Assembly: GCF_001981305.1 (NCBI RefSeq)
Contig: NZ_MSCW01000005.1
Span: 248,001-312,000, forward strand
Direction: 5' to 3'
DNA length: 64,000 nucleotides
Source: Marinobacter lutaoensis
GTDB taxonomy: Bacteria; Pseudomonadota; Gammaproteobacteria; Pseudomonadales; Oleiphilaceae
Below the pieces are notes generated by a model that worked only from the letters and a program-made list of their open reading frames with translations, searched no databases and was not told the DNA's origin. The number at the start of each line of letters is the position of its first letter. The stretch's first letter is position 1. The position numbers were made by a program, and so were the translations under genes. Positions 1-64,000 of the stretch are shown piece by piece.

Positions 1-1136
1 CCTCACCTGAAGGCGTCACCCTGCCCGTGCCTGGCGACTGGCTGGAGTCCCTGGCTCCGAGGGATGTCATCACCATGCTGGATGCCCGGGGGGCCAACCG
101 CAAGTGGTCGGTGGTGGCCAAGAATACAGAAGGCTGCTGGGCGGAAACGTTTAAAGCGTGTTACGTCGTGCCGGGCACGCCGCTGCGTCTTTCCAGAAAG
201 AAAGGGCGTCGCAGCCAATGCACCGTGGGTGCCTTCGCTCCCCATCCCGGCGTCATTCTTCTGCGCCAGGGTGACTGCATTCGGGTCACCGCCGATCCGA
301 AGCCCGGACAGCCCGCAAAAACACCCCCCCAGGGACGACGGCGGGAACCGGCCACCATCGCCTGTACCGAACCGAAGGTTGTTGGTCAGGTCAGGGCCGG
401 TGAAACCATCTGGTTTGACGATGGCAAGATCGGGGGGACCATCGAGGCCGTCGAGCCGGGGGCCTTTCTGGTCCGAATCACCCATGCCCGGCCGGGGGGC
501 GCCAAGTTGCGGGGCGGCAAGGGCATCAACCTGCCGGATACGGACCTGGTGCTGCCCTCACCCACGCCGGAAGACCTTGCGCAATTGCCTTTCATCGCCG
601 AGCATGCGGACGCGGTGGAGATGTCATTCGTCAATTCGGTGGCGGATGTTCGCCGGATGGAAGCGCACCTGCGGGCGCTGTCGGTGGAAAAGCCCGCGAT
701 CGTTCTGAAGATTGAGACCCGTCGTGGTTTTGAAAACCTGCCGGCCATGTTGTTGGAGGCCATGCGCTGGCCCTGCTGTGGCGTCATGATTGCTCGGGGG
801 GATCTCGCGGTGGAGTGCGGATTCGAGCGCTTGGCGGAGGTTCAAGAGGAGATTCTCTGGATCTGTGAAGCCGCCCATGTGCCGGTGATCTGGGCCACCC
901 AGGTTCTGGAAAATCTGGCCCAGAAAGGGCTTCCGTCCCGGGCGGAAATCACCGACGCCGCCATGGGGCACCGTGCCGAGTGTGTCATGCTGAATAAGGG
1001 GCCGCACGTCCTGGAGGCCGTGTCGACGCTCGACAATATTCTGACCCGCATGCAGTCGCATCAGACCAAAAAGCGGGCCATGCTCCGGGAACTCCGGCTG
1101 GCCCATGTTGGCGCGGTTCCGGAGCGAACGGGCTAG
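1..1136 (+). CDS. Pyruvate kinase-like protein (5' truncated by window edge)
   Basis: The reading frame is open to the first base, so the true start lies upstream; the GTG at 27 is only the first start codon inside the window. The visible part resembles the pyruvate kinase B domain and second half of the TIM barrel: a GETIWFDDGKI segment, then KGINLPDTDL, the catalytic-lysine region VLKIETRRGFENL (nt 703-740), VMIARGDLAVECG (nt 784-822) and an ATQVLENL segment (nt 895-918). In bona fide pyruvate kinases the last part reads close to ATQMLESM. The protein ends about 55 residues after this barrel region, so the C-terminal allosteric domain is absent. It may be a divergent pyruvate kinase or a relative with another substrate. 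Its stop codon shares CTAG with the convergent next gene. Confidence 0.8.
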   Translation, partial: SPEGVTLPVPGDWLESLAPRDVITMLDARGANRKWSVVAKNTEGCWAETFKACYVVPGTPLRLSRKKGRRSQCTVGAFAPHPGVILLRQGDCIRVTADPKPGQPAKTPPQGRRREPATIACTEPKVVGQVRAGETIWFDDGKIGGTIEAVEPGAFLVRITHARPGGAKLRGGKGINLPDTDLVLPSPTPEDLAQLPFIAEHADAVEMSFVNSVADVRRMEAHLRALSVEKPAIVLKIETRRGFENLPAMLLEAMRWPCCGVMIARGDLAVECGFERLAEVQEEILWICEAAHVPVIWATQVLENLAQKGLPSRAEITDAAMGHRAECVMLNKGPHVLEAVSTLDNILTRMQSHQTKKRAMLRELRLAHVGAVPERTG

Positions 1137-1717
1137 CTGGCCGAGGTTTCCGCGAGCTGTTCCAGCGTCTTGTAGTCACACGCTTGGCGCGCGAGGAAAC
1201 TGTCTTCGGAACTGACCAGAATGCTGTCGTCCCGCAGGAAACGCCGCCCCAGCAACACCGGATAGGCAAACTTGCCCCGGTCGGTCAGGGAAAACTGGGT
1301 TTCATGGCTGTGGCCGGCGATACAGAAGCGCATCTTGACCACGTGCCGTCGTTGCGAGGGCGCCCCCTTCCGCTTGATCAGCACGGTCCGGTAGACCGGC
1401 CGCTCGAACGTCAGCACCACATCCTCGTGCGCCACGGTACCTTCGCTGGGCTGATCCTCGTGGTCCCCAAGGGGCACCTGGAAGCGCACCCACTCCTGGC
1501 CGTCCCGAGTGAACGCCTCGATATTGACGGCGTGCAGCGATGAGGTCTTGGCACCGGTGTCCAGTCTGGCCTTGAGCCGGACGCCGGCTTCCTCCAGAAC
1601 CACCCATTCGACAAACCCGAGGACTTCCGCCTCTGGTGACGCGGACCCGGCCTGGGCCTGCCCAGCCGTTCCCAGAAGCCCTAGGGAAATGATCAAAAAA
1701 TAGTTAATAAACTGCAT
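1133..1717 (-). CDS. Retropepsin-like ATP-dependent zinc protease family protein (PF05618), exported
   Basis: The protein has 194 residues. A hydrophobic N-terminus ending in AQA (about residue 22) looks like a Sec signal peptide, so it probably acts in the periplasm. The core motif LDTGAKTSSLHA starts at residue 52 and is the aspartic-protease-like D-T-G of the PF05618 family, relatives of RimK-linked zinc proteases. YPVLLGRRFL near the C-terminus is the usual second conserved block. Proteolytic function is inferred from the fold; the substrate is unknown. It is the last gene of a leftward operon: its ATG overlaps the acpH stop (TGATG), suggesting translational coupling. Confidence 0.8.
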   Translation of the reverse strand: MQFINYFLIISLGLLGTAGQAQAGSASPEAEVLGFVEWVVLEEAGVRLKARLDTGAKTSSLHAVNIEAFTRDGQEWVRFQVPLGDHEDQPSEGTVAHEDVVLTFERPVYRTVLIKRKGAPSQRRHVVKMRFCIAGHSHETQFSLTDRGKFAYPVLLGRRFLRDDSILVSSEDSFLARQACDYKTLEQLAETSAS

Positions 1718-2289
1718 CAGAAATTTTCTGCACTCTTCTGTAAATCTGGAAAAAATTTAAGGAATCGATCTTCCAGCTCTTGCCGGTTCCGGAGAATTTC
1801 CTCAATGATCCCCTGAAAGCGGTTGGCAAAGCGGACGCGGCTGGCCACGCGGTCCAGGGCCTGGCCCACCTGCTCCAGATCCCGGTACGCTCTGAACCCG
1901 TCGTGGCACACTGTGCGCCGGGTCACCTCGACCATGCGGGGCGGCATCAGCGCTTCGTGCGCGCTCAGTTCACCGTAGAGTCGCAGGATGAACCGATCCG
2001 GGTCCTGATCACTGAAACGGTGCCAGTGACGCAGCAGGTAGTGATCGTAGAGCATGTCCAGGGCGACCCCGGCAAACCGGCGCCGCTCCCTGGAGAATAC
2101 GGCCTTGCTGGCAAGGACTTCCGGGTGCCGGTCGGTGAACCGGTCGACCGCGAAATGGTGTCGGACACCCCGGCGCACGTTCTCCGGCAACGCCTCCACC
2201 CGCACCCCCCGGACGAAATCGCCCAGGATGCTGCCCACGCGGGCTTCGGGCGAATCCGGAGCGAGAAACGCGTGGGCAAGGTGGTTCAT
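1717..2289 (-). CDS. acpH: Acyl carrier protein phosphodiesterase
   Basis: The protein has 190 residues and belongs to the AcpH/DUF479 family, which removes 4'-phosphopantetheine from holo-ACP in the cytoplasm. Family blocks in order are MNHLAHAFLA at the start, GSILGDFVRG near residue 20, HHFAVDRFTDRHP near residue 45 and DMLYDHYLLRHW near residue 78. These carry the His/Asp residues of the metal-dependent phosphohydrolase-like site. The length matches E. coli AcpH. It is coupled by one-base stop/start overlaps (TGATG) to the genes on both sides. Pairing with an outer-membrane protein and an exported protease is not explained by its known role. Confidence 0.87.
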   Translation of the reverse strand: MNHLAHAFLAPDSPEARVGSILGDFVRGVRVEALPENVRRGVRHHFAVDRFTDRHPEVLASKAVFSRERRRFAGVALDMLYDHYLLRHWHRFSDQDPDRFILRLYGELSAHEALMPPRMVEVTRRTVCHDGFRAYRDLEQVGQALDRVASRVRFANRFQGIIEEILRNRQELEDRFLKFFPDLQKSAENF

Positions 2290-2840
2290 CAGAAGTTGAC
2301 TTGCAGGCCGAGGCCAAGGCCATCCAGCGTCAGGCCGTCATCGTCGTAGTAGCGCATGTACTCAAGATTGCCGGAGAGGTTCTGCGCGAACTTCACATGG
2401 GCGCCGATGCCATAGGACAGGTCGGAATCATCATCCGACACCGATACCCCCCGGTACTTCGCTTCCGCTTCCACCCGGGTAAAGCCCACCACGGCGTAGG
2501 GAGTCACCGGGGACTCGTTGGCCAGATTGAGGGTCGCGTAGCCGCCGTAGAAGTTGTCGACAGACAGCTCCACGCCACGGACCTCGTCGTCGTCGACGCC
2601 AAAGCCGGCGCGCGCTTCGAAGCCCAGGAACGGCGTGGCCATAACGCCGACCTTGCCGGACAGGGTACCAAGGTCGGCGTCCAGACCGTCATCCTCCACA
2701 TCCAGGAAGGTGTAGTTCAGGCCGGCATACAGGCCGCCGACACCGGATTTGTACATGTCCTGGGCCTGGGCGGCGCCGGCAAGGCACAGACCGGTGGCCA
2801 GGGTCACCAGGGCAAGGGGCATTCTTCTTGTTGCGTTCAT
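2289..2840 (-). CDS. Small outer-membrane beta-barrel protein
   Basis: The chosen ATG at 2840 is preceded by AGGAG at good spacing; an upstream in-frame ATG at 2864 lacks a ribosome site. The 183-residue product starts with a clear signal peptide (MNATRR..., cleavage after AQA near residue 27). The mature part alternates polar and hydrophobic residues, includes GGLYAGLNYTFLDVE and ends in LGLGLQVNF with a C-terminal Phe, the usual signal for insertion by the BAM machinery. It resembles the 8-strand OMP_b-brl/OmpW-like fold. It is acidic, with Asp-rich loops (DVEDDGLDADLG, SVSDDDSD), which suits a salt-adapted host or cation binding. No specific function can be named. Confidence 0.75.
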   Translation of the reverse strand: MNATRRMPLALVTLATGLCLAGAAQAQDMYKSGVGGLYAGLNYTFLDVEDDGLDADLGTLSGKVGVMATPFLGFEARAGFGVDDDEVRGVELSVDNFYGGYATLNLANESPVTPYAVVGFTRVEAEAKYRGVSVSDDDSDLSYGIGAHVKFAQNLSGNLEYMRYYDDDGLTLDGLGLGLQVNF

Positions 2841-3043
2841 GTGGGTTCTCCTTCTGAAAAGCAACGTCTCGGTACGCTGACATTAAGTACCATTGCCCTG
2901 ACGCCGATGACCAGAGTCGGGATCCGGATTTGCACCGAATTTACCTCGATTTAATACCCGCTTAATCGTCCGGGCTGTCTTGCGGATGTCCTTACCCCTA
3001 GGTATTCTGACGCCTCTTTTGGATCAGCTGGCTAGAGCAGTCG

Positions 3044-4495
3044 TTGAGAAACCTTTACCCCGTTATCTTCATCGTCAGCGTCATGTTCATTCTGCTGAGC
3101 ATCTTCATGACGCTGCCGGTCCATTTGCTTGCCTTTTCGGGAGCGCCCAATGCTATGGCGTTCGCGAAGTCGGCCGCCATCGTGTGCGGGCTGGGCATTC
3201 TGGGCATCCTGTGTACCTATCGACAGCCCCGGGATCTCAAGCCCCGGTTCATGTTCGTGCTGACGGTCTCCAGCTGGCTGATCGTCGCCCTGCTCTCCGC
3301 CCTGCCGTTTTACCTGAGCAACCACGGCATTTCGATGACCGATGCCTTCTTCGAATCCACCTCCGGCATCACCACCACCGGCGCCACGGTATTCAGCGGC
3401 CTGGACCAGATGGATCCCGACCTGCTGCTGTGGCGCTCCATCCTGCAATGGATGGGAGGGATTGGCATCATCGGCATGTTCGTCGCGGTACTGCCGTTTC
3501 TGCGGGTGGGCGGCATGCGGCTGTTTTCCACCGAGTCGTCGGAGTGGACTGACAAAGCGCTGCCGCGGATGAAGACATTGAGCCGGAGCCTGCTGTTTGT
3601 CTACGTGGTGCTGACGGCGTTCGGGGTGTTGATCTACTGGCTCTCCGGCATGACCCTGTTCGATGCTTTCAATCATAGCCTGACCAGCATCTCGACCGGA
3701 GGCTTCTCGACCTCCGACCAGTCGATGGGCAAGTTCAACGACCTGATCCTGCTCGAGTCGACGTTGATCATGATCCTGGGCAGCCTGCCGTTCTTTCTGT
3801 ACGTGCGCGAGATTCACGGCCAGCATGGTGTGCTGTTCCGGGATCAGCAGGTACGCTTGTTCCTGGCCATCCTGTTCGTGGTGCCGGTGCTGATCACCCT
3901 GTATCGCTGGTGGGTATCGCCGATTCCGTTCAACCCGCTGCACAACTACGTGGCCACCCTGTTTAACGTGACGTCGGTGATCACCACCACCGGCTATGCC
4001 TCGGAAGATTATTCCACCTGGGGGCCGCTGGCGTTCGTGGTGTTCTTCTTCCTGATGTTCGTCGGGGGCTGCTCCGGCTCCACCGCCGGGGGCATGAAAA
4101 TCTTCCGCTTCCAGTTGTCGCTGATCATCCTTCGGGAACAGTTGATGCGACTCCTGCACCCCCGGGCGGTGTTGAGCCGGAATTTCAACGGTCGTGCCGT
4201 CAGTGACGAGATCATCTCGTCCATGATCGCCTACACCTTTATCTTCCTGCTCAGCCTGCTGCTGATTACCGTGGCCCTGGCGGCGATGGAGCTGGACTTC
4301 ATCACCGCCATCACCGGAGCGCTGACAGCGCTCACCAATGTGGGGCCCGGCCTGGGTGACATCATCGGCCCCGCCGACAACTTCGCGCCCCTGCCCGACG
4401 CCGCCAAATGGGTGCTGTCCATCGGTATGCTGATGGGGCGTCTCGAAGTGCTCAGCGTGGTGATCGTGCTGTCCCCGGCGTTCTGGCGCGGCTAA
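3044..4495 (+). CDS. trkH: Trk-type potassium uptake channel subunit TrkH/TrkI
   Basis: The inner-membrane protein has 483 residues and many transmembrane helices. The selectivity-filter loops of the TrkH/TrkG/KtrB superfamily are visible as four repeats: FESTSGITTTGATV (near residue 103), HSLTSISTGGFSTSDQ (near 215), FNVTSVITTTGYASED (near 310) and TALTNVGPGLGD (near 432). FVGGCSGSTAGGMKIFR is the typical segment before the fourth repeat. The C-terminus RLEVLSVVIVLSP is also conserved. It moves K+ inward with a TrkA subunit, which is not in this window. The start is TTG; the frame is closed by a stop at 3008 and no ATG precedes it. It converges on glgP five bases away. Confidence 0.9.
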   Translation: MRNLYPVIFIVSVMFILLSIFMTLPVHLLAFSGAPNAMAFAKSAAIVCGLGILGILCTYRQPRDLKPRFMFVLTVSSWLIVALLSALPFYLSNHGISMTDAFFESTSGITTTGATVFSGLDQMDPDLLLWRSILQWMGGIGIIGMFVAVLPFLRVGGMRLFSTESSEWTDKALPRMKTLSRSLLFVYVVLTAFGVLIYWLSGMTLFDAFNHSLTSISTGGFSTSDQSMGKFNDLILLESTLIMILGSLPFFLYVREIHGQHGVLFRDQQVRLFLAILFVVPVLITLYRWWVSPIPFNPLHNYVATLFNVTSVITTTGYASEDYSTWGPLAFVVFFFLMFVGGCSGSTAGGMKIFRFQLSLIILREQLMRLLHPRAVLSRNFNGRAVSDEIISSMIAYTFIFLLSLLLITVALAAMELDFITAITGALTALTNVGPGLGDIIGPADNFAPLPDAAKWVLSIGMLMGRLEVLSVVIVLSPAFWRG

Positions 4496-4500
4496 CGGGG

Positions 4501-7026
4501 CTAGCGCATCCAGATCACCGAGGCATCCTCCAGCGGCAGAGTCAGTCGGTTGTCGCCCACCACGATCCTTGGCGTGTAGTGTCCCTTGGGTCGCGCCGGT
4601 ACCCGGCACTGATAGACCCAGGTATGGCCGGACCCCGGCAGGGCTTCCTGAACGGCCATGGGCTGAACCAGCCGTGGCCCGAATTCCGAGGCCTCCGCCA
4701 CCAGCTCCACCCGGATCATGCGCTCATCCAACCCGTCCAGGTATACGTCCACCGTCACCTGTTGCTCTCCGTCCAGCGTCTGCACCTCCATTCCGGTAAA
4801 GCGGATCCGGGGCCAGTGCCCGGCGATTTGCCGGGACTGCTCAACCAGCGCCTGAGCCACCGCTGCCGTCCGCTGCCGTCCGTTTTCGCTCATTGGCAGA
4901 TAAAAGTCTTCGACATACTGCCGAACCATCCGGTTCGCGGAATAGGTTGCAGTGAGCGTGTTCATACTGGTGCGCACCCGGGCGAGCCAAGCCTCCGGCA
5001 GCCCGTCCGCGTTGACATCGTAAAACGCCGGAATGACCTCATTTTCCAGCAGCTCGAACAACTCCAGGGCATCGGAGGCGTCGTGGTCATTGGTATGACT
5101 CAGCTCCTCGAAGGTCGCGCCGGGGCGGATGGCCCAGCCCACTTCCGGACGCCAGGCCTCGGCCCACCAGCCGTCGAACTGTGAGACGTTGAGGCCGCCG
5201 TTCACCAACACTTTCATGCCGCTGGTGCCGCAGGCTTCCCAGGGATGCCTGGGCGTGTTCAGCCAGACATCGACGCCCTGCACCAGCTGATTGGCCACGC
5301 CCAGGTCGTAATCCTCGATGAACACCACCCGGCCCTCGACCTCCGGACGACGGGAAAACCGCTTCCAGCGCTGGATCAGCGCCTTACCGGTATGGTCGTG
5401 GGGGTGGGCCTTGCCCGCCAGGACGATCTGCACCGGCCGGTCCCGCTGGCTGAGCAGCCGCACCAAGCGAGCCTCGTCGCTCAACAGCAGGTCGGGACGT
5501 TTGTACTCGGTAAAGCGCCGGGCAAATCCCAGGGTCAGGGTCTCGCTGTCCAGCAGAAGGCCGCAGGCAGCCTGAGTATTGCCACCGGGATGGTGTGCAC
5601 AGTGCTGGCTGGCCAAGCGTTGGCGGAGGTAGTGGATCAGGCGCCTGCGCTGCGCCAGGCGCATGTGCCACAGTGTCTGGTCGGAAACCTCCGCCAAGGG
5701 CTCCAGGGTTTCCATAGGGCGGCACCAGCGATCCTGGCCGCAGGCGCCGGTCCACAGTTCATCCGACTCCGGTGAGTCCCAAGACGGCGTGTGAACGCCG
5801 TTGGTGACATATTCCACCGGTATGTCTTGCCTTGGCCAGCGGGGGAAAAACGGTTGAAAGATGGTCTGGGAAACCTGTTGGTGAATCCGGCTCACGGCAT
5901 TGACCCGGCCGCTCATGGCAAGGGCCAGACGGCCCATGTTGAGCAGTGGGTCGCCGGTAGCGTCCCGGTCGTCGTCGTGCACTCCCAGGGCCACCAGTTG
6001 CTCCACGGACAGGTCGCTCTGGGCCAGCCAGGGCGCCAGGTACAATTCCAGTTGACGCCTGGGAAAGCGGTCGAAGCCCGCGGCCACCGAGGTGTGGGTG
6101 GTGAACAGGTTGCTGACCCGGGTGGCCGAGCGGGCGGTCTCAAAATCCCGTTCGTTGTCCCGGCCCCAGGACAGCGCCCGCTCCACCAGGGCCAGCGCGC
6201 AGTGCCCCTCGTTGATGTGGCAGACGGCCGGGTCCCGCTTCAGTTTCCGTAACAGGCGCCAGCCACCGATCCCCAGCATCATTTCCTGCTGCAGGCGCTT
6301 TTCCGGGTCGCCGCTGTACAGTTCGCTGGTGATGCCCCGGTCACCGGGCTCGTTGCGGGGGTCGTTGCTGTCAAGCAGGAGCAGTTCGCAGCGGCCGACC
6401 TGGCCGATCCAGGCTCGCAGGCGCACATCGCGCCCTGGCAGCGGCACGGTGACACGCAGCCAGCCGTCATCTTCGTCCCGCAAGGGCGACAGCGGCAACA
6501 TGGTGGGATCGTTATAGGGATAGAACTCCAGCTGCTCACCGTCTGCGCTGATGGCTTGGCGGAAGTACCCCTGCTGGTACAGCAGGCCCACCGCCGTGAC
6601 CGGCACGCCCAGGTCGCTGGCGGCCTTGAGGTAGTCTCCGGCCAGCACGCCGAGCCCGCCGCTGTACAGCGGCAGCGATTCGCTCAGACCATACTCCATG
6701 CAGAAAAAGGCGACGCCCCGCTCCAGCTTGCCGGGGTGGGCTTCGGAGTACCAGGTTTCCGCACGGGTAAACGCCGCGTGGGCGGTCAGCTGGGCCTGAA
6801 GGCGTTGCAGAAAGTCCGGGTCGTGGCTCAGCATATCCAGACGTTCGCCGGAAACGCCGTTCAGAACCAGCCAGGCGTTGCGGGTACTGTTCCAGGTGTC
6901 TTCATCCAGGGCCTGCCACAGCCGGTCGCTGCCGTGATGCCAGCTCCAGCGAAGATCGAGAGCCAGGGTGAACAGCCCGCCAAGGGCCTCGGGGAGTCGT
7001 CTCGGCCGATAGGCGTATAGAGTCAT
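4501..7026 (-). CDS. glgP: Alpha-glucan phosphorylase (GT35), copy 1
   Basis: The 841-residue glycogen/maltodextrin phosphorylase releases glucose-1-phosphate from alpha-1,4-glucan ends using pyridoxal phosphate. Near residue 110 it has FFCMEYGLSESLPLYSGGLG, typical of the short bacterial alpha-glucan phosphorylase family rather than the E. coli GlgP/MalP type. The PLP-lysine block is EACGTSGMKVLVNGG near residue 600, with FDGWWAEAW following. HINEGHCAL and FARRFTEYKRPDLLL are further conserved blocks. It is the last gene of the leftward run glgC, GH57, malQ, pilZ, glgP, so it supplies the phosphorolytic branch of the same alpha-glucan pathway. A second homologue lies at 15531-18086. Confidence 0.92.
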   Translation of the reverse strand: MTLYAYRPRRLPEALGGLFTLALDLRWSWHHGSDRLWQALDEDTWNSTRNAWLVLNGVSGERLDMLSHDPDFLQRLQAQLTAHAAFTRAETWYSEAHPGKLERGVAFFCMEYGLSESLPLYSGGLGVLAGDYLKAASDLGVPVTAVGLLYQQGYFRQAISADGEQLEFYPYNDPTMLPLSPLRDEDDGWLRVTVPLPGRDVRLRAWIGQVGRCELLLLDSNDPRNEPGDRGITSELYSGDPEKRLQQEMMLGIGGWRLLRKLKRDPAVCHINEGHCALALVERALSWGRDNERDFETARSATRVSNLFTTHTSVAAGFDRFPRRQLELYLAPWLAQSDLSVEQLVALGVHDDDRDATGDPLLNMGRLALAMSGRVNAVSRIHQQVSQTIFQPFFPRWPRQDIPVEYVTNGVHTPSWDSPESDELWTGACGQDRWCRPMETLEPLAEVSDQTLWHMRLAQRRRLIHYLRQRLASQHCAHHPGGNTQAACGLLLDSETLTLGFARRFTEYKRPDLLLSDEARLVRLLSQRDRPVQIVLAGKAHPHDHTGKALIQRWKRFSRRPEVEGRVVFIEDYDLGVANQLVQGVDVWLNTPRHPWEACGTSGMKVLVNGGLNVSQFDGWWAEAWRPEVGWAIRPGATFEELSHTNDHDASDALELFELLENEVIPAFYDVNADGLPEAWLARVRTSMNTLTATYSANRMVRQYVEDFYLPMSENGRQRTAAVAQALVEQSRQIAGHWPRIRFTGMEVQTLDGEQQVTVDVYLDGLDERMIRVELVAEASEFGPRLVQPMAVQEALPGSGHTWVYQCRVPARPKGHYTPRIVVGDNRLTLPLEDASVIWMR

Positions 7027-7066
7027 AGATCCTCGTCTTCAGGTCACTGGCTTGGCTGGCTGTCCG

Positions 7067-7414
7067 TCAGGCCCGCCGTCGGAACGGTGGGTGAAACGAC
7101 GCGGCGGCACTCTGATCCTGCAGCCACTGCAACAGCCGTGAAATGTCCAGGGCATCCTGCTCGGTGGTGTCGAAATCGACACCGAGTCCATCGGCCGCTT
7201 TGCGGACGATGTGGGCCTTCAACCGGCCTGCCCTTCCCGGATAGCATAGTTCAAGCTCGATCGACTGGTTCAGCGCGACATCGTCGTAATCGGTGGCGAT
7301 GAAGGCACCGCGCCGCGAGGCGTTGATGATCTGCCCGCTGGCGACCGGCAGGCCGCGCTTGTACACGAGAATGGGAAGTTTGCCGAGAATGCGTGTGCTG
7401 AGCCGGTGTTCCAT
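7067..7414 (-). CDS. PilZ-domain protein inside the glycogen operon
   Basis: The start ATG at 7414 has a strong GGGAGG site; a longer in-frame start at 7498 has none and would overlap the malQ stop. The 115-residue product is essentially one PilZ domain. It contains the cyclic-di-GMP-binding R-x-x-x-R as RLSTR (residues 4-8) and N-x-S-x-x-G as NASRRG (residues 31-36), so ligand binding is expected. There is no membrane segment or second domain. It sits between malQ and glgP with short gaps and on the same strand, so it is probably co-transcribed with the glucan genes. A role in coupling c-di-GMP to storage-glucan turnover is inference. Confidence 0.83.
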   Translation of the reverse strand: MEHRLSTRILGKLPILVYKRGLPVASGQIINASRRGAFIATDYDDVALNQSIELELCYPGRAGRLKAHIVRKAADGLGVDFDTTEQDALDISRLLQWLQDQSAAASFHPPFRRRA

Positions 7415-7494
7415 ATCTGCCTCCCTGGACGCCAGGAACTTTTTGTTTGAACAGTTTTTATACAAAACGCCTGTTCCAACAGGCTTGACTGTGG

Positions 7495-8988
7495 TCAATT
7501 CTTGATCGGAAGTTTCGGCAATCGTTCCGTTTCGGCCACCAGTTTCCGGATGTTTTCCGCCAGTTCCGTCGTGCAGAGCGTCAGGTCCAGCTGCCAGATC
7601 CAGTTGCCGTTCACCGTGCCCGGCTTGTTGAAACGGGCTTCCGAGCCCAGCCCAAGAAAATCCTGGACCGGCACCACCGCGAGCCAGCTCACCGAGCGCA
7701 TGACCGTTGCGATGGCCGGCCAGGGCATGTTGTGGCCATCGGTGTTCAGGTACTGGTCAACGTAGTTCCGGGTCCGGTCATCCAGGCTCCGGTACCAGCC
7801 CAGGGTGGTGTCGTTGTCATGGGTGCCGGTATACACCAGGTCTTCCGGCTGGTGACGGTGCACCAAGTGTGGATTGTCCGGGTTGCCGTCAAAACCGAAC
7901 TGCAGCACGGTCATGCCCGGAAGCTGGAAGTCGTGGCGCAGCTGTTCCACCTCCGCGCTGATGACCCCGAGGTTTTCCGCTACCAGCGGCAGCTCGGGAA
8001 AACGCCGGAAACAGGCCTCGAGAAACTGCCGGCCGGGTCCGGGTACCCAGCGGCCGAACCGGGGCTGGGGCGTACTGGCGGGAATTTCCCAGTACGCTTC
8101 GAAACCCCGGAAGTGGTCAATGCGTATCAGGTCGAACAGATGGCGCTGGCTGTCCAGCCGATCCAGCCACCAGTCGTAGCCGGAAGCGGCCAGGCGCTCC
8201 CAGTCATACAGCGGATTGCCCCAGTGCTGGCCGTCCGGCGAGAAGTAGTCGGGCGGAACCCCGGCCACGGCGGTGGGCAGGCCATGGGCATCCAGCTTGA
8301 ACAGGTGGCGGTTGGCCCAGACATCGGCGCTGTCGTGGGCGACAAAGATGGGGATGTCGCCAAACAGCAGCACGCCCCGGGCACGGGCGTAGTCACGGAT
8401 GTCCCGCCACTGGTGGTGAAACAGGTACTGTTCAAAACAGATCGCCTCCAACAGGTCGCGGTTGGCCTCGGAGAAGGCTTTGAGAGCGGCCGGGTCCCGG
8501 TGCCGGTAGGGTTCCGGCCATTGCAGCCAGCTGCTGCCGGGGTGCCGCTCACGGAGCGCGGAAAACAGGACGAAGTCTTCCAGCCAGCGCCGGTGTGACC
8601 GGCAAAACCGGTCGTAGTCCTCGCGCCCGAGCCGGCCTTCACCCCGGGAGAACCGGGTCGCGGCCCGGCGCAGAAGCGGCTGGCGCCCCTGCTGCTCGAG
8701 CTCGTCCAGCTCCTCCGGGCGCAACAGGCCCAGGGTCGCCAGTTCGGACACATCAATAAAGGCCGGATTGCCGGCGTGCGCCGACAGTGACTGGTACGGC
8801 GACAAGTCCCGGTGCGTCGGGCCGACGGGCAGTGTCTGCCAGACACTCAGGCCGCTGTCGGCGATGAAATCCACGAACCGCCGGGCAGTGTCGCCCAAGG
8901 GGCCGAAGCGTCCGGCCAGGGCGGTCGGATGCAGCAGGACACCGGCTCTCCGGGTATGCCAAAGTCGCCTGGGGGAAAGACTGCTCAT
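7495..8988 (-). CDS. malQ: 4-alpha-glucanotransferase (amylomaltase, GH77)
   Basis: The 497-residue cytoplasmic enzyme transfers maltodextrin segments between alpha-1,4-glucans. The catalytic blocks of GH77 are present at the expected spacing: RIDHFRGFEAYW with the nucleophile Asp near residue 290, VAENLGVI with the acid/base Glu near 338, and TGTHDNDTT with the transition-state Asp near 390. SPYQSLSAHAGNP near residue 65 is a family signature. The length matches the short (Thermus-like) amylomaltases rather than the approximately 690-residue E. coli MalQ. The start ATG overlaps the GH57 stop (ATGA), indicating coupling. Confidence 0.93.
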   Translation of the reverse strand: MSSLSPRRLWHTRRAGVLLHPTALAGRFGPLGDTARRFVDFIADSGLSVWQTLPVGPTHRDLSPYQSLSAHAGNPAFIDVSELATLGLLRPEELDELEQQGRQPLLRRAATRFSRGEGRLGREDYDRFCRSHRRWLEDFVLFSALRERHPGSSWLQWPEPYRHRDPAALKAFSEANRDLLEAICFEQYLFHHQWRDIRDYARARGVLLFGDIPIFVAHDSADVWANRHLFKLDAHGLPTAVAGVPPDYFSPDGQHWGNPLYDWERLAASGYDWWLDRLDSQRHLFDLIRIDHFRGFEAYWEIPASTPQPRFGRWVPGPGRQFLEACFRRFPELPLVAENLGVISAEVEQLRHDFQLPGMTVLQFGFDGNPDNPHLVHRHQPEDLVYTGTHDNDTTLGWYRSLDDRTRNYVDQYLNTDGHNMPWPAIATVMRSVSWLAVVPVQDFLGLGSEARFNKPGTVNGNWIWQLDLTLCTTELAENIRKLVAETERLPKLPIKN

Positions 8989-10718
8989 GATCCGCCATCG
9001 CCGTCCTGTTCGTGGCCCTGACGCATGGCTCCGCCGCGGGCCGGCTCGCCTCCGCCCTGGCTGAGTTGCTGAAAGATCGAGGCCGGCGGCTCATAGCCGA
9101 TCAGGTCGTACAGACTGACCAAGTGGCGCCGGTACAGCTGTTCGAAGTCGGAAACGATCTGGGCCGGGTTGTAGTCGCCAAACCACCAGAACCAGTCCGA
9201 ACCCTCGCACAGCGCCAGCTGGCGTCGGGCTGCCTCTTTCCGGTCCGTGCCCAGGGTGCCGTTGTCCATAGCCCGGTCGTAGTGTCCCTTCGCCTCGCAC
9301 AGCAGATCCCAGGCCCGGTTCTTGTCGGGGTCTCCGATCCAGGTGGAGAAGGTGCCGTAGATCCAGCTGCCCGCCACCAGACGGGGCAATGTCACCGGTG
9401 GTGCCACCGGCCGCTCCAGCAGCTCCTGATAGGTGGTCAGGCGCAGGTACGGGTGTTTGGACAGCACCCGGTACAGCTCGTCGAGGAAGTGGATGCCGTT
9501 GTCCGGATAGTACTCCCAGGCATTCTCGCCATCGAGGATCACCGAAATCACCGGTGGCGGCCGCCCGACGGCACTCCTGGCGATGTTCTCCATGTGGTGG
9601 ACCAGATCACCGACGGCATCCTTGGCGTGCCAGTCGGCGTAGGTGAAACCGATCAGGTCGGACAGGCCATCGTCGCGAAAGAATACGGTGATGTCGGCGT
9701 CGCCGAAACGGTAGCTCTGGTGAATGCCTGCGGTGTCCGGGGCCTGGCCCTGCTCCCGTGCCCGTGCCAGGCTGTTGTTGATTACCGAGTCACCACTGGC
9801 GGTCCAGCGGAAGCCCTGCCGGGACAGAACCTCCAGGGTGGCCTGGCTCAGCGCGCCCTCCGAGGCCCAGCAGCCCGTGGGCTCCATGCCGAAGCAGCGT
9901 TGAAACAAGGCTCGGGCCTCGGCCAGCTGCCAGTCGGCGCGCGCCTCCCCGCCCGGGTAGGCGGGGTGGCGGGGAAGCCGGATATCGGGCATGGCCTCCC
10001 GGGCCGCGCCCAAATCCAGCAGCAACGGCAGGATCGGATGGCTGTACGGGCTCACCGCCAGCTCCACCTGCCCTTTCTGGGCCAGGGCCCGGTAGCGGGG
10101 GATGATGCCCGCCATGACCTCGTACACCACGTCCAGCAGGGCTTTGCGGTCTTCCAGGGTAAAGCCGGCACCTTTTTCCTGCAGGCTCTGCACCCGGGCA
10201 TTGGTGCGTCGCACCGTTTCGCCCATCCAGCCCAGGTGGTACCACACCAGAAGATCGGTGAGCAGAGACGGGGAAAGATACCGCTGGATGTCGGGACGGC
10301 TGCGGTAGAAGGCGGCGAGATCGGCCAGGCGGGCATAGGCGGGAAAGCGGTTGATGATGCGGTCTTTGTTGGCCCGCAGCGATTTGTCCATGAGTTCCAG
10401 GAACGCGGGGCTGCCCGGCACCGGCAATTCCGTGGACACCAGGGCCGCGAGCATCGGGTCGCCCAGCGTGCCGGCACCGTGACGCCAGCGCTCAATCTGC
10501 ACCAGGTAAGTTTCCAGCTGTTCCAGCAGCACCGGGGCGAAATTGACGACCGCGCGGGCGTCCGGGTGTGTCTCCAGGTGCGCCGCCATGTCGCTGTAAT
10601 CCTTAATGGCGTGCAGGTAGACCCAGGGAAAAACGAACTGTCCGGTTTGGCGGGCGTAATAGCTGGGCTGGTGCATATGCCAGCACAACACCACCGGGGT
10701 TTTGCCGTCAGAGGCCAT
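8985..10718 (-). CDS. Glycoside hydrolase family 57 (amylopullulanase/alpha-amylase-like)
   Basis: The 577-residue protein begins with [13 protein letters not shown], the first GH57 motif (H-x-H-Q-P). [10 protein letters not shown] near residue 280 holds the catalytic Glu nucleophile, and [12 protein letters not shown] near residue 394 holds the Asp acid/base; this wording is typical of the amylopullulanase-like branch of GH57. No signal peptide is seen, so it should work on intracellular alpha-glucan. It overlaps glgC by 11 bases upstream and malQ by 4 bases downstream. Its likely role is hydrolysis or debranching of glycogen; no GlgX-type GH13 debranching enzyme is present here. Exact specificity cannot be told from sequence. 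Confidence 0.87.
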
Positions 10719-11973
10719 GGGGGTAGTCCTGCCCGAGCATTTCCGGGGTGATCAGCACCACGCCCTTACTGGAGACATGAAAGCGTTTGCGGTCCTCATC
10801 CGGGTCAAACCCTACCACGGTGCCCGGGGCGAGTCGGCAGCCCCGGTCGATCAGGGCCTTGCGGACCCGGCAGTTGCGGCCGATCTCGACATCCGGAAAG
10901 ATCACCGAATCGGTGACTTCGCTGAAGGAATGGACCCGGACCTGGGAGAACAGCAGCGAGTGCTTCACTTGAGCGCCGGACACGATGCAGCCACCCGCCA
11001 CCATGGAGTCAACGGCGGTGCCGCGCCGGTTGTCGTCGTCGAACACGAATTTGGCCGGAGGCAATTGTTCCTGATAGGTCCAGATGGGCCACTCGGAGTC
11101 ATACAGGTTGAGTTCCGGGCTGACGCCGATCAGTTCCAGATTGGCCTGCCACAGGGCATCGACGGTGCCGACGTCCCGCCAGTAGGCCGGAGCGCTGGTG
11201 GCCGGATCGCGGAATGGGAACGCCATCACCCGCAGCCGCCGGATCACCGAGGGAATGACGTCCTTACCAAAGTCATGGGACGAGCGTTCCTGCAGCTGAT
11301 GGTCCCGGATCAGCTCTTCGAACAGAACACGGGTGTTGAACACGTAGATGCCCATGGAGGCCAGGGCCCGGCCCGGGTTGCCGGGCATCGGCCGGGGCTG
11401 TGCCGGCTTTTCCTCGAACTCGCGGATGCGGTATTCGTCGTCCACCGACATCACGCCGAGGGCCGAGGCCTCCTCGATGGGCACCTCGATGCAGCCGACG
11501 GTGATGTCGGCCTCGCTTTCCACGTGCGCGGCCAGCATGGTGCCGTAGTCCATCTTGTAGATGTGATCACCGGCCAGGATCAGCACATACTCCGGATGGT
11601 GGCTGCGGATGATGTCGAGATTCTGGAGAACCGCGTCGGCGGTGCCCTCGTACCAGGAGGTTTCGATACGCTGCTGGGCCGGCAGCAGTTCGACAAATTC
11701 GTCCATTTCGCCCCGGAGAAACCCCCACCCGCGCTGGATGTGCCGGATCAGGGAATGGGACTTGTACTGGGTGATCACGCCCACCTGCCCGATCCCGGAG
11801 TTAATGCAATTGGATAACGGAAAGTCGATGATCCGGAATTTGCCACCAAAGGGCACGGCAGGCTTGGCCCGCCACTTGGTGAGATCATGGAGACGCGACC
11901 CGCGGCCACCGGCGAGAACCAGGGCGAGGGTCTGCCGGGTAAGCCGGCTGACGAAGCGCTTGGCGGTATGCAT
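10708..11973 (-). CDS. glgC: Glucose-1-phosphate adenylyltransferase (ADP-glucose pyrophosphorylase)
   Basis: The start is placed at 11973 (MHTAKRF), with AGGGA upstream; an in-frame start 26 codons earlier lacks a ribosome site. The 421-residue product makes ADP-glucose, the committed step of glycogen synthesis. It shows [17 protein letters not shown] (nucleotide-binding loop), [19 protein letters not shown], the glucose-1-phosphate region [13 protein letters not shown] and [12 protein letters not shown], followed by the left-handed helix repeats at the C-terminus. It is the first gene of the leftward glucan operon and is divergent from glgB, so the two arms share a 186-base control region. 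It is likely allosterically regulated, as are family members. Confidence 0.95.
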
Positions 11974-12092
11974 GGGTCCATCCCTGCAACGGAGTGTCAC
12001 ACTGCCGATGGCCGTGATTGGAAACCGACAGAATTCGTACTGTCGTAACAATACTAGGACAATATCACGGAATTATGACGTAGAATTGCCAA

Positions 12093-12132
12093 AGGTCATT
12101 TTTTCGACACCCTTCCCCGGGTTCAATGACCT
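12093..12132. repeat. Inverted repeat in the glgC-glgB intergenic region
   Basis: AGGTCATT at 12093-12100 is repeated as AATGACCT at 12125-12132, a perfect 8-bp inverted repeat with a 24-base spacer, ending 27 bases before the glgB start. It could be a dimeric operator or a leader hairpin for glgB. No regulator can be named. Confidence 0.4.
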
Positions 12133-12159
12133 CAAATCCACTTAGGAATTGAGTCGTCT

Positions 12160-14046
12160 ATGGATAGCCCCCTGCTCAGTGACTACGACCTGTATCTGTT
12201 TGGTGAGGGTCGTCACTGGCACATCTACAACGTCCTGGGAGCGCACCCCTGCCAGTTCCAGGGCGAGCATGGCGTCCGCTTCGCCGTATGGGCGCCGAAC
12301 GCTACCGCGGTCAGCGTGATTGGAGACTTCAACGGCTGGCAGCCGGCATCGAGCCCAATGCAGTGCCACGGTGCCTCCGGCGTGTGGTCGGCATTTGTTC
12401 CGGGGCTGGAGCCCGGCGCGCTGTACAAATTCGCCATCACCACCCGTCGGGGCGAGGTGCGGGTGAAGACCGACCCCTACGGCCAGCAGTTCGAGCTGCG
12501 CCCCGCCAATGCCGCCGTGGTCACCGCGCGGGAGCCGTTCAACTGGGGCGACGGTGACTGGCTCGCCCGCCGACGGCAGGATGCCTGGCAGCAGACGCCC
12601 CTCTCCGTCTACGAGGTTCACGCCGGCTCCTGGCGCCACCATGGTTCGGGCCGCTGGCTCACCTACCGGGAGCTGGCCGACCAGCTGATCCCCTACGTAC
12701 TGGAGCTGGGGTTTACCCACATTGAGCTGCTGCCGGTCACTGAACACCCGCTGGATGAGTCCTGGGGTTACCAGACCACCGGTTACTACGCCCCCACCCG
12801 CCGGTACGGCAGCCCCGACGACCTGCGCTATCTGGTGGACCAGTGCCATCGCCATGGCATCGGGGTGCTGCTGGACTGGGTACCCGGCCATTTTCCCGAG
12901 GACGAACACGCCCTCGCCCGGTTCGACGGTACCGCCCTGTACGAACACGAAGATCCCCGCCGGGGCAAGCACCAGGACTGGGGCACGCTGATCTACAACT
13001 ACGGTCGCCACGAAGTCCGTAACTTCCTGATCGGAAGCGCCCTGTACTGGCTCGACACCTACCATCTCGACGGCTTGCGGGTGGACGCCGTGGCCTCCAT
13101 GCTGTACCTCAACTATTCCCGGCGTGACGGCGAGTGGCTGCCCAACGCGCACGGGGGCAACGAGAATCTAGAGGCCATCGACTTCCTGCGGACCCTCAAC
13201 GAGGTCTGCCAGACCCGGTTCCCCGGCATTCTGATGATTGCCGAGGAATCCACGTCCTGGCCCCAGGTGACACGCCCGCCCCGGGTCGGCGGCCTGGGCT
13301 TCAACCTCAAGTGGAACATGGGTTGGATGCACGACACCCTGGACTACCTGAGCCACGACCCGGTGCACCGGCAATACCACCATGACAAGCTGACGTTCGG
13401 TTTAATGTACGCTTTCTCCGAGAACTTCATGCTGCCCCTCTCCCACGACGAAGTGGTGCACGGCAAGGCCAGCCTGCTGCACAAGATGCCTGGGGACGAT
13501 TGGCAGCAGCGGGCCAACCTGCGCTTGCTGTTCGCCTACCAGTACACCTACCCGGGTGCGAAGCTGTTGTTCATGGGCGGCGAGTTCGGCCAGCGTCGGG
13601 AATGGAGCGAGATCCGGGAGCTGGACTGGGAACTGCTCCAGTACCCCGGGCACCAGGGACTGAAAACTCTGATCCGGGACCTGAACCACCTCTATCGGGG
13701 CACCCCGTCGCTGCATGCCCGTGACTACCGCGCCGACGGTTTTGAGTGGGTCGATTGCCACGATGCTCCGCAGTCGGTGATCAGCTACCTGCGTCAGGGC
13801 CCGGATGACACCACCCTGGTGGTGATCAACTTCACCCCGGTGGTGCGCTACGGTTACCGCATCGGTGTGCCCCGGAGCGGCCACTGGCGGGAAGTGCTGA
13901 ACACCGATTCCACCTACTACGGTGGCAGTAACGTCGGCAATCCGATGGGCCTGGCGGCACGGGACGAACCCTGGATGGGGCGCCCGGCTTCCCTGGAACT
14001 GACGCTGCCGCCACTGGCGGCGGTGGTCCTGAGGCCGGCCACGTGA
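12160..14046 (+). CDS. glgB: 1,4-alpha-glucan branching enzyme (GH13)
   Basis: The 628-residue cytoplasmic enzyme creates alpha-1,6 branches in glycogen. An N-terminal CBM48 domain ([21 protein letters not shown]) precedes the GH13 barrel. The triad is visible: Asp309 in [10 protein letters not shown], Glu362 in [10 protein letters not shown] and Asp430 in [10 protein letters not shown]. It is about 100 residues shorter than E. coli GlgB because the extra N-terminal (N1) domain is missing; the protein starts at the point equivalent to E. coli LLSEGTH. It begins the rightward operon and overlaps glgA by four bases (GTGA). Confidence 0.95.
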
Positions 14047-15500
14047 CGCGGGTCCTGTTCATCACCAGCGAAGTCTACCCGGTCATCAAAACCGGTGGTC
14101 TGGCGGATGTGTCCGGGAGCCTGCCGGAGGCCCTCTGCCAACAGGGCCTGGATACACAGATTCTGCTGCCCGGCTATCCCGCCGCCATGGAAACGGCCCG
14201 GACGACCGGCGCACGGCGGGAAGCCCAGCTCAGCCTGGGCCAGTATCACCTCAGCCTTTGGCGCACGCGCCTGCCTGGCACCCCCGTCACCCTCTGGCTG
14301 GTGGACTGCCCGGCGTTGTTCGACCGCCCGGGCAACCCCTATCAAAACGACGACGGCCAAGACTGGTGGGACAATGCTCACCGCTACCAGCTGTTCTGCC
14401 GGGTCGGTGCCATGATGGCGAGTGGCCAAGTCGGACTGAGCTGGCAGCCGGACATCGTCCACTGCAACGACTGGCAAAGCGGCCTGGTGCCGGTGTTTCT
14501 GGATGCGCTGCCGAAGCGCCCCGGTACCGTGTTCACCATCCACAACCTCGCCTATCAGGGGGTGTTTTCCTGGGAGACGTTCCGGGCGCTGGGCCTGCCG
14601 GACAGCCTGTGGCGCTTCGATCGTCTGGAGTTCCATGGCCAGTTGTCATTCATCAAGGGCGGGCTGGTGTACGCCGACCGCCTAACCACGGTCAGTCCCA
14701 GCTACGCCCAGGAAATCCAGACCCCGGAATTCGGTTATGGCCTGGACGGGCTGCTGCGCTATCGTTCAGACCACCTTACCGGCATCCTGAACGGAATCGA
14801 CACCCGGATATGGAACCCCACCGAGGACCCCTACCTGGATTTTCACTACGATTTCGGCCAGATTGAAAACAAGACCCAGTGCAAGGCACGGCTGCAACAG
14901 CAGCTGGGGTTGGAGCGCACCGGTGCGCCGCTGTTCGGCTTCATCGGCCGGCTGGTGGAACAGAAGGGCATCGACTGGATACTCGCCGTGTTGCCCGGCC
15001 TGCTTGACCGTGGCTGCCAGATCGCCATTCTCGGCTCCGGCGAGCCCCGCTACGCCGACCCCCTGCGGGCCCTTGCCCACCGTCACCCCGGGCAGCTGTC
15101 ACTGACCCTGGGATACGACGAGCCGCTGGCGCACCGGATCACCGCGGGCGCGGATCTGTTTCTGATGCCGTCGCGTTTCGAACCCTGTGGCCTGAACCAG
15201 ATGTATTCCCTGCGCTACGGCACCGTGCCGGTGGTGCATGCGGTGGGCGGCCTCAGGGACACGGTCCGGGACTACGACGATGCCGGTGCCGCCAAGGCCA
15301 CCGGGTTCTGCTTCCGGCAGCCGGGCCCGGATGGACTCTGGCAGGCCGCGACCCGGGCCCTGGCCGTCTACGACAACCGCAGGGCCTGGCGTCGCCTGCA
15401 GCGCAACGGCATGGCCATCGACCACTCCTGGGGCCGGCGGGCAAAGGAATACCAGGCATTGTATCGGGCGATCCTGAGGGATCGTTGCAACCACTCATAG
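14043..15500 (+). CDS. glgA: Glycogen synthase (GT5, ADP-glucose dependent)
   Basis: The 485-residue enzyme extends alpha-1,4-glucan chains from ADP-glucose. It carries the [13 protein letters not shown] motif at residues 16-28, the ADP-glucose-binding loop, [10 protein letters not shown] near residue 162, [11 protein letters not shown] near 250, and the C-terminal [19 protein letters not shown] block near residue 377 with the catalytic Glu. The length matches the family. The GTG start overlaps the glgB stop, and glgP copy 2 follows after 30 bases, so synthesis and degradation genes share a transcript. Confidence 0.95.
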
Positions 15501-15530
15501 CGGGGCGCGGGCCCCAACAGGAGACACCGC

Positions 15531-18086
15531 ATGGACAAGGCGACGCGATTCCGCCTCGAAGCCCGGCCCTCGATCCCGGAGGCGCTCGACCGCCTGGATG
15601 AGCTGGCCAACGACCTGTTCTACAGCTGGGACCACGGTGTCCGGAACCTGTTCTCCCGCATCGACCGCCCGCTCTGGCAGAAAGTCGAGCACAACCCCAA
15701 ACTGTTTCTGCGCCGGGTGGCACAGGAGCGCCTGGACGAAGCGGCCCAGGACCGCGCCTTCATGGCGGAATACCGCCGGGTCCTGAGCTCCTACGATGCC
15801 TACGTGGAGTTCGAGCCGGTGCCGGAGGTGACGGAAATCCTGGACCCGGCCAGCAACCTGGTGGCCTATTTCTGCGCCGAGTTTGGCTTTCACGAGAGTT
15901 TCCCGATCTATTCCGGAGGTCTGGGTATTCTCGCCGGTGACCATTGCAAGGCGGCCAGCGACCTGGGCCTGCCGTTTGTGGCCGTTGGTCTGCTTTACCA
16001 GCAGGGTTACTTTATTCAAACCATCGATGCCCAGGGACAGCAGATCGCCCGCTACCAGTCTCACTCCAGCGATGAGCTGCCCATCACCCCGGTAACCCAA
16101 GGCAACGGCGAGCAGCTCAAGGTGTCGGTGCCCTTTCCCGGGCGCCTGGTGGTCGCACGGGTGTGGCAGGCCCGGGTCGGGCACATCCGCCTGTACCTGC
16201 TCGACAGCCACACCGAGGAGAACAGCGAGCAGGACCGGGAGCTGACCCAGCGCCTGTACGGCGGCGACGAGTCCACGCGCATCAGTCAGGAAATGCTGCT
16301 GGGCATCGGCGGTACTCGGGTGCTGGAGGCCCTGGGCCTGAGCCCCACCGCCTGGCATATCAACGAAGGTCACGCCGCGTTCCTGATTCTCGAACGCTGT
16401 CGTCAGCGCATGACCGAGGGGCTGTCGTTCAAGGCCGCGCTGGAAGCGGTGGCCGCCTCCACGCTGTTCACCACCCACACCCCGGTTCCGGCCGGCCACG
16501 ATATTTTTTCCCGGGACCTGGTCCAGCATGCCCTCGGTCGCTATCTCGAGGAATCCGGACTGGACTTTGAAACGGTGTTCGCGCTGGGCGCCAAGGCAGG
16601 GGATCACAGTTTCAATATGACCAGCCTCGGGCTGCGGGGATCACGCTTTCACAACGGTGTCAGCCGTATCCATGGCGGCGTCGCCTCGGCCATGGAAGGG
16701 GCCATCTGGCCACAGATTCCGCCGGAGGAAAATCCCATCGGCTATATCACCAACGGCGTCCACGTACCCACCTTTCTGGCGCCGGAATGGGCCAGCCTGT
16801 TCGACATCCACGCCCCCACCTGGAAAAGCGAACTGCGCAACCCGGAGTTCTGGAGTTTTGTTGACCAGATTCCCGATTACCACTACTGGAGCGTGCACAA
16901 GGCCCTGAAACAGCAGATGGGCGAGTTCGTGGTGGAGCAGCTGGAGCGGCAACACCAACGCAACGGCACCGGCCACTCGGTGACCGAGCGCATGACCCGG
17001 CAACTGGTGTCACCGGAAAAGGACACGCTGGTGATCGGCTTCGCCCGACGTTTCGCCACCTACAAACGGGCCACCCTTATTTTCGCCGACCTGGAGCGCC
17101 TTGAGCGCTTGCTGACCGACCCCGAGCGGCCGGTGGTGCTGATTTTCGCCGGCAAGGCTCACCCCAGGGACAACCCCGGCCAGCAACTGATCAAGGTGAT
17201 TCACGAGTTGTCCATGCGGCCGTCGTTGATGGGCCACATCCTGCTGCTGGAGGATTATGACCAGGCCATGGCGCGGCAGATGCTGGCAGGCGTGGACGTA
17301 TGGCTCAACAACCCCGAGTATCCGAAGGAGGCCAGCGGCACCTCCGGAGAAAAGGCTGCCCTCAATGGAGCCCTGAACCTGAGCATCCTCGATGGTTGGT
17401 GGGGCGAGGGTTACGATGGCCACAATGGCTGGGCGATCACGCCCCGGGACACCCGTCTGGATCCGGAATTCCGGAATCAGGAGGAAGCCCGGGACCTGCT
17501 CGACCTGCTGGAGCATGACATCATCCCCCTCTATTACGACCGCGCCTCCCAAGGGTATTCCAAGGGCTGGGTGGCCCGCTCCAAGGCATCCATGAAGACC
17601 ATCACGCCCCGGTTCAACAGCCAGCGCATGGTGATGGATTATGTGGAACGCTATTACGAGCCGGCCTCCGCCCAAGGGGATCGGCTGCTCGCCGACAACG
17701 GTGCGGAAGCCCGGGAACTGGCCGAATGGAAGGCCCGGGTGCGCCAGGCCTGGAGTGGCGTGTCACTGAAGGTGGTCGGCTGCGTGGAGGAACTCTGCCG
17801 CAGCGACGGCAGTATCGCGCTGCGGGTGGAGGCGGATCTGAATGGACTGAATGCCGGGGATGTGCGTGTCGAGTGCCTGGTCACCCCCGAATGCACCGGC
17901 AGCCATGACTCACCCGGTCCGGACCGGTTCCTGCTGACGAAAGCCTCGGAACAGGATGGCCGGACGGTGTTCGAGACGGAAGTGGCGCCGCCCTATCCGG
18001 GACTGCAAACCCTCCGCCTCCGGATGTATCCCTACCATCCGGCCCTCACCCACCTGTTCGAGATGGGCTGCATGCTCTGGGCCTAA
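15531..18086 (+). CDS. glgP: Alpha-glucan phosphorylase (GT35), copy 2
   Basis: The 851-residue phosphorylase belongs to the same short bacterial family as the protein at 4501-7026, but is clearly diverged from it. It shows YFCAEFGFHESFPIYSGGLG near residue 105, HINEGHAAFL near 280, GFARRFATYKRATLIF near 505 and the PLP block EASGTSGEKAALNGALN near 605, with LDGWWGEGYDG after it. The methionine before the PLP-region lysine in copy 1 (GMK) is Glu here (GEK). It is the third gene of glgB-glgA-glgP. Its stop overlaps the stop of the convergent acyltransferase gene (CTAA). Two phosphorylases may differ in chain-length preference or regulation. Confidence 0.92.
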   Translation: MDKATRFRLEARPSIPEALDRLDELANDLFYSWDHGVRNLFSRIDRPLWQKVEHNPKLFLRRVAQERLDEAAQDRAFMAEYRRVLSSYDAYVEFEPVPEVTEILDPASNLVAYFCAEFGFHESFPIYSGGLGILAGDHCKAASDLGLPFVAVGLLYQQGYFIQTIDAQGQQIARYQSHSSDELPITPVTQGNGEQLKVSVPFPGRLVVARVWQARVGHIRLYLLDSHTEENSEQDRELTQRLYGGDESTRISQEMLLGIGGTRVLEALGLSPTAWHINEGHAAFLILERCRQRMTEGLSFKAALEAVAASTLFTTHTPVPAGHDIFSRDLVQHALGRYLEESGLDFETVFALGAKAGDHSFNMTSLGLRGSRFHNGVSRIHGGVASAMEGAIWPQIPPEENPIGYITNGVHVPTFLAPEWASLFDIHAPTWKSELRNPEFWSFVDQIPDYHYWSVHKALKQQMGEFVVEQLERQHQRNGTGHSVTERMTRQLVSPEKDTLVIGFARRFATYKRATLIFADLERLERLLTDPERPVVLIFAGKAHPRDNPGQQLIKVIHELSMRPSLMGHILLLEDYDQAMARQMLAGVDVWLNNPEYPKEASGTSGEKAALNGALNLSILDGWWGEGYDGHNGWAITPRDTRLDPEFRNQEEARDLLDLLEHDIIPLYYDRASQGYSKGWVARSKASMKTITPRFNSQRMVMDYVERYYEPASAQGDRLLADNGAEARELAEWKARVRQAWSGVSLKVVGCVEELCRSDGSIALRVEADLNGLNAGDVRVECLVTPECTGSHDSPGPDRFLLTKASEQDGRTVFETEVAPPYPGLQTLRLRMYPYHPALTHLFEMGCMLWA

Positions 18087-19261
18087 CCCGCGGTTGCGGC
18101 CAGGGACGTGGCCACGGGGTTGGCGTACATGTCCAGCAGATAGGGACGAATGGCCGGCTCGCAGGCCGCCAGGCGACGCTCCATTTCCGCTTCCGCCGCG
18201 GCCAGGTCCGCCGGTGACCAAGTCTCGGCAGTCACCACCGCGTCGCTGACCGACTCCGGAGTGGCGTGGGCGTCCGGGTGTACACCACGCATCTGGTAGG
18301 CCACCAGGTTCGAGGCGTGCAGGTGGTAGTTGGCGTGCATCTCCCGGTCGATCCGGGCCGCCAGTTCCTTCGGGCTATCCGGCGCGTCGTGTATCGGGGT
18401 GCCGAAATGGACGTGAACATGCCCCTTGAACCCCCGCAGCCCCTTGACGATCTGCTCGCTGTCCTCACCCTCGGCCTTGGTATAGGAGCCGGTCCGGGCC
18501 CGGATTTCCAGCTCCCGGGCCTTGTCGGCGTCGCACGGGTCGTACTCATAGGCAATGGAGACCGGTACGATGTGCAGGCGGTTCATCGCCTCGCCGAAAC
18601 CCAGGCCACTTTTCTTCTGGCTCATGTAGAACATTTTGATGATCGCCGGGTCGGTGTGGTCCAGGCCGTCCTTCGCCCTGCCTTCGCGCTGCGCGATCCA
18701 GATACTGTGGTTGGTGTCAATGCTGTGGTTAATGAAGCTCGACAGCGTCATGTAGGCGTCCCGCATTTCCCGAGGGCTGGTCAGGTTGCGGCGCACCACG
18801 AAGCTCTTGTTTAGGCGCATCATTTCCGCAAACACCCGGTTTTGCAGTAGGTTGTCGCCGATGGCGATGCGGGTGGTATGAAAGCCGTTCTGGAACAGCA
18901 GGTAATTGACCACCATCGGGTCGAACACGATGTCGCGATGGTTGGAAATGAACAGGTAGGGGCTATGCTTGTCCAGCCGCTCCAGGCCGCTGTGGGTCAC
19001 CCGTGTGGTGGTGTGCTCCACCAGCTCGCCCACGTAGCGGGAGAGGTGGGCCTGAAGGTCGTCCACCCGGGTGATGCCGCCAAAGTGGCGAGCCAGCCAG
19101 CGGCGGGTGAAGCCGCGCAGCACCGCCGGAGCCCAGCGGGCCAGGGTCGGCGACTTGAACCGACCCACCATGTCCAGGAATTCCTGGTCGTCGAGCAGAC
19201 GCCGGATCGCCGGAGCCGTCTCTTCGTCCGAATAGGGACGGATGGCATCAAAATCCTGCAT
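18083..19261 (-). CDS. PlsC-like 1-acylglycerol-3-phosphate acyltransferase family protein
   Basis: The 392-residue protein has no strong membrane segments. SNHRDIVFDPMVV near residue 107 corresponds to the acyltransferase HX4D active-site motif, but the Asp usually aligned with the motif lies six, not five, residues after the His; a different Asp sits at +2. WIAQREGRAKDG near residue 188 matches motif III (E-G-R/T). The regions before and after these motifs are longer than in E. coli PlsC. It probably transfers acyl chains to a glycerophospholipid or related acceptor; the substrate is uncertain. An AGGA site precedes the ATG at 19261. It converges on glgP with overlapping stops. Confidence 0.72.
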   Translation of the reverse strand: MQDFDAIRPYSDEETAPAIRRLLDDQEFLDMVGRFKSPTLARWAPAVLRGFTRRWLARHFGGITRVDDLQAHLSRYVGELVEHTTTRVTHSGLERLDKHSPYLFISNHRDIVFDPMVVNYLLFQNGFHTTRIAIGDNLLQNRVFAEMMRLNKSFVVRRNLTSPREMRDAYMTLSSFINHSIDTNHSIWIAQREGRAKDGLDHTDPAIIKMFYMSQKKSGLGFGEAMNRLHIVPVSIAYEYDPCDADKARELEIRARTGSYTKAEGEDSEQIVKGLRGFKGHVHVHFGTPIHDAPDSPKELAARIDREMHANYHLHASNLVAYQMRGVHPDAHATPESVSDAVVTAETWSPADLAAAEAEMERRLAACEPAIRPYLLDMYANPVATSLAATAG

Positions 19262-19487
19262 TGGAGTCCTGTTGTTGTGGTCACTACCGGAAATCGGGTT
19301 GGTGCCAAAACCATGGCATGCATGAAAGCCGCGCTATTGTAGCGGTTCTGTTTCCGGTTTGCCTCACCCGAAAGGCGGGTTGACCCACGCACTGGCACAA
19401 TCTGGTATGATCTTCCACATTTCCTCGCCGGGGTGACGCCCCTCCGGCACACTGACCCCTTCCGGAACAACGACAAGCGGCTCATCC

Positions 19488-21343
<1,856 letters not shown>

Positions 21344-21347
<4 letters not shown>

Positions 21348-21913
21348 CTAGGCGGACGGTGCGTTCCCGCCTGGAAGCCTCTTTTTCTCACCCGGTAGTG
21401 GGCAATGGAGGTGGCCACGTGGTTGCCTTCCTGATCCATCAGCCGGCCTTCGAGGGTGAACTTCGCCCGACCGGTTTCGTCCGCCTCCGCCAGAATCGCC
21501 GCGATCTGTTCCGGCGACAGGGAAAACGCCACCGTCACGTCCGAATTCGCCGGCTGCAGGAACTCCAGGGTCATCGCCTTGAGGATCGGCGTATAGGCCG
21601 GCCCCAGATCGAACAGGCTCAGTACGCCCCCGGGAATCTCGGCGACCAGGAAATAGGCGCCCGCGTACAGGCTGCCGAAGTGGTTGCCGTTGCCTTTCAG
21701 CGGAATCCGGGCCTTCACGTACCCTGGGCGCAGCTCCTCGACCCGGAAACCGTTGCGCCTGGCGAACGGAATCGACAGGCCGATGATCCGGTTGACCGCG
21801 GCATAGCCTCCGGTTTTTTTCAGCCAGGCCACCGGGTGGCTCAGGGTGGCCCGGGGATCGGCGCCGGCGACCCACTGGCCGGTGGCGGTAATCAGGTGGT
21901 CAATCAGTGCCAT
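21344..21913 (-). CDS. DUF4442 hotdog-fold protein (possible acyl-CoA thioesterase)
   Basis: The 189-residue cytoplasmic protein starts at ATG 21913. Blocks such as [28 protein letters not shown] and a C-terminal strand pattern (ARFTLEGR-like, [10 protein letters not shown]) fit the DUF4442/YiiD C-terminal hotdog family, relatives of PaaI-type thioesterases. Hotdog enzymes usually hydrolyse acyl-CoA, but substrate and activity are unproven here. It is a single gene, with overlapping stops against recQ and a 133-base gap to the divergent solute-binding gene. Confidence 0.7.
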
Positions 21914-22046
21914 GGCATGTCCTGTTGTTGTGACGGTTGTCGTGGATGGGACCGATCCCGCAATTTATACGTTATTTTTGCGAAAATCTCGTTTACAGTG
22001 AGGACAAAAGTCATCCGTCAGACACCATCAGAGAAGGAACTCGCCG

Positions 22047-22976
22047 TTGGCGCTATCCGGTCGCTCCCTGGTGCTGGCCCTGTTTTTCTGGGTTGGCTGC
22101 CAGGCGCAGGCAAATGACGACACGACCACGGACGGGCGTGCCACCGAGCCCGCTCCGGAGACGTTCGTCCTCTGGTACCGCAACTACGACAGCCCTGCCA
22201 TTCGTTCCCTGGTCCAACTGGCCCTCGACAAAACGCCCGAGTACGGTCCCTATACCCTGCGTCGCAGCGAGGAGCTGAGCCAGGGGCGCGCCCTGCTGGA
22301 ATTGGCCAGCGGCCGCTCCCGGCTGGTGGATATCGCCAACGTGGCCACGTCGAAGGAGCGGGAAGCGGAGCTGACCGCCATCCCGATTCCCATCGACGGT
22401 GGCCTGCTGGGCTTTCGGGTATGCGTGGTAAAAGCGGACCACCTGCCTCGCTTCCGGGGCATCCAGACACTGGCGCAGCTGCGGGACAGTGGCATCCGGA
22501 TCGGCCAGGGCAGCCACTGGCCGGATACCACCATTCTCCGGGAAAGCGGGCTTACGGTGATCACCCACACCCGCTATGAAATCCTCCTGACCATGCTGCG
22601 CAACGACCGTTTCGACTGCTTTGCCCGGGGCATCAGCGAAGTGACCCACGACCTGCGGCTGGCCGCCGATCCCAACCTGGTGATCGAACCCAATCTGCTG
22701 ATCGCCTACCCCATGCCGTCCTACCTGTTCGTCGGGCCCCGGGACACCCTGACGGCGCACCGGCTGCAACTGGGGCTGGAGCGGGCGATCGAGGACGGCA
22801 GTTTCGGGACCTATCTGGACCACTTTTACGGTCAGGCGGTGGCCCGCCTGAATCTGGAACAACGGCGGCTGATCGTGCTCGACAATCCGCTGCTGAGCGA
22901 GGAGTCCCAGTACGTCAGCCGGGAAACTTTCGACAACCTGCGGCGGCGCCTGGACCTCCTTGTCCCGGAGCGCTGA
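22047..22976 (+). CDS. Periplasmic solute-binding protein, transporter family 3-like
   Basis: The 309-residue protein has a TTG start preceded by AAGGA. A short signal peptide (LVLALFFWVGCQAQA) precedes the mature part. The two-lobed binding-protein pattern is seen from about residue 60 (LVQLALDKTPEYGPYTL) through LRDSGIRIGQGSHWPDT and a C-terminal LQLGLERAIEDGSFGTYLDHFYG, typical of SBP_bac_3-like proteins. No permease or ATPase gene is adjacent, so it may serve as an orphan receptor-type binding protein or signalling domain rather than an importer component. It abuts the chemoreceptor gene tail to tail (TGATCA). Confidence 0.68.
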   Translation: MALSGRSLVLALFFWVGCQAQANDDTTTDGRATEPAPETFVLWYRNYDSPAIRSLVQLALDKTPEYGPYTLRRSEELSQGRALLELASGRSRLVDIANVATSKEREAELTAIPIPIDGGLLGFRVCVVKADHLPRFRGIQTLAQLRDSGIRIGQGSHWPDTTILRESGLTVITHTRYEILLTMLRNDRFDCFARGISEVTHDLRLAADPNLVIEPNLLIAYPMPSYLFVGPRDTLTAHRLQLGLERAIEDGSFGTYLDHFYGQAVARLNLEQRRLIVLDNPLLSEESQYVSRETFDNLRRRLDLLVPER

Positions 22977-24863
22977 TCAGACCCGGAAGCGGGAAACGTG
23001 CTCGTTGAGGGTGCGGCCGATGTCCTCGACATGGCCACTGTAGACATCGTTCTCGCTGGCCGCGGCGGCGGCCTGCTGGCCCTGCTCGGCGATGCGATTG
23101 ATGGAGGCATTGAGCTCTTCCGTCACGGACGTCTGCTCCTCCGAGGCGGTGGCGATCTGGGACGTCATCTGACTGATCGCTGAAATGGCTTCGGCGATCC
23201 GGTTCAGGGCTTCCATCGCGTCTTGGGCCTTCTCCATGCTCATGTTGGAAACGGCCGTGGACGCTTTCATCACATCCACGGCGTTGTTGGCCCCTTTCTG
23301 CAACCGCTCGATCATGTCGTTGATCTCTTCGGTGCTCTGCTGGGTCCGCTGTGCCAGGTTGCGCACCTCGTCGGCCACCACCGCGAAACCGCGCCCGGCT
23401 TCCCCGGCCCGGGCGGCTTCGATGGCCGCGTTCAGCGCCAGCAGATTGGTCTGCTCGGCGATGCCCTGGATCACTTCCAGCACCGAGGTGATGGAGGTGA
23501 CATCCTGACCCAGCCGGTCGATCACCTCGGCTGCGGCGTTGATTTCCTTGACCAGTTTTTGCACCGCGTCCCGGCTGGCGGCCACGGTTTCCAAAGATGC
23601 ATGGCTGTCGGCATCGGCGGTGTTGGCCGCGTCGGCGGTCTGTTGGGCATTGCGGGCAATCTCGGCCGCCGCCGCCGACATTTCGTTGATGGCGGTGGCC
23701 ACCATGTCGATTTCCGACTGCTGTTTTTCGACACTGGTGCGGCTGGCACTGGCGGTCTTTTTCAGGGACACCACGTTATCCCCGAGTTCCCGGCTGCCTT
23801 GCTGCACGTCCCGCACCACGGTACGGATATTCTCGACGAACCGGTTGAAGCTGCGCGCCAAGTCGGCAAACTCGTCGCTGCCGGAATCGTCCAGACGCTG
23901 GGTCAGGTCGGCGTCGCCGGAGCCGATGTCATCCATCGCGGCGTTCAGGCGCCGCACCGGTGCCATCAGCACCCGGATGCCCAGATGCAGCACCACCAGT
24001 GACAGCAGCAGGGCGATGGCGGCAATGATCAGCCCGGTCATGCGGGCACTCTGGACCGGAGCGTGCAGTTTGTCCATGTTGACGAAGGTGCCCAGATACC
24101 AGCTCACGCCCCGGGCGCCGGTGATCGGATGGAAGCTGACCTCCCAGTTCACGCCGTCGGTCTGGTAGGCGCGGGGCGCGCCGTCGAGGTTGGCCTGGCC
24201 GCCGATCAGGGCGCTCACGTTCTTGCCCACCAGCGCCTGGTCCGGATGAAAGAGCACGGTGCCCTGCTGGTTGATCAGGGCGGCGTAGCCGTTGCCACCG
24301 AGGGTGATGGTGGACAGGATTTTATCGATGGCATCGAGGGTGATATCGCCACCCACAGCGCCACGGTAGTCTCCCTGGGTGACCGGTGCCGCGGCGGAAA
24401 TGATGGTCTTGCCCGTGCTGACATCGGTAAACGGTTCCGTGTAGGAAGCGCGTCCGGTTTCCACGGCTTTCTTGTACCAGGGGCGGGTACGGGGATCAAA
24501 CCCGGGGGGCAGCGTGGCGTCATCCGCCACGGTTTTCATCAGCATGGAGCCATCGGCCTTCCCGACATAAACGTTCTGGAAGCCGCCGGCCCGGGTGAAG
24601 GCCGCCAGAATGTTGCGAGCCTGGGCATCGTCGGCGACCGGCTGCAGGGCCGAAGCGGCGGCTTCGGTGGTGGCCAGCTTCGAATTGAGCCACTCGGCGA
24701 TACTCGAGGTGCTCTGGGCCACTGATTCATCGATCATCGCCTCGACATAGGTTTCCGTGGTGTGCCGGAGGCGGAGGTCGCTGGTTACGGTGAAGGCGGC
24801 CATCACCAGGAGCAGGAGGACCCCGAAAGCAACAAGCAGTTTTTGACCAAATGTCAGATTCAC
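22977..24863 (-). CDS. Methyl-accepting chemotaxis protein with dCache domain, probably amino-acid sensing
   Basis: The inner-membrane receptor has 628 residues and a GTG start behind GGGGAG. TM1 (about residues 7-27) is followed by a periplasmic dCache_1 domain to about residue 270, then TM2, a HAMP domain ([20 protein letters not shown]) and the cytoplasmic signalling coiled coil. The hairpin tip is [21 protein letters not shown]. The dCache segment [11 protein letters not shown]...SYTEPFTD...GGDITLD keeps the R-x-W-Y, Tyr and Asp positions of amino-acid-binding dCache receptors such as Pseudomonas PctA, so amino acids are the likely ligands. There is no CheR-docking pentapeptide at the C-terminus (ends VSRFRV). 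It stands alone and is convergent with a binding-protein gene. Confidence 0.9.
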
Positions 24864-25019
24864 AGGAAGAACTCCCCTAGCAGGATCGGAGAATACAAGT
24901 CACAAGTGCAGGAAGGGCCGAAAGATTACCCACTTTCGGGACCAAATTCTGTTATATCTTGTTTCGGCCCCTGCTACGAAGTCTTTAGCGCCATCTGTTA
25001 AACTCCTTCTGCGCAACCT

Positions 25020-25037
25020 CCGGCAGACACCTGCCGG
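25020..25037. repeat. Short hairpin upstream of the GNAT-nitrilase gene
   Basis: CCGGCAG-ACAC-CTGCCGG is a perfect 7-bp stem with a 4-base loop, 39 bases before the ATG at 25077. No T-tract follows, so it is not a clear intrinsic terminator; it may be a leader structure. Confidence 0.35.
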
Positions 25038-25076
25038 CACCCACGTGACCCAGCCCGACGAAGAGAGAGCGTTTCG

Positions 25077-26618
25077 ATGGCCCACGAAGAACTCCACCTC
25101 AACCTCCGTAACCTGACGCTGGACGACTACGACCAGCTGCAGGCCCTGATGGACCTGGTTTACGAGGACATCGGCGGAGCCTGGCCCAAGGACACCATCA
25201 GGGCGCTGGTGGAACAGTTTCCGGACGGGCAGATCTGCATCGAGGACTGCGGCGAACTGGTGGCGGTGGCTCTGACGGTGTGTGTCAACTACGACCGCTT
25301 CAGCAACCCCCACACCTACGACGACCTGATCCTGCGCAACGAGAAAATCTGGCACAACCCCGACGGCGACTCCCTGTATGGTCTGGACGTGTTCATTCAT
25401 CCGGAGTACCGGGGTTACCGTCTGGGGCGCCGGCTGTACGAAGCGCGCAAGGACCTGTGCCGGTCCATGAACCTGAGGGCGATCCTCGCCGGTGGCCGGA
25501 TTCCCAACTACCACAAGTACAAGGATCAGTACTCGCCGGAGGAGTACATTCAGCGGGTGGACCGGAAGGAAATCTACGACCCGATCCTGACCTTCCAGCT
25601 CTCCAACGATTTCCAGGTGACCCGGCTGATGCACAAATACCTGCCGGAAGATGAAAAATCCATGGGTTACGCCACCTTGCTGGAATGGCGCAACATCTTC
25701 TATACCCCGCCGGAACCGGTGCTGCGGGCCAAGAAGACCCAGGTGCGCATGGGCGCGGTCCAGTGGCAGATGCGGGAGTTCGGCTCGGTCGAAGAAGTGC
25801 TCAAGCAGGTGGAATACTTCGTGGACGCGCTGTCGGACTACAAGAGCGACTTCGCGCTGTTCCCGGAATTCTTCAATGCGCCCCTGATGGGCCTGACCGA
25901 CCAGGTGGATCAGACCCGGGCCATCCGTTTCCTGGCCGGATTCACCGAGCAGTTCCGCAACGAAATGTCGGAAATGGCGGTGAGCTACAACATCAACATC
26001 ATCACCGGCTCCATGCCACTGCTGGAAAACGACCGGCTGTTCAACGTTTCCTACCTGTGCCACCGTGACGGTCGGGTGGACGAACAGCGCAAGATCCACA
26101 TCACGCCCCACGAACGGCGGGACTGGGTCATCGAGGGCGGCAACAAGTTCCAGGTGTTTGAAACCGATGCCGGGCGGGTGGCCATCCTGATCTGCTACGA
26201 CATCGAATTCCCGGAGCTTGGGCGGATTGCGGCAAACCAGGGAGTGGACATCATCTGTGTTCCGTTCTGGACGGACACCAAGAACGGCTACCTCCGGGTC
26301 CGGCACTGCGCCCAGGCCCGGGCCATCGAGAACGAGTGCTACGTGGTGATCACCGGCAGCGTCGGCAACCTGCCGAAGGTGGAAAACCTCGACGTCCAGT
26401 ATGCCCAGTCATCGGTCTTCTCGCCGTCGGACTTTGCCTTCCCCCACGACGCGGTCATGGCCGAAACCACCCCCAATACCGAGATGATCATGTTCTCGGA
26501 CATGGATCTGGCAAAACTGAAACTGGTGCGCAACGAAGGCTCCGTCAACAACCTGAAGGACCGCCGCGCCGACCTGTATCGGGTCGAGCTGCTGGCGCCG
26601 GTGCACGGCGGCAGTTGA
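25077..26618 (+). CDS. Fusion of GNAT acetyltransferase and carbon-nitrogen hydrolase (nitrilase superfamily)
   Basis: The 513-residue cytoplasmic protein has two parts. Residues about 10-200 form a GNAT-type domain; PEYRGYRLGRRLYEARKDL near residue 105 is the acetyl-CoA-binding turn (R/Q-x-x-G-x-G/R). Residues about 220-505 form a nitrilase-superfamily amidase. Its catalytic triad is visible as Glu in LFPEFF (about 264), Lys in QRKIHIT (about 340) and Cys in ILICYDIEFPE (about 373). This arrangement is known in bacteria as bifunctional GNAT/CN-hydrolase proteins of unknown substrate. One domain might acylate an amine that the other releases, or the reverse. It is a single gene between gaps of 213 and 141 bases. 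Confidence 0.88.
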   Translation: MAHEELHLNLRNLTLDDYDQLQALMDLVYEDIGGAWPKDTIRALVEQFPDGQICIEDCGELVAVALTVCVNYDRFSNPHTYDDLILRNEKIWHNPDGDSLYGLDVFIHPEYRGYRLGRRLYEARKDLCRSMNLRAILAGGRIPNYHKYKDQYSPEEYIQRVDRKEIYDPILTFQLSNDFQVTRLMHKYLPEDEKSMGYATLLEWRNIFYTPPEPVLRAKKTQVRMGAVQWQMREFGSVEEVLKQVEYFVDALSDYKSDFALFPEFFNAPLMGLTDQVDQTRAIRFLAGFTEQFRNEMSEMAVSYNINIITGSMPLLENDRLFNVSYLCHRDGRVDEQRKIHITPHERRDWVIEGGNKFQVFETDAGRVAILICYDIEFPELGRIAANQGVDIICVPFWTDTKNGYLRVRHCAQARAIENECYVVITGSVGNLPKVENLDVQYAQSSVFSPSDFAFPHDAVMAETTPNTEMIMFSDMDLAKLKLVRNEGSVNNLKDRRADLYRVELLAPVHGGS

Positions 26619-26759
26619 TGTGCCGCTTCAGGGTTTTGGTGTAGGACACTGATGACATTGTCAATTCATCGAAGAGTGTCTATTGTTTAACCATTATCCA
26701 AGTCGCCCGACCGGTGGGCCGGCTGCAGTGGATAGGGATATCATCAGAGAACGTCATTC

Positions 26760-27146
26760 ATGAACGAAGCACTTCCCGATCTAACGGCCCGGTTCCGGGT
26801 CAGGCATGGGCTCTTTCGCAAGGAAATTGTTGAAGCCTCCCTGTTCGAGCTGGACGGCTACGGTTGTGTGATGAAGACCGACAAGGTGTTCAACCCCGGC
26901 GATACCCTGGTGCTGGATCTGGTTATGGACATGCCCTTCGAGGAAATCCGCGCCGAAGGGGTTTCCGGCCTGGTGACGGAACGTCGAAAGCACTGTAGCA
27001 ATTTCTTTTATTCCATTGATTTTGTGGAGTTTGACCCAAATTCCCCCCTATCCGAAAAGCTCACAAGGATTCGCGAGGTCCTGTCGCGAAAACTGACCCT
27101 GAAGTCACGCCGTTCCCCAATTTCCGGCTTCCGGCAAATGGCCTGA
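26760..27146 (+). CDS. PilZ-like domain protein (degenerate)
   Basis: The protein has 128 residues. The order of predicted strands and the segment FNPGDTLVLDLVMDMP...AEGVSGLVTERRKHCSNFFYSIDFVEFD fit a PilZ-type beta barrel, but a convincing N-terminal R-x-x-x-R and D/N-x-S-x-x-G are not seen; the equivalent region reads LFELDGYGCVM. It may be a non-binding PilZ protein acting through protein contacts. It is followed after 44 bases by the HHH protein gene on the same strand. Function is unknown. Confidence 0.55.
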   Translation: MNEALPDLTARFRVRHGLFRKEIVEASLFELDGYGCVMKTDKVFNPGDTLVLDLVMDMPFEEIRAEGVSGLVTERRKHCSNFFYSIDFVEFDPNSPLSEKLTRIREVLSRKLTLKSRRSPISGFRQMA

Positions 27147-27190
27147 CCGGTGGCGCAGCGTTTCACCCCCCGTCCGTAAGGAGACAATCC

Positions 27191-27802
27191 ATGGCAAAGA
27201 AAGCCAAACCGAGCGTCGATAAGATCGTCAAGAAGGTCAACAAGGAATTCGAGAAGACATCCAGTCAGATCGAGGGCCTGATCAGCGACGCCCTGCGTCA
27301 GTTCGACAGCCTCCAAAGCCAGATCGAGGAGCCGGTGCGCAAGCTACTCAAGGAGGTCAACGAACTCCGGGAGCGTGAGATGAAGCGTTTCCACGAAGAA
27401 TTCGATCGCCGCCTGACCGAGCTTCAGGAGTTCCAGAAAGCCGTCCTGGAACGGTTGGGCATTGCCGCCCGGGAAGCCGAGTCCGAGGTGAAAAGCGTGG
27501 CCGAACAGGCCAAAGCCGCGGTACCGACTGGCACCAAGCCCGCACCGAAGGCTGCCGCCAAGCCGAAGACCGGTACCAGGAGCGCCACCGCTGCCAAGAC
27601 CGGGAAGAAACCGCTGGACAAGGGCGACCTGACCCGGGTCAAGGGCATCGGCCCGGCCACCGCCAAGAAAATGAAGGCAGCGGGTATCACCTCCATTGAC
27701 CAGATCGCCAACCCGTCCGCCGAGGACCGGGAAAAGCTCAAGGCATTCAAAAGCCTCAAAGGTTATAGCCAGCTGTCCGCTGAAGCCAAGAAACTGCTCT
27801 GA
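27191..27802 (+). CDS. Coiled-coil, Ala/Lys-rich linker and helix-hairpin-helix protein
   Basis: The 203-residue basic protein follows a strong AAGGAG site. Residues 1-110 are predicted to be long amphipathic helices with phasin-like heptads (VKKVNKEFEKTSSQIEGLISDALRQFDSLQ). Residues about 112-140 form a Lys/Ala/Thr/Pro-rich flexible linker resembling histone-like tails. The C-terminus holds a helix-hairpin-helix (LTRVKGIGPATAKKMKAAGI) of the type in DNA-binding or DUF4332-like proteins. It may bind DNA or a storage granule; neither is shown. Its TGA overlaps the ATG of the oxidoreductase-SelD gene (TGATG), so the two are translationally coupled. Confidence 0.7.
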   Translation: MAKKAKPSVDKIVKKVNKEFEKTSSQIEGLISDALRQFDSLQSQIEEPVRKLLKEVNELREREMKRFHEEFDRRLTELQEFQKAVLERLGIAAREAESEVKSVAEQAKAAVPTGTKPAPKAAAKPKTGTRSATAAKTGKKPLDKGDLTRVKGIGPATAKKMKAAGITSIDQIANPSAEDREKLKAFKSLKGYSQLSAEAKKLL

Positions 27803-30078
27803 TGCGAACGCCTGACCAGCCTGTATTACGGGACATTGTCCTGGTTGGCGGCGGGCACAGCCACGTCGGGGTTCTCAAGCGGTTCGCCATGGACCCGGTC
27901 CCCGGCGTCCGCCTGACCCTCATCTGCCGGGACACCCACACCCCCTACTCCGGCATGCTGCCCGGCTATGTCGCCGGGCATTACAGCTACGACGATGTCC
28001 ATATCGACCTGAGCCGGCTGGCCGAGTTCGCCGGCGCCCGCTTCTATCGGGACGAAGCCATCGGGCTCGACCGCGACCGACAACGGGTCGTCTGCCGCAA
28101 CCGCCCCGAGGTGCCCTACGACCTTCTGTCCATCAACATCGGCTCCTCGCCCCGGGTGGCGGACGTGGACGGCGCCGAGAAGTACACGGTGCCGGTCAAG
28201 CCTATCCACGGTTTCAACCAGCGCTGGCTCAAGCTGCTCAGCCGCGTCGAAAATCACGACGGCCCCCTGGTGATCGCCGTGGTGGGTGCCGGCGCCGGCG
28301 GTGTTGAGCTGTTGCTGGCCATGCAGTACCGTCTGCGCAGGGAACTGCGCCAGCGCGGCAAGGATCCGAACCAGCTGCACTTTCATCTGTTCGACGCGGC
28401 GGCGGATATCCTGCCCACCCACAACCCCAGGGTCCGCGCGGTGTTCCGGCGCACGCTCGCCGACCGTGGTGTGACCGTCCACCTGGGATCACCGGTGGTC
28501 AAGGTGGACGCCGGCCAGCTGCGTACCGAGGCCGGTCAGAGCCTGGGGGTGGACGAAGTGCTCTGGGTCACCCGGGCCGGCGGCCCGGCCTGGCTGGAGC
28601 AGACTGGGCTGGCATTGGACGAGGGACGTTTCATCCGCGTCCGGGACACTCTGCAAACGGAAACCGACGACAACATCTTCGCGGCTGGCGACATTGCCAA
28701 CGTTGTTCACCACCCGCGCGAGAAAGCCGGGGTTTTCGCCGTACGCCAGGGACCGCCACTGGCCGACAACCTCCGCCGTCTGGCCACCGGCCGGGCCCCG
28801 AGGGACTTCCGCCCCCAGAAGCGGTGGCTGGCCCTGATCAGCACCGGCGACCGATACGCGGTGGCATCGCGGGGCGACCTGGAACTGCACGGCGCCTGGG
28901 TCTGGCGCTGGAAGGACTGGATTGACCGCCGCTTCATGCGCCGGTTCACCGAACTGCCGCCGATGCCGGAGGCGGTGGCGATGCCGGACACCGCCGCTGC
29001 CCGCAGCCGTGAGGAAGCGGCTCAGGCTCTGTCCGCCGTCGCCATGCGCTGCGGCGGCTGTGGGGCCAAGGTGGGCAGTACCGTGTTGTCTCGGGCGCTG
29101 AGCGAGCTGCGCCCCGTGCAGCGGGACGACATTCTGGTGGGCCTGCACGCGCCCGACGATGCCGCGGTTCTGCGGGTCCCCGCCGGCAAGGCGGTGGTGC
29201 AGACCGTGGACTTCTTCCGCGCCTTTATCGACGATCCCTACGTCTTTGGCCGGATCGCCGCCAACCACAGCCTCGGCGACATCTTTGCCATGGGCGCCGA
29301 GGCCCAGAGCGCCACCGCCGTGGCCACCGTGCCCTATGGTATTGAGGCCAAGGTCGAAGACGTGGTGTTCCAGATGATGGCCGGGGCGGTGGATGTGTTG
29401 AACGATGCCGGTTGTGCCCTGGTGGGCGGACACACCGGCGAGGGTCGAGAGCTGGCCCTGGGATTTGCGGTCAACGGACTGGTCGACCCCGACCACATCC
29501 TGAGCAAGGCCGGACTGTGCCCCGGGGATGCGCTGGTGCTGACCAAGCCCATCGGAACCGGAACCCTGCTGGCCGCTCATGCCCGGCTGGCCGCCAAGGG
29601 GCGCTGGATCGACACCGCGCTCGCCTCGATGGTGCAATCCAGCCGGCTGGCCTCCGACTGCTTGCGGCGCCATGGTGCCCGGGCCTGTACCGATGTCACC
29701 GGTTTCGGTCTGCTGGGCCACCTGATCGAGATGACCCGGCCCTCCGGAGTCGACGCCGAACTGTCGCTGTCCGCCATTCCGGTACTGCCGGGGGCGGAAG
29801 AAACCGTGGCCGCCGGCATCCTGAGTTCGTTGCAACCGGCCAATGTCCGGCTGCGCCGGGGCATCCGCGACCAGGCCCGCTGGCGCGAGCACCCGCGCTA
29901 TCCGCTGCTGTTCGATCCGCAGACCGCCGGCGGCCTGTTGGCCGGCGTGCCAAAGGCAAACGCCGAAGCCTGTGTCCGGGAGCTCAAAGCCCTGGGCTAC
30001 CCGAACACCGCGATCATCGGGCAGGTGCTGGCCCAGGAGCGCCAGGGCGCTATCGAGCCGATCCGTCTCTGTGGCTAG
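27802..30078 (+). CDS. selD: Fusion of NDH-2-like FAD oxidoreductase and selenide, water dikinase (SelD)
   Basis: The protein has 758 residues. The N-terminal half (1 to about 390) is a pyridine-nucleotide-disulfide-type flavoprotein: VLVGGGHSHVGVL at residues 14-26, AVVGAGAGGVELLLA near 160 and IFAAGDIANV near 293. The C-terminal half (about 412-758) is SelD, which makes selenophosphate from selenide and ATP. The active-site loop reads CGGCGAK, with Cys420 at the position of E. coli Cys17 and Lys423 at that of Lys20; the second Cys of E. coli (Cys19) is Ala422. GGHTGEGREL and TDVTGFGLLGHL follow. Such fusions are known in bacteria. The first half may reduce a selenium species or supply selenide. 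A putative selenate importer lies directly downstream. Confidence 0.93.
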   Translation: MRTPDQPVLRDIVLVGGGHSHVGVLKRFAMDPVPGVRLTLICRDTHTPYSGMLPGYVAGHYSYDDVHIDLSRLAEFAGARFYRDEAIGLDRDRQRVVCRNRPEVPYDLLSINIGSSPRVADVDGAEKYTVPVKPIHGFNQRWLKLLSRVENHDGPLVIAVVGAGAGGVELLLAMQYRLRRELRQRGKDPNQLHFHLFDAAADILPTHNPRVRAVFRRTLADRGVTVHLGSPVVKVDAGQLRTEAGQSLGVDEVLWVTRAGGPAWLEQTGLALDEGRFIRVRDTLQTETDDNIFAAGDIANVVHHPREKAGVFAVRQGPPLADNLRRLATGRAPRDFRPQKRWLALISTGDRYAVASRGDLELHGAWVWRWKDWIDRRFMRRFTELPPMPEAVAMPDTAAARSREEAAQALSAVAMRCGGCGAKVGSTVLSRALSELRPVQRDDILVGLHAPDDAAVLRVPAGKAVVQTVDFFRAFIDDPYVFGRIAANHSLGDIFAMGAEAQSATAVATVPYGIEAKVEDVVFQMMAGAVDVLNDAGCALVGGHTGEGRELALGFAVNGLVDPDHILSKAGLCPGDALVLTKPIGTGTLLAAHARLAAKGRWIDTALASMVQSSRLASDCLRRHGARACTDVTGFGLLGHLIEMTRPSGVDAELSLSAIPVLPGAEETVAAGILSSLQPANVRLRRGIRDQARWREHPRYPLLFDPQTAGGLLAGVPKANAEACVRELKALGYPNTAIIGQVLAQERQGAIEPIRLCG

Positions 30079-30086
30079 ACCTCCGG

Positions 30087-30127
30087 AGCCGGGCCCGGGT
30101 AACCGTCTCGGTGAACCGGGCCCGGCT
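30087..30127. repeat. Perfect 12-bp inverted repeat between selD fusion and selenate-binding gene
   Basis: AGCCGGGCCCGG (30087-30098) is repeated in inverse at 30116-30127 with a 17-base loop, starting 8 bases after the SelD stop. It would form a very stable GC-only stem. No T-run follows, so it may attenuate, be a rho-linked site or protect mRNA rather than act as a classical intrinsic terminator. Confidence 0.6.
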
Positions 30128-30201
30128 TCCGACGGTTCAGGGTTCCGGTAAATCCGGGTATCCTGTGCACCCTTCCCCATTAACCAGAACAGGGTTTCAC
30201 A

Positions 30202-31077
30202 ATGTCATTGACCACGATACGGAAAGTCATCGCGTCCGCACTGTTGCTGCTTGCGAGTTCGGCCGTCTGGGCCGAGACCTTCGTCTTCACCGCCATTCCG
30301 GATGAGGACGAAACCAAGCTGATCGAGCGTTTTCGCGGGGTTGCCGACTATCTGTCGGAACAACTGAATGTGGAGGTTCGCTACATTCCGGTGAAGTCCT
30401 ATGCCGCCGCCGTCTCTGCGTTTCGCAACAATCAGGTGCAGCTGGCCTGGTTTGGCGGCCTGTCCGGCGTCCAGGCCCGCCGGCTGGTCCCGGGGTCCGA
30501 GGCCCTCGCCCAGGGGGTGGAGGATCAGGCCTTCCAGACCTATTTCATTGCCAACACCAGTACCGGCATTGCGCCGGCCCAGGATCTAAAGGAACTGACG
30601 GACAGTCTGCGTGGCAAGACCTTCACCTTCGGTTCGAAGGGGTCCACCTCCGGCCGCCTGATGCCCGAGTTCTTCCTGCGCCAAGCCTTTGGCACCTCGC
30701 CCGAGGACGTATTCGACCGGGTGGGCTTCAGCGGTAACCACACCCGGACCCTGCGCTTGGTGGAGGCGGGCACCTATCAGGTGGGCGCGCTCAACTTCCA
30801 GGTCTGGCAGAAGGAACTGGAAGACGGCAACATCGACGAATCCGCGGTGCGAGTCATCTGGCAGACACCGCCCTACCCGGACTACCAGTGGACCATCCGT
30901 GGCGACGTTGACCAGCGCTTTGGCGAGGGGTTCAAGGCGAAAGTCCGGCAGGCGCTGCTCGACCTGGATGACCCGGAGTTGCTGAAAAGCTTCCCCCGTT
31001 CCGGATTCGTGCCCGCGTCCAACGACGATTACGAACCCATCCGCGAGACGGCCGAAGCGATCGGAATTCTGGACTGA
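30202..31077 (+). CDS. Putative selenate ABC transporter, periplasmic binding protein
   Basis: The 291-residue PhnD-like binding protein has a signal peptide (LLLLASSAVWA, cleavage near residue 22). The mature protein starts ETFVFTAIPDEDETKLIERFRGVADYLSEQL, and has VQLAWFGGLSGVQAR near residue 75 and FTFGSKGSTSGRLMPEFFL near 140, the Ser/Thr-rich oxyanion-binding loop of PhnD-type proteins. The family recorded as putative selenate-binding occurs beside SelD, which is what is found here; the assignment rests on that context. Phosphonate or phosphite binding is the main alternative, but no C-P lyase genes are near. It overlaps the ATPase gene by one base (TGATG). Confidence 0.78.
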   Translation: MSLTTIRKVIASALLLLASSAVWAETFVFTAIPDEDETKLIERFRGVADYLSEQLNVEVRYIPVKSYAAAVSAFRNNQVQLAWFGGLSGVQARRLVPGSEALAQGVEDQAFQTYFIANTSTGIAPAQDLKELTDSLRGKTFTFGSKGSTSGRLMPEFFLRQAFGTSPEDVFDRVGFSGNHTRTLRLVEAGTYQVGALNFQVWQKELEDGNIDESAVRVIWQTPPYPDYQWTIRGDVDQRFGEGFKAKVRQALLDLDDPELLKSFPRSGFVPASNDDYEPIRETAEAIGILD

Positions 31078-31727
31078 TGTCGGCGTTTGACCTTTCCGGC
31101 CTGACCGCGTCCTTCGGCGGCGAGCGGGTCCTGGGCCCGCTCGCCCTGAGGGTGCAACCCGGTGAGAAGGTGGCGCTGGTGGGTAAAAGCGGCGCGGGCA
31201 AGTCCACCCTCATCCGCCTGATCCATGAGCGGGTGGGCCGCGCCTCCGCCCTGGTGCCCCAGGAGCTGGGGCTGGTCAACGCCCTGCCGGTGTTCCACAA
31301 CGTGTTCATGGGCCGGCTCGACCGGCACGCGACCTGGTACAGCCTACTGACGCTGGTGCGGCCGTTCAGGGCGGACCGGGAAGCGGTGCGGGCGCTGCTG
31401 GCCGACTTGCATCTGGCGGAGAAACTCTGGACGCCGGCGGCGGCTCTGTCCGGTGGCCAGCGCCAGCGGGTCGCCATTGCCCGCGCCCTTTACCGGGGCG
31501 CACCGTTGTTGCTGGCCGACGAGCCGGTGTCGGCGCTGGACGGGCCGATGGCGCACCAAGTCATGGCCCTGCTCCGGGACCGGTTTGAAACCAGCGTCAT
31601 TGCCCTGCACGACGTGGACCTGGCGCTGGCTTACTGCAACCGGATCGTCGGCATTCAGGATGGCGGCATCGCCCTGGACGCCGGCGCCGACCGGCTGTCC
31701 GCCTCGGACATCATGTCCCTGTACTGA
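31077..31727 (+). CDS. Putative selenate ABC transporter, ATPase (PhnC-like)
   Basis: The 216-residue ABC ATPase energises import together with the binding protein before it and the permease after it. Walker A is VGKSGAGKST near residue 37, the Q-loop ALVPQELGLVNALPVFHNVFMGRL resembles PhnC, the signature is LSGGQRQRVAIARAL near 124, and Walker B LLLADEPVSALDG is near 143. It is shorter than most ATPases because no C-terminal regulatory domain is present. The ATG overlaps the upstream TGA, and the permease starts 13 bases downstream. Confidence 0.85.
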   Translation: MSAFDLSGLTASFGGERVLGPLALRVQPGEKVALVGKSGAGKSTLIRLIHERVGRASALVPQELGLVNALPVFHNVFMGRLDRHATWYSLLTLVRPFRADREAVRALLADLHLAEKLWTPAAALSGGQRQRVAIARALYRGAPLLLADEPVSALDGPMAHQVMALLRDRFETSVIALHDVDLALAYCNRIVGIQDGGIALDAGADRLSASDIMSLY

Positions 31728-31740
31728 GGAACGTCCGGGC

Positions 31741-33207
31741 ATGTTCTCCTACCCGACCGTACGACTGAGCCTGCTGTTCGTGGCCCTGGCCTTGGTCGGG
31801 CTGCTGCTGGCCGATATCAGCATCACCGCCTCCAACCCCTGGCGGGATCTGGGCAATTTTTTCCTGGGTGTGGTCACCCCCAATTTTTTCAGCTCCGAGG
31901 GCCTGCTGACAGCGCTGTTGCGAACCGTGTCCTTCGCTTTCGTCGGGGTGGCGCTCGGCAGTCTGAGCGGGTTCCTGCTGGCCCTGCTCTACCGCCATGG
32001 GCCGGTCCGGGTGTTCTGCGCCTTCATCCGCGCCATCCACGAGCTGTTCTGGGCGCTGATCTTCCTACAGTTCTTCGGCTTCCATCCGCTCACTGGGGTG
32101 TTGGCCATCGCCATTCCCTACACCGGTATTTTCGCCAAGGTGTACGCCGAGATCCTCGATGAAGCGGACCCGGAACCCTACCGTCTGCTGCCCCCCGGCA
32201 CCGGCGTGGTCGCCGCCTTTGTTTATGCCCGCATCCCGGACTGCTGGGCCCAGCTGCGAACCTACACCGCCTATCGCCTGGAATGTGGCCTGCGGTCCAG
32301 CGCCATCCTGGGGTTCGTGGGCCTGCCGACGCTGGGCTTCTATCTGGAAACGTCCTTTTCCCAGGGGCTGTACTCCGACGCCGGCGCCGTCCTGATTCTG
32401 TTTTACGTACTGATCGCGGCCATCCCCCTGTGGGTACGGCCGAAACTGCTGCCCGTGTACCTGGTGGCGGCGCCGTTTTTCCTGGGCGAAGGGTTTCCGA
32501 TTGTCTGGGGCAACGTCGAGCGTTTCTTCACCGAGGACATCGTTCCCGCGCCCCTGCGGCACGGTGAGGGGGTGGGCGGGCTGCTGTCGTGGCTGGGTGA
32601 CCTGTTCCTGAACGAAGCCTTGCCGGGGATCTGGAACACCGTCCTGCTCACGCAGATCGCCCTGGTGGCCACGGGACTGCTGGCCTTGTTGTCCTTTCCG
32701 CTGATTTCCCGCCATTTCGGCGGGCCGGTTCGGCGCACCTCCGGCCACATCCTGCTGGTGGTTGCCCGGTCCACGCCCGAATACGTGCTGGCCTATATCC
32801 TGCTGCAACTGTGGGGGCCATCCATGCTCCCCGCCGTGGTCGCCCTGGCGCTGCACAACGGGGGCATCATCGGCCACCTGATCGGCCGGCAAAGCGATAC
32901 CCTCCGGCTCCGGCCCGACGCGCCCCGGGGCATTCACCGTTACGCCTGGGAGCTGGTGCCCCGCCTGTACCGGCCGTTTCTGGCGTTTCTGTTCTACCGT
33001 TGGGAAATCATCATGCGCGAGACCGCCATTCTCGGCATTCTCGGCATCTATACCCTGGGCTTTTACGTGGACAGCGCGATCCAGAACATCCGTTTTGACC
33101 GGGCGATGGTGCTGATCCTGATCACCGCCCTGCTGAACATCGGGATCGATGCTCTGGGACGCTTCATCCGGCGCAGGCTGGCGTTGCAGACCCTGCCCAG
33201 CTGCTGA
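31741..33207 (+). CDS. Putative selenate ABC transporter, fused double permease (PhnE-like)
   Basis: The start is the ATG at 31741 with GAGGA upstream; the frame is open further upstream but overlaps the ATPase gene. The 488-residue membrane protein consists of two tandem BPD_transp_1 modules, each with about five or six helices and its own coupling loop (ADPEPYRLLPPGTGVVAAFVYARIPDCW in the first half; GIHRYAWELVPRLYRPFLAFLFYRWE in the second). One polypeptide thus replaces the usual permease dimer. It completes a binding protein-ATPase-permease import operon next to selD. Confidence 0.85.
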   Translation: MFSYPTVRLSLLFVALALVGLLLADISITASNPWRDLGNFFLGVVTPNFFSSEGLLTALLRTVSFAFVGVALGSLSGFLLALLYRHGPVRVFCAFIRAIHELFWALIFLQFFGFHPLTGVLAIAIPYTGIFAKVYAEILDEADPEPYRLLPPGTGVVAAFVYARIPDCWAQLRTYTAYRLECGLRSSAILGFVGLPTLGFYLETSFSQGLYSDAGAVLILFYVLIAAIPLWVRPKLLPVYLVAAPFFLGEGFPIVWGNVERFFTEDIVPAPLRHGEGVGGLLSWLGDLFLNEALPGIWNTVLLTQIALVATGLLALLSFPLISRHFGGPVRRTSGHILLVVARSTPEYVLAYILLQLWGPSMLPAVVALALHNGGIIGHLIGRQSDTLRLRPDAPRGIHRYAWELVPRLYRPFLAFLFYRWEIIMRETAILGILGIYTLGFYVDSAIQNIRFDRAMVLILITALLNIGIDALGRFIRRRLALQTLPSC

Positions 33208-33222
33208 CGACGGGGTCCGGCT

Positions 33223-33669
33223 TCACCGGGCCCAGAACGTGAGCCTGGCCGGAGGGGCGCCGACCGGCCGCTGCCCGCTCTGAAGGTCAATACGCCACTG
33301 CATTTCCGAGCCGGTGGTGCAGAAGGGCGCGGTGAAACGGGCGTTCCAGCCACCCTTGTCGTCGGGCATCAGCGGTACCGGATACTCTCCCATGTACATG
33401 GACTCGCCCCGCAGTACCGCCAGGAACCGCTCCGGTGCCACCGGGGCGCGGACCTGGAGCCGGAATTCCGTGCCCTGGTCCCCCTCGCCCAGCGGCTCGG
33501 CCTCGACCACCCACTCACCCTGGTCACTGTGCCAGCGGCACGGGCCGGCGAGTACGTCGCAGGTCGGCATCTGGGCCGCGGGTTCCGGTGAACGCAGCCA
33601 CCGGGGCACAAACACCAGCACGGCTAGGACCGCCACAATCACACTCGCCACCAAAACTTCCCGCAACAT
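33223..33669 (-). CDS. Hypothetical membrane-anchored protein
   Basis: The 148-residue protein is not recognised. One N-terminal transmembrane helix ([18 protein letters not shown], residues 5-22) anchors a periplasmic domain of beta character with three Cys (CDVLAGPC near residue 36, FCTTG near 114). The FRLQVRAP...[13 protein letters not shown]...[25 protein letters not shown] pattern suggests an immunoglobulin-like or FixH-like fold. It is convergent with the selenate permease (15 bases apart) and divergent from the ABC-2 ATPase. Confidence 0.6.
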
Positions 33670-33804
33670 GCCTCACCTCGTTCAGGACAAAGGCGCATTA
33701 TGGGGAATCCCGTCGGCTTGGCAAAGGTTTCTCAACCGGGCCCAGTCGTGACAAAATACTGCGCCTGCCAAGAACCCATCCACCCTCAGACACAGGACAC
33801 GCCC

Positions 33805-34725
<921 letters not shown>

Positions 34726-34747
34726 TGTTCCCGCTACGGAGACCTTC

Positions 34748-35509
34748 ATGAACCTTCACGGTATTCGCGCAATCTACCTGTTCGAAATGGCCCGGATGAA
34801 ACGCACGGTGATGCAGAGCGTGCTGTCGCCGGTCATTTCCACCTGCCTGTACTTCGTGGTGTTCGGCTCGGCGATCGGCTCGCGCATGGGTGACATCAAC
34901 AGCATCAGCTATGGCGCCTACATCATCCCTGGCCTGGTGATGCTGACCCTGCTCATGCAGAGCATCTCCAACGCCGCCTTCGGAATCTACATGCCCCGCT
35001 TTTCCGGTACCATCTACGAGGTGCTGTCGGCGCCGGTCTCCTACCTGGAAGTGGTGGTCGGGTACGTTGGCGCGGCGGCGACCAAGTCCACCATTCTGGG
35101 GCTGATCATCCTGATCACCGCCCGCTTCTTCGTGGACTACGCCATTCTCCATCCGCTCTGGATGTTGTCGTTCCTGGTGCTCACCTCGGTGACCTTCAGC
35201 CTGTTCGGTTTCATCATCGGTATTTGGGCCGACGGTTTCGAGAAGCTCCAGATCGTGCCGATGATGATCGTGACCCCGCTGGTGTTCCTGGGGGGGACCT
35301 TCTACTCCATCGACATGCTGCCGGAGGTGTGGCAGACCATCAGCCTGTTCAATCCGGTGGTGTATCTGATCAGCGGTTTCCGCTGGGCCTTTTACGGTGT
35401 CTCGGACGTGCACGTGGGCATCAGCGTGGCGATGACCCTGGTGTTCCTGGCCATTTGCGTGGGCATCGTGTCCTGGATTTTCCGCACCGGCTACCGGCTG
35501 CGCACATGA
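34748..35509 (+). CDS. ABC-2 type exporter, permease subunit (YadH-like)
   Basis: The ATG at 34748 has a GGAG site six bases upstream. The 253-residue inner-membrane protein has six predicted helices and the ABC-2 signature region [36 protein letters not shown] near residues 178-213. It forms the channel with the ATPase before it. The stop overlaps the DUF192 gene (ATGA), suggesting that the lipoprotein belongs to the same unit. Confidence 0.88.
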
Positions 35510-36006
35510 ACCGAAACCGGCGCGCACGCCTTCTGTTCCCGGCGCTGGCACTGGCGCTGCTGGCCGGCTGTCGCACCGGTACGGTTTCCTCGCAATCGGA
35601 GTGGCCGGTGGTGCCGGCCTGCTTCGTCGCCGGCGCCCGGACCGTGCCGGTGGTGCTGGAACTGGCCAGCACGCCGGAGCAGCGCCGGGTCGGTCTGATG
35701 GGCCGGAGCGAGCTGCCGGCGAATCACGGCATGCTGTTCCGCTATCCAGAGGAGCGCTCACCGAGTCAGGGGTTCTGGATGTACCGGACCCGCCTTCCCC
35801 TCGACATTGCCTTTCTCGATCGCCAGGACCACATCCTGAGAATCCGCTCCATGATTCCCTGCCTGGCCGGCGACAGCGCCGGCTGCCCCACCTACCCTGC
35901 CGGGGTACCCTACTGGTCCGCGGTGGAGATGAACGCTGGGTTTTACCAGGCGAACCAGATCGAGGTGGGTGACCGGCTGCGGCTGGGCGACGACTGTCAC
36001 CGCTAG
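35506..36006 (+). CDS. DUF192 lipoprotein
   Basis: The 166-residue protein has a lipoprotein signal peptide with lipobox LLAGC (Cys22), so it is anchored to a membrane facing the periplasm. The DUF192 domain follows: [28 protein letters not shown], then [17 protein letters not shown] near residue 89 and a C-terminal [13 protein letters not shown]192 proteins are small beta proteins of unknown biochemical role. Coupling to the ABC-2 permease by ATGA is the only functional clue. Its TAG stop is shared as CTAG with the convergent hydratase-like gene. Confidence 0.83.
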
Positions 36007-36794
36007 CGGTCCTTCCACTCCGGCGTCCGCTTGTCCAGAAACGCGCAGATCCCTTCCTGGGCGTCGTCTGCCTGGAGATTGTCCGCCATCACCTTCGCGG
36101 TGTAGTCGTAGGCCTCGGCCAGTGGCATATCCAGCTGCCGGTAGAAGGCCTCCTTGCCAATGCGCAGGGTGTGGGAGGATTTGTCGGCGATGGTGCGGGC
36201 CAGCCGGTAGACGGTGTCGTCCAGCACCTGCTCGTCCACCACCCGGTTCACCAGCCCGATTTCCTCGGCCCGGGAGGCGCTGATCATCTCGCCGGTCAGC
36301 AACATTTCCATGGCATGCTTACGGGACACATTGCGGGACAGCGCCACCATCGGCGTGGAGCAGAACAGGCCGATATTGACGCCCGGCGTCGCGAAGCGCG
36401 CCGTGTCCGCCGCCACGGCCAGGTCGCAGGACGCCACCAGCTGGCAGCCGGCCGCGGTGGCCACGCCCGCCACCCGTGCGATCACCGGCTTGGGCAGGTG
36501 TACGATCTGCTGCATGACCGCACTGCAGCGCTCGAACAAGGCCAGCTGGAACTCGTGCCGGTCGAACTGTTCGCGGATTTCCTTCAGGTCATGCCCGGCG
36601 CAGAACACCCGGCCCTCGCCGGCCAGTACCACCACCCGGGTATCGGCGTCCGTGGCCAGCGACGCCAGCACCTCGGACAGGGTTTCCAGCATCGCCATGG
36701 AGAGGCTGTTGCGCCGCTCCGGCTGGTTCAGGGTCACCGTGGTGACGCCGTTGTCCCGGGACACCTTGATTCGTGATTCCGCGGTTTCCGTCAT
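36003..36794 (-). CDS. Enoyl-CoA hydratase/isomerase family protein, ECHDC3-like
   Basis: The 263-residue crotonase-fold protein contains VFCAGHDLKEI (CoA/oxyanion region, near residue 64) and GVATAAGCQLVASCDLAVA (near 110), then ATPGVNIGLFCSTPMVALSR. The wording matches the ECHDC3 subgroup. The two glutamates used by true enoyl-CoA hydratases appear replaced: G-G-C-E reads A-G-C-Q and P-E reads P-G. Hydratase activity is therefore doubtful; a thioesterase, decarboxylase or binding role is possible. It is on the rut strand but 133 bases and a hairpin separate it from rutF, so it may not be in that operon. Confidence 0.82.
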   Translation of the reverse strand: MTETAESRIKVSRDNGVTTVTLNQPERRNSLSMAMLETLSEVLASLATDADTRVVVLAGEGRVFCAGHDLKEIREQFDRHEFQLALFERCSAVMQQIVHLPKPVIARVAGVATAAGCQLVASCDLAVAADTARFATPGVNIGLFCSTPMVALSRNVSRKHAMEMLLTGEMISASRAEEIGLVNRVVDEQVLDDTVYRLARTIADKSSHTLRIGKEAFYRQLDMPLAEAYDYTAKVMADNLQADDAQEGICAFLDKRTPEWKDR

Positions 36795-36890
36795 GTCTGC
36801 CTCCAGGGTTGCGTTGGATGTTGTTGTGCCAGAACCTATAACTGGCAGTATCCCGCAAGGCGATTACCCTGTCGAAGCGACTTTTGTCGG

Positions 36891-36922
36891 GCGGGTGCCG
36901 GGCTTTCGTCCCGAGCACCCGC
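36891..36922. terminator. Hairpin just downstream of rutF
   Basis: GCGGGTGC (36891-36898) pairs with GCACCCGC (36915-36922), with further GGG/CCC pairing inside, five bases past the rutF stop on the minus strand. The stem is strong but no T-run follows on either strand, so it is a terminator-like or mRNA-end-protecting structure, marking the probable end of the rut operon. Confidence 0.5.
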
Positions 36923-36927
36923 AGTGT

Positions 36928-37458
36928 TCACGCCGGCAGCTTCAGCTGGTGGTAACCCCGGCCGAAGTACACCAGACTGCCGGCTTCGTCCCGCTGGCGC
37001 ACCGATGCAATCTCGCAGAACAGGATTTCGTGGGTTCCCACGTTCACCCGTTTGCGGATGTAGCAGTCGAAGTTGATCAGGGCGTCTTCCAGAACCGGCG
37101 CTCCGGTGACCGACTGGCCCCACTCGGCGGCGGCGAAACGCTCTGCCATGGGGCTCTTGCCGCCGAACCGGTTGGACAGCTCCGACTGGTGATCGGCCAG
37201 GGTGTTCACGCACAGCACGTCGTTGCGGCTGAACACGTTGTACACCGAGGAGCCCCGGTTGAGGCACACCAGCAGTGTCGGCGGCTCGTCGCAGACGCTG
37301 CAGACCGCGGTGGCGGTAAAGCCGGCCCGGCCACCGGGGCCGTCGGTGGTTACCACATTGACGGCGGCCGCCAGGGTCGACATGGCATTCCGGAAAGTCT
37401 GCTTGTCCACCAGCGGCGGCAGGTTCACGATGTCACGCAGTTGTGCTTGGGATTTCAT
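36928..37458 (-). CDS. rutF: Flavin reductase of the Rut pathway
   Basis: The ATG at 37458 has an AGGAG site; an in-frame start 11 codons upstream has none. The 176-residue protein belongs to the NAD(P)H:flavin oxidoreductase family: [34 protein letters not shown] near residues 22-55 is the flavin-binding block, and STHEI-like [10 protein letters not shown] follows. RutF supplies reduced FMN to the RutA monooxygenase. It is the last gene of rutABCDEF, 13 bases after rutE. Confidence 0.92.
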
Positions 37459-37471
37459 GGTTCTCTCCTTT

Positions 37472-38062
37472 TCAGGCCAGGCGACAGGCATCGTCGAAGT
37501 CCAGCCGGGGCAGCCGGCCGTAAAGGCGCGTGGGATCGCCGTGGCCGAGGTTGATCAAGAGATTCACTTTCCAGGGTGTGCCGGCAAAGAAGGTTTCGTT
37601 GACCTTGTCCGGGTCGAACCCGGACATGGGGCCGGTATCCAGGCCCAGGGCGCGGGCCGCGAGGATCAGGTAGGCCGCTTGCATCGAACTGTTCCGGAAG
37701 GCCGTTTCATGGGCCAGTTCCGGGCTGCTGGTGAACCAGCTACGGGCGTCGCCGTGGGGGAACAGTTCCGGCAGGCGCTCGTAGAAGGTCTCGTCGTAGG
37801 CTACGATCACGGTGACCGGTGCGCTCAGGGTTTTGTCCCGGTTGCCACTGGACAGGCACGGCTCCAGCTTTGCCTTGCCTTCGGCGGTGCGGACAAACAC
37901 GAAGCGGGCCGGGCCGCAGTTGGCGGAGGTCGGGCCCATCTTTACGAGATCGTACAGCTGGCGCAGGGTGTCATCGCTGACAGGGCGGTCCTGCCAGCCG
38001 TTGTGGGTGCGGGCCTCGGTGAACAGCTGGCCGAGGACGGGGGTAGCCAAGGGTTGACTCAT
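37472..38062 (-). CDS. rutE: Probable malonic semialdehyde reductase, nitroreductase family
   Basis: The 196-residue flavoprotein starts with an AGGAGG site five bases before ATG 38062. It shows [30 protein letters not shown] near residues 28-57 and a C-terminal [23 protein letters not shown], which match E. coli RutE. It reduces malonic semialdehyde to 3-hydroxypropionate, removing the toxic end product of uracil breakdown. Its start overlaps the rutD stop (ATGA). Confidence 0.92.
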
Positions 38063-38892
38063 AGGGCCTCCTGGGTGATCCGGTCGGTTGCCGGCAAGCG
38101 GTGCCGGCGCAGGTGGTCCAGTACCAGGGCGTTGACCCGGTCCGGTTCGGTGACGTTGACCGCATGGCCGCCGGTGGGCAGCAGCCGCACGCTGGAGTTG
38201 GGCAGCCGCGCCGCCAGTTTCTGGGAACAGGTCCAGGGCACCAGGGCATCGTCGCGGGTGGCGAGCACCAGGGCGTGGGCACGGATCTGGGCCAGCTCCG
38301 CCGGTGCCGGTTGCCAGGCCTGCAGGGCCGCCATCCGTCGCAGCAGATTGTCCCGGGGCGGAAAGCTCGCCAGCAGATAGGTCTGCTCCTGTTCCAGATG
38401 CTCGCTGTGTTCGGCGATCCAAACCGGCGGGTACAGGAACAGCGGCTGGGCTTCCAGATAGGCTTCCGGCCCGGCGCTCAGCAACAGCTTCCGCCGGACC
38501 GAAAAGCATCGTCGGGTGTGGGCGTTGGGCTCTGCCCAGGCGTTGATCAGCAGCAGGCTGCCAATCCGCTCCGGTGCCCGCCGGGCCAGTTCCAGCCCGA
38601 TCAGTCCGCCCAGGGCGTGGCCAACGAAGTGGACCGGCCCCGGGATGTCCGCGTCGTCCAGCACGGTTTCCAGCTCCCGTGCCATGTCGGCGACGGTGTA
38701 GAACTCCGGAATCTCGCCCCGGCTGCGGCCGGTGCCAAAGTGGTCGTACACCAACACCCGGTAGCGCTCGGCCAGTGCCGGGATCTGTGGGGCCCAGTAG
38801 TTTCCGGAACCCCCCAGGCCGGCGCTCAGGACCACGGTTTCCGCCGTCGCGGGGCCGTGGCACTGCCAATGGATTGCTGCCGCGCCGTTCAT
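38059..38892 (-). CDS. rutD: RutD alpha/beta-hydrolase-fold protein (aminoacrylate hydrolase)
   Basis: The start is set at 38892 (MNGAAAIHW), two bases after the rutC stop; a longer frame would overlap rutC. The 277-residue protein has [18 protein letters not shown] near residue 23 and the nucleophile elbow GHALGG at 91-96, where Ser is replaced by Ala93. E. coli RutD also has GHALG, so the loss is ancestral and fits its role of speeding aminoacrylate hydrolysis without a canonical nucleophile. [19 protein letters not shown] and the His in [11 protein letters not shown] are also conserved. Confidence 0.92.
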
Positions 38893-38894
38893 GG

Positions 38895-39281
38895 TTATTT
38901 GCCTATGTGCGCGATGCTGGCGATTTCCACCAGCGCGTCTGGTTTTACCAGGCCGCACTGGATGCAGTAGCGGGCCGGTTTCTCGCCGGGGAAGTACTCG
39001 GCGTAGACCTTGTTGACCGCGCCGTAGTGATCCCAGTCGGTGATCATGATCATGTTGAAGGTCACGTCGTCCATGGTGCCACCGGCGGCTTCCACCACCC
39101 CCTTGATGGTTTCCAGGACATGGCGGGTCTGGGCTTCCGGATCGCCGACATGGACCACATTGTTGTCCTTGTCGAACGGCAGGGTGCCGGCGACGTAGAG
39201 CACGCCATCGGCCATCGAGCCGGGCACATAGGGGGCCAGCGGTTTGCCGGAGCCTTCGGGAATAATGGATGTCTTGGGCAT
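38895..39281 (-). CDS. rutC: RutC, RidA/YjgF-family aminoacrylate deaminase
   Basis: The 128-residue RidA-family protein starts at 39281 with a GGAG site. [15 protein letters not shown] near residue 26, [23 protein letters not shown] near 51 and the terminal [16 protein letters not shown], with PARYCIQCG before it, are the family blocks; the Arg and Glu that hold the substrate are present. In the Rut pathway it acts on (per)oxy-aminoacrylate derivatives from RutB. It lies 16 bases after rutB. Confidence 0.92.
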
Positions 39282-39297
39282 GGTCAGTCTCCGTGAG

Positions 39298-40068
39298 TCA
39301 GGCGGTGGTCGCCTGGGGTTCGTGGGTTTCGGCCGGAACGTCTGCGCGGCCGAACGTCCGGCAGAAGTCTTCGGTGGTGGACACCCAGCCAAAAAAGGTT
39401 TCGATGTTGTACAGCGCTGCCTGCTGGACGAAGTCCGGCCCGGCCTGGTGGGTCGCATCGGCCAGCACCACCCCGAAATACTCCAGGAAGAAGCCGTCAC
39501 GCAGGGTCGATTCGACGCAGACATTGGTGGCAATGCCGGTGAACACCAGGTTGCGGATGCCCCGGGCCCGCAGCACGCTGTCAAACGGCGTGTTGAAGAA
39601 GCCGCTGTAGCGGGGTTTGGGAATCACGATGTCGCCGGCCTGCGGCGTCAGCTCGTCGACCAAGTCGTAGTCCCAGGTACCCTTGGCCAGCAGGCTGCCC
39701 TTGAGTTCCGGCTGCCGCCGCATGGTCTTCAGGGCGTTGGATTTGTACCAGTTCGGGGAGCCTGGGCCGCCGGCCTCGACGTAGTCCGGATCCCAGCCGT
39801 TCTGGAAGAAGATGACGGGCATGCCGGCGGCGCGCGCCGTGGCGATGGCCTTACGGATCTGGCGGATCACCGGCCCGGTGGCGGACACGTCGAATCCGGC
39901 TCGGTCCAGGTAGCCGCCGATGGTGGCGTAGGCATTCTGCATATCGACCACCACCAGTGCCGTTTCACTGGCCCGCAGATGCAGGGGCTCCGGCTTGCCC
40001 GGCAGTTCCAGCATGGCGTCGGAGCCGGTGTTCAGTGCGTACCCCGATTTTTCCGTTGCGATGGTCAT
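39298..40068 (-). CDS. rutB: Ureidoacrylate amidohydrolase, isochorismatase family
   Basis: The 256-residue cysteine hydrolase cleaves the ureidoacrylate formed by RutA. The catalytic triad is visible: Asp42 in [11 protein letters not shown], Lys near residue 129 in [12 protein letters not shown] and Cys near 183 in [18 protein letters not shown]. The length is slightly above that of E. coli RutB, with short extra tails. The ATG overlaps the rutA stop (ATGA). Confidence 0.93.
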
Positions 40069-41168
40069 ACCGCTTGCTCCAGTTGTTGGGTGACGTGGCT
40101 CCGGCTCTTCATCCGTGGCTGGATGTACTTGCCAAAGTTCTCGATGCCCTCGACGAAGTCGTCGAAGGTCAGCATGACGCCGCTGACGCCCTTTACCGTC
40201 GCCACTTCGTCCAGCATCCGGGCCACGGACTCGTAGGAACCCACCAGCGTGCCCATGTTGATGTTCACCGCCGAGGTCGGGTCGGCCATTTGCCGGATGT
40301 TGGTGTCGGACTTGGAGGTTTTGTCCGCCGCGCCCTGCTCTCCCAGCCAGGCCACCGCTTCCTCGTCGACCCCGGCCTTGTAGTGTTCCCAGCGTGCCCG
40401 GGCGGCCTCATCGGTCTTGTCGGCAATGATCATAAACAGCGCCACCGAGCTGACCTCCCGGTTGGCGTTTTCTGTGGCCCGGACCAGCCGCTCCACGGTC
40501 GGTGCGAACGCCGTGGGCGTGTTCACGCCCTTGCCGAAACAGAAGTTGTAATCCGCGTACTTGGCGGTGAACGCCATGCCCGCCTCGCTCTGGCCAGCGC
40601 AGATGATCTTCATGTCGGCCTTGGGAATCGGGCTGACCCGACAGTCGTCCATCTGAAAGTACTTGCCTTTGAAATCGCTGCGGCCAGTGTCCCACAGGTC
40701 CCGCAGCACCTGTGCGTACTCGCCGAGATACTCGTAACGGGAGCCGAAAAATTCGTCGCCCGGCCAGAGCCCCATCTGGCTGTATTCCGGCTTTTGCCAG
40801 CCGGTCACCAGGTTGACGCCGAAGCGGCCGTTGGAGATGGAGTCGATGGTCGAGGCCATGCGCGCCACGATGGCCGGCGGCAGCGTCAGGGTCGCGGCGG
40901 TGGCGAACAGCTTGATCTTGCTGGTCACGGCGGCCAGGCCGGCCATCAGCGTGAACGACTCCAGGTTGTGCTCCCAGAACTGGGTTTCACCCCCGAAGCC
41001 GCGCAGCTTGATCATCGACAAGGCGAAGTCGAAGCCGTAGCTCTCGGCCTTCTGGGTGATTTCCTTATTCAGTTCGAACGTCGGCATGTACTGGGGCGCG
41101 TTCTTGGAAATCAACCAGCCGTTGTTGCCGATAGGAATGAAGACTCCGATGTTCATCTGCTCGTTCAT
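40065..41168 (-). CDS. rutA: Pyrimidine monooxygenase (flavin-dependent)
   Basis: The start at 41168 (MNEQMNIG) has AAGGGGA six bases upstream. The 367-residue luciferase-family FMN monooxygenase opens the uracil ring between N3 and C4. It has [20 protein letters not shown] near the start, [19 protein letters not shown] near residue 130 and [18 protein letters not shown] near 198, as in E. coli RutA. It is the first gene of rutABCDEF. Upstream lie a sigma-54-like promoter, a RutR-type operator and an NtrC-like site. Confidence 0.94.
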
Positions 41169-41242
41169 CTGTTTCCCCTTAACAGTTTCTGCGTCGTGGC
41201 GGCACCGGGTTGTCACGGTGCGCTAACCGTCACCCCGACCAA

Positions 41243-41258
41243 AGCACAGCGCCGGCCA
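41243..41258 (-). promoter_or_regulatory. Candidate sigma-54 promoter of rutA
   Basis: Read on the minus strand the site is TGGCCGGCGCTGTGCT: -24 TGGC and -12 TGC with the invariant GG-N10-GC spacing and three mismatches to TGGCACG-N4-TTGCW. Transcription would start near 41232, giving a leader of about 65 bases before rutA. E. coli rut is known to be NtrC/sigma-54 controlled. Confidence 0.55.
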
Positions 41259-41312
41259 ACATCGGTTAAATGCATATAATTCAATTCGTTATGAAATTTT
41301 CAGGAATTTTTT

Positions 41313-41328
41313 CAGACCATTTGGTCTG
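41313..41328. promoter_or_regulatory. RutR-type operator upstream of rutA
   Basis: CAGACCATTTGGTCTG is a perfect palindrome around a TT centre and contains GACCA-N2-TGGTC, the core of the E. coli RutR consensus TTGACCA-N2-TGGTCAA. It lies 54 bases upstream of the rutA sigma-54 site and between rutA and rutR. Confidence 0.78.
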
Positions 41329-41335
41329 TTTTAGA

Positions 41336-41350
41336 GCACTTGGTTTGTGC
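41336..41350. promoter_or_regulatory. NtrC-like enhancer site upstream of rutA
   Basis: GCACTTGGTTTGTGC keeps the GCAC and GTGC ends of the NtrC site GCACC-N5-GGTGC at the correct spacing. It is about 80 bases upstream of the rutA -24 element, a usual enhancer distance, and 7 bases from the RutR operator. Confidence 0.5.
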
Positions 41351-41454
41351 AGGACGGGCATTTTTGGGGCAGCGCCGGCGGTGGTGGCCTCAGGCCTATT
41401 CATGAGGAAATCCGGTGTTAGAATGTGCCTCCGGTTTATCCAGTGGAGAAACGC

Positions 41455-42150
41455 GTGAGTGTTACAAGAAGAGGCAGGGAATCCGCCAAGGCCAACCCGA
41501 GAAAACCGCAGCGCGTGCCCACCGCCGCGTCCATGAAACGCCGCATGCGCAATACCGAGATGAAACGGGGCGCGATACTGGAGGCGGCCCTGGCAGCCTT
41601 TTCCCAATACGGCCTGCACGGCACCAGCATTGATCAGATCGCCAGCCTGGCCGATGTTTCCAAGACCAACCTCTTCTATTACTTCAGCAGCAAGGAAGAG
41701 CTGTATGTCAGCGTGTTGCGCAACCTGCTGGACCTCTGGCTGAAACCGCTGCGGGCCTTTACCGAGGAACAGGACCCGGTGGTGGCAATCCGCGACTACC
41801 TCCGGGTGAAACTGGAGTTTTCCCGGGACCACCCCGCCGAATCCCGTCTGTTCTGCATGGAAGTGATGCAGGGCGCGCCGCTGATGCTGACCGAGCTGCA
41901 ACAGCCCCTGCACGACCTGGTGGAAAACAAGATCGCGGTCATCCGCTCCTGGATCGACCAGGGTAAGATCGCGCCGATCGAGCCCTACCACCTGATTTTC
42001 ACCCTCTGGGCCACCACCCAGCACTACGCGGATTTCCGTGTTCAGGTGGAAGCCGTTGCCGGCAAGACCCTGGAAGATCCGGCGTTTTTCCAGGAAACCC
42101 TGAACAGCCTGGAAACCCTGATTCTCGACGGCATTCGCCCCCGGACCTGA
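41455..42150 (+). CDS. rutR: RutR, TetR-family regulator of pyrimidine catabolism
   Basis: The GTG at 41455 is chosen because GGAG precedes it at six bases; GTG at 41425 or 41443 would add up to 10 residues. The 231-residue protein has the helix-turn-helix DQIASLADVSKTNLFYYFSSKEELY near residue 59 and an effector domain with SRDHPAESRLFCMEVMQGAPLM and LIFTLWATTQHYADFRVQVEAVAG, closely matching E. coli RutR, which senses uracil/thymine. It lies between the two operons it probably controls, and each has a RutR-type site. The first 35 residues are basic and less conserved. Confidence 0.92.
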   Translation: MSVTRRGRESAKANPRKPQRVPTAASMKRRMRNTEMKRGAILEAALAAFSQYGLHGTSIDQIASLADVSKTNLFYYFSSKEELYVSVLRNLLDLWLKPLRAFTEEQDPVVAIRDYLRVKLEFSRDHPAESRLFCMEVMQGAPLMLTELQQPLHDLVENKIAVIRSWIDQGKIAPIEPYHLIFTLWATTQHYADFRVQVEAVAGKTLEDPAFFQETLNSLETLILDGIRPRT

Positions 42151-42195
42151 GGCGCGGTTTCCGCGCCCTGCCCCCCGCCCCCAATTTGTGCCTGC

Positions 42196-42210
42196 CATCA
42201 AACCAAGCGC
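42196..42210. promoter_or_regulatory. Weak NtrC-like site upstream of the oxygenase operon
   Basis: On the minus strand this is GCGCTTGGTTTGATG, the mirror counterpart of the site at 41336-41350; the two share CTTGGTTTG. The match to the NtrC consensus is poor (GCGC/GATG ends), so the call rests mainly on the mirrored position. Confidence 0.35.
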
Positions 42211-42217
42211 TCTAATT

Positions 42218-42233
42218 TGGACCATTTGATCCA
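42218..42233. promoter_or_regulatory. Second RutR-type operator, upstream of the oxygenase operon
   Basis: TGGACCATTTGATCCA is an imperfect palindrome with core GACCA-N2-TGATC, one change from the core at 41313-41328. It lies 52 bases before the sigma-54 site at 42286, almost the same distance as in the rutA promoter. Confidence 0.65.
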
Positions 42234-42285
42234 GATCAATTTTCAATTAAAACGTAAGCCATTGATTTAAAAGGCATCAAAGAGC

Positions 42286-42301
42286 TGGCACGTTTGCTGC
42301 T
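42286..42301 (+). promoter_or_regulatory. Candidate sigma-54 promoter of the oxygenase/BMP transporter operon
   Basis: TGGCACGTTTGCTGCT matches TGGCACG-N4-TTGCW with one mismatch and has GG-N10-GC. The start point would be near 42312, leaving a leader of about 77 bases before the ATG at 42389. Confidence 0.7.
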
Positions 42302-42388
42302 ACGTCCAGTCGGCGAGCGAGAAGAGCCCATCACTGGCGGTCGCCAGCCCTTCCTCGCGACAACCGACCTGAAACGAGGGCGTGCACC

Positions 42389-43402
42389 ATGAAACTGCAA
42401 CATGTACCCACCATTGACCTTGCCCCCTACTTCGAGGGAACCGCCGAGGGCAAGCGCAAGGTGGCGAAAGAGGTCGACCGGGCGTGCAAGGACATCGGCT
42501 TCCTGGTCATCACCAACCACGGCATTCCGCGGCAACTGATCGAGCGGGTCTACAACCTGAGCCGTGAGTTCTTCAATCAGCCGATGGCGGAAAAGCGCAA
42601 GGTGGACCGGCCCAGCCCGGACATGGTTCGCGGGTACAGCGCCGTTGCCGAGGAAAGCCTGTCGTACTCCATGGAAGAGGCGGCCCCGGGCGACCTGAAG
42701 GAGTCCTTCTCCATCGGCCCCATTGACGTGCCGGAGGATGCCTACCACCGGGGGCCGGATGCGGGGCCTCATTTTGCCCCCAATGTCTGGCCGGAGACCA
42801 TCGACGGCTTCCGGGAGGCCTACGGCGAGTATTTCGGCGCCATGAGCGATCTGGCCCGCTCCCTGATGCGCATCTTCGCGCTGGCGCTGGATCTGGACGA
42901 GCACTTTTTCGACGACAAGATCGACAAGGAAATCAGCATGCTCCGCACGCTGAGTTATCCGAACATGGGCACCCGCATCGAGGAAGGCCAGATGCGCGCC
43001 GGCGCCCATACCGACTATGGCAGCCTGACCATCGTCAAACCCGATGACTCCCCCGGCGGCCTGCAGGTTCGCAATCAGAACGGCGACTGGGTGGACGTGC
43101 CCTACGTGGACGGCAGTTTCGTCGTCAACATCGGCGACCTGATGATGCGCTGGACCAACGATCAGTGGGTTTCCACCCTGCATCGGGTGGTCAACCCGCC
43201 CCTGGACGCCGAGGCCACCCGGCCCCGTCAGTCCATCGTGTTCTTCCACCAGCCCAACTACGACGCCATGATCGAATGCCTGCCCAGCTGCCTGGGCGCG
43301 GACGGCCAGGCCAAATATCCGCCGGTCAGTTCCGGCGACCACCTCAAATCCAAGTTCGTGAAACAGACCACCTTCGGTGGCAGCAAACAGGAGGTGGCCT
43401 GA
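42389..43402 (+). CDS. 2-oxoglutarate/Fe(II) oxygenase, isopenicillin-N-synthase-like
   Basis: The protein has 337 residues. The N-terminal DIOX_N region (VPTIDLAPYFEG...CKDIGFLVITNHGIP) precedes the 2OG-Fe(II) domain. The iron ligands are His207 and Asp209 in GAHTDYGSLTIV and His265 in STLHRVVNP; Arg280-x-Ser282 binds 2-oxoglutarate. It therefore should be an active dioxygenase. Its operon also encodes a VOC protein, a BMP-type importer and YdfG, and carries RutR and sigma-54 sites, so a pyrimidine or purine derivative is the likely substrate. Fungal thymine-7-hydroxylase is in the same family; that activity is a hypothesis only. Confidence 0.85.
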   Translation: MKLQHVPTIDLAPYFEGTAEGKRKVAKEVDRACKDIGFLVITNHGIPRQLIERVYNLSREFFNQPMAEKRKVDRPSPDMVRGYSAVAEESLSYSMEEAAPGDLKESFSIGPIDVPEDAYHRGPDAGPHFAPNVWPETIDGFREAYGEYFGAMSDLARSLMRIFALALDLDEHFFDDKIDKEISMLRTLSYPNMGTRIEEGQMRAGAHTDYGSLTIVKPDDSPGGLQVRNQNGDWVDVPYVDGSFVVNIGDLMMRWTNDQWVSTLHRVVNPPLDAEATRPRQSIVFFHQPNYDAMIECLPSCLGADGQAKYPPVSSGDHLKSKFVKQTTFGGSKQEVA

Positions 43403-43403
43403 T

Positions 43404-43790
43404 ATGAGCACGCTTTCCTACGTCAACGTCTTCGCCCGGGACATCGAGGGGCTGAGCGGCTTTTACCGGGACCTGTTCGGGTTCCGGGACATCCCGGAAA
43501 TCCGCTCCCCGATTTTCCGCGGGCTGGACACCGGCCGCTCCTGCATCGGCTTCAACGCCCTGGACGCTTACGAAATGCTCAAGCTGGACGCGTATTCGGA
43601 CACCCGGGGCTGCAAGTTCCTGCTCAACATCGACGTGGACAGCAAGGAAGAGGTCGACCGCTTCGTGCCCAAGGCCATTGCAGCCGGCGCCCGCCTCGTC
43701 AAGGAGCCCTACACCACTTACTACAACTGGTACCAGGCCGTGCTCCTGGACCCGGAAGATAACGTGTTTCGAATCAACCACATGATGTAG
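43404..43790 (+). CDS. VOC-family protein (glyoxalase/dioxygenase fold)
   Basis: The ATG at 43404 follows an AGGAGG sequence; one base separates it from the oxygenase stop. The 128-residue protein shows LSYVNVFARDIEGLSGFYRDLFGFRDIPE and the C-terminal YQAVLLDPEDNVFRINHM, the two beta-alpha-beta-beta-beta halves of VOC proteins. The usual metal ligands (His near residue 7, Glu near the C-terminus) appear as Asn and Arg, so it may not bind metal and could act as a binding or accessory protein for the adjacent oxygenase. Confidence 0.8.
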   Translation: MSTLSYVNVFARDIEGLSGFYRDLFGFRDIPEIRSPIFRGLDTGRSCIGFNALDAYEMLKLDAYSDTRGCKFLLNIDVDSKEEVDRFVPKAIAAGARLVKEPYTTYYNWYQAVLLDPEDNVFRINHMM

Positions 43791-43816
43791 AACCGCCCAA
43801 CCGAAGGAAACTCACC

Positions 43817-44905
43817 ATGAAAAAGATGATTTTCAGTGCCTGCCTCGCACTGGCCGGTTTCTTTGGCCTGATCAGCACCGTGAACGCCGAGGGACTGACC
43901 CTGGAAGGGCCGCCCAAGATCGCCATGCTGTACATCTCGCCCACCAACGACGGCGGCTGGACCCAGGCCTTTGATGAAGCCCGTCAGCGTCTGGAGAAGG
44001 ACCTGGGTATCAAGATCCAGTACGTCGAGAGCGTGCCGGAATCCGCCTCCGCCATCCGGCCGGCGGTGGAACGCTTCATCAAACGGGGCGCGAACATCAT
44101 CATCGGAACCGCGTTCGGCTATTCCGACACCTTCAAGGCGTTGTCCGAGGAATACCCGAACGTGGCTTTCCTGAACGGCTCCGGCACCACCAACGGCCCC
44201 AACCTGCTGTCCTTCTATGGCCGGACCTACGAGAGCCAGTACCTGTGTGGCATGGCCGCCGCCGCGGCTTCCAAAACCGGCAAGCTCGGCTTCGTTGCCG
44301 CCAACCCGTTCGGCCAGGTCAACTGGACCATCAACGCCTACGCCATGGGCGCCCATGAGATCAACCCGGACGCCACCGTCACCGTGGTCTATACCGGCGC
44401 CTGGAACGACCCCACCAAGGAACGGTCCGCCACCAAGGCCCTGATCGACCAGGGCGCGGACGTGATCGGCCAGCACGTGGACACCCCCACGCCGCAGCTG
44501 GTCGCCCAGGAGAACGGCGTCTATGGCACCGGCCACCACCGGGATTTCCGGGAGTTCGCCCCGAAAGCCACGGTGTGCTCCTCGGTGTGGGTGTGGGACC
44601 GCTTCCTGAAGACCGAACTGGAGAAGATCATCGCCGGCAACTGGGTACCGAACCCCAACGGCGCGCTGCTCTCCATGCAGGAGGGCGGTACCGACATCGC
44701 CTGCTGCGGCCCGAACATCTCGGAAGAGGAAGAGGCGAAGATCATGGCCGCCCGCGACAAGCTGCTCAAGGGTGAACTGCAAATCTACGCCGGCCCGCTG
44801 TACGACCAGGACGGTAACCTCCGCGCCGCCGAAGGCGAGGTGATCCCGGACCCGGAACTCTGGCAGATGGACTGGTTCGTTGACGGAGTCATTACGCAGC
44901 AATGA
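43817..44905 (+). CDS. BMP-family ABC importer, periplasmic binding protein
   Basis: The 362-residue protein has a signal peptide ending near residue 24 (LISTVNA). The mature part has KIAMLYISPTNDGGWTQAFDEARQRLE near residue 35, NIIIGTAFGYSDTFKALSEEYPNVAFLNGSG near 95 and GADVIGQHVDTPTPQLVAQENGVYGTGHH near 217, typical of the basic membrane protein (BMP/Med/PnrA) family, which bind nucleosides or purine-like ligands. It lacks a lipobox, so it is soluble in the periplasm. It is the first gene of a four-gene importer and overlaps the ATPase gene (ATGA). Confidence 0.88.
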   Translation: MKKMIFSACLALAGFFGLISTVNAEGLTLEGPPKIAMLYISPTNDGGWTQAFDEARQRLEKDLGIKIQYVESVPESASAIRPAVERFIKRGANIIIGTAFGYSDTFKALSEEYPNVAFLNGSGTTNGPNLLSFYGRTYESQYLCGMAAAAASKTGKLGFVAANPFGQVNWTINAYAMGAHEINPDATVTVVYTGAWNDPTKERSATKALIDQGADVIGQHVDTPTPQLVAQENGVYGTGHHRDFREFAPKATVCSSVWVWDRFLKTELEKIIAGNWVPNPNGALLSMQEGGTDIACCGPNISEEEEAKIMAARDKLLKGELQIYAGPLYDQDGNLRAAEGEVIPDPELWQMDWFVDGVITQQ

Positions 44906-46422
44906 GCAAGCAGAACGCGATCCAGCTGAGCGGCGTCAGCAAGACCTTCGACGGTTTCAAGGCTCTGGCCGACGCCAATTTCACCGCCAGGTGGGGCGAA
45001 GTCCATGCCCTGCTGGGTGAGAACGGCGCCGGGAAGTCGTCCCTGATGAACATCGTGGCCGGCCTGTACGGCCCCGAAGGCGGATCGCTGTTCATCGACG
45101 ACAACCCGGTCAAGCTCAAAGGGCCGAAGGAGGCCGCGAAACTCGGCATTGGCATGGTACACCAGCACTTCAAGCTGGTGACTCCCTTCACGGTGGCCGA
45201 GAACATTCTCCTGAACCTGGGGCATATCCAGACCAGCGGCCTGTACCGGGAGCGCCTGCGCCGGGTCACGGACGACATCCGCGCCATGGCGGCGCGGATC
45301 GGCTTCGACATCGACCCGGACGCCCGCATCGGCCAGCTGTCCATTGCCGAACAGCAGCGGGTGGAGATCCTCAAGGTTCTGCTGGCCGGCGCCAAGATCC
45401 TAATTCTCGACGAACCCACCGCCGTCCTGACCGAGGACGAGGCGGAACGCCTGCTCACCACCGTGCAGGGGTTCGCCCGGGAAGGCGCCGCCGTGATCCT
45501 GGTGACCCACAAAATGAACGACGTGCTCCGGTACGCCGATCAGGTCACCATCATGCGGGCCGGTCGCACCGTGAAAACCCTCAAACCCGACGCCGTCTCC
45601 GTAGACGAGCTGATCCGGCTCACCGTGGGTGAATCACCCGCCGGGCAGGACGCCTCGCCCGGCGGGCGGGTCCCGGGCGAGCCATTCCTGCGGGTCCAGG
45701 GGCTGCGCAGTACCGGTGGCCGCAGGGCCCTTAACGGCCTGGACCTCACCCTGAATCGGGGCGAGATTTACGGCATCGCCGGTGTGGGCGGCAACGGCCA
45801 GAGCGAGCTGGCCAACGCACTGATGGGAATACCGGAGGCGGTCAGCGGCCGGATGGAGATCGTCGGCGAGGGTGACCTGGCGGATTTCGACGCCGCCCGG
45901 CGCCGGGCTCTCGGCATCGCCGCCATCCCCGCCGACCGTTACGGAGCCGCCCTGGCCGGCCCCCTCTCCATCGCCGACAACTTCGCGCTCGGCGATATCC
46001 ACTCCGGGCGCTACGGCCCGTTCTGGTACCTGAACACCCGAGCCATCGAGGCCGACGCCGCCGAGGCCGTGCGCCAGTTCGATGTCCAGGGCGTCCGGTC
46101 ACTGAAACAGAAGGCTGCCCTGCTCTCCGGCGGCAACGCGCAAAAGCTGGTCATTGCCCGGGAGTTCAGCCACCCGCCGCAACTGGTTCTCGCCCACAGC
46201 CCCAGCCGGGGCCTGGACGTGAAAGCCACGGAAGCCGTGCGCGAGCGCCTGCGGGCGGCCCGGGACAACGGCGCCGCGGTGCTGCTGATCAGCGAGGATC
46301 TGGACGAAGTCATGGCCATGGCCGATCGGATCGGCGTGATGTCCGCCGGCCGGATCGTGGCCGAATTTTCACAGCCGGCAGACCGCCAGGCGATTGGCCA
46401 AGCAATGGTGAACCATGTCTGA
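44902..46422 (+). CDS. BMP-family ABC importer, double ATPase
   Basis: The 506-residue protein has two ABC cassettes in tandem, as in sugar/nucleoside importers. The first has Walker A LGENGAGKSSLMN (near residue 38), signature LSIAEQQRVEI and LILDEPTAVLT; the second has a degenerate Walker A (GVGGNGQSEL), signature LSGGNAQKLVIAREF and LVLAHSPSRGLD. Thus only the first site is likely to hydrolyse ATP efficiently. It overlaps the permease gene by 8 bases. Confidence 0.9.
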   Translation: MSKQNAIQLSGVSKTFDGFKALADANFTARWGEVHALLGENGAGKSSLMNIVAGLYGPEGGSLFIDDNPVKLKGPKEAAKLGIGMVHQHFKLVTPFTVAENILLNLGHIQTSGLYRERLRRVTDDIRAMAARIGFDIDPDARIGQLSIAEQQRVEILKVLLAGAKILILDEPTAVLTEDEAERLLTTVQGFAREGAAVILVTHKMNDVLRYADQVTIMRAGRTVKTLKPDAVSVDELIRLTVGESPAGQDASPGGRVPGEPFLRVQGLRSTGGRRALNGLDLTLNRGEIYGIAGVGGNGQSELANALMGIPEAVSGRMEIVGEGDLADFDAARRRALGIAAIPADRYGAALAGPLSIADNFALGDIHSGRYGPFWYLNTRAIEADAAEAVRQFDVQGVRSLKQKAALLSGGNAQKLVIAREFSHPPQLVLAHSPSRGLDVKATEAVRERLRAARDNGAAVLLISEDLDEVMAMADRIGVMSAGRIVAEFSQPADRQAIGQAMVNHV

Positions 46423-47506
46423 ACTTGCCTTACGACGACCATTGATCAACCGCAGATACACCCTGGAACTGCGCCAGCACATGGCTTGGTACTGGCAGGC
46501 CCTGATCCTCGGTGCCTCCCTGGTGCTCGGGCTGCTCGTTTCGGGGGCCATTCTGGTGGCGGCGGGGGTGCCCGCCGGCGAACTGCTGAACGAATTCGTG
46601 CTCTACACGCTGTTCGACGCACAAAGCCTCAAGTCCGTGCTGTTCCAGGCGTCGCCGCTGATCATGGTCGGCCTCGCCGGCTGCCTGGCGTTCCGGGCCA
46701 GATTCTGGAACCTCGGCCTGGAGGGGCAGATGATTTTCGGCGCCATCGGCGCCACCGCCATCACCCTGTGGGACATTGGCAGCCCCAGCCTACGCCTGCC
46801 CCTGATGATCCTCACGGCCATGGCCTGCGGACTGCTGTGGGCGGTGGCTCCGGTGCTGCTCCGGCTCAAGCTGAGGGTGAACGAGATCGTCTCCACGCTG
46901 ATGCTGAACTACATCGCCGTCAATTTCCTGCTGCACCTGATGTATGGCCCCTGGAAGGACCCGAAGGATGCCTTCCCCTATTCGCCCAAATACGAGAGCT
47001 TCGAGCTGCTGCCGGACCTGCCCGGCGGCCTGAGCCTGTCGATTCCTATCGCCATCGGCCTTGCCGTTCTGGTGCTCTGGTTCGTCAGCATCTCCCGGGC
47101 CGGCCTGTACCTGCGGTTCGTCGACAAGAGCCCGGACGTTGCCCGTTCGGTGGGCGTGCCCGTGGCCCGAACCATCCTGATGGCGGTGCTTTTTTCCGGA
47201 GCCCTCGCGGGCCTGGCCGGGCTGATGGTGGCCGCCGGCCAGGAGGGGCGGCTGACCCATTCGTTCTACGTCGGCTACGGCTTCTCCGGCATCCTGATCG
47301 CCTTTTTGGCCCGCAACAACCCCATCGCGGCCACCTGCGCGGCTCTGCTGATCGCCACCCTGTTCGTGGCCGGCCGCAGCCTGCAGGTGTTCTACCAGAT
47401 CCCGTTCGCCATGGTGCAGCTGATCCAGGCCGTCCTGGTCATCTGCGTCGCCTCTTCGGATTTCTTCATCCGGCACCGCATTCGCCGCGTTCAGGGGGGA
47501 GAATAG
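46415..47506 (+). CDS. BMP-family ABC importer, permease 1
   Basis: The 363-residue inner-membrane protein of the BPD_transp_2 (YufP/NupP-like) family has about ten helices. RARFWNLGLEGQMIFGAIGATAI near residue 90 and LRLKLRVNEIVSTLMLNYIAVNFLLHLMYGPWKDP near 150 are family blocks; GVPVARTILMAVLFSGALAGLAG contacts the ATPase. It pairs with the permease two bases downstream. Confidence 0.88.
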   Translation: MSELALRRPLINRRYTLELRQHMAWYWQALILGASLVLGLLVSGAILVAAGVPAGELLNEFVLYTLFDAQSLKSVLFQASPLIMVGLAGCLAFRARFWNLGLEGQMIFGAIGATAITLWDIGSPSLRLPLMILTAMACGLLWAVAPVLLRLKLRVNEIVSTLMLNYIAVNFLLHLMYGPWKDPKDAFPYSPKYESFELLPDLPGGLSLSIPIAIGLAVLVLWFVSISRAGLYLRFVDKSPDVARSVGVPVARTILMAVLFSGALAGLAGLMVAAGQEGRLTHSFYVGYGFSGILIAFLARNNPIAATCAALLIATLFVAGRSLQVFYQIPFAMVQLIQAVLVICVASSDFFIRHRIRRVQGGE

Positions 47507-47508
47507 CC

Positions 47509-49241
<1,733 letters not shown>

Positions 49242-49261
49242 GGGGTGGAAAGGGAACTGAG

Positions 49262-49348
49262 TGGTGCCCGGAGCCGGAATCGAACCGGCACGGCCTTGCG
49301 GCCGAGAGATTTTAAGTCTCTTGTGTCTACCAATTTCACCATCCGGGC
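49262..49348 (-). tRNA. tRNA-Leu(UAA)
   Basis: The minus strand folds as a class II tRNA: acceptor GCCCGGA pairs with TCCGGGC before ACCA; anticodon stem AGAGA/TCTCT encloses the loop CTTAAAA, giving anticodon TAA; the long variable arm is CGGCCGCAAGGCCG; the T arm is GCCGGTTCGATTCCGGC. The 3' CCA is encoded. It decodes UUA leucine codons. Confidence 0.96.
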
Positions 49349-49424
49349 ATTTGGAGGGAGGCTTAGCGGGCCAGAATTGTATAAGGCCCTGTAGGCCAAC
49401 GCAATTCGGATTCTCGGGCGCTCA

Positions 49425-50048
49425 TCAGGCGGGCTTGGTGGCTCGGCCCAGGTAGAGGTAGCCGGCGATTTTCGGGGCCTTGGAGACGTACAGGTTGCGC
49501 AGCTCGACGATCTCGAAGCCGGCCTGGCGAATCAGCTCAGCGATGTTGCGGTTCAGGTGGCAACCGCCCGCCAGGGGTTTCCACACCCGTGTGAGGCGGT
49601 GCTGCCAGCGGCGGACCCGGGGATGCTCGGATTCACCGTGCTCCAGAAAAATCAGTTCGCCGCCGGGCCGGAGCACCCGTTTCATCTGCGCCAGTGCAGC
49701 AGGACCGTCCGGGATGGTGCAGAGGGTGAAGGTGAGCAGTACGGTGTCGACGCTGTTGTCGGCGAGGGGAATCCGTTCACCGGGCAGATCCAGCCATTCC
49801 ACTTCAACCGCGGCACGCGCCAGATTTGTCCGAGCCTTGCGCCGCATGCCTTCGGACGGTTCCAGGCCGTACACTTTGGTCACCCGGCCCGGGTCGTAGA
49901 ATTCCAGGTTGATGGCCGAGCCCATCCCCACCTCCAGCACGGTGCCCCGGGCCAGGGGTACCACTTGGCTACGCAGTTTCATCACTTGGCCCATGGAGCA
50001 GGCCTTGTCTATGATGTGTGGCAAAATTCGGTCTTCGTAGAAACTCAT
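49425..50048 (-). CDS. Class I SAM-dependent methyltransferase
   Basis: The protein has 207 residues. The SAM-binding motif is GTVLEVGMGSAINLEFYD near residue 34, followed by VYGLEPSEGMRRKA (acidic loop) and a motif II region NSVDTVLLTFTLCTIPDGPAALAQMKRVLRPGGELIFLEHGES near residue 98, as in UbiE/PMT-type methyltransferases. The C-terminal part has CHLNRNIAELIRQAGFEI. Similar proteins act on phospholipids, arsenite or small acids; no substrate is indicated by neighbours. It is divergent from the cyd operon. Confidence 0.83.
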   Translation of the reverse strand: MSFYEDRILPHIIDKACSMGQVMKLRSQVVPLARGTVLEVGMGSAINLEFYDPGRVTKVYGLEPSEGMRRKARTNLARAAVEVEWLDLPGERIPLADNSVDTVLLTFTLCTIPDGPAALAQMKRVLRPGGELIFLEHGESEHPRVRRWQHRLTRVWKPLAGGCHLNRNIAELIRQAGFEIVELRNLYVSKAPKIAGYLYLGRATKPA

Positions 50049-50235
50049 ACGTGTGTCCGGAGCACCATCAAATTTTTTGAATGCGACAATCTGTCCTATC
50101 GGTTAGAGTGTCTTTTTTTGTAGCATGGTAACCATCTGCCGGTTATAACAACATAACAAACGGGACTAAGGCAGCAGCCGGATGGGTGCCATTGGTGTCC
50201 ATTCATGTGATGTTTGGTTTTGCCGGAGGTTCCCA

Positions 50236-51666
50236 ATGGAACTTGATCCTCTCATCCTATCGCGAATCCAATTCGCGTTTGTCGTGTCATTTCACGCCAT
50301 TTTCCCGGTGTTTACCATCGGTCTCGCTTCCTACATCGCGGTGCTCGAAGGGCTTTCGTTCAAGACCCGAGACCCCGTGTGGACCAAGCTTTCCGGGTTC
50401 TGGACGAAGGTGTTCGCCGTGGTGTTCGGCATGGGGGTGGTGTCCGGCATCGTGATGTCCTTCCAGTTCGGCACCAACTGGAGCAACTTCGCCCAGGCCT
50501 CCGCCAACTTCCTGGGGCCGATTCTCAGCTACGAGGTGGTGACGGCCTTCTTCCTGGAAGCCGCGTTTCTGGGTGTGCTGCTGTTCGGGCGCGACAAGGT
50601 GCCGGCAGGGGTTCACCTGTTCGCCGCAGTCATGGTCGCCACCGGCACGTTCATTTCCTCGTTCTGGATCCTTTCGGCCAACAGTTGGATGCAGACGCCC
50701 GCGGGTGTCGAGCTGCGTGATGGCATGTTCCACGTCACCTCCTGGAGCGAAGCTATCTTCAACCCCTCCTTCCCTTATCGTTTCATGCACATGGCGCTGG
50801 CTTCCTTCCTTACCGGCGGGTTCGTGGTGGCCGGTGTGAGCGCGTGGTACCTGCTGCGCGGCCGCGAGGTGGAGGCAAACCGCAAAGCGCTGTCCATGTG
50901 CCTGTGGCTGCTGCTGTTCATCGCGCCGGCGCAACTGTTCGTCGGCGACCTCCACGGTCTGAGCACTCTGGAGCACCAGCCCACTAAGGTGGCGGCGATG
51001 GAAGGTAACTGGGAGACCTCCCGCAATGTGCCGCTGCTGCTGTTTGCCATTCCTGACCAGGAAAACCAGACCAATCACCTGGAAATCCCCATTCCCAACC
51101 TCGCCAGCCTGATTCTGACCCATGAATGGGACGGTGAGGTTCCGGGCATCACCGAAGTTCCGGTGGAGGAGCAGCCGCCGGTGGCCATCGTGTTCTGGAG
51201 CTTCCGGGTCATGGTCGGTATCGGGGTGCTGATGATCCTGTTCGCGCTAACCGGGCTGGTGCTGCGCAGGAACGGCCGCTACTGGCAGGCGCCCTGGTTC
51301 CTGCAGGGGCTGAGGTTTATGAGTGTGGCGCCGTTCCTTGCGGTACTCACCGGTTGGTTCGTCACCGAAACCGGCCGCGCGCCCTGGCTGGTGTACGGCA
51401 TCATGGATCAGGCGGAGGCGCTGACGCCCTCCCTCACCGGTGCGATGGCACTGTTTACCTTGATTGGCTACATCGTGGTCTACGCCCTGGTGTTCACCGC
51501 CGGCCTGTACTACCTGATGCGGGTGCTGTACGTGGGTCTGGAAGACACTTATGGCGAGGACGAGCATGAAGCCGAGCGGCCCATGCGTCCGTTCTCGGCG
51601 ACCCATGTTCCGTTCGAAATCGACCAGGCCGGTCACGGCGACTCAGCCAAGCAAGGGGGGCACTGA
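50236..51666 (+). CDS. cydA: Cytochrome bd-type ubiquinol oxidase subunit I, cyanide-insensitive type
   Basis: The start at 50236 (MELDPL) has GGAGG; an ATG 18 codons upstream lacks one. The 476-residue membrane subunit carries haems b558, b595 and d. The His20 ligand lies in SFHAIFPVFTIG; GDLHGLSTLEHQPTKVAAMEGNWE and GWFVTETGRAPW are conserved. The quinol (Q) loop is short, as in the CioA branch known for cyanide insensitivity in Pseudomonas. It is the first gene of cydABDC. Confidence 0.93.
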   Translation: MELDPLILSRIQFAFVVSFHAIFPVFTIGLASYIAVLEGLSFKTRDPVWTKLSGFWTKVFAVVFGMGVVSGIVMSFQFGTNWSNFAQASANFLGPILSYEVVTAFFLEAAFLGVLLFGRDKVPAGVHLFAAVMVATGTFISSFWILSANSWMQTPAGVELRDGMFHVTSWSEAIFNPSFPYRFMHMALASFLTGGFVVAGVSAWYLLRGREVEANRKALSMCLWLLLFIAPAQLFVGDLHGLSTLEHQPTKVAAMEGNWETSRNVPLLLFAIPDQENQTNHLEIPIPNLASLILTHEWDGEVPGITEVPVEEQPPVAIVFWSFRVMVGIGVLMILFALTGLVLRRNGRYWQAPWFLQGLRFMSVAPFLAVLTGWFVTETGRAPWLVYGIMDQAEALTPSLTGAMALFTLIGYIVVYALVFTAGLYYLMRVLYVGLEDTYGEDEHEAERPMRPFSATHVPFEIDQAGHGDSAKQGGH

Positions 51667-51668
51667 TC

Positions 51669-52670
51669 ATGGAAATGTTTGACTTGGCCCTGATCTGGGC
51701 GTTCATTATCGGCTTCGGCATCATCATGTACGTGCTGATGGATGGCTTCGACCTTGGTGTTGGCATCCTGTTTCCATTCGCGCCGAACGAGGAAGCCCGG
51801 GACACCATGATGAACTCGGTGGCGCCGGTCTGGGACGGCAATGAAACCTGGCTGGTGCTGGGGGGCGCGGGGCTGCTGGCGGCGTTCCCTCTGGTGTACA
51901 CCATTTTCCTGCCGGCACTGTACATCGGTGTGTTTCTGCTGCTGGCGGGCCTGATCTTCCGGGGCGTGGCGTTCGAATTCCGGTTTAAGGCCCGTACTTC
52001 CCGCTATCTCTGGAACTGGGCCTTCGCCGGGGGCTCCACGGTGGCCTCCTTCGCCCAGGGCGCGGTGGTCGGCGCCTACATTCAGGGTTTCGAGACCGCC
52101 AACGGCGTTTACGTCGGCGGCGCGCTGGACTGGCTGACACCGTTCACCGTGCTCACCGGGCTGGGCATGCTGGCGGGCTACGCCCTGCTGGGGTCCACCT
52201 GGCTGATCATGAAGACCGAGGGGCATCTGCAGGCGTGGGCCTATCGCATTACCTTGCCCCTGCTGGCCGCGGTACTGGTGATCTTCGGCATCATCAGCGT
52301 GTGGACGCCGTTCGTGGATGACATGGTTCGCGAGCGCTGGTTCTCCAATCTGAGCATCATCTGGGTACTGCCGGTGCTGACACTGATCTGTGCTTTCCAG
52401 ATCTACCGCGCGGTTCGCAACCGCTTCGAGGGCATGCCATTCGTGGCCACCATGGGACTGTTCATCACCACCTACCTCGGCCTGGTGGTCAGCCGCTGGC
52501 CCTACGTGGTCCCGCCGGATTACACCCTCTGGGAAGCGGCGGCGGCGCCGGAGTCCCATCTGTTCCTGTTGCTCGGCCTGCTGTTCGTGATTCCCATTGT
52601 CCTGACGTACACCGCCTGGACCTACTGGGTATTCCGCGGCAAGGTCCGCGCTGGCGAGGGCTACCACTAA
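51669..52670 (+). CDS. cydB: Cytochrome bd-type ubiquinol oxidase subunit II
   Basis: The 333-residue membrane protein starts two bases after the cydA stop. MDGFDLGVGILFPFAPNEEARDTMMNSVAPVWDGNETWLVLGGAGLLAAFP near residues 24-75 is the CydB signature, and RGVAFEFRFKA follows. It pairs with subunit I; the length matches CioB. Confidence 0.93.
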   Translation: MEMFDLALIWAFIIGFGIIMYVLMDGFDLGVGILFPFAPNEEARDTMMNSVAPVWDGNETWLVLGGAGLLAAFPLVYTIFLPALYIGVFLLLAGLIFRGVAFEFRFKARTSRYLWNWAFAGGSTVASFAQGAVVGAYIQGFETANGVYVGGALDWLTPFTVLTGLGMLAGYALLGSTWLIMKTEGHLQAWAYRITLPLLAAVLVIFGIISVWTPFVDDMVRERWFSNLSIIWVLPVLTLICAFQIYRAVRNRFEGMPFVATMGLFITTYLGLVVSRWPYVVPPDYTLWEAAAAPESHLFLLLGLLFVIPIVLTYTAWTYWVFRGKVRAGEGYH

Positions 52671-54356
52671 GTGCCGGCTCCGGAACAGCGTGAGGTTCGT
52701 CGCTGGCTCTCGGAGCTCGCTGCCGAAGGCCGCCCCTGGATTCAGGGTACCGTGCTCGCCGGGACCCTGGCCGGGGTGGCCACCATTGTTCAGATGGTTC
52801 TTTTGGCCTGGGTCGTCCACCAGAGCGTGGTCGACCGGGTTCCCGCCAATGAATTGACCACGCCCCTGCTGGGATTGCTTCTCACACTCGTCCTGCGGGC
52901 ACTGTTCCAGGGGTTGCAAAGCCATCTCGCGGCCCGTTGCAGTGAGCAGGTACGGCGCACGGCTCGGGCTCGGATTCACCGGCATTGGCGCAGCGCCGGG
53001 CCGATTGCCCTCGGCCAGCAGTCCGCAGGCGCCCTGGCCCGGGAGTGGATTGACCACATTGAAGCGCTTCACGGCTATTTCGCGCGCTTCCTGCCCCAGA
53101 TGCGACTGGCCGCGATCATTCCGCTGATGATTCTGGCGCTGGTATTCTGGCTGGACTGGCTGGCCGGCGTGTTCCTACTGCTGTCGGCTCCGTTGATTCC
53201 GCTGTTCATGGCGCTGGTGGGCATGGGTGCGGAAAAACTGAACCAGCAGCATTTTGAAACCGTCAGCCGCCTCTCAGGGCAGTTCCTGGACAAGGTGCGG
53301 GGGCTGACGACCCTGCAACTGTTTGGCCAGACCGAGGCCGCGGCCAGACAAATCGCCGCCCGCTCCGACCGTTACCGGAGCCTGACCATGAAAACCCTGC
53401 GGGTGGCGTTCCTATCCTCGGCGGTTCTGGAGTTCTTTGCTTCCGTGGCGATCGCCGTGATCGCCATTTATATTGGCTTTGGACTGCTGGGCTACATCAC
53501 CTACGGTCCTGCGCCGGAGCTCACCCTGTTCAGCGGTCTGCTGATCCTGTTGCTGGCGCCGGAATTCTTCCAGCCGCTGCGAACGCTGTCCCAGCATTAC
53601 CATGACCGGGCCGCGGCCCTGGGGGCTGGCGGTGAGATTCTGGCGCGGCTGTCGGCCCTGCCCCGGTCGTCCGCGCTACCGGCGCCCACCCCGGCAGGCC
53701 CCCCCGGCGACCCGCAGCGCATTGAATGCCAGGCCGTCGCCTTTACCCATCCAGGTGCGCCGGAGCCCCTGTTTTCCGGCCTGTCGCTGAGCATCCGTCG
53801 GGGCGAGACCCTTGCTCTCACCGGCCCTTCTGGCGGTGGTAAATCCACGCTGCTCAACCTGCTGGCAGGATTCCTGGTGCCGGACGCCGGGCAGGTTTGG
53901 GTGTTCGGCCAACCCGCCGGTCAGTCCCCCTTCGGCTGGCTGGGGCAACGGGGGTTTCTGGTACATGGCAGCTGGGCCGACAACCTTCGCCTGACCGCAC
54001 CGGAGGCCACCGACGTCGCCATCGAAACGGCGCTGCGACGGGTTGGGCTCGGTGACCTGCTGGACAGCCGCGAGGCGGGCATTCACAGCCCCGTTGCCGA
54101 AGACGGTCGCGGCCTCTCCGGTGGTCAGGCCCGGCGCCTGAGTCTGGCCCGGATCTTCGTCGCCGACTACGACTTGATCCTGCTGGACGAGCCGACCGCC
54201 GGCCTGGACGCGGACAGCGAGATCTTCGTTCTGGAAAGTCTGCACAAGCTCTCCGAAGCCGGCAAAACACTGGTGTTCTCCACCCACCACCCGGCGCTGC
54301 TCAGGCTGGCGGACCGGGTGCTGACCGTGCAGCATGGGGAGGTCCGCGATGCGTGA
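52671..54356 (+). CDS. cydD: Cysteine/glutathione ABC exporter subunit CydD
   Basis: The GTG start abuts the cydB stop. The 561-residue half-transporter has six helices (1 to about 310) and a C-terminal ATPase: Walker A GPSGGGKSTLLN near residue 383, signature LSGGQARRLSLARIF near 483 and LILLDEPTAGLD near 503. LDKVRGLTTLQLFGQTEAA near residue 205 is typical of CydD. CydDC exports cysteine or glutathione and is needed for assembly of bd oxidase, which explains the operon. It overlaps cydC by 8 bases. Confidence 0.9.
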   Translation: MPAPEQREVRRWLSELAAEGRPWIQGTVLAGTLAGVATIVQMVLLAWVVHQSVVDRVPANELTTPLLGLLLTLVLRALFQGLQSHLAARCSEQVRRTARARIHRHWRSAGPIALGQQSAGALAREWIDHIEALHGYFARFLPQMRLAAIIPLMILALVFWLDWLAGVFLLLSAPLIPLFMALVGMGAEKLNQQHFETVSRLSGQFLDKVRGLTTLQLFGQTEAAARQIAARSDRYRSLTMKTLRVAFLSSAVLEFFASVAIAVIAIYIGFGLLGYITYGPAPELTLFSGLLILLLAPEFFQPLRTLSQHYHDRAAALGAGGEILARLSALPRSSALPAPTPAGPPGDPQRIECQAVAFTHPGAPEPLFSGLSLSIRRGETLALTGPSGGGKSTLLNLLAGFLVPDAGQVWVFGQPAGQSPFGWLGQRGFLVHGSWADNLRLTAPEATDVAIETALRRVGLGDLLDSREAGIHSPVAEDGRGLSGGQARRLSLARIFVADYDLILLDEPTAGLDADSEIFVLESLHKLSEAGKTLVFSTHHPALLRLADRVLTVQHGEVRDA

Positions 54357-55959
54357 GTTGCTGCCCTGGCTGGCCTTGATCTTTCAGCGGCCCAGGCGTT
54401 TGCTGGCCGGTGCTGGCCTGATCCTGCTGACCCTGCTTTCCGGTATCGCCCTGCTGGCGGTGTCCGGCTGGTTCATCACGGAGACGGCTTTGGTCGGGCT
54501 GCTGCTTGCGGCGGGCGTTCAGGCCTCGGTCAATCTCTATGTTCCTGGCGGGGCCATCCGGTTCTTCGCGGTGTCGCGCACCGTGGCCCGCTACCTTGAG
54601 CGGGTGTACAACCACGACACAGTTCTGCGACTGCTCACGGATATCCGGGTCGCTCTGTTCCGGCGCCTCGCCCGGACCGGCCCGACCGCCCGCTACCGCA
54701 TGTCCAGCGCACAGTGGCTGTCGCGCCTGACCACTGATGTCGATGCCCTAGATACTCTGTACCTGCGACTGATTGCACCGGCCGCCCTGGCGTTGGTGGT
54801 TTCGCTGCTGGTGGCATTGCTGGCCTGGATTCTGATCGATGGCCGCGCCGCCCTGCTGGTGGCGGTGTGCTGCCTGGCCGCCTTCGTTCTGGCGACCGTT
54901 GGCGTGCACCGGCGCTGCCACGCCATGGCGGCGACCCAGAGCGAACAACTGGAGCAGCTAAGAACCGGTGTCATCGAACACCTGGACGGATTTTCCGAGC
55001 TGACGGCCTCCGGCCAGCTCCATCCCCAGGCAACGGCCTTGCTGGAAGAGGCGGGCCGCATCAATCAGCATCAGGCGCGGGTGGAATCCCGGGTGGGCTG
55101 GCATCAGGCCGGCACCCAGCTGCTGATCAACCTGTCTGCGGTGCTTGTGCTCTGGCTGGGGATTGAGGTTATGGCGGCGGGCCGGATCTCCGGACCGGTA
55201 CTGGTGCTGATGCCCATCGCCATTCTTGGCCTGGTGGAGGTGTACGCCATGTTGCCGGACGCATTTGGCAAGCTCGGCGGTACCCAGGCATCCGCTTCCC
55301 GGCTGACCCAGGATACCCGACCCGCTGCCCCGGAAGACACCCCCGAAGCGGTCTCGCCACCCCAAGGCCATGCCTTGGTGGCCCGGGACCTATCGGTCCG
55401 GCATCCGGGCGCGACACCCGTCATCACCCATTTGGATCTTGATCTGGAAAACGGTGAGCGGCTGGGAATCGTGGGGCCCTCCGGCTGCGGGAAGTCCACC
55501 CTGGCGGATACCTTAGCGGGGTTGCTCGCCCCTGCCCGGGGCACTTTGGCCGCACATCCCTGCGCCTATCTGACCCAACGCACGGTGCTGTTCGACGACA
55601 CCCTCAGGGCCAACCTGCGGCTTGGCAGTCCCGGCGCCACCGACGAACAACTTTGGCAGGTTCTGGAGCTGGTGGGCCTGGGTGACCGTTTTTCCCGCGA
55701 GCCCGAGCAATTGGATACCTGGCTTGGCAACACCGGTAGCCGCCTGTCCGGCGGCGAGGCACGACGCGTGGCCCTGGCACGGGTGTTGTTATGTCCCGCG
55801 CCGCTGGTCATTCTGGACGAGCCCTTCACGGGTGTCGATTCGGACACCCGGGAACGCATCGTCAAACGCCTGGACCGTTGGCTGGAAGGGCGCGCGGTCA
55901 TCGCCCTTGCCCACGGCCCGGATGCCCTGCCGGGCACCGATCGGGTCATTCACCTGTAA
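54349..55959 (+). CDS. cydC: Cysteine/glutathione ABC exporter subunit CydC
   Basis: The ATG at 54349 has GGGGAGG upstream. The 536-residue half-transporter has the exporter membrane domain (TLLSGIALLAVSGWFITETAL near residue 25; VARYLERVYNHDTVLRLLTDIR near 85) and an ATPase with GPSGCGKSTLADTL near residue 378, LSGGEARRVALARVL near 467 and LVILDEPFTGVD. It forms the heterodimer with CydD and closes the operon five bases before the convergent reductase gene. Confidence 0.9.
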   Translation: MRELLPWLALIFQRPRRLLAGAGLILLTLLSGIALLAVSGWFITETALVGLLLAAGVQASVNLYVPGGAIRFFAVSRTVARYLERVYNHDTVLRLLTDIRVALFRRLARTGPTARYRMSSAQWLSRLTTDVDALDTLYLRLIAPAALALVVSLLVALLAWILIDGRAALLVAVCCLAAFVLATVGVHRRCHAMAATQSEQLEQLRTGVIEHLDGFSELTASGQLHPQATALLEEAGRINQHQARVESRVGWHQAGTQLLINLSAVLVLWLGIEVMAAGRISGPVLVLMPIAILGLVEVYAMLPDAFGKLGGTQASASRLTQDTRPAAPEDTPEAVSPPQGHALVARDLSVRHPGATPVITHLDLDLENGERLGIVGPSGCGKSTLADTLAGLLAPARGTLAAHPCAYLTQRTVLFDDTLRANLRLGSPGATDEQLWQVLELVGLGDRFSREPEQLDTWLGNTGSRLSGGEARRVALARVLLCPAPLVILDEPFTGVDSDTRERIVKRLDRWLEGRAVIALAHGPDALPGTDRVIHL

Positions 55960-55964
55960 CCGGG

Positions 55965-57206
55965 TTAACGGGTTTCCAGCACCTCGAAGCTCAGTCCGGC
56001 TCTGGAGCGCAACCGCTCCAGCAGAGCGCCGTCGAGCAGTGAGGCCGGGGTCCAGAACCCTCCAGCCTGATCCGCCGGGATGTCGAAGGCCAGGGTCATG
56101 GCCGCCTCCCCGAGCATCCTGGCGGTGGACCCGTATCCCGGGTCCCGGTCGCCGGTCACCTTGGTGATCAGGGTGCGGCCATCTTCGGTGCGGCCAACAA
56201 AACGCAGGTCGTAGAAGCCGGCCTCCTGCGCCTCCGGACTCGGCCCCTCGCCGGGTTGGGGCACCCATTTTTCCAGCAGCCAGCGGCTGGGTCTGAGCGC
56301 CGAGGCCGCGAAGAACGCCGCCAGTGCCGCCGTCACGCCGTAGGCCCGTGCCCGACCCGCCAGGCCCCGGCCGGTCATCATGGCCTCGTCGTAGGTAAAT
56401 TCCCTGCCGTAACGGGCCTGCATCAACGCGTTGGAGCGATGCACCACCCGGGTGTTGATCGCACCCATCACAAACGGGGCGAGCCAGGCGTCAAAAGTCG
56501 GGTCGTACTGTGGCGACTTGAGACTGGGCTGGCGCGCTTCGGAACGGTGCTCCGGCGGGCAGATGGAAAAGGGATTGGCCAGTTCCTTGCGCAAGGCCGA
56601 ATCTGAGGCGGCTTCCCTGGCGATGTTGATCATTGAGGCAACGGTGCCACCGGACAGCCCGCCCTTGGCCACCTTCACCCGCATCCGCACGTCTTGGCAG
56701 GGGCGGCCAAAGGTCTGTTCCGCCTGCTGCTGTAGAAACCAGACCCCAAGGTCCGACGGAATTGAGTCAAAACCGCAGCAATGCACGATCCGGGCGCCGG
56801 ATGCCTGTGCCTGGGCCTCGTAGCGCTGAATCATCCGGCGGATCCACTGTACTTCCCCCGTGAGGTCACAGTAGTCGGTGCCGGTGTCGACGCAGGCGCG
56901 GACCAGCGGCTCGCCGTACAGGGCGTAGGGGCCAACCGTCGATACCACGACCCGGGCCTGTTGGCATAGGGCCGCCAGTGACTGATCATCCGAAGCGTCG
57001 GCGATCACCACCGGCAGGTCCTGGGCCGCCGGGCCAAGGTCTCCCTTGAGCCCGGTCAGGCGAGCCTCCGAGCGGCCGGCAATCGCCCAGGATACCTCCC
57101 GGTTCAGGCCGTAAGTATCCAGCAGGTAGCGGGTCAGGATCCTGCCCACAAAACTGGTGGCGCCGAAAACCACTAGATCGTACGCGGCGTTGGTTTGCTG
57201 AGTCAT
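55965..57206 (-). CDS. Saccharopine dehydrogenase-like / trans-acting enoyl reductase family protein
   Basis: The ATG at 57206 (MTQQTNAAYD) is preferred over ATG 57239 because only it has a purine-rich GAGA upstream. The 413-residue protein has the Rossmann motif VVFGATSFVGRILTRYLL at residues 11-28, VVSTVGPYALYGEPLVRACVDTGTDYCDLTGEVQW near 90 and HCCGFDSIPSDLGVWFLQ near 142. This matches the saccharopine-dehydrogenase-like reductases that include mycobacterial trans-acting enoyl reductases. A hydrophobic patch near residue 300 suggests membrane contact. The substrate, probably an acyl or lipid compound, is unknown. Confidence 0.83.
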   Translation of the reverse strand: MTQQTNAAYDLVVFGATSFVGRILTRYLLDTYGLNREVSWAIAGRSEARLTGLKGDLGPAAQDLPVVIADASDDQSLAALCQQARVVVSTVGPYALYGEPLVRACVDTGTDYCDLTGEVQWIRRMIQRYEAQAQASGARIVHCCGFDSIPSDLGVWFLQQQAEQTFGRPCQDVRMRVKVAKGGLSGGTVASMINIAREAASDSALRKELANPFSICPPEHRSEARQPSLKSPQYDPTFDAWLAPFVMGAINTRVVHRSNALMQARYGREFTYDEAMMTGRGLAGRARAYGVTAALAAFFAASALRPSRWLLEKWVPQPGEGPSPEAQEAGFYDLRFVGRTEDGRTLITKVTGDRDPGYGSTARMLGEAAMTLAFDIPADQAGGFWTPASLLDGALLERLRSRAGLSFEVLETR

Positions 57207-57372
57207 GGCAACGTCTCTTTGTCGATTGTCTGTCGCCATGGTACCAACTTTGGGTACCGGAGCGAGTTCCCCGGGATCCCTCTGGTTGCCGTCCGCCGGG
57301 CCAATCGTTTGCTGGTGACACTGGGGCACACTGGTTACCCTGTCGAGGACGACAAAAGCCGGAGGTCCCCCT

Positions 57373-57702
57373 TTGCAGACGCTGCTATTCATTTTCACGC
57401 TGCTGCTGGCCCTGGTCAGCGCCTATCTCTGGTGGCAGGTGCGTATGCAGCGCCGGACCATCGAGAACATGCTGACGGAGGAATCGCTGGACAATCTGGA
57501 AGAAGCCCCGGAGATGATCCTGACCCTGAGAATCCGGGACCCCCTGGTGCTGGCCAAGCGGGAATCCCGGTCGGCCCGGATTCTGGCGGACCGGCTGCCG
57601 GTCATGGTCACTAAAATGGTGTATCAGGAAGTGATGAGGGAACTTGAGCAGGAGCTACAGTCCCGGGACATCGACGTCGACATGCGCATTGAATACCGGT
57701 AA
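57373..57702 (+). CDS. Hypothetical membrane-anchored protein
   Basis: The TTG start has GGAGGT six bases upstream. The 109-residue protein has one N-terminal transmembrane helix (LLFIFTLLLALVSAYLWW, residues 4-21) and a cytoplasmic helical tail. LRIRDPLVLAKRESRSARILADRLPVMVTKMVYQEVMRELEQEL resembles a conserved but uncharacterised gammaproteobacterial family. It is 15 bases upstream of another unknown gene, forming a two-gene unit. Confidence 0.65.
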   Translation: MQTLLFIFTLLLALVSAYLWWQVRMQRRTIENMLTEESLDNLEEAPEMILTLRIRDPLVLAKRESRSARILADRLPVMVTKMVYQEVMRELEQELQSRDIDVDMRIEYR

Positions 57703-57717
57703 CTGAGGATGACGGCC

Positions 57718-58173
57718 ATGCTGACCGACCTGGCAAGCTGGCTGCTGGTCGCCGCCGGCGCCACGCTGAGTACCTTATCCCTGCGACAACTGGAAAGCTC
57801 GTGGCGAGACCTGAGGCGGCTTCGAGCCCATCGCCGGGCAGCCCGATCGGCGATACAAAAGAGCCGGATGGACCTGCTGGAAGTGCGGAACCGGGCCAAG
57901 CTTCTGGAAGACACCGTTGCCAGTGGCACCCAGGCCGTGGAAAAGGTGCACCAAGCGATTTCCAGCACCACATTCGGTCTGATCGACCTGTTTTCCCGGG
58001 ACGACGCCACACGAGCGAGCGCCCGCCGGGCCCGTCGCAACCACGACCGCAAGCGGCGGGATCTCTACCAGGCAGTCCGGACCACCAATCGAGCCCTCCA
58101 CGTGCTGGCGGAAACACTGATTCTGGATCGCGCGGAGAAACGGGTGATCGAGAAAAGAAAAAAGGCACCCTAG
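57718..58173 (+). CDS. Hypothetical membrane-associated helical protein
   Basis: ATG 57718 is chosen because GAGGA lies about 8 bases before it; ATG 57709 would have no spacing. The 151-residue basic protein has an N-terminal hydrophobic segment (LASWLLVAAGATLSTLS) and then long charged helices likely to form a coiled coil (SRMDLLEVRNRAKLLEDTVASGTQAVEKVHQAIS). It is very rich in Arg near residues 100-120. Function is unknown. Its TAG stop lies inside the terminator hairpin shared with etfA. Confidence 0.65.
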   Translation: MLTDLASWLLVAAGATLSTLSLRQLESSWRDLRRLRAHRRAARSAIQKSRMDLLEVRNRAKLLEDTVASGTQAVEKVHQAISSTTFGLIDLFSRDDATRASARRARRNHDRKRRDLYQAVRTTNRALHVLAETLILDRAEKRVIEKRKKAP

Positions 58174-58184
58174 GGTGCCTTTTT
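58161..58184. terminator. Bidirectional intrinsic terminator between unknown gene and etfA
   Basis: GGCACCC (58164-58170) pairs with GGGTGCC (58173-58179), flanked by an A-run on the left and TTTTT on the right. It serves the rightward gene, whose stop codon is in the loop, and the leftward etfBA operon, whose stop is 17 bases away. Confidence 0.85.
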
Positions 58185-58200
58185 CAGAAAAGTCAAAAGG

Positions 58201-59142
58201 TTAAAGAACCTTTTTCAACTCTTCCTCGAACTGCGGAACCGCTTCGAACAGGTCCGCAACCAAGCCGTAATCCGCCACCTGGAAGATCGGGGCTTCTTCG
58301 TCCTTGTTGATGGCCACGATCACCTTGGAGTCGGACATACCGGCCAGGTGCTGAATGGCGCCGGAAATGCCCACGGCGATGTACAGCTGCGGAGCCACGA
58401 TCTTACCAGTCTGGCCCACCTGCATGTCGTTGGGAACAAAGCCGGCGTCAACCGCTGCGCGGGATGCGCCAACAGCGGCACCGAGCAGGTCGGCAACGCG
58501 CTCCAGCATCTTGAAGTTTTCGCCGTTCTGCATACCACGACCACCGGAAATCACCACGCTGGCAGACGCCAGGTCCGGACGGTCGGATTCAGCCTTCTGT
58601 TCGCCTACGAAGGAAGACAGGCCCGCATCCTTGACGATGTCCAGGGCTTCAACCGCAGCGGAGCCCCCTTCGGCGGCCACCGGATCGAACGCGGTCGGAC
58701 GAACGGTGATCACTTTGATGCTGTCGCTGGACTTGACGGTGGCGATGGCGTTACCGGCATAGATCGGACGAACGAAGGTGTCCTCGGATTCGACGCGGAT
58801 GATGTCGGAAACCTGGGCAACATCCAGCATCGCGGCCACGCGCGGCATGAAATCCTTGCCGGTGGTGCCGGCGGCAGCGAGGATGTGGCTGTAGTTCTTG
58901 CCCACTTCGGCGACCAGCTCGGCCAGGTTCTCAGCGAGGAAGTGACCGTACACGGCGTTGTCGGCAACCAGAACCTTGTTCACGCCCTCGGCTTTGGCCG
59001 CGCTCTCGGCAACAGCGCCACAGTTCTCACCGGCGACCAGAACGTCGATGTCGCCGCCGATGGCCTTGGCCGCCGCTACCACATTCAGGGTCGCCTGTTT
59101 CAGGCTGCTGTTATCGTGTTCAGCAATTACCAGAATGCTCAT
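58201..59142 (-). CDS. etfA: Electron transfer flavoprotein subunit alpha
   Basis: The 313-residue ETF subunit holds FAD and passes electrons from acyl-CoA and other dehydrogenases to ETF-QO. The C-terminal FAD domain shows [40 protein letters not shown] near residue 198 and [28 protein letters not shown] near 242, the ETF alpha signature. It starts immediately after the etfB stop (TAAATG). Confidence 0.95.
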
Positions 59143-59892
59143 TTAGATCACCTTCGCTTCGTTCTTCAGTTTGTCTACCAGCTCAGCTACGTCCGCCACC
59201 TTGACACCCGCCTGACGCGGCGCCGGTGCTTCAACTTTCAGGGTGGTCAGGCGCGGAGCAATGTCGACACCCAGGTCGGCCGGGCTCAGGGTATCCAGCG
59301 GCTTTTTCTTGGCCTTCATGATGTTCGGCAGGGACGCGTAGCGAGGTTCATTCAGGCGCAGGTCGGTGGTCACCACGGCCGGCAGGTTCAGGGCTACGGT
59401 CACGAGACCGCCGTCCACTTCACGGGTAACCTGAACGTTGTCGCCATCTACCACGACCTCGGAGGCGAAGGTGCCCTGACCCATGCCGGTCAAGGCCGCC
59501 AGCATCTGACCAGTCTGGTTGTTGTCGGAGTCGATGGCCTGCTTGCCGAGAATCACCAGTTTCGGCTCTTCCTTCTCGACCACCGCCTTCAGAAGCTTGG
59601 CCGCTTCGAGAGACTGCACCTCTTCATCGGTCTCGATCAGGATACCGCGGTCCGCGCCCAGTGCCAGCGCGGTACGGATCTGCTCCTGTGCCGCCTTGGG
59701 ACCGATGGAAACCACCACGATTTCACTGGCAACGCCCTTCTCTTTCAGGCGAACCGCTTCTTCAACAGCGATTTCGCAGAAGGGGTTCATTGCCATCTTG
59801 ACGTTGGCAAGGTCAACGCCGGTGTTGTCCGGCTTGACACGCACCTTTACGTTGTAGTCGATAACTCGTTTAACAGCGACCAGAACCTTCAT
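59143..59892 (-). CDS. etfB: Electron transfer flavoprotein subunit beta
   Basis: The 249-residue AMP-binding subunit begins [20 protein letters not shown]. It contains [18 protein letters not shown] near residue 36 and the ETF beta signature [45 protein letters not shown] near residue 155, including the recognition loop for dehydrogenases. It is the first gene of etfBA and divergent from the ETF-QO gene, with a shared control region. Confidence 0.95.
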
Positions 59893-60114
59893 AGATTCCT
59901 CGTTCTTCTACGATGGGTTGAATGACTCGCAATCCTCGCGGAGAGCCCGCCACCTACTCTATTCAAGTGCGCACTAATACTGACGGCAAAGGTCAGTAGG
60001 GTCAATAGCCCCAACCGACGCGCCAGGACTGCTGTCACGGCCAGTTCGCCGGTGTTGACCCGGCCACGCAGTGAGACGATACTAAAAATCGACTCAAAAC
60101 ACACGATATTTCGG

Positions 60115-60126
60115 TGTACGCGTACA
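60115..60126. promoter_or_regulatory. 12-bp palindrome in the etf control region
   Basis: TGTACGCGTACA is a perfect palindrome 23 bases from the larger one. A short palindrome can occur by chance; it is recorded as a possible second operator. Confidence 0.3.
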
Positions 60127-60149
60127 ATGCCAAAGCTTCCGCCAGATTT

Positions 60150-60167
60150 CAAACAAACGTTTGTTTG
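60150..60167. promoter_or_regulatory. 18-bp palindrome, PsrA-type operator
   Basis: CAAACAAACGTTTGTTTG is a perfect 18-bp palindrome made of AAAC/GTTT blocks. Pseudomonas PsrA, a TetR-family regulator released by long-chain fatty acids, binds G/C-AAAC-N2-4-GTTTG/C and controls etfBA and ETF-QO there. The position between the same genes supports a PsrA-like site. Confidence 0.65.
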
Positions 60168-60319
60168 ACTCCCCGAATACGGTATGCTTTTGCTCATATA
60201 AGCCGCGCGAGTCGGCTACAGGTTGTCGTCTGCAAGCCCAATTAACGGTATGATGGCGGCCCAGAATTGGCCTGCGGGCACATAACTATTTCCAACAGAA
60301 GCTGTTTGAGGAGACCAAC

Positions 60320-61972
60320 GTGGAACGCGAATCGATGGAATTTGATGTTCTGATCGTCGGCGGCGGCCCTGCGGGCCTGTCGGCAGCCTGCCGCATCATG
60401 CAACTGGCGCAGGAAGCCGGCGAGGAATTGACCGTATGCGTGGTGGAAAAAGGCTCTGAGATCGGTGCCCATATTCTCGCCGGCACGGTGTTCGAGCCCA
60501 CCGCCCTGAACGAGCTGTTCCCCGACTGGAAAGAGAAAGGCGCTCCGCTGAATACTCCGGTAACCCGTGACGACATTTTCCTGCTCAAGGATCAGGAAAA
60601 GGCGATTAAGATCCCCAATGCCTTTGTGCCCAAGAACATGCACAACCACGGCAACTACATCATCAGTCTCGGCAACCTCTGCCGCTGGCTCGCTGAACAG
60701 GCGGAACAGCTGGGTGTCGAGGTGTACCCGGGCTTCGCCGCCGCCGAAACCATCATTGAGGACGGCCAGGTCAAGGGCATTATCACCGGCGACATGGGGG
60801 TCGCCCGTGACGGTTCCCACAAGGACAGCTACATGCCGGGCATGGAGCTGCGCGCCAAGTACACCCTCTTTACCGAAGGCTGCCGTGGCCACCTGGGCAA
60901 ACGGCTGATCAAGGAGTTCCGGCTGGATGAGGGCAAGGACCCTCAACACTATGGCATCGGCATTAAAGAGTTGTGGGACATCGACCCGGCCAAGCATGAG
61001 CCCGGCCTGGTCATCCATACCACGGGCTGGCCGCTGAACGAATCCGGCTCGACCGGCGGTTCGTTCCTGTACCACCTGGAAAACGGTCAGGTTTACGTGG
61101 GGCTGATCACCGACCTGTCCTACAGCAACCCGCACCTGAGCCCGTTCGAGGAATTCCAGCGTCTCAAGCTGCATCCGGAAATCCGTAAGTACCTGGAAGG
61201 CGGCCAGCGCGTTGCCTACGGCGCCCGCGCCATCGCCAAGGGTGGCTACAATTCGCTGCCGAAGATGAGCTTCCCCGGGGGCCTGCTGCTGGGTTGTGAC
61301 GCCGGCACCCTGAACAGCTCCAAGATCAAGGGTTCCCACACCGCCATGAAGTCCGGCCTGCTGGGTGCCGAGGCCGTTTTCGAGGCCCTCAAGGAAGGCA
61401 AGACCGGCGAGGAAATCACCAGCTTCCAGAAGCGCTTCGAGGACAGCTGGCTGTACAAGGAGCTCTACGCCGAGCGTAACTTCGGTCCGGCCATGCACAA
61501 GTTCGGCAACGTGATCGGCGGCGCCATCGCGTTCTTCGAGCAGAACATTCTGCGCGGCAGCCTGCCGATCACCTTCCACGACACCACCCCGGACTACGCC
61601 ACCCTGAAGCCGGCGGCGGAGTGCCCGAAGATCAATTACCCGAAACCGGACAACAAGCTGACCTTCGACCGCCTGTCCTCGGTGTTCATCTCCAACACCA
61701 ACCATGAAGAGGACCAGCCGGTTCACCTGAAGCTGACGGACCCGGACCTCCCCATTCGGGAGAACCTGCCGAAATACGACGAACCGGCTCAGCGTTACTG
61801 CCCAGCCGGAGTCTACGAGGTGGTCGATGCCGAGGACGGCAGTGGCAAGAAGTTCCAGATCAACGCTCAGAACTGCGTCCACTGCAAGACCTGCGACATC
61901 AAGGACCCCGCCCAGAACATCACCTGGGTGACTCCGGAAGGCGGCGGCGGCCCCAACTACCCGAACATGTAA
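60320..61972 (+). CDS. Electron transfer flavoprotein-ubiquinone oxidoreductase
   Basis: The GTG start follows GAGGAG. The 550-residue protein carries FAD and one [4Fe-4S] cluster and passes electrons from ETF to ubiquinone at the inner membrane. FDVLIVGGGPAGLSAACR is the FAD motif near residue 8; PGGLLLGCDAGTLNSSKIKGSHTAMKSG near 318 is the second flavin block. The cluster ligands lie in CPAGVYEVVD and CVHCKTCDIKDPAQNITW near residues 494-532, and the end GGGGPNYPNM is typical. It receives electrons from etfBA, divergent next to it. Confidence 0.95.
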   Translation: MERESMEFDVLIVGGGPAGLSAACRIMQLAQEAGEELTVCVVEKGSEIGAHILAGTVFEPTALNELFPDWKEKGAPLNTPVTRDDIFLLKDQEKAIKIPNAFVPKNMHNHGNYIISLGNLCRWLAEQAEQLGVEVYPGFAAAETIIEDGQVKGIITGDMGVARDGSHKDSYMPGMELRAKYTLFTEGCRGHLGKRLIKEFRLDEGKDPQHYGIGIKELWDIDPAKHEPGLVIHTTGWPLNESGSTGGSFLYHLENGQVYVGLITDLSYSNPHLSPFEEFQRLKLHPEIRKYLEGGQRVAYGARAIAKGGYNSLPKMSFPGGLLLGCDAGTLNSSKIKGSHTAMKSGLLGAEAVFEALKEGKTGEEITSFQKRFEDSWLYKELYAERNFGPAMHKFGNVIGGAIAFFEQNILRGSLPITFHDTTPDYATLKPAAECPKINYPKPDNKLTFDRLSSVFISNTNHEEDQPVHLKLTDPDLPIRENLPKYDEPAQRYCPAGVYEVVDAEDGSGKKFQINAQNCVHCKTCDIKDPAQNITWVTPEGGGGPNYPNM

Positions 61973-61994
61973 GGGTTCGGGATATGGACAGAAC

Positions 61995-62019
61995 AGCGGC
62001 TCTTCGGGGCCGCTTTTTT
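61995..62019 (+). terminator. Intrinsic terminator of ETF-QO gene
   Basis: AGCGGCTC-TTCG-GGGCCGCT forms an 8-bp stem (with one G-T pair) capped by a stable TTCG tetraloop, followed by six T. It starts 23 bases after the stop codon. Confidence 0.9.
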
Positions 62020-62045
62020 GTTGGGTATCGGCGACCACCAGATAC

Positions 62046-62075
62046 AAAAAAACGGCCCGCTCGGGGCCGTTTTTT
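62046..62075. terminator. Bidirectional terminator between ETF-QO and the FKBP gene
   Basis: ACGGCCC-GCTCG-GGGCCGT with an A-run before and a T-run after works in both directions. It ends the leftward FKBP gene, whose stop is at 62094, and backs up the ETF-QO terminator. Confidence 0.9.
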
Positions 62076-62093
62076 GCAACGCCGAATGGCGTT

Positions 62094-62555
62094 TCAGTGC
62101 ACGTGTCCGTGCGCCTGCTCTTCTTCGGTCGGTTCGCGGGTAGCAACCACTTCCACGTCGAAATGCAGGGTCTGGCCAGCCAGAGGATGGTTGGCATCGA
62201 TGGTGACGGTGTCCTCGCCAACTTCCACAACGCGGACGATCTGGGGGCCACCCGGAGTCTGCGCCTGGAATTGCATGCCGGGCTCGATGGTGTCCACCCC
62301 TTCAAAGGCGGAGCGCGGAACCGGCTGAATCAACTCTTCGTTCACTTCGCCGTATGCTTCGGCCGGCGCCACGGAGACCGTGACCTGGTCGCCGGTTTCC
62401 TTTTCGGCCAGCGCGCTTTCGAGCCCACCGATGATGTTCTGCGCACCTTCGAGGTAGGACAGTGGCTCACGGCCTTCCACGCGGGAAGAGTCGAGCTGCT
62501 CGCCCTGGTCGTTGGTGAGGGTGTAATGAATGGTAACAACACGAGGTTGGGCCAT
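62094..62555 (-). CDS. FKBP-type peptidyl-prolyl isomerase, SlyD-like
   Basis: The ATG at 62555 has AAGGAG. The 153-residue chaperone/isomerase has the FKBP core (VVTIHYTLTNDQGEQLDSSRVEGREPLSYLEGAQNIIGGLESAL) interrupted by an insert-in-flap domain (VPRSAFEGVDTIEPGMQFQAQTPGGPQIVRVVEVGEDTVTIDANHPLAGQTLHFDVEV), as in SlyD. The long metal-binding His/Cys tail of E. coli SlyD is missing; only a short HGHVH remains, so nickel storage is unlikely. It is a single gene ended by a bidirectional terminator. Confidence 0.9.
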   Translation of the reverse strand: MAQPRVVTIHYTLTNDQGEQLDSSRVEGREPLSYLEGAQNIIGGLESALAEKETGDQVTVSVAPAEAYGEVNEELIQPVPRSAFEGVDTIEPGMQFQAQTPGGPQIVRVVEVGEDTVTIDANHPLAGQTLHFDVEVVATREPTEEEQAHGHVH

Positions 62556-62751
62556 TTTTTCTCCTTGCGTGTCGCAATGACTGTATTTATGGATGACGGC
62601 GATCGAAAGTGATCGTGAACAGCCGGACTGCACAGAGGAACTAACGACCACCAAGCCTCGCAGAGCACCCTGGCTCAACAAGCTTGAGTAGACAGTTTAG
62701 CAAGTCACGGACGGGCTTGGCCACCGTGTTGCCGGGTTCCGGGCGCCTTTT

Positions 62752-63318
62752 TCAGCTGCCCGGCCCCACTGGCCAGAATTTGCCCTGACTCATGACACCG
62801 TAGACGGTCGCCCCGTTCACCTCACGCTCAACCACCCGCTCCGCCAGTGCGTAAAACGCGGCGGTGACCAGTCGAGCCTCCACCCCGTGGCGGACCCCGA
62901 TCACCGGGCGGGGCTCCCCGGTTTCCGGATACTCCCCCACCGTCAGCGGGTGTGCCTCGCCAACGGTCAGTATTTCGCCGACGTTGGTGGTGAGCCTGAG
63001 CACCTGGTCGTCTCCGTCGCCCTCGACCTCCAGGGAATGTGCCAGCAACGGGGTATCTTCCACCCGGATGCGCCACTTCTCCGCCGGTGTCACCAGGTAG
63101 AACTCGCCGTCGGGCTCCCGACGCAGGATGGTTGAAAACAGGCGGATCACCGAATCCCGGGTGATGGGGTCGCCCTGGTAGACCCAGGAGCCATCGCGAC
63201 GGATCACCAGATCCATGTCTCCGGACAACTCCGGCTGCCACTGATCCAGCGGCGGCAGCGTCCGGGATTGGCCGGAGGCCTCGACCTGTCTTGCCAACGC
63301 ATCCGGTTCAATGCTCAC
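62752..63318 (-). CDS. DUF1285 family protein
   Basis: GTG 63318 is used because GGAGG lies 8 bases upstream; GTG 63324 would add two residues with too short a spacing. The 188-residue protein shows WQPELSGDMDLVIRRDGSWVYQGDPITRDSVIRLFSTILRREPDGEFYLVTPAEKWRIRVEDTPL, the DUF1285 signature, followed by a beta-rich C-terminal half. The family is widespread in proteobacteria and has no known activity. The gene starts 18 bases after the radical SAM gene ends, so they are probably co-transcribed. Confidence 0.82.
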   Translation of the reverse strand: MSIEPDALARQVEASGQSRTLPPLDQWQPELSGDMDLVIRRDGSWVYQGDPITRDSVIRLFSTILRREPDGEFYLVTPAEKWRIRVEDTPLLAHSLEVEGDGDDQVLRLTTNVGEILTVGEAHPLTVGEYPETGEPRPVIGVRHGVEARLVTAAFYALAERVVEREVNGATVYGVMSQGKFWPVGPGS

Positions 63319-63336
63319 GATCACGTCCTCCCGTTG

Positions 63337-64000
63337 TCACAAACCTCTCATCCATTCCGGTCGCAGGGGCACGGCACCCGGCTGGGTGATGGCGAGATCG
63401 ACCTGCGCCAGAAGCTTCTGTTTGTCCCGCCCGAGCACACCTTTCAGCACCAGGTAGTTGGACGCATGATCACTTCGAAAGACGGTCCGTTCCAGCTCCA
63501 GATGTTCAAGAAACAGGCGAATTTCCTCGAACAGTCCCTGCTGGGACAGGGGCTCGAAATCAGCACCAAAGCCGGCGCGGAAACGCTCCTCCCCCAGGGG
63601 AAAGGTGACCACCAGGGTGGAGAGATAGTCAGGCTGGGTGTCGTTACACAGACGGGCACTGTTGATCGCATGCTGGCGCGAAAGCGCGGTGCCACCCAAC
63701 CCGTTCAGCACCATCACCGAGCTGGTGAGCCCGGCGTCGCGGATCTTGAGCAAGGCCGAACGGGTGGATTCGGCGGTTTCGCCCTTGTTGACCCGCCGCA
63801 GCACGTCATCATCGCCGGACTCCATGCCCACGTACAGAATCTCCAGCCCCGCCGCTTTTAGCTGACGCAGCTCATCAACGGTTTTTTTCGCCAGATTGCG
63901 GGGTAGACAGTAGCTGGATACCCGCTGCAGGTCAGGAAAGGCCCGTCGCAGATCGGCCAGGATTTCGAGCAGCCGGCGCGTGGGCAGCACCATGGCGTCT
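63337..64000 (-). CDS. Radical SAM protein (N-terminus beyond window)
   Basis: The frame continues past the last base (codons for Asp-Ala precede ATG 63993), so the start and the CxxxCxxC iron-sulphur motif lie outside the window. The visible 218 residues include PTRRLLEILADLRRAFPDLQRVSSYCLPRNLAKKTVDELRQLKAAGLEILYVGMESGDDDVLRRVNKGETAE, the second half of the radical SAM barrel of the HemN/Elp3-like group. It is a conserved gammaproteobacterial protein without a proven substrate. It lies directly upstream of the DUF1285 gene. Confidence 0.83.
   Translation of the reverse strand, partial: DAMVLPTRRLLEILADLRRAFPDLQRVSSYCLPRNLAKKTVDELRQLKAAGLEILYVGMESGDDDVLRRVNKGETAESTRSALLKIRDAGLTSSVMVLNGLGGTALSRQHAINSARLCNDTQPDYLSTLVVTFPLGEERFRAGFGADFEPLSQQGLFEEIRLFLEHLELERTVFRSDHASNYLVLKGVLGRDKQKLLAQVDLAITQPGAVPLRPEWMRGL

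Follow-up and report, generated by a model that had tools for sequence, protein, structure and literature searches.

The stretch of DNA analysed here (the window) comprises 64,000 nt of a Marinobacter lutaoensis contig and carries a glycogen cluster with trkH and plsB at its flanks (Table 1). The genes malQ, pilZ and glgP1 lie on the minus strand, and glgB, glgA and glgP2 on the opposite one. Two DUF3417-type phosphorylases, which are about 40% identical to each other, occur in this single cluster. The small gene pilZ is separated from malQ by 80 nt and from glgP1 by 40 nt. An initial annotation had described it as a stand-alone PilZ gene with both binding motifs between malQ and glgP, on the same strand and with small gaps, and this description was confirmed.

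Table 1. Positions of the genes of the window and of related features in other sequences
Feature	Sequence	Position	Strand	Annotation
trkH	window	3044..4495	+	cluster flank; adjoins pilZ in genomes without native glg genes
glgP1	window	4501..7026	-	DUF3417-type glucan phosphorylase (Pfam); directly downstream of pilZ
pilZ	window	7067..7414	-	single-domain PilZ protein
malQ	window	7495..8988	-	4-alpha-glucanotransferase, GH77 (Pfam); directly upstream of pilZ
GH57 gene	window	8985..10718	-	GH57 family glucan enzyme (Pfam)
glgC	window	10708..12051	-	ADP-glucose pyrophosphorylase; nucleotidyl transferase and GlmU/GlgC-type C-terminal domains; named by context
glgB	window	12160..14046	+	branching enzyme (Pfam); divergent
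glgA	window	14043..15500	+	glycogen synthase, GT5 (Pfam)
glgP2	window	15531..18086	+	second DUF3417-type phosphorylase (Pfam)
plsB	window	18083..19261	-	other cluster flank; named by eye
lone glgA-like gene	L035	340-1824
lone glgA-like gene	L038	296-1765
lone glgA-like gene	L053	2593-4062
GGDEF-EAL gene	L145	9375-11174	+	beside pilZ (G029)
GGDEF gene	L152	4737-6080	-	beside pilZ (G093)
short-chain dehydrogenase gene	L077	4765-5535		example
glgP2-like stretch	L066	230-397		beside plsB (G126)
hsp20	L144	4383-4838		adjoins pilZ
hsp20	L145	7476-7931		adjoins pilZ
hsp20	L147	2659-3114		adjoins pilZ
hsp20	L149	4083-4535		adjoins pilZ
G029-enzyme fragment	L147	3753-3962		degraded
G029-enzyme fragment	L149	2744-3570		degraded

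The open reading frame of pilZ encodes 115 amino acids and begins with an ATG located five bases after a GGGAGG stretch. This start is supported because M1, E2, R4 and R8 are invariant in a 45-row alignment of the protein (A1). The Pfam search assigned residues 4-94 to the PilZ family (PF07238, 6.5e-7, 30.1 bits with the cut-off at 22.5) and returned no second domain in the protein. Both motifs of c-di-GMP binders are intact in the window protein, RxxxR as RLSTR at residues 4-8 and NxSxxG as NASRRG at residues 31-36. Among the pilZ open reading frames of the genus RxxxR was present in all 80, and [DN]xSxxG as well as the combination of both in 79. As first aligned the latter count was 76 of 80, and three more sequences displayed RxxxR after correction of a start that had been set too far in. 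The single exception is a distant second paralogue in L145 (G029), which has kept RxxxR and is missing the D/N. Outside the genus RxxxR was found in 9/9 copies and [DN]xSxxG in 8/9, the copy L225 being without the D/N. In the genome (3.83 Mb) PilZ is matched 11 times and GGDEF 43 times, with 42 GGDEF matches above the family cut-off. Judged by its sequence the window gene is a PilZ of the c-di-GMP-receptor type, and its product is likely to bind c-di-GMP.

The AlphaFold2 model of the protein is a six-stranded PilZ barrel (mean pLDDT 86) with strands from residue 9, a C-terminal helix at residues 85-107 and low confidence at residues 1-4 (pLDDT <50); the RxxxR arm precedes the first strand, the barrel thus having the form seen in c-di-GMP-binding PilZ proteins. 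The best structural match was the PilZ domain of cellulose synthase BcsA (4i86, Z 13.9), and further receptor matches were YcgR (5y6g, Z 12.7), VCA0042 (12.1), PA0012 (11.8), MapZ (5xly, 5y4r; between 9.8 and 10.7) and PlzA (8.7). Xanthomonas pilus PilZ structures reached Z values of 6.1-7.1, aligned over model residues 22-100 only. As modelled, the fold is nearer to c-di-GMP receptor structures (Z 8.7-13.9) than to pilus PilZ, a common fold proving neither binding nor function. In a PDB sequence search with the single PilZ sequence no match was obtained up to E 1, and the weak matches of ribosomal protein L19 to the profile of a second alignment (A2) were taken as chance.

Several known PilZ proteins may serve for comparison. 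According to the title of 5xly, MapZ of Pseudomonas aeruginosa, like the window protein a small single-domain PilZ, forms a complex with c-di-GMP and a partner enzyme; a point of difference is that this partner is the chemotaxis methyltransferase CheR1. The type IV pilus PilZ proteins XAC1133 and XC1028 belong to the same domain family. XAC1133 is not known to carry the c-di-GMP motifs, the absence of which marks the non-binding type IV pilus PilZ; both motifs are present in the window protein. For XC1028 trivial c-di-GMP binding is stated in the title of the structure entry. The BcsA barrel carries RxxxR and DxSxxG according to the available part of a review (PMC12564702). The BcsA domain (4i86, 4p00) shares barrel, motifs and the closest fold with the window protein and controls a glucan-making enzyme, but it is fused to a membrane beta-glucan synthase, whereas the window protein is free and encoded beside alpha-glucan enzymes.

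Conservation of pilZ with the glg genes, the lack of which would have refuted the initial annotation, was analysed in 124 Marinobacter genomes and was strong. The gene is present in 75 genomes, 68 of which have a native glg cluster. A GlgC match (E 1e-60) was obtained in 71 genomes, and setting aside G026 (60% identity of GlgC) and G111 (52%) leaves 69 with native glg. The resulting table comprises 68 genomes with both, 7 with pilZ only, 1 with glg only and 48 with neither (Fisher 1.4e-25, kinship ignored). The sole genome with glg only (G032) is 62% complete, and there the contig breaks off within the GH57 gene, which lies upstream of the place of pilZ. On a tree of 110 genomes 9 changes were counted for pilZ, 12 for glg and 3 for the state of pilZ without glg, and pilZ and glg changed jointly in 7/7 independent pairs on supported branches (sign test p 0.0156). 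Being built from trkH, plsB and recQ, which flank the cluster (plsB and recQ were named by eye), it is a locus tree; it leaves out 11 of the 124 genomes without flank data, including G006, G029 and G093, and 3 of the remaining 113 with too few columns; 35 of its 110 rows fill less than half of the columns.

The gene order is conserved as well. In 65 genomes pilZ is the gene immediately after malQ on the same strand, with gaps of 50-177 nt (median 104 nt). In 59 genomes glgP1 follows: 24 have the close spacing of the window, with 8-241 nt, and the other 35 have a gap of 649-885 nt. Eight of the larger gaps were opened, and each contained a short-chain dehydrogenase gene; a match to such a gene was observed in 41 of 152 loci, usually between pilZ and glgP1, and is absent near pilZ in the window. 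The dN/dS of pilZ had a median of 0.105 (range 0.019-0.664) over 150 pairs of genomes with glg, which shows purifying selection. In Marinobacter pilZ is a conserved part of the glycogen cluster. A scan of named genomes with the alignment yielded 49 loci, 48 of them titled Marinobacter and one titled Halomonas sp. MAG; the same scan with the single PilZ protein confirmed no relative.

Within the order 16 of 293 sampled genomes match the PilZ profile. Eight of them are Marinobacter, and the other eight provide nine pilZ places in three families (f9, f16, f31). At eight of the nine places pilZ immediately follows malQ; the remaining one, which begins 167 nt from the end of its contig, shares its downstream genes with its relatives. 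The eight non-Marinobacter copies placed in alignment A2 are 23-38% identical to the window protein. Among 23 non-Marinobacter genomes with a GH57 gene, 5 carry pilZ after malQ and in 18 none was found; in 2 of these 18 the contig ends too early, so that 16 of 21 testable GH57-type clusters outside Marinobacter are without pilZ. With profile A2 at 1e-6, PilZ was matched in 86 of 369 genomes of a class sample (own genome included); at the 29 other loci returned, tblastn showed no glg gene in the flanks, which extend up to about 1.5 kb to either side. Absences in these samples are not firm, because only the best 15 candidates per genome were scored in the order sample and the best 12 in the class sample. 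The glycogen-linked PilZ lineage is demonstrated only in this order.

Information about a possible partner came from clusters that have been broken or relocated. Native malQ is missing from G006, G029 and G093, the last of which has a 30% partial match only. In G006 pilZ is located 171 nt downstream of glgC, in G029 it is on the strand of glgC at a distance of 2.7 kb, and in G093 it is divergent from glgA with glgC on another contig. These three together with G087, G088 and G118 possess pilZ and a phosphorylase of the glgP2 type only; G087 and G088 have kept the malQ-pilZ order. The patterns of G006, G029, G093, G087 and G088 indicate that pilZ can be retained without MalQ and without GlgP1, whereas glgC and glgA are present in all five; MalQ and GlgP1 were rejected as obligatory partners on gene-loss grounds. 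Gene loss also argues against GH57 as an obligatory partner, with thinner evidence than for GlgP1 and MalQ: no match was found in G006, and in G029, G093 and G259 the absence of the gene holds for the stretch covered only. Judged by gene loss, one of the retained core enzymes (GlgC, GlgA, GlgB or GlgP2) is a better candidate for the partner than MalQ, GH57 or GlgP1. The initial annotation had named the phosphorylase or GlgC as possible targets; due to the retention of pilZ without glgP1 the adjacent phosphorylase is unlikely to be the sole partner, and GlgC stays among the candidates.

Two of the relocated genes have an intact GGDEF neighbour, and these are the only two in 153 sequences scanned, window included. 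In G029 pilZ, a dehydrogenase gene, a PAS-GGDEF-EAL gene and glgC follow each other in this order on one strand, and in G093 an RsbRD-PAS-GGDEF gene lies 414 nt after pilZ on the same strand. Degraded fragments of the G029 enzyme adjoin second pilZ copies of G084 and G142, and among the 153 sequences it is matched further only in L141 and L143, where the matches lie at the distal end, past trkH.

The position of pilZ in a glycogen operon suggests c-di-GMP control of carbon storage, and a functional link between the gene and glycogen is probable. The best reading, held with a confidence little above even, is that PilZ would be a c-di-GMP receptor serving glycogen metabolism via contact with a glucan enzyme; direct contact with a Glg enzyme, taken by itself, has a somewhat less than even prospect. 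According to this reading a cytoplasmic receptor would be co-transcribed with glgC-GH57-malQ(-glgP). A rise of c-di-GMP would lead the flexible RxxxR arm, together with the NxSxxG strand, to wrap the nucleotide and so to change a surface of the barrel, and PilZ would then contact a glucan enzyme so that glycogen metabolism is altered. By analogy, the gating of cellulose synthase by the BcsA PilZ domain and the binding of CheR1 by MapZ may be regarded as models for such a contact. As a tentative and more specific proposal, which is rather doubtful at present, the dedicated PilZ lineage of Marinobacter and the three families would be a c-di-GMP-responsive regulatory subunit of GlgC, GlgA, GlgB or GlgP2.

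The strongest alternative concerns the target. PilZ could bind c-di-GMP and be expressed with the glycogen genes for their storage or stationary-phase timing, and act elsewhere, e.g. in motility, on surface polysaccharide or within the Hsp20/stress response. The gene has been retained in seven genomes that have no native glg cluster (G011, G019, G081, G125, G138, G144 and G111), and in each of them it lies beside trkH. Six of these gave no GlgC or GlgP match (E 1e-60) and no MalQ or GlgA match (E 1e-20), and G111 has a divergent glg cluster with no pilZ after its malQ. The only pair of glg-less genomes below saturation, G011/G138, displays a pilZ dN/dS of 0.113, and selection on PilZ therefore persists in lineages that have no glycogen genes; in the pair G081/G144 dS is 1.8 and thus near saturation. 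Because these seven genomes keep the gene, a role beyond glycogen is likely, at least in them. Moreover, in both G084 and G142 a second copy of pilZ (L147, L149) is located away from glg and beside hsp20, with no glg genes in the surrounding 7-kb stretch, and an Hsp20 gene follows pilZ in the f9/g9 clusters. Against a target outside glycogen metabolism stand the joint changes of pilZ and glg in all independent pairs, the presence of pilZ with relocated glg clusters that are without malQ and glgP1, and the malQ-pilZ order in four families despite the low identity outside Marinobacter. This alternative is accordingly considered unlikely, although it is the most serious one.

A chance insertion, inherited with its neighbours and without any functional link, would agree with the survival of pilZ at the old site beside trkH in the seven genomes. 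It is improbable in view of the same position in four families with only 23-38% identity outside Marinobacter, the location of pilZ near glgC or glgA after relocation, the 7/7 joint changes and the low dN/dS over 150 pairs. Still less probable is an adaptor function in which the PilZ barrel is a protein-binding module of glycogen enzymes and makes no use of c-di-GMP, since, although non-binding PilZ proteins exist, such as that of P. aeruginosa with critical DxSxxG residues missing (available part of PMC12564702), and L225 is without the D/N, the motifs are maintained throughout the genus in 80/80 and 79/80 open reading frames and the model is closer to receptors (Z 8.7-13.9) than to Xanthomonas pilus PilZ (about 6-7), a fold that shows no function.

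For the preferred reading, a c-di-GMP receptor that serves glycogen metabolism, the nearest known case is the GlgX of Streptomyces, which is activated by c-di-GMP and binds it itself, as stated in the available part of PMC9530166, where PilZ does not occur. The available parts of two reviews (PMC10519070, PMC12564702) give GlgX as an effector acting on glycogen. The likeness consists in the c-di-GMP control of glycogen metabolism, which in Marinobacter is a proposal. GlgX is a glycoside hydrolase with its own c-di-GMP site, whereas here a separate protein of 115 amino acids with a PilZ domain only is encoded, in a different phylum. The statement of the initial annotation that no case was known in this gene order agrees with the literature searched: among the matches listed in open-licence PubMed Central, judged by titles and the starts of abstracts, no PilZ gene in a glycogen operon was found, and neither PilZ nor di-GMP occurs in the first 300,000 of 445,374 characters of a 2024 alpha-glucan review (PMC11046441). 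If the more specific proposal of a regulatory subunit is true, c-di-GMP control of glycogen would have evolved independently a second time, in addition to GlgX of Streptomyces, and some genomes would even have a dedicated diguanylate cyclase within the glycogen cluster.

The second messenger c-di-GMP is best known for governing whether bacteria swim or live on surfaces. With a receptor built into the glycogen operon, this decision would be tied to carbon storage in Marinobacter and its relatives. The claim lends itself to direct test, as the gene is short and conserved, encodes a single domain, and is naturally present in some close relatives and absent from others.

Further features of the locus were recorded. 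A terminator-like hairpin at 7484-7469 had suggested that the malQ-pilZ gap might hold a conserved RNA structure or terminator. This candidate was dropped; terminator-like sites were present in only 7 of 65 malQ-pilZ intergenic stretches, with sequences differing between groups, and the scan of the window gave 5 such sites compared with 5.1 in shuffles. Next to plsB in G126 lies a short sequence resembling glgP2 (75% identity), probably left behind by a deletion of the cluster along with pilZ. A lone glgA-like gene (56-58% identity) is located between trkH and plsB in G059, G027 and G098, all without a GlgC match. Finally, an Hsp20 gene adjoins pilZ in four Marinobacter genomes and also in six f9/g9 loci (L221-L224, L226 and L227), and two GAPDH genes come after it in five of these six loci, the sixth of which reaches a contig end.
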